Positions 1 through 8,085 of a stretch of DNA of 8,085 nt are shown here, piece by piece. The DNA comes from a bacterium (GTDB taxonomy: Bacteria > UBP15 > UBA6099 > DSWB01). The translations under genes and the position numbers were made by a program. Every line of letters begins with the position of its first letter. Positions within the stretch are counted from its first letter, which is position 1. The DNA lies in the NCBI GenBank assembly GCA_020061125.1, contig JAGUYV010000323.1, forward strand, positions 1 through 8,085, read 5' to 3'. The notes under the pieces were generated by a model that saw only the letters and a list, made by a program, of their open reading frames with translations, ran no database searches and was not told the DNA's origin.

Positions 1-662
1 AGGCCGAGCGCGGCGCGCGCCGCGCCCAGGGCCGCGGCCGGAACCTGCTCGATCGGAGACACCCCGAAATGCGTGCGCCCGCGGGGCATGACCAGCATGT
101 CTGCGCTCAAAAAATTCAGGCGCGCGCCGAAGAACTCGAATACGGCCGCGCTCACTTTGTCAGTAGAAACATTCTCCGCGATGATCTCGCACAACAGCAG
201 CGGCTCGGGGCCGAACGGGGCCATGATGCGGTGATCCAGGCGCAGGCCGCCGCGCTGGATGATCTTTCGGAAATAGAATGCGCCGAAAATGCGGCGGTAA
301 CCGCGCGCGGGCGCGCCGGGCGCATACAGATCCGTCCACGCCGCTCCGTCCCGGAGTTGCGCCAAGGCAATTCCGCCGCCCGGACACAATGCCCCCGGAT
401 CGCGGTGCGTGATCCATTGCAGTCCCCGGCTGGACTCCAGGACCTGCACCTCGCCCCGGTTCGTGCAAATCGCGTTAAAGAAATCGTTGCCGATCTGGTG
501 CCAGTGCAGGCGCGACGGCCCGTGCGTGGTGAACGCCGCGGCGCGCGCATCGTTGTCCTGATCGCAGGTGTATTCATACGCGGGCAGCCCGCATTCATCC
601 GTGAGCCAGGATCCGAACGCACCCCCGGACCCTGCTTCTGCGTAATTTTTGGCGTTTCCCAT
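1..662 (-). CDS. GH94/GH36-type glycosidase or phosphorylase-like protein, N-terminal part (partial)
   Basis: The reading frame is open from an ATG at 662 to the window edge and gives 220 residues; the C-terminus lies outside. An in-frame TAA sits only four codons upstream of the ATG, so the start is well fixed. The N-terminus carries a GSWLTDECGLPAYEYTCDQ block. It is followed by HWHQIGNDFFNA and a G-VQV segment near residues 55-75, then by YRRIFGAFYF and a MAPFGPEPLLLCE segment. From memory of the family, this order (an acidic GLPA block, a hQ-GN block, then APFG-x-P-LL) resembles the N-terminal beta-sandwich of cellobiose-phosphorylase-like, GH36-type proteins, which act on beta-glucosides in the cytoplasm. 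The catalytic (alpha/alpha)6 barrel would be in the missing part, so activity cannot be judged. No signal peptide is visible. It is divergently arranged with the acyltransferase gene. That it is a coding region is likely; the family call is moderate. Confidence 0.6.
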   Translation of the reverse strand, partial: MGNAKNYAEAGSGGAFGSWLTDECGLPAYEYTCDQDNDARAAAFTTHGPSRLHWHQIGNDFFNAICTNRGEVQVLESSRGLQWITHRDPGALCPGGGIALAQLRDGAAWTDLYAPGAPARGYRRIFGAFYFRKIIQRGGLRLDHRIMAPFGPEPLLLCEIIAENVSTDKVSAAVFEFFGARLNFLSADMLVMPRGRTHFGVSPIEQVPAAALGAARAALG

Positions 663-670
663 ATCCCGCC

Positions 671-676
671 ATTATA
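671..676 (-). promoter_or_regulatory. Candidate -10 box (TATAAT) for the GH94-like gene
   Basis: On the minus strand a perfect TATAAT lies only 8 bases before the ATG at 662. No convincing -35 box is seen at 16-18 bases. If it is used, transcription would begin almost at the ATG, giving a leaderless or near-leaderless message. A weak GGCGGG between the box and the ATG is the only possible ribosome-binding site. Confidence 0.35.
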
Positions 677-718
677 TCGCATATCACGCGGGCCGTTCCA
701 TGAACTCCCGCGCTGTGC

Positions 719-724
719 TATGAT
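719..724 (+). promoter_or_regulatory. Candidate extended -10 promoter for the plsC-moxR pair
   Basis: TATGAT is preceded by TGC, giving a TGn extended -10 element, about 45 bases before the chosen start of the acyltransferase gene. The -35 region (around 696-701, TTCCAT) is poor, which fits an extended -10 promoter. It diverges from the -10 box at 671-676 within a gap of about 106 bases. Confidence 0.35.
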
Positions 725-752
725 CAATAATCCAGACTATGAATCGTTGCGC

Positions 753-758
753 GGGAGG
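753..758 (+). promoter_or_regulatory. Shine-Dalgarno site (GGGAGG) that sets the plsC start
   Basis: GGGAGG lies 10 bases before the ATG at 769. An in-frame ATG at 739 would place this site inside the coding sequence and has no comparable site of its own, so 769 is preferred. Confidence 0.6.
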
Positions 759-768
759 GTCTTTGGCC

Positions 769-1581
769 ATGACGCCGGAACAGGAACAGAGCTACCAGGC
801 ATTTCAGAAAGTCGCCGGGCTGTTTTACAACACATTTATTGACACCAGCATCCAGAACCCGCATTTTGTGCCGGACGAAGGGCCTTTCGTGCTCGTGGCC
901 AACCACCGCAGCGACCTGGATCCTTTTCTGCTCATCGTGAACATCAAACGCGTGATCAACTGGCTCGGGGCCAGTTACTTGTGGAACATCCCCGGGTCGC
1001 GCCAACTCATGAACATTCTGGGCGCCATCCCCGTGTCCAAGTACCAGAGCGAAATCGAGCGCGCGTTCGATACGGCGGTTGGGCAACTCGAAAAGGGCCA
1101 GGGCGTGGGCCTGTTTCCCGAGGGCTGGGATTACATATCGAAGAACCAGTTCGACTGGAGCGTGGGCGAATTCAACACAGGGTTCGCACGCATCGCCATG
1201 CGCGCGGGCGCGCCTGTGGTGCCCGTGGCCCTGCAGGGGTTCAGCGAGCGGCGCGGCCGTCAGCCATTCCCCCCGTTCATGCGCAAAATTCTGGACTACC
1301 CCATCGAAATGCAGTACATCAAGGACCGGTGCGTATATAAAAAGCTGCACATCAATGTGGGCCGGCCCATGGCCCCGCCCACGGGCGCGAATGTCAATGA
1401 CCGTGACGCGGTGCGCGAGTTCACGCACCAGGTGAACATGAAGGTCATCGAGCTGTACGACGAGTTCCCCACGGCGCCGGGTTTCGAGGGCGTGCGCCGC
1501 GAGCCTGCCGGCCCGCGCGTGGAAACCGACCCGCAGAAGGTCGAAGCCGAGGAACTCGAAGACGCGGGACTGGAAAGCTGA
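769..1581 (+). CDS. plsC: 1-acyl-sn-glycerol-3-phosphate acyltransferase family protein (PlsC-like)
   Basis: The protein has 270 residues. PlsC-type enzymes transfer an acyl chain to lysophosphatidic acid, making phosphatidic acid for membrane lipids at the inner face of the membrane. Visible motifs are block I NHRSDLD (residues 45-51, the catalytic H-x4-D with H46 and D51), block III LFPEGWD (115-121, phosphate-binding FPEG), and block IV-like APVVPVAL (138-145). The order and spacing fit the LPLAT/PlsC fold. There is no clear N-terminal transmembrane helix, so it is probably peripheral. The C-terminus has a charged, acidic tail of about 35 residues after the fold that I do not recognise. 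The ATG at 769 is chosen over the in-frame ATG at 739 because of the GGGAGG site. The next gene begins 13 bases after the stop, suggesting co-transcription. The acyl acceptor could differ; membership in the acyltransferase family is secure. Confidence 0.88.
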   Translation: MTPEQEQSYQAFQKVAGLFYNTFIDTSIQNPHFVPDEGPFVLVANHRSDLDPFLLIVNIKRVINWLGASYLWNIPGSRQLMNILGAIPVSKYQSEIERAFDTAVGQLEKGQGVGLFPEGWDYISKNQFDWSVGEFNTGFARIAMRAGAPVVPVALQGFSERRGRQPFPPFMRKILDYPIEMQYIKDRCVYKKLHINVGRPMAPPTGANVNDRDAVREFTHQVNMKVIELYDEFPTAPGFEGVRREPAGPRVETDPQKVEAEELEDAGLES

Positions 1582-1594
1582 CCGGAGGCGACGC

Positions 1595-2416
1595 GTGGAA
1601 CAGGAATTCACCGGAACACAGAATTACATTACATCCCAGGCCCTGCGCGAGGTGGTGAATGCGGCCGTGGCCCTGCAGCGTCCCCTGCTGGTCAAGGGCG
1701 AACCCGGAACCGGCAAAACCCTGCTCGCAACGGCCATCGCCGAGGACCTGGGCAAACCCCTCATCAAGTGGCACATCAAATCCACCACCAAGGCCCGCGA
1801 CGGCCTCTATGTCTACGACACCGTGCAGCGCCTGCACGACAGCCGCTTCCAGGACCACGATGTCAGCGACATCAAGCACTACATCCGGCTGGGCCAGCTC
1901 GGACAGGCCTTCACCGCGCCCGGACAGGTCGTGCTGCTCATTGACGAAATTGACAAGGCCGATCTGGAGTTCCCCAACGATCTGCTGAACGAACTCGACG
2001 AAATGTCGTTCCACATCCACGAAACCGGCGAGACCGTGTCCGCGCTCCAGCGGCCCATCGTGCTCATCACCAGCAACAATGAAAAGGAACTGCCGGACGC
2101 ATTCCTGCGGCGCTGCCTGTTCCACTACATCGAATTTCCAGACGAGGAACTGATGCGCGACATTGTGCGCGTGCACCACCCGGACATTCAAGACACGCTG
2201 CTCAAAGCGGCCATGGAGCGGTTCTATGAACTGCGCGCCATGGACGGCCTTCGCAAAAAGCCCTCCACCAGCGAACTCATTGACTGGATGCAGGCGCTCA
2301 TGATCGGCGGCGTCAGCCCCGAGGATCTGCACGCGCGCATCCCCTTCCTGGGCGTACTTCTCAAAAAAGAACAGGATACGGAGGCCGTGCTTTCGGAAAC
2401 GCGCCCGAGGCGTTGA
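1595..2416 (+). CDS. MoxR-family AAA+ ATPase
   Basis: The protein has 273 residues with a GTG start preceded by GGAGG at 1584-1588, a spacing of 6 bases. It is a AAA+ ATPase of the MoxR class (COG0714). Walker A is GEPGTGKT (35-42), Walker B is VVLLIDE (112-118), sensor 1 is around TSNN (159-162), and a putative arginine finger is R172/R173. The block IKWHIKSTTKARDGLYVYD (57-75) is characteristic of the CoxD-like MoxR group. Members act in the cytoplasm as chaperone-like remodelers, usually with a von Willebrand factor A (VWA) protein encoded next to them, for assembly of metal or multi-subunit complexes. No VWA gene follows here: the next gene is a 75-residue unknown with its own putative promoter. 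It is probably co-transcribed with the acyltransferase gene 13 bases upstream. The client is unknown. Confidence 0.88.
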   Translation: MEQEFTGTQNYITSQALREVVNAAVALQRPLLVKGEPGTGKTLLATAIAEDLGKPLIKWHIKSTTKARDGLYVYDTVQRLHDSRFQDHDVSDIKHYIRLGQLGQAFTAPGQVVLLIDEIDKADLEFPNDLLNELDEMSFHIHETGETVSALQRPIVLITSNNEKELPDAFLRRCLFHYIEFPDEELMRDIVRVHHPDIQDTLLKAAMERFYELRAMDGLRKKPSTSELIDWMQALMIGGVSPEDLHARIPFLGVLLKKEQDTEAVLSETRPRR

Positions 2417-2475
2417 ACCGCTGCGCCACAGGTTTATTTTCGAGCACCGGTTCCCCGTTGCGTGCAGGCGTCACA

Positions 2476-2481
2476 TATAAT
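2476..2481 (+). promoter_or_regulatory. Candidate -10 box (TATAAT) for the 75-residue protein gene
   Basis: A perfect TATAAT lies 50 bases before the ATG at 2532, in the 115-base gap after the MoxR gene. A TTGCGT at 2458-2463 looks like a -35 box but is only 12 bases away, too close for a standard sigma70 promoter. Confidence 0.3.
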
Positions 2482-2517
2482 GGGGAAAGAATCCAATGCC
2501 GGCGCGCACACCGCCGC

Positions 2518-2524
2518 GAGGAGG
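2518..2524 (+). promoter_or_regulatory. Strong Shine-Dalgarno site (GAGGAGG)
   Basis: GAGGAGG stands 7 bases before the ATG at 2532. It decides the start against an in-frame ATG at 2496, for which no site is seen. Confidence 0.65.
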
Positions 2525-2531
2525 CGCTCCC

Positions 2532-2759
2532 ATGGCAAAGTATCTGGTTCGGCTTATGGACGGCAGCAACCTTCCCCTGCTGGATGAAAGCAAGGGCGAC
2601 ATCATCGGCATGAAAGACCCGCGAATGCTGTTCGTGCGCAGCGTTTCCCAGAAAAAGAATGTGCGCGTGCCCTGGACAAGCGTTCTGAAGATCGAGGAAA
2701 TGCTGGACGACACCAAAGCGCCCGCGGACAGCGGCGACGGCGAATCCGGGCCGGCATAG
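2532..2759 (+). CDS. Small conserved-looking protein of unknown function (75 residues)
   Basis: I do not recognise this protein. The start at 2532 is supported by GAGGAGG at optimal spacing. The first 53 residues alternate hydrophobic and polar positions in short stretches (KYLVRL, NLPLL, DIIGM, MLFVRSV, NVRVPW, VLKIEEM), as expected for a small all-beta barrel. The ending VPWTSVLKIEEM loosely recalls the last strand of PRC-barrel or SH3-like small proteins, but this is only a resemblance. The last 15 or so residues are rich in D, G, S and P and probably disordered. There is no signal peptide or membrane segment, so it is likely cytoplasmic. It follows the MoxR gene by 115 bases, with a candidate -10 box between, and is convergent with the flagellin-like gene across a 60-base gap. 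The coding call is good; the function is unknown. Confidence 0.7.
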   Translation: MAKYLVRLMDGSNLPLLDESKGDIIGMKDPRMLFVRSVSQKKNVRVPWTSVLKIEEMLDDTKAPADSGDGESGPA

Positions 2760-2819
2760 CAAACACCGCGAAACAACTCTCACAACACAACAAATTTACC
2801 TGTTGTCAGACAGAGGGAT

Positions 2820-5800
2820 TTATAATGCCTGCGGTGCGGGCTGCACGGCCGCGAGCAAGGCGCGCGCGCGCGCCGCAAAGGTTTGATTAATCTGCGCGGC
2901 CTGGGCTGCGGCGCCGTTCGCGAGAATCAGAGAGCGCGCCAGGGCCGCGGATTCGGCGGCCACATCCGCATCGCCCAGGCCCGAGGCCACGGCCGACACC
3001 CGAGTCACGGCTTCGTGAAGCATGTCCGCCTGGATTTTGAATATCTTCAGATTCACGCCTATCTGTTCGCGCATAAGCGCGAGGGCCTCGAGCGCCTTGT
3101 CCGCCTGGTCAATGGCTTCGAGCGCGCCGCTCTGCGAGGCCAGGCTCAACTGGCTGATGCCCAGCCCGCCCGTGCGCGCGTCCGCATAATACACGCCGAT
3201 CCGGTCCTCGTCCGCGCTGCCCGCGCCGGCCTGCACCTGGGATTCCTTGTAGGTTACGGCCAGGTCGTTGTACACCGCGCCCCCGGCGCTTTCATACACA
3301 ATGGCATTGCCGTTCGGCGACACATCGGCATAGTCCGCGCCGGGCACGGTTCCGGTGACCAGGCTTTCGTCGCGGGTGAGGAAGTCGTAGTAATAGATCG
3401 CGCCCCCGCGCGTGTACAGCACGGCGCCTCCCGAGGGCAGAAACGCGGGGTTGTCTCCGGTCACGGCCGCGCCCGCGCTTGTGAGCAACTGGGACTCATT
3501 GCCGGAAAGATCCGAATACCAGATGTCGCCCGCGCGGGTGAAAAAGACCTGGTCCTCGCGAGGATGCCACACCGGGCTTTGCCCGTTGGCGGTCAGGAAA
3601 ACGGGCGTTCCGGTCGTTCCGCCGGTGCATGCTCCGCCGCTCATTTGAATGTAATAGATGTCGCCGTCGCGGTTCCAGGCAATGTATTTCTCATCGGCGC
3701 TCCATGTGGGATCCGAGTCGTCGCTCGCGTCGTTTGTCAACGCGGTTACAGTTCCGCCTGACGCGATGAAAATGTCTGACACCCAGGGATCCGCGGCGCT
3801 GGTGTACCAGGTGTTGCGGTTGGAGGCGAACACAATGCCGCCGCCGCCCCAGTCGGGATCGCGGTCTTCATAACAGATTGCGGCCAGGGGCAGATAGGGA
3901 TTCGCGTCGTCGGCGCCAGGCGCGCCGGGGCCGCCGTCTATGTACCAGGGATACTTGTCGCCGTCCGCGTCAATTGAGTTGTCAAACGGCACCAGCGGGT
4001 TCGTCGGATCCTGGTCGAAAAGCGGATGATCCGCGAATCCGTCGCCGTCCGCGTCGCCGGGATTGAGGCCGGGAATGGTGTTGTTGCCTGGAGCGGGATC
4101 AAAAATGTCCGGGATGCCGTCGTTGTCGGTGTCAACATTGGTTGGGTACTGGTTGTCTCCGGGCACGGGGTCGAACAGGCCGCCCGCATCGTCTGGATAT
4201 CCGTCTCCGTCCGCGTCGGTGTTTGTGGGGTAATTCGGGTTGGCTGGCAGGGGATCGAAAATATCGAAAATGCCGTCGCCGTCGGAATCCACATTGTCGT
4301 TGACTCCGGGCTGGGGATCCAGGGCGTCGGGGATGGTGTCACCGTCGCCGTCCGGGGGGTTGAGCGGATAGAGCGGGTCCGTGGGATTGTAGTCAAAAAA
4401 ATCGAGAACGCCGTCACCGTCCGTGTCCGGGTTGTCCGGGAAGTTCGGATTGGCGGGCCAGAAGTCGTAGAAATCAATGATGCTGTCGCCGTCCGTGTCC
4501 AGGGGCGCGGCGTTGTGCGCTGCCGGGTTTGTGTCCCAGGGATCGTAGAAATCAATGTACCCGTCGGCGTCGGTGTCCGGGGGCGCGCCGCCGGGGTTGA
4601 GGGGGTCGCCGTCGTCCGGATCCATGGCCGTTGGCCAGCCGTCGCCATCGCCGTCCTGAAAGCTGGCGGCGTTCACCAGCGGATCGCCGGGGCTGGGATC
4701 GTAGATGTCAATCTCTCCGTCGCCGTCGCTGTCCGGCGGATTTTTTGGCAGATTGGGATCTCCGCCCCACCCGTCCCACGAATTGATGATGCCATCGCCG
4801 TCCGTGTCCGGTGCAAGCGGGTAATTGGGGTTGTTGCTGAAGTCGCTTGCGCCCTTGCGATCGTAGTAGTCAATCACACCGTCGCCGTCGCTGTCCTTGA
4901 GCGGATCCGGTGAGTATGGATTGGAATCGTCGGGGTCCATCCAGGGGTGGTCCACGAAGCCGTCGCCGTCCGCGTCCACATTTGTCGGGGTGGAGGGGTC
5001 AGTGTCATCGGCGTCTATCCAGGGATGGTTGATGTACCCGTCGCCGTCCGTATCCGCGAAGGTTCCGGGCAGGAGCGGGTCCGCGGGAAACGGATCAATG
5101 GGATCGGGCCATCCGTCGCCGTCCGTATCCGGCGCGCCGGGATACAGATTATTTCCGTCGTACTGGTCGGACAGAGGATGATTGACGAACCCGTCGCCGT
5201 CCGAGTCGCCGGGCGCATTGGGCGGGTCCGGAGTCTGCATGGTTGTGGGGCCGGGGACGGGGGTGCGGCTCCAGATACGCCATGCGTTGGTGGCCGGGAA
5301 GCGGCTTGCGTGAACCGCGTCGGATTCATAGGCCACGAGCGTGCCGCCCGCGTTCCAGGTGGGGTGCAGACCCGGGGTGATCACGGCCGTGCTGTTCGAG
5401 GCCTCGATTTTTTCGATGCGGTTGCCTTTTAGGATGTACTTGTTATTGAATGTTGTGGATTCGGCGATGTCGTTGATGAGGGCTTTGAGGCCCTGGGCTT
5501 CGATGTTGATGCGAGTGCGGTCCTCGCAGGTATCGGCGAGCGTAGCTTCATTGGAAGCGCGCAAAGCGAGGTCACGGATCTGGAGAACCGCGTCCGTGAC
5601 CTCGATGAGCGCTGCGTCCTGAATCTGCGCCAAGCTGATGGCGCCCTGCACATTTTCGATGGCCTGCCGCATGGCGCGCATTTGCGCGCGGGCGGCGTTC
5701 AGCCGTTGAAGATCCGAGGGCGCATCAGCGGCTTTGTTGATGCGCAGGCCGGTGCTCAACCGCTGCATGCTGACGCTTACGGCATCGCCGTTGCGCCGCA

Positions 5801-5849
5801 GCCATTGCCGGTGCAGCAGAGAGCCTGCATGAAATTCCACTGACGCCAT
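2820..5849 (-). CDS. Flagellin-like chimera: flagellin ends, split TolB/PD40-like propeller and TSP3 repeats
   Basis: The protein has 1009 residues; typical flagellins have about 270-500. Residues 1-142 are a flagellin D0/D1 N-terminus: QRLSTGLRINKAADAPSDL at 29-47 and IAESTTFNNKYILKG at 128-142. Residues 890-1009 are the C-terminal D1/D0 helices, with GDADVAAESAALARSLIL at 959-976 and AQAAQINQ at 982-989. Between them lie one PD40/TolB-like blade (about 158-200), 17 DxDxDG calcium-type repeats (215-632), five more blades (about 656-880) and a short linker. There is no Sec signal; family members are exported by the flagellar type III system and polymerise into the filament. The ATG at 5849 is preferred because it puts the RLS-GLRIN motif at the usual distance (residue 30); an in-frame GTG at 5876 would add nine residues. 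The gene is alone, with no other flagellar gene in the window. The best upstream promoter is at 6414-6442. A hook-associated (FlgL-like) or non-filament role is possible. Confidence 0.87.
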   Translation of the reverse strand: MASVEFHAGSLLHRQWLRRNGDAVSVSMQRLSTGLRINKAADAPSDLQRLNAARAQMRAMRQAIENVQGAISLAQIQDAALIEVTDAVLQIRDLALRASNEATLADTCEDRTRINIEAQGLKALINDIAESTTFNNKYILKGNRIEKIEASNSTAVITPGLHPTWNAGGTLVAYESDAVHASRFPATNAWRIWSRTPVPGPTTMQTPDPPNAPGDSDGDGFVNHPLSDQYDGNNLYPGAPDTDGDGWPDPIDPFPADPLLPGTFADTDGDGYINHPWIDADDTDPSTPTNVDADGDGFVDHPWMDPDDSNPYSPDPLKDSDGDGVIDYYDRKGASDFSNNPNYPLAPDTDGDGIINSWDGWGGDPNLPKNPPDSDGDGEIDIYDPSPGDPLVNAASFQDGDGDGWPTAMDPDDGDPLNPGGAPPDTDADGYIDFYDPWDTNPAAHNAAPLDTDGDSIIDFYDFWPANPNFPDNPDTDGDGVLDFFDYNPTDPLYPLNPPDGDGDTIPDALDPQPGVNDNVDSDGDGIFDIFDPLPANPNYPTNTDADGDGYPDDAGGLFDPVPGDNQYPTNVDTDNDGIPDIFDPAPGNNTIPGLNPGDADGDGFADHPLFDQDPTNPLVPFDNSIDADGDKYPWYIDGGPGAPGADDANPYLPLAAICYEDRDPDWGGGGIVFASNRNTWYTSAADPWVSDIFIASGGTVTALTNDASDDSDPTWSADEKYIAWNRDGDIYYIQMSGGACTGGTTGTPVFLTANGQSPVWHPREDQVFFTRAGDIWYSDLSGNESQLLTSAGAAVTGDNPAFLPSGGAVLYTRGGAIYYYDFLTRDESLVTGTVPGADYADVSPNGNAIVYESAGGAVYNDLAVTYKESQVQAGAGSADEDRIGVYYADARTGGLGISQLSLASQSGALEAIDQADKALEALALMREQIGVNLKIFKIQADMLHEAVTRVSAVASGLGDADVAAESAALARSLILANGAAAQAAQINQTFAARARALLAAVQPAPQAL
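3885..5213 (-). repeat. Array of 17 thrombospondin-type-3-like DxDxDG repeats inside the flagellin-like gene
   Basis: Coding repeats begin at residues 215, 241, 266, 292, 319, 348, 373, 399, 425, 451, 475, 500, 521, 545, 573, 599 and 627, so the period is 21-29 residues and mostly 24-28. The core is D-S/T/A-D-G-D-G, as in EF-hand-like calcium loops of TSP3 repeats, usually followed by a hydrophobic pair, then D-x-x-D-P and a proline-ended linker. Five copies have a changed core (DTDADG, DTDGDS, DGDGDT, DTDNDG, DADGDK). On the plus strand the array appears as recurring runs such as CCGTCGCCGTCCG. It is protein-coding, not a CRISPR. Confidence 0.85.
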
Positions 5850-6519
5850 AGGCCGTCCCTGAACCCTGGTGATCACCCTCCCTCGTGGAGGGTCCTGCGG
5901 GCGTCAGTGCTGCCTTTCACCCTAGCTGCATTCGGAGATGCGCCGGGGGCCGGACCGCGTGCTTCCCGATGGAAGTCAGGCGGAAATCCGCGCGAATGCT
6001 TTTACAATTTCAGCAACTCCTCCAACAAGAGCCGCGCTGTGAGGACGGCCGCCCCGCGCCGTGCGCGGCGCGATTCCGGCGGCCCCGGGGTCTCCGTGTG
6101 TTTGAGATCTCCGTTTCTCGACAGCAGTCCCGCGCGCATCCGTGCGCGCGTGCGCTTGCGCGATGCCTGTGCGCAGCAATCGCCCCCGGCCGGGGACGCA
6201 GAGCCTTGCCCGGTGACACGCACGCCATGCGCGGTTTGCCCGATACGCCGCGGCCGCGTGTTTGCGCATAAGCATTCTGTTTGCAAACGCGCAAAAGTCA
6301 CCAATGAGTAGTCATTTGGATGTGGGAAAAGGCTCGAACCGGGTTCCGTGGCTCCGGCGGGCGGCTGACCCGCTGCGGAAAATCCGGCGTGCGCATATTC
6401 ATCAACTGCTTCAACTTAACCATAAATAGCGGATTCTGTCAAGCGTCCGGCAAAATATTTTTCACCATGGATACTGGCGATCTTCGAACATCCGCGCCCG
6501 CGCTCATCCCGCACCATTG
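5850..6519. other. Intergenic region with no convincing gene; inverted repeats and a minus-strand promoter
   Basis: About 670 bases separate the flagellin-like gene from the Xsc terminator. The short frames here have atypical Arg/Ala/Cys-rich products and no ribosome-binding sites. Visible structures are a 7-bp stem at 6055-6072 (loop TGCG), an 8-bp perfect stem at 6131-6150 (loop TCCG), a 12-base palindrome CCCCGGCCGGGG at 6184-6195, TTTGCGC/GCGCAAA arms at 6261-6267 and 6289-6295 around a GTTTGCAAAC palindrome (6279-6288), and AATGA-GTAG-TCATT at 6303-6316. The part 6395-6480 is clearly more AT-rich and holds the promoter. It is most likely a long regulatory leader for the flagellin-like gene, or contains an unrecognised small RNA. 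Confidence 0.5.
6414..6442 (-). promoter_or_regulatory. Sigma70-type promoter (TTGACA, 17 bases, TTAAGT)
   Basis: On the minus strand a perfect -35 TTGACA (6442-6437) is followed by 17 bases and TTAAGT (6419-6414), a weak -10 box, in a locally AT-rich stretch. Predicted transcription starts near 6407 and runs toward the flagellin-like gene, leaving a leader of roughly 560 bases. No sigma28 (TAAA / GCCGATAA) or sigma54 flagellar promoter was seen closer to that gene. Confidence 0.5.
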
Positions 6520-6548
6520 AAAAAGGGACCCCGGCTGTCCGGGGTCCC
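6520..6548 (-). terminator. xsc: Intrinsic terminator after xsc
   Basis: A perfect 10-bp GC-rich stem, GGGACCCCGG at 6525-6534 and CCGGGGTCCC at 6539-6548, has a 4-base loop. On the minus strand it is followed directly by five T (6524-6520). It lies 35 bases past the xsc stop codon and should end that transcript. Confidence 0.88.
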
Positions 6549-6583
6549 CGAAAGGTCTGAATTCAAGCCGCCTCAATCGCGGG

Positions 6584-8085
6584 TTACTTCTTGGCGTTCA
6601 AGTGCTTGTACTTGGGAAGATAGCGCACGGGCATGTTGAGCGCATCGCGGCGGAACGGCTCGGCGAGCACTTCCTTGCCGCCCTGGATAACCGCCTCGAT
6701 GACCACGGGCTTGTCCAGCTTCACGGCTTGCTTCACGATGTCGCCCACGAGTTTGTAATCCTCGACCTTGTAGCCCACGGCGCCCATGTCGGTGGCGAGC
6801 TGCGCGTAGCTCGGGTTCTCGCGAAGGTTCGCGCCCACGAACCGGTTGTTGTAGTAATCAATCTGGTTCTTCTTCTCCGCGCCCCACTCGTAGTTCTGGA
6901 ACACCACGGCGATGACGGGGATCTTCTCGCGCACAGCGGTCATGACCTCGGAAAGGCCGGAGATGCCGTATGCGCCGTCGCCCTGGAGCGCGAACACGGG
7001 CTTGTCCGGGCGGCCGAGCTTGCAGCCCATGGCCGCGCCGTACGCGAACCCGCAGTTGCCCCACGACAGCGCGCTGATGTGCTGGCGCACATCCGTGAAC
7101 TTGAGGTAGCTGTTGCACATGGACGAGGTGTTGCCGATGTCCGTGGCCACGATCGAGCCTTTGGGCATGGCCGCGGTCAGCTCGCGCAGCAGGCGGCGCG
7201 GGGTCATGAGCGCGTTCGTGCTGCTGGACCACCCCGTAAGCTCCTTGTCCCACTTGGCGTTCTCTTTGGCGATCTCGTCCAGGCGCTTGGCGTTGGGCTT
7301 GAGGCCCTTCTTGATTTTCTTGATTTCCGCCAGCACGGCCGCCGCGAACTCTTTGGAGTCGGCCAGGACGCCGTGCTCGACCTTCATGCTGATGCCCAGC
7401 ACCTTGTGGTCAATGTCCACCTGGATGACCTTCGCGTTCTTGGGCCAGTATACCATGTCGTACTGGGGCAGAGTGCCGAAAGGCCCGAGGCGGCAGCCCA
7501 GGGCCAGCACCACATCCGCCTTCTTGATGGTGCGCATGGCGGCCTTGGAGCCGCAGTAGCCGATCGGCCCCACGGCCAGCGGATGGCTCTGGGGGAACGA
7601 ATCATTGTGCAGATACGAGTTCACCACGGGCGCGGTGAGATATTCGGCCAGCGCTTTGGTTTCCTTGAGCGCATCGCCCATGGACACGCCGCCGCCCGCC
7701 AGAATCACGGGATACTTGGCGCCGGCCAGCAGTTTCGCCGCGGCCGCGACCTGGCTCATGGCGCCGGGGCCGCGCAGCACATCCTGGGTCTTGTAAATCT
7801 CGTCGTTGCACTCGCCGTAGAAATAATCGCGGGGGATGTTCAATTGCGTGGGGCCGCACTCGGCCTTGGCCATATAGAACGCGCGGCGCGCGAGTTCGGC
7901 CATGCGGTCCGGCCGGTTCACGCGCACGCCGTACTTCACGCTGCGCTCGAACATGGGCATCTGATCGAGTTCCTGGAACCCGCCGGTGCCGATGCCCTTG
8001 GAGCCGGTCTCCGGGGTGATGGCCACCACCGGGGAGTGCGCCCAGAACGCGGCGGTCATGGCGGACACGAAATTGGCGGCGCCGG
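6584..8085 (-). CDS. xsc: Sulfoacetaldehyde acetyltransferase (Xsc), C-terminal part (partial)
   Basis: The frame is open to the window edge: about 499 residues of a family that is usually near 590-600, so roughly 90 N-terminal residues are missing, including the expected catalytic glutamate. Xsc is a cytoplasmic thiamine-diphosphate enzyme that converts sulfoacetaldehyde and phosphate to acetyl phosphate and sulfite in taurine and other C2-sulfonate degradation. Visible family features are ETGSKGIGTGGFQE in the PYR domain, VDID closing the central domain, DIGN and GDGAYG (codons at about 6967-6982) of the TPP/Mg site with the matching N 29 residues on, NYEWGAEKKNQ just after it, and AEPFRRDAL near the C-terminus. 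NY-WGAEK-N and EPFRRDA distinguish Xsc from acetolactate synthase and oxalyl-CoA decarboxylase, as I recall the family. The GTG at 8068 is internal, since family-like sequence (ANF) continues upstream of it. A terminator follows. No pta gene, often the partner, is on the visible side. Confidence 0.87.
   Translation of the reverse strand, partial: GAANFVSAMTAAFWAHSPVVAITPETGSKGIGTGGFQELDQMPMFERSVKYGVRVNRPDRMAELARRAFYMAKAECGPTQLNIPRDYFYGECNDEIYKTQDVLRGPGAMSQVAAAAKLLAGAKYPVILAGGGVSMGDALKETKALAEYLTAPVVNSYLHNDSFPQSHPLAVGPIGYCGSKAAMRTIKKADVVLALGCRLGPFGTLPQYDMVYWPKNAKVIQVDIDHKVLGISMKVEHGVLADSKEFAAAVLAEIKKIKKGLKPNAKRLDEIAKENAKWDKELTGWSSSTNALMTPRRLLRELTAAMPKGSIVATDIGNTSSMCNSYLKFTDVRQHISALSWGNCGFAYGAAMGCKLGRPDKPVFALQGDGAYGISGLSEVMTAVREKIPVIAVVFQNYEWGAEKKNQIDYYNNRFVGANLRENPSYAQLATDMGAVGYKVEDYKLVGDIVKQAVKLDKPVVIEAVIQGGKEVLAEPFRRDALNMPVRYLPKYKHLNAKK

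Follow-up and report, generated by a model that had tools for sequence, protein, structure and literature searches.

Insertion of modules into the hypervariable region of flagellins is already known. The study of Eckhard et al. 2017 (PMC5595980) gives 61 domain types in this region, with 86 cases of metallopeptidases, 21 of vWFA and 10 of Sialidase, and reports that protease-bearing flagellins form active filaments, flagellinolysin being displayed in Clostridium haemolyticum. The first-pass annotation of the present locus had called enzyme insertions in flagellin established, and this agrees with that source. A flagellin of 1020 amino acids builds real filaments in Bermanella marisrubri (PMC6248924). 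Added flagellin functions have been documented mostly gene by gene, and protease-bearing filaments are the best tested. Sialidases are propellers.

The gene described here lies in a window of 8,085 nucleotides, the whole stretch of DNA analysed, which is the entire contig C423 of a 4.1-Mb assembly that is 79% complete. Its product is a variant of the known type of insertion, with a calcium-repeat array nested in a propeller. Like flagellinolysin (NF033876), the window protein carries a foreign module in the hypervariable region between intact D0/D1 halves, but the module of flagellinolysin is a zinc metallopeptidase, whereas here a propeller and calcium-type repeats are present and no enzyme motif was recognised. 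The vWFA and Sialidase flagellins of Table 1 in PMC5595980 bear binding- or propeller-type modules, as does the window protein; the pair of a PD40 propeller and a calcium-repeat array is absent from the top-10 table of that paper. The giant flagellins of Bermanella and Oleibacter resemble the window protein in exceeding 1000 amino acids with a large central insert, and they demonstrate export and assembly of subunits this large; unlike the present insert, theirs are duplicated DE regions with no enzyme-domain match (PMC6248924). The propeller fold and the WSPDG-like blade motif are common to the window protein and TolB (2ivz, 4r40) or PD40 proteins, but the TolB N-terminal domain and the Tol-Pal context are missing here and blade 1 is split off. 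Tandem DxDxDGxxD calcium loops at about 26 residues occur in thrombospondin type 3 and bacterial TSP3 repeats, as here, although the window array has no cysteine and is under the Pfam TSP_3 cut-off. A TSP3-like OmpA-family protein (5wtl) gave a weak PDB match to the array (E 0.37). In the openly readable literature, no flagellin with a PD40 propeller or a TSP3 array was found described, and no lineage with a comparable range of module-bearing flagellins per genome was found.

The flagellin gene is unbroken on the minus strand, from an ATG at 5849 to the stop codon at 2820-2822, and encodes 1009 amino acids in the one uninterrupted frame that the first-pass annotation had read. An alternative in-frame start (GTG at 5876) would add nine residues. 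GC3 along the gene was 0.75-0.81 and thus coding-like. The gene is the only flagellar one on the 8-kb contig. Binning contamination was ruled out by a GC content of 0.626 and a tetranucleotide correlation of 0.94 with 17 other flagellin contigs, and further by the presence of the same subfamily in relatives. The window gene is one of a set of module-bearing flagellins found throughout its order. All features are collected in Table 1.

Table 1. Features of the window, of its genome and of related genomes (numbers are window positions; C, contigs of the own genome; L, loci; G, genomes)
Feature	Location	Strand	Evidence or remark
Flagellin with nested propeller and calcium-repeat array	2820..5849	-	open frame, translation, Pfam and NCBIfam flagellin matches
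N-terminal flagellin core D0/D1, residues 1-145	5415..5849	-	Flagellin_N, phmmer
Propeller blade 1, about residues 150-200	5250..5402	-	HPTWNAGGTLVAYES motif; six-blade motif alignment, L046 alignment
17 DxDGDG-type putative calcium-loop repeats, residues 215-640	3930..5207	-	motif count against shuffles, sub-threshold TSP_3
Propeller blades 2-6, residues 656-872	3234..3884	-	PD40, DPPIV_N, TolB fold match
C-terminal flagellin core D1/D0, residues 873-1009	2823..3233	-	Flagellin_C; two long helices in model
PlsC-like acyltransferase	739-1581	+	
MoxR/MadB-like AAA ATPase	1595-2416	+	follows the PlsC-like acyltransferase gene
Small open frame, 87 aa	2496-2759	+	matched no family; convergent with flagellin gene
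Open frames antisense to the flagellin gene	4026-4913, 2883-3761	+	295 and 292 aa
Sulfoacetaldehyde acetyltransferase, Xsc-like	6584-8068	-	693 bits; N-terminus lost at contig end
Protease-type flagellin	C328		HEMTH metallopeptidase motif; flagellinolysin model 81 bits, equivalog cut-off 205
Four vWA-type flagellins	C69, C189, C287, C433		Pfam VWA above cut-off for C69 only; segments of the other three assigned by motif and similarity
Propeller flagellin	C487		strong PD40/TolB; TIGR02800 300.8 bits
Propeller flagellin	C422		DPPIV_N/PD40
Flagellin with PPC-like segment	C180		by inspection
1025-residue open frame with beta-rich inserts	C299		no family assigned
flgB, flgC, fliE, fliF, fliG, fliH, N-terminal part of fliI	C165		together
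FliD	C84		
Nested-propeller subfamily, full or partial	window gene; C52 (own genome); L046 (G002); L047 (G006); L048 (G001)		
Metallopeptidase flagellin in relatives	L100		
vWA flagellins in relatives	L097, L098, L108		
PPC-like flagellins in relatives	L096, L103, L106, L107		
DUF2135-like flagellin in relatives	L104		
Sugar-binding-like flagellin in relatives	L099		
Flagellins with giant beta-rich inserts in relatives	L094, L095, L101, L105		

Both ends of the protein matched flagellin D0/D1 cores, as had been proposed. Flagellin_N (PF00669) gave 84.8 bits (E 7.7e-24, cut-off 26.6) over residues 22-152 of the longer GTG form, and the solved structures nearest to this core by phmmer were flagellins, the best being 9au6 (E 1.1e-19). 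No leader peptide was visible at the N-terminus on inspection of the translation. Flagellin_C (PF00700) gave 26.8 bits (E 6.8e-6, cut-off 23) when the C-terminal part was scored alone and 29.7 bits in the genome search, but on the whole protein it gave 22.4 bits, marginally below the cut-off. The D0 tail at the C-terminus has diverged and is rich in Ala. Both D0 arms have normal length, with 29 residues ahead of RLSTG, a standard number that other flagellins of this genome share. An identity as FlgL, the hook junction protein, was ruled out, as the best NCBIfam flagellin model scored 94.9 bits against 41.2 bits for the FlgL model TIGR02550. The window protein and the related flagellin L046 have in common an ND1 loop that is three residues longer and contains a cysteine (ADTCEDRT and RDDCSDRT); this loop was not seen in the other flagellins listed. 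A search 5' of the window gene revealed no FliA-like promoter, the best match (8/12) being at the level of shuffled sequence. A perfect FliA-type match (12/12) lies 5' of the FlgL homologue (L020:2882-4120), and the flagellin on C299 has one of 11/12.

The stretch between the Flagellin_N and Flagellin_C cores comprises about 725 residues. The TolB/PD40-like propeller proposed by the first-pass annotation was confirmed for residues 656-872 by matches to PD40 (E 2.6e-7) and DPPIV_N (E 6.1e-10), and TolB was the first Foldseek match of the predicted model (E 2.2e-9). Six WSPDG-like blade motifs were located by inspection near residues 163, 668, 714, 759, 801 and 843, so that the propeller is six-bladed. 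The first of these blades directly follows the N-terminal core and is by itself too short and weak for a Pfam match, while the other five lie between the array and the C-terminal core. Propeller and array do not stand side by side; the array is nested between blades 1 and 2 and splits the propeller. Comparison of the only partly confident model with TolB by VIA-align gave a Z score of 18.9 and an rmsd of 4.6 over 189 aligned residues. The AlphaFold prediction supported the propeller core, whose best blocks reached pLDDT 79-91, but not the whole protein; mean pLDDT was 35.8 at full length (4-row alignment) and 52.7 for the C-terminal part, which was confident in the propeller core only. Neither a peptidase domain nor an HExxH motif, as would mark a flagellinolysin, was found in the insert by Pfam search and inspection of the translation.

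The array consists of 17 DxD[GAN]D[GSTK] motifs between residues 215 and 632, spaced 21-29 residues apart. A chance repeat was ruled out, as 1000 shuffles gave a mean of 0.29 motifs and a maximum of 4. Residues 196-655 (460 residues) contain 106 D/E against 5 K/R and no cysteine. The loops are of a putative calcium-binding type, recognised from their tandem DxDxDG sequence. The TSP3-like repeats of the first-pass annotation were confirmed as regular loops, but assignment to Pfam TSP_3 (PF02412) was not, as a fragment reached 18.0 bits against a cut-off of 25 and the whole array gave no match. The label 'TSP3-like calcium-loop repeats' was therefore chosen.

The profile search found 21 Flagellin_N and 21 Flagellin_C matches in the genome of the window. 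Since these include the FlgL-type protein and fragments at contig ends, complete flagellins are somewhat fewer. Module-bearing flagellins were recognised from translations and Pfam (Table 1). The contigs C328, C422, C487 and C299 correspond to loci L018, L012, L011 and L009, and C287, C69, C189, C180 and C433 to L013-L017. The first-pass annotation had proposed looking for flagellar genes in the same genome; a cluster including the export components FliH and FliI is present, as is FliD on another contig. With these genes and the flagellin profile matches, neither condition named there as refuting the proposal applies. No FlhA, FliQ or full-length FlhB turned up in this genome, which is 79% complete; of the seven genomes in the order, five have FlhA and five a full or nearly full FlhB, so the gaps are read as incompleteness.

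The seven genomes of the order had 7-21 Flagellin_N matches each. In a sample of 290 genomes, scored up to a maximum of 13 matches each, five members of the order had 11-13. About 2-5 was the usual number in the remaining flagellated genomes, of which four reached 11 or more. Exposed modules occupy the same insertion site in many further flagellins of the order; several of the module labels in relatives (L094-L108) were assigned by inspection. In the core tree, which had uneven support and left roughly half of the internal branches open, the metallopeptidase pair, two vWA pairs and most of the giants clustered by module. This clustering suggests that the module types predate the species. The branch of the window protein was long (1.54). 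The start of one further PPC-like flagellin of a relative, L102 (G002:C36:20820-21223), is found in another frame, which contains two TGA stops; a frameshift or an assembly error may be the cause.

Nested-propeller flagellins were present in four of the seven genomes, three of them in addition to the own genome. L046, a flagellin of 983 residues adjoining secA, keeps the layout of blade 1, insert and blades 2-6, but its insert differs and contains two discoidin-like regions (F5_F8_type_C 16 bits, sub-threshold) among fewer repeats. In the relatives complete enough to see, such discoidin-like regions take the place of the expanded calcium array. The layout of the window protein thus recurs within the order with a different insert, but was not found outside it: in 379 sampled genomes, with at most five candidates scored in each, propeller and Flagellin_C matches were seen separately and never in one protein among the matches listed. 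A scan of genome contigs gave ten loci, of which L046 and L047 are flagellins of this order with Flagellin_N and L048 is the C-terminal part of a third; the remaining loci were propeller proteins with no flagellin match. On inspection, L071 proved to be a PD40 protein that carries DUF11-like repeats. The paralogue on C52 (L010:2-2026) is 5'-truncated, its N-terminal part lying beyond the contig end; like L046 it has discoidin-like regions among fewer repeats, and a phosphatidate cytidylyltransferase-like gene was recognised near it by inspection. C52 and L046 were 44% identical over 664 residues, against about 25% between the window protein and either of them, so C52 is likely the orthologue of L046 and the window gene a diverged paralogue. 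Flagellin_C reached 55.5 bits in C52 and 53.5 bits in L046, and the subfamily therefore keeps a polymerising-type core. The dN/dS ratio between L046 and L047 was 0.047 overall and 0.032 in the propeller, the lowest of the large modules. Such low values indicate strong purifying selection, and hence selection of the subfamily for function.

Judged by its sequence, the window protein is probably a minor subunit of the filament, presenting a calcium-folded binding module as part of an adhesive or sensing appendage. The outer flagellin domain would be replaced by the six-bladed TolB/PD40-type propeller with the 17-repeat array between blades 1 and 2, and through its D0/D1 helices the protein would join the filament as a minor or alternative subunit, among the numerous plain flagellins that the genome encodes. 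Outside the cell the propeller would close on D1 with blade 1 next to blade 6; this placement is proposed because the two end blades are neighbours and the flagellin arms share one exit point. Calcium would fold and rigidify the array after export, and the array would then project from the filament surface. Flagellins pass out through a narrow channel, and calcium-driven folding outside the cell aids the export of RTX proteins in type I secretion. Folding in a calcium-containing medium may also favour the outward movement of the window protein, in line with what has been proposed for RTX proteins. Exposed in this way, propeller and array would bind a surface, a polymer or a cell ligand, and adhesion or ligand capture is the most plausible role of such a minor subunit.

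The diverged C-terminal D0 tail, the near-threshold Flagellin_C match of the whole protein and the lack of a FliA-type promoter match speak against a simple filament role. Together with the solitary position of the gene on its contig and the long core branch, they would fit a flagellar-exported adhesin that does not polymerise, one in which export is the sole task of the flagellin ends and the product is secreted or resides on the cell surface or at the filament tip. Nevertheless, neither D0 arm is missing or of unusual length and Flagellin_C is strong in C52 and L046, and such an adhesin is considered unlikely. A purely mechanical giant flagellin, whose insert has no ligand and serves to thicken or stiffen the filament, is a more doubtful explanation. 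The giants of Bermanella and Oleibacter do make thick filaments without a recognisable functional domain (PMC6248924), and the acidic repeat array could become rigid with calcium. However, the insert is built on a fold of ligand-binding type, dN/dS in relatives is lower for the propeller region than for any other large module, and the protease and vWA modules of sister flagellins suggest varied surface functions. It is very improbable that the gene is a decaying or silent copy in an expanding and shuffling flagellin family, as its long branch, diverged ends and missing promoter might indicate, since the frame is open over 1009 codons with coding-like GC3, the 17 repeats are regular, the blade motifs are intact and the subfamily is conserved in three other genomes.

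The reading as a minor binding subunit concerns one gene of a genome with about 20 flagellins, many of them with added domains, and the flagella may thus be multi-tool surfaces and not only propellers. It is conceivable, though tentative, that they are composite, with plain flagellins interspersed with or tipped by paralogues that bear different exposed modules. These would include protease, vWA, propeller, discoidin-like and PPC-like modules and calcium arrays, the flagellum would be a modular display scaffold, and the window gene would contribute the propeller with its nested calcium array. If the paralogues were co-assembled, the flagellum of this lineage would be a programmable extracellular display fibre. 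The window gene is also a natural design in which a propeller is the platform for a second, nested insert, and it allows a test of whether extracellular calcium-driven folding helps export through the flagellar channel.

Among the other open frames of the window, the Xsc-like gene suggests organosulfonate use. The two frames antisense to the flagellin gene are most likely by-products of its GC-rich repeat codons.
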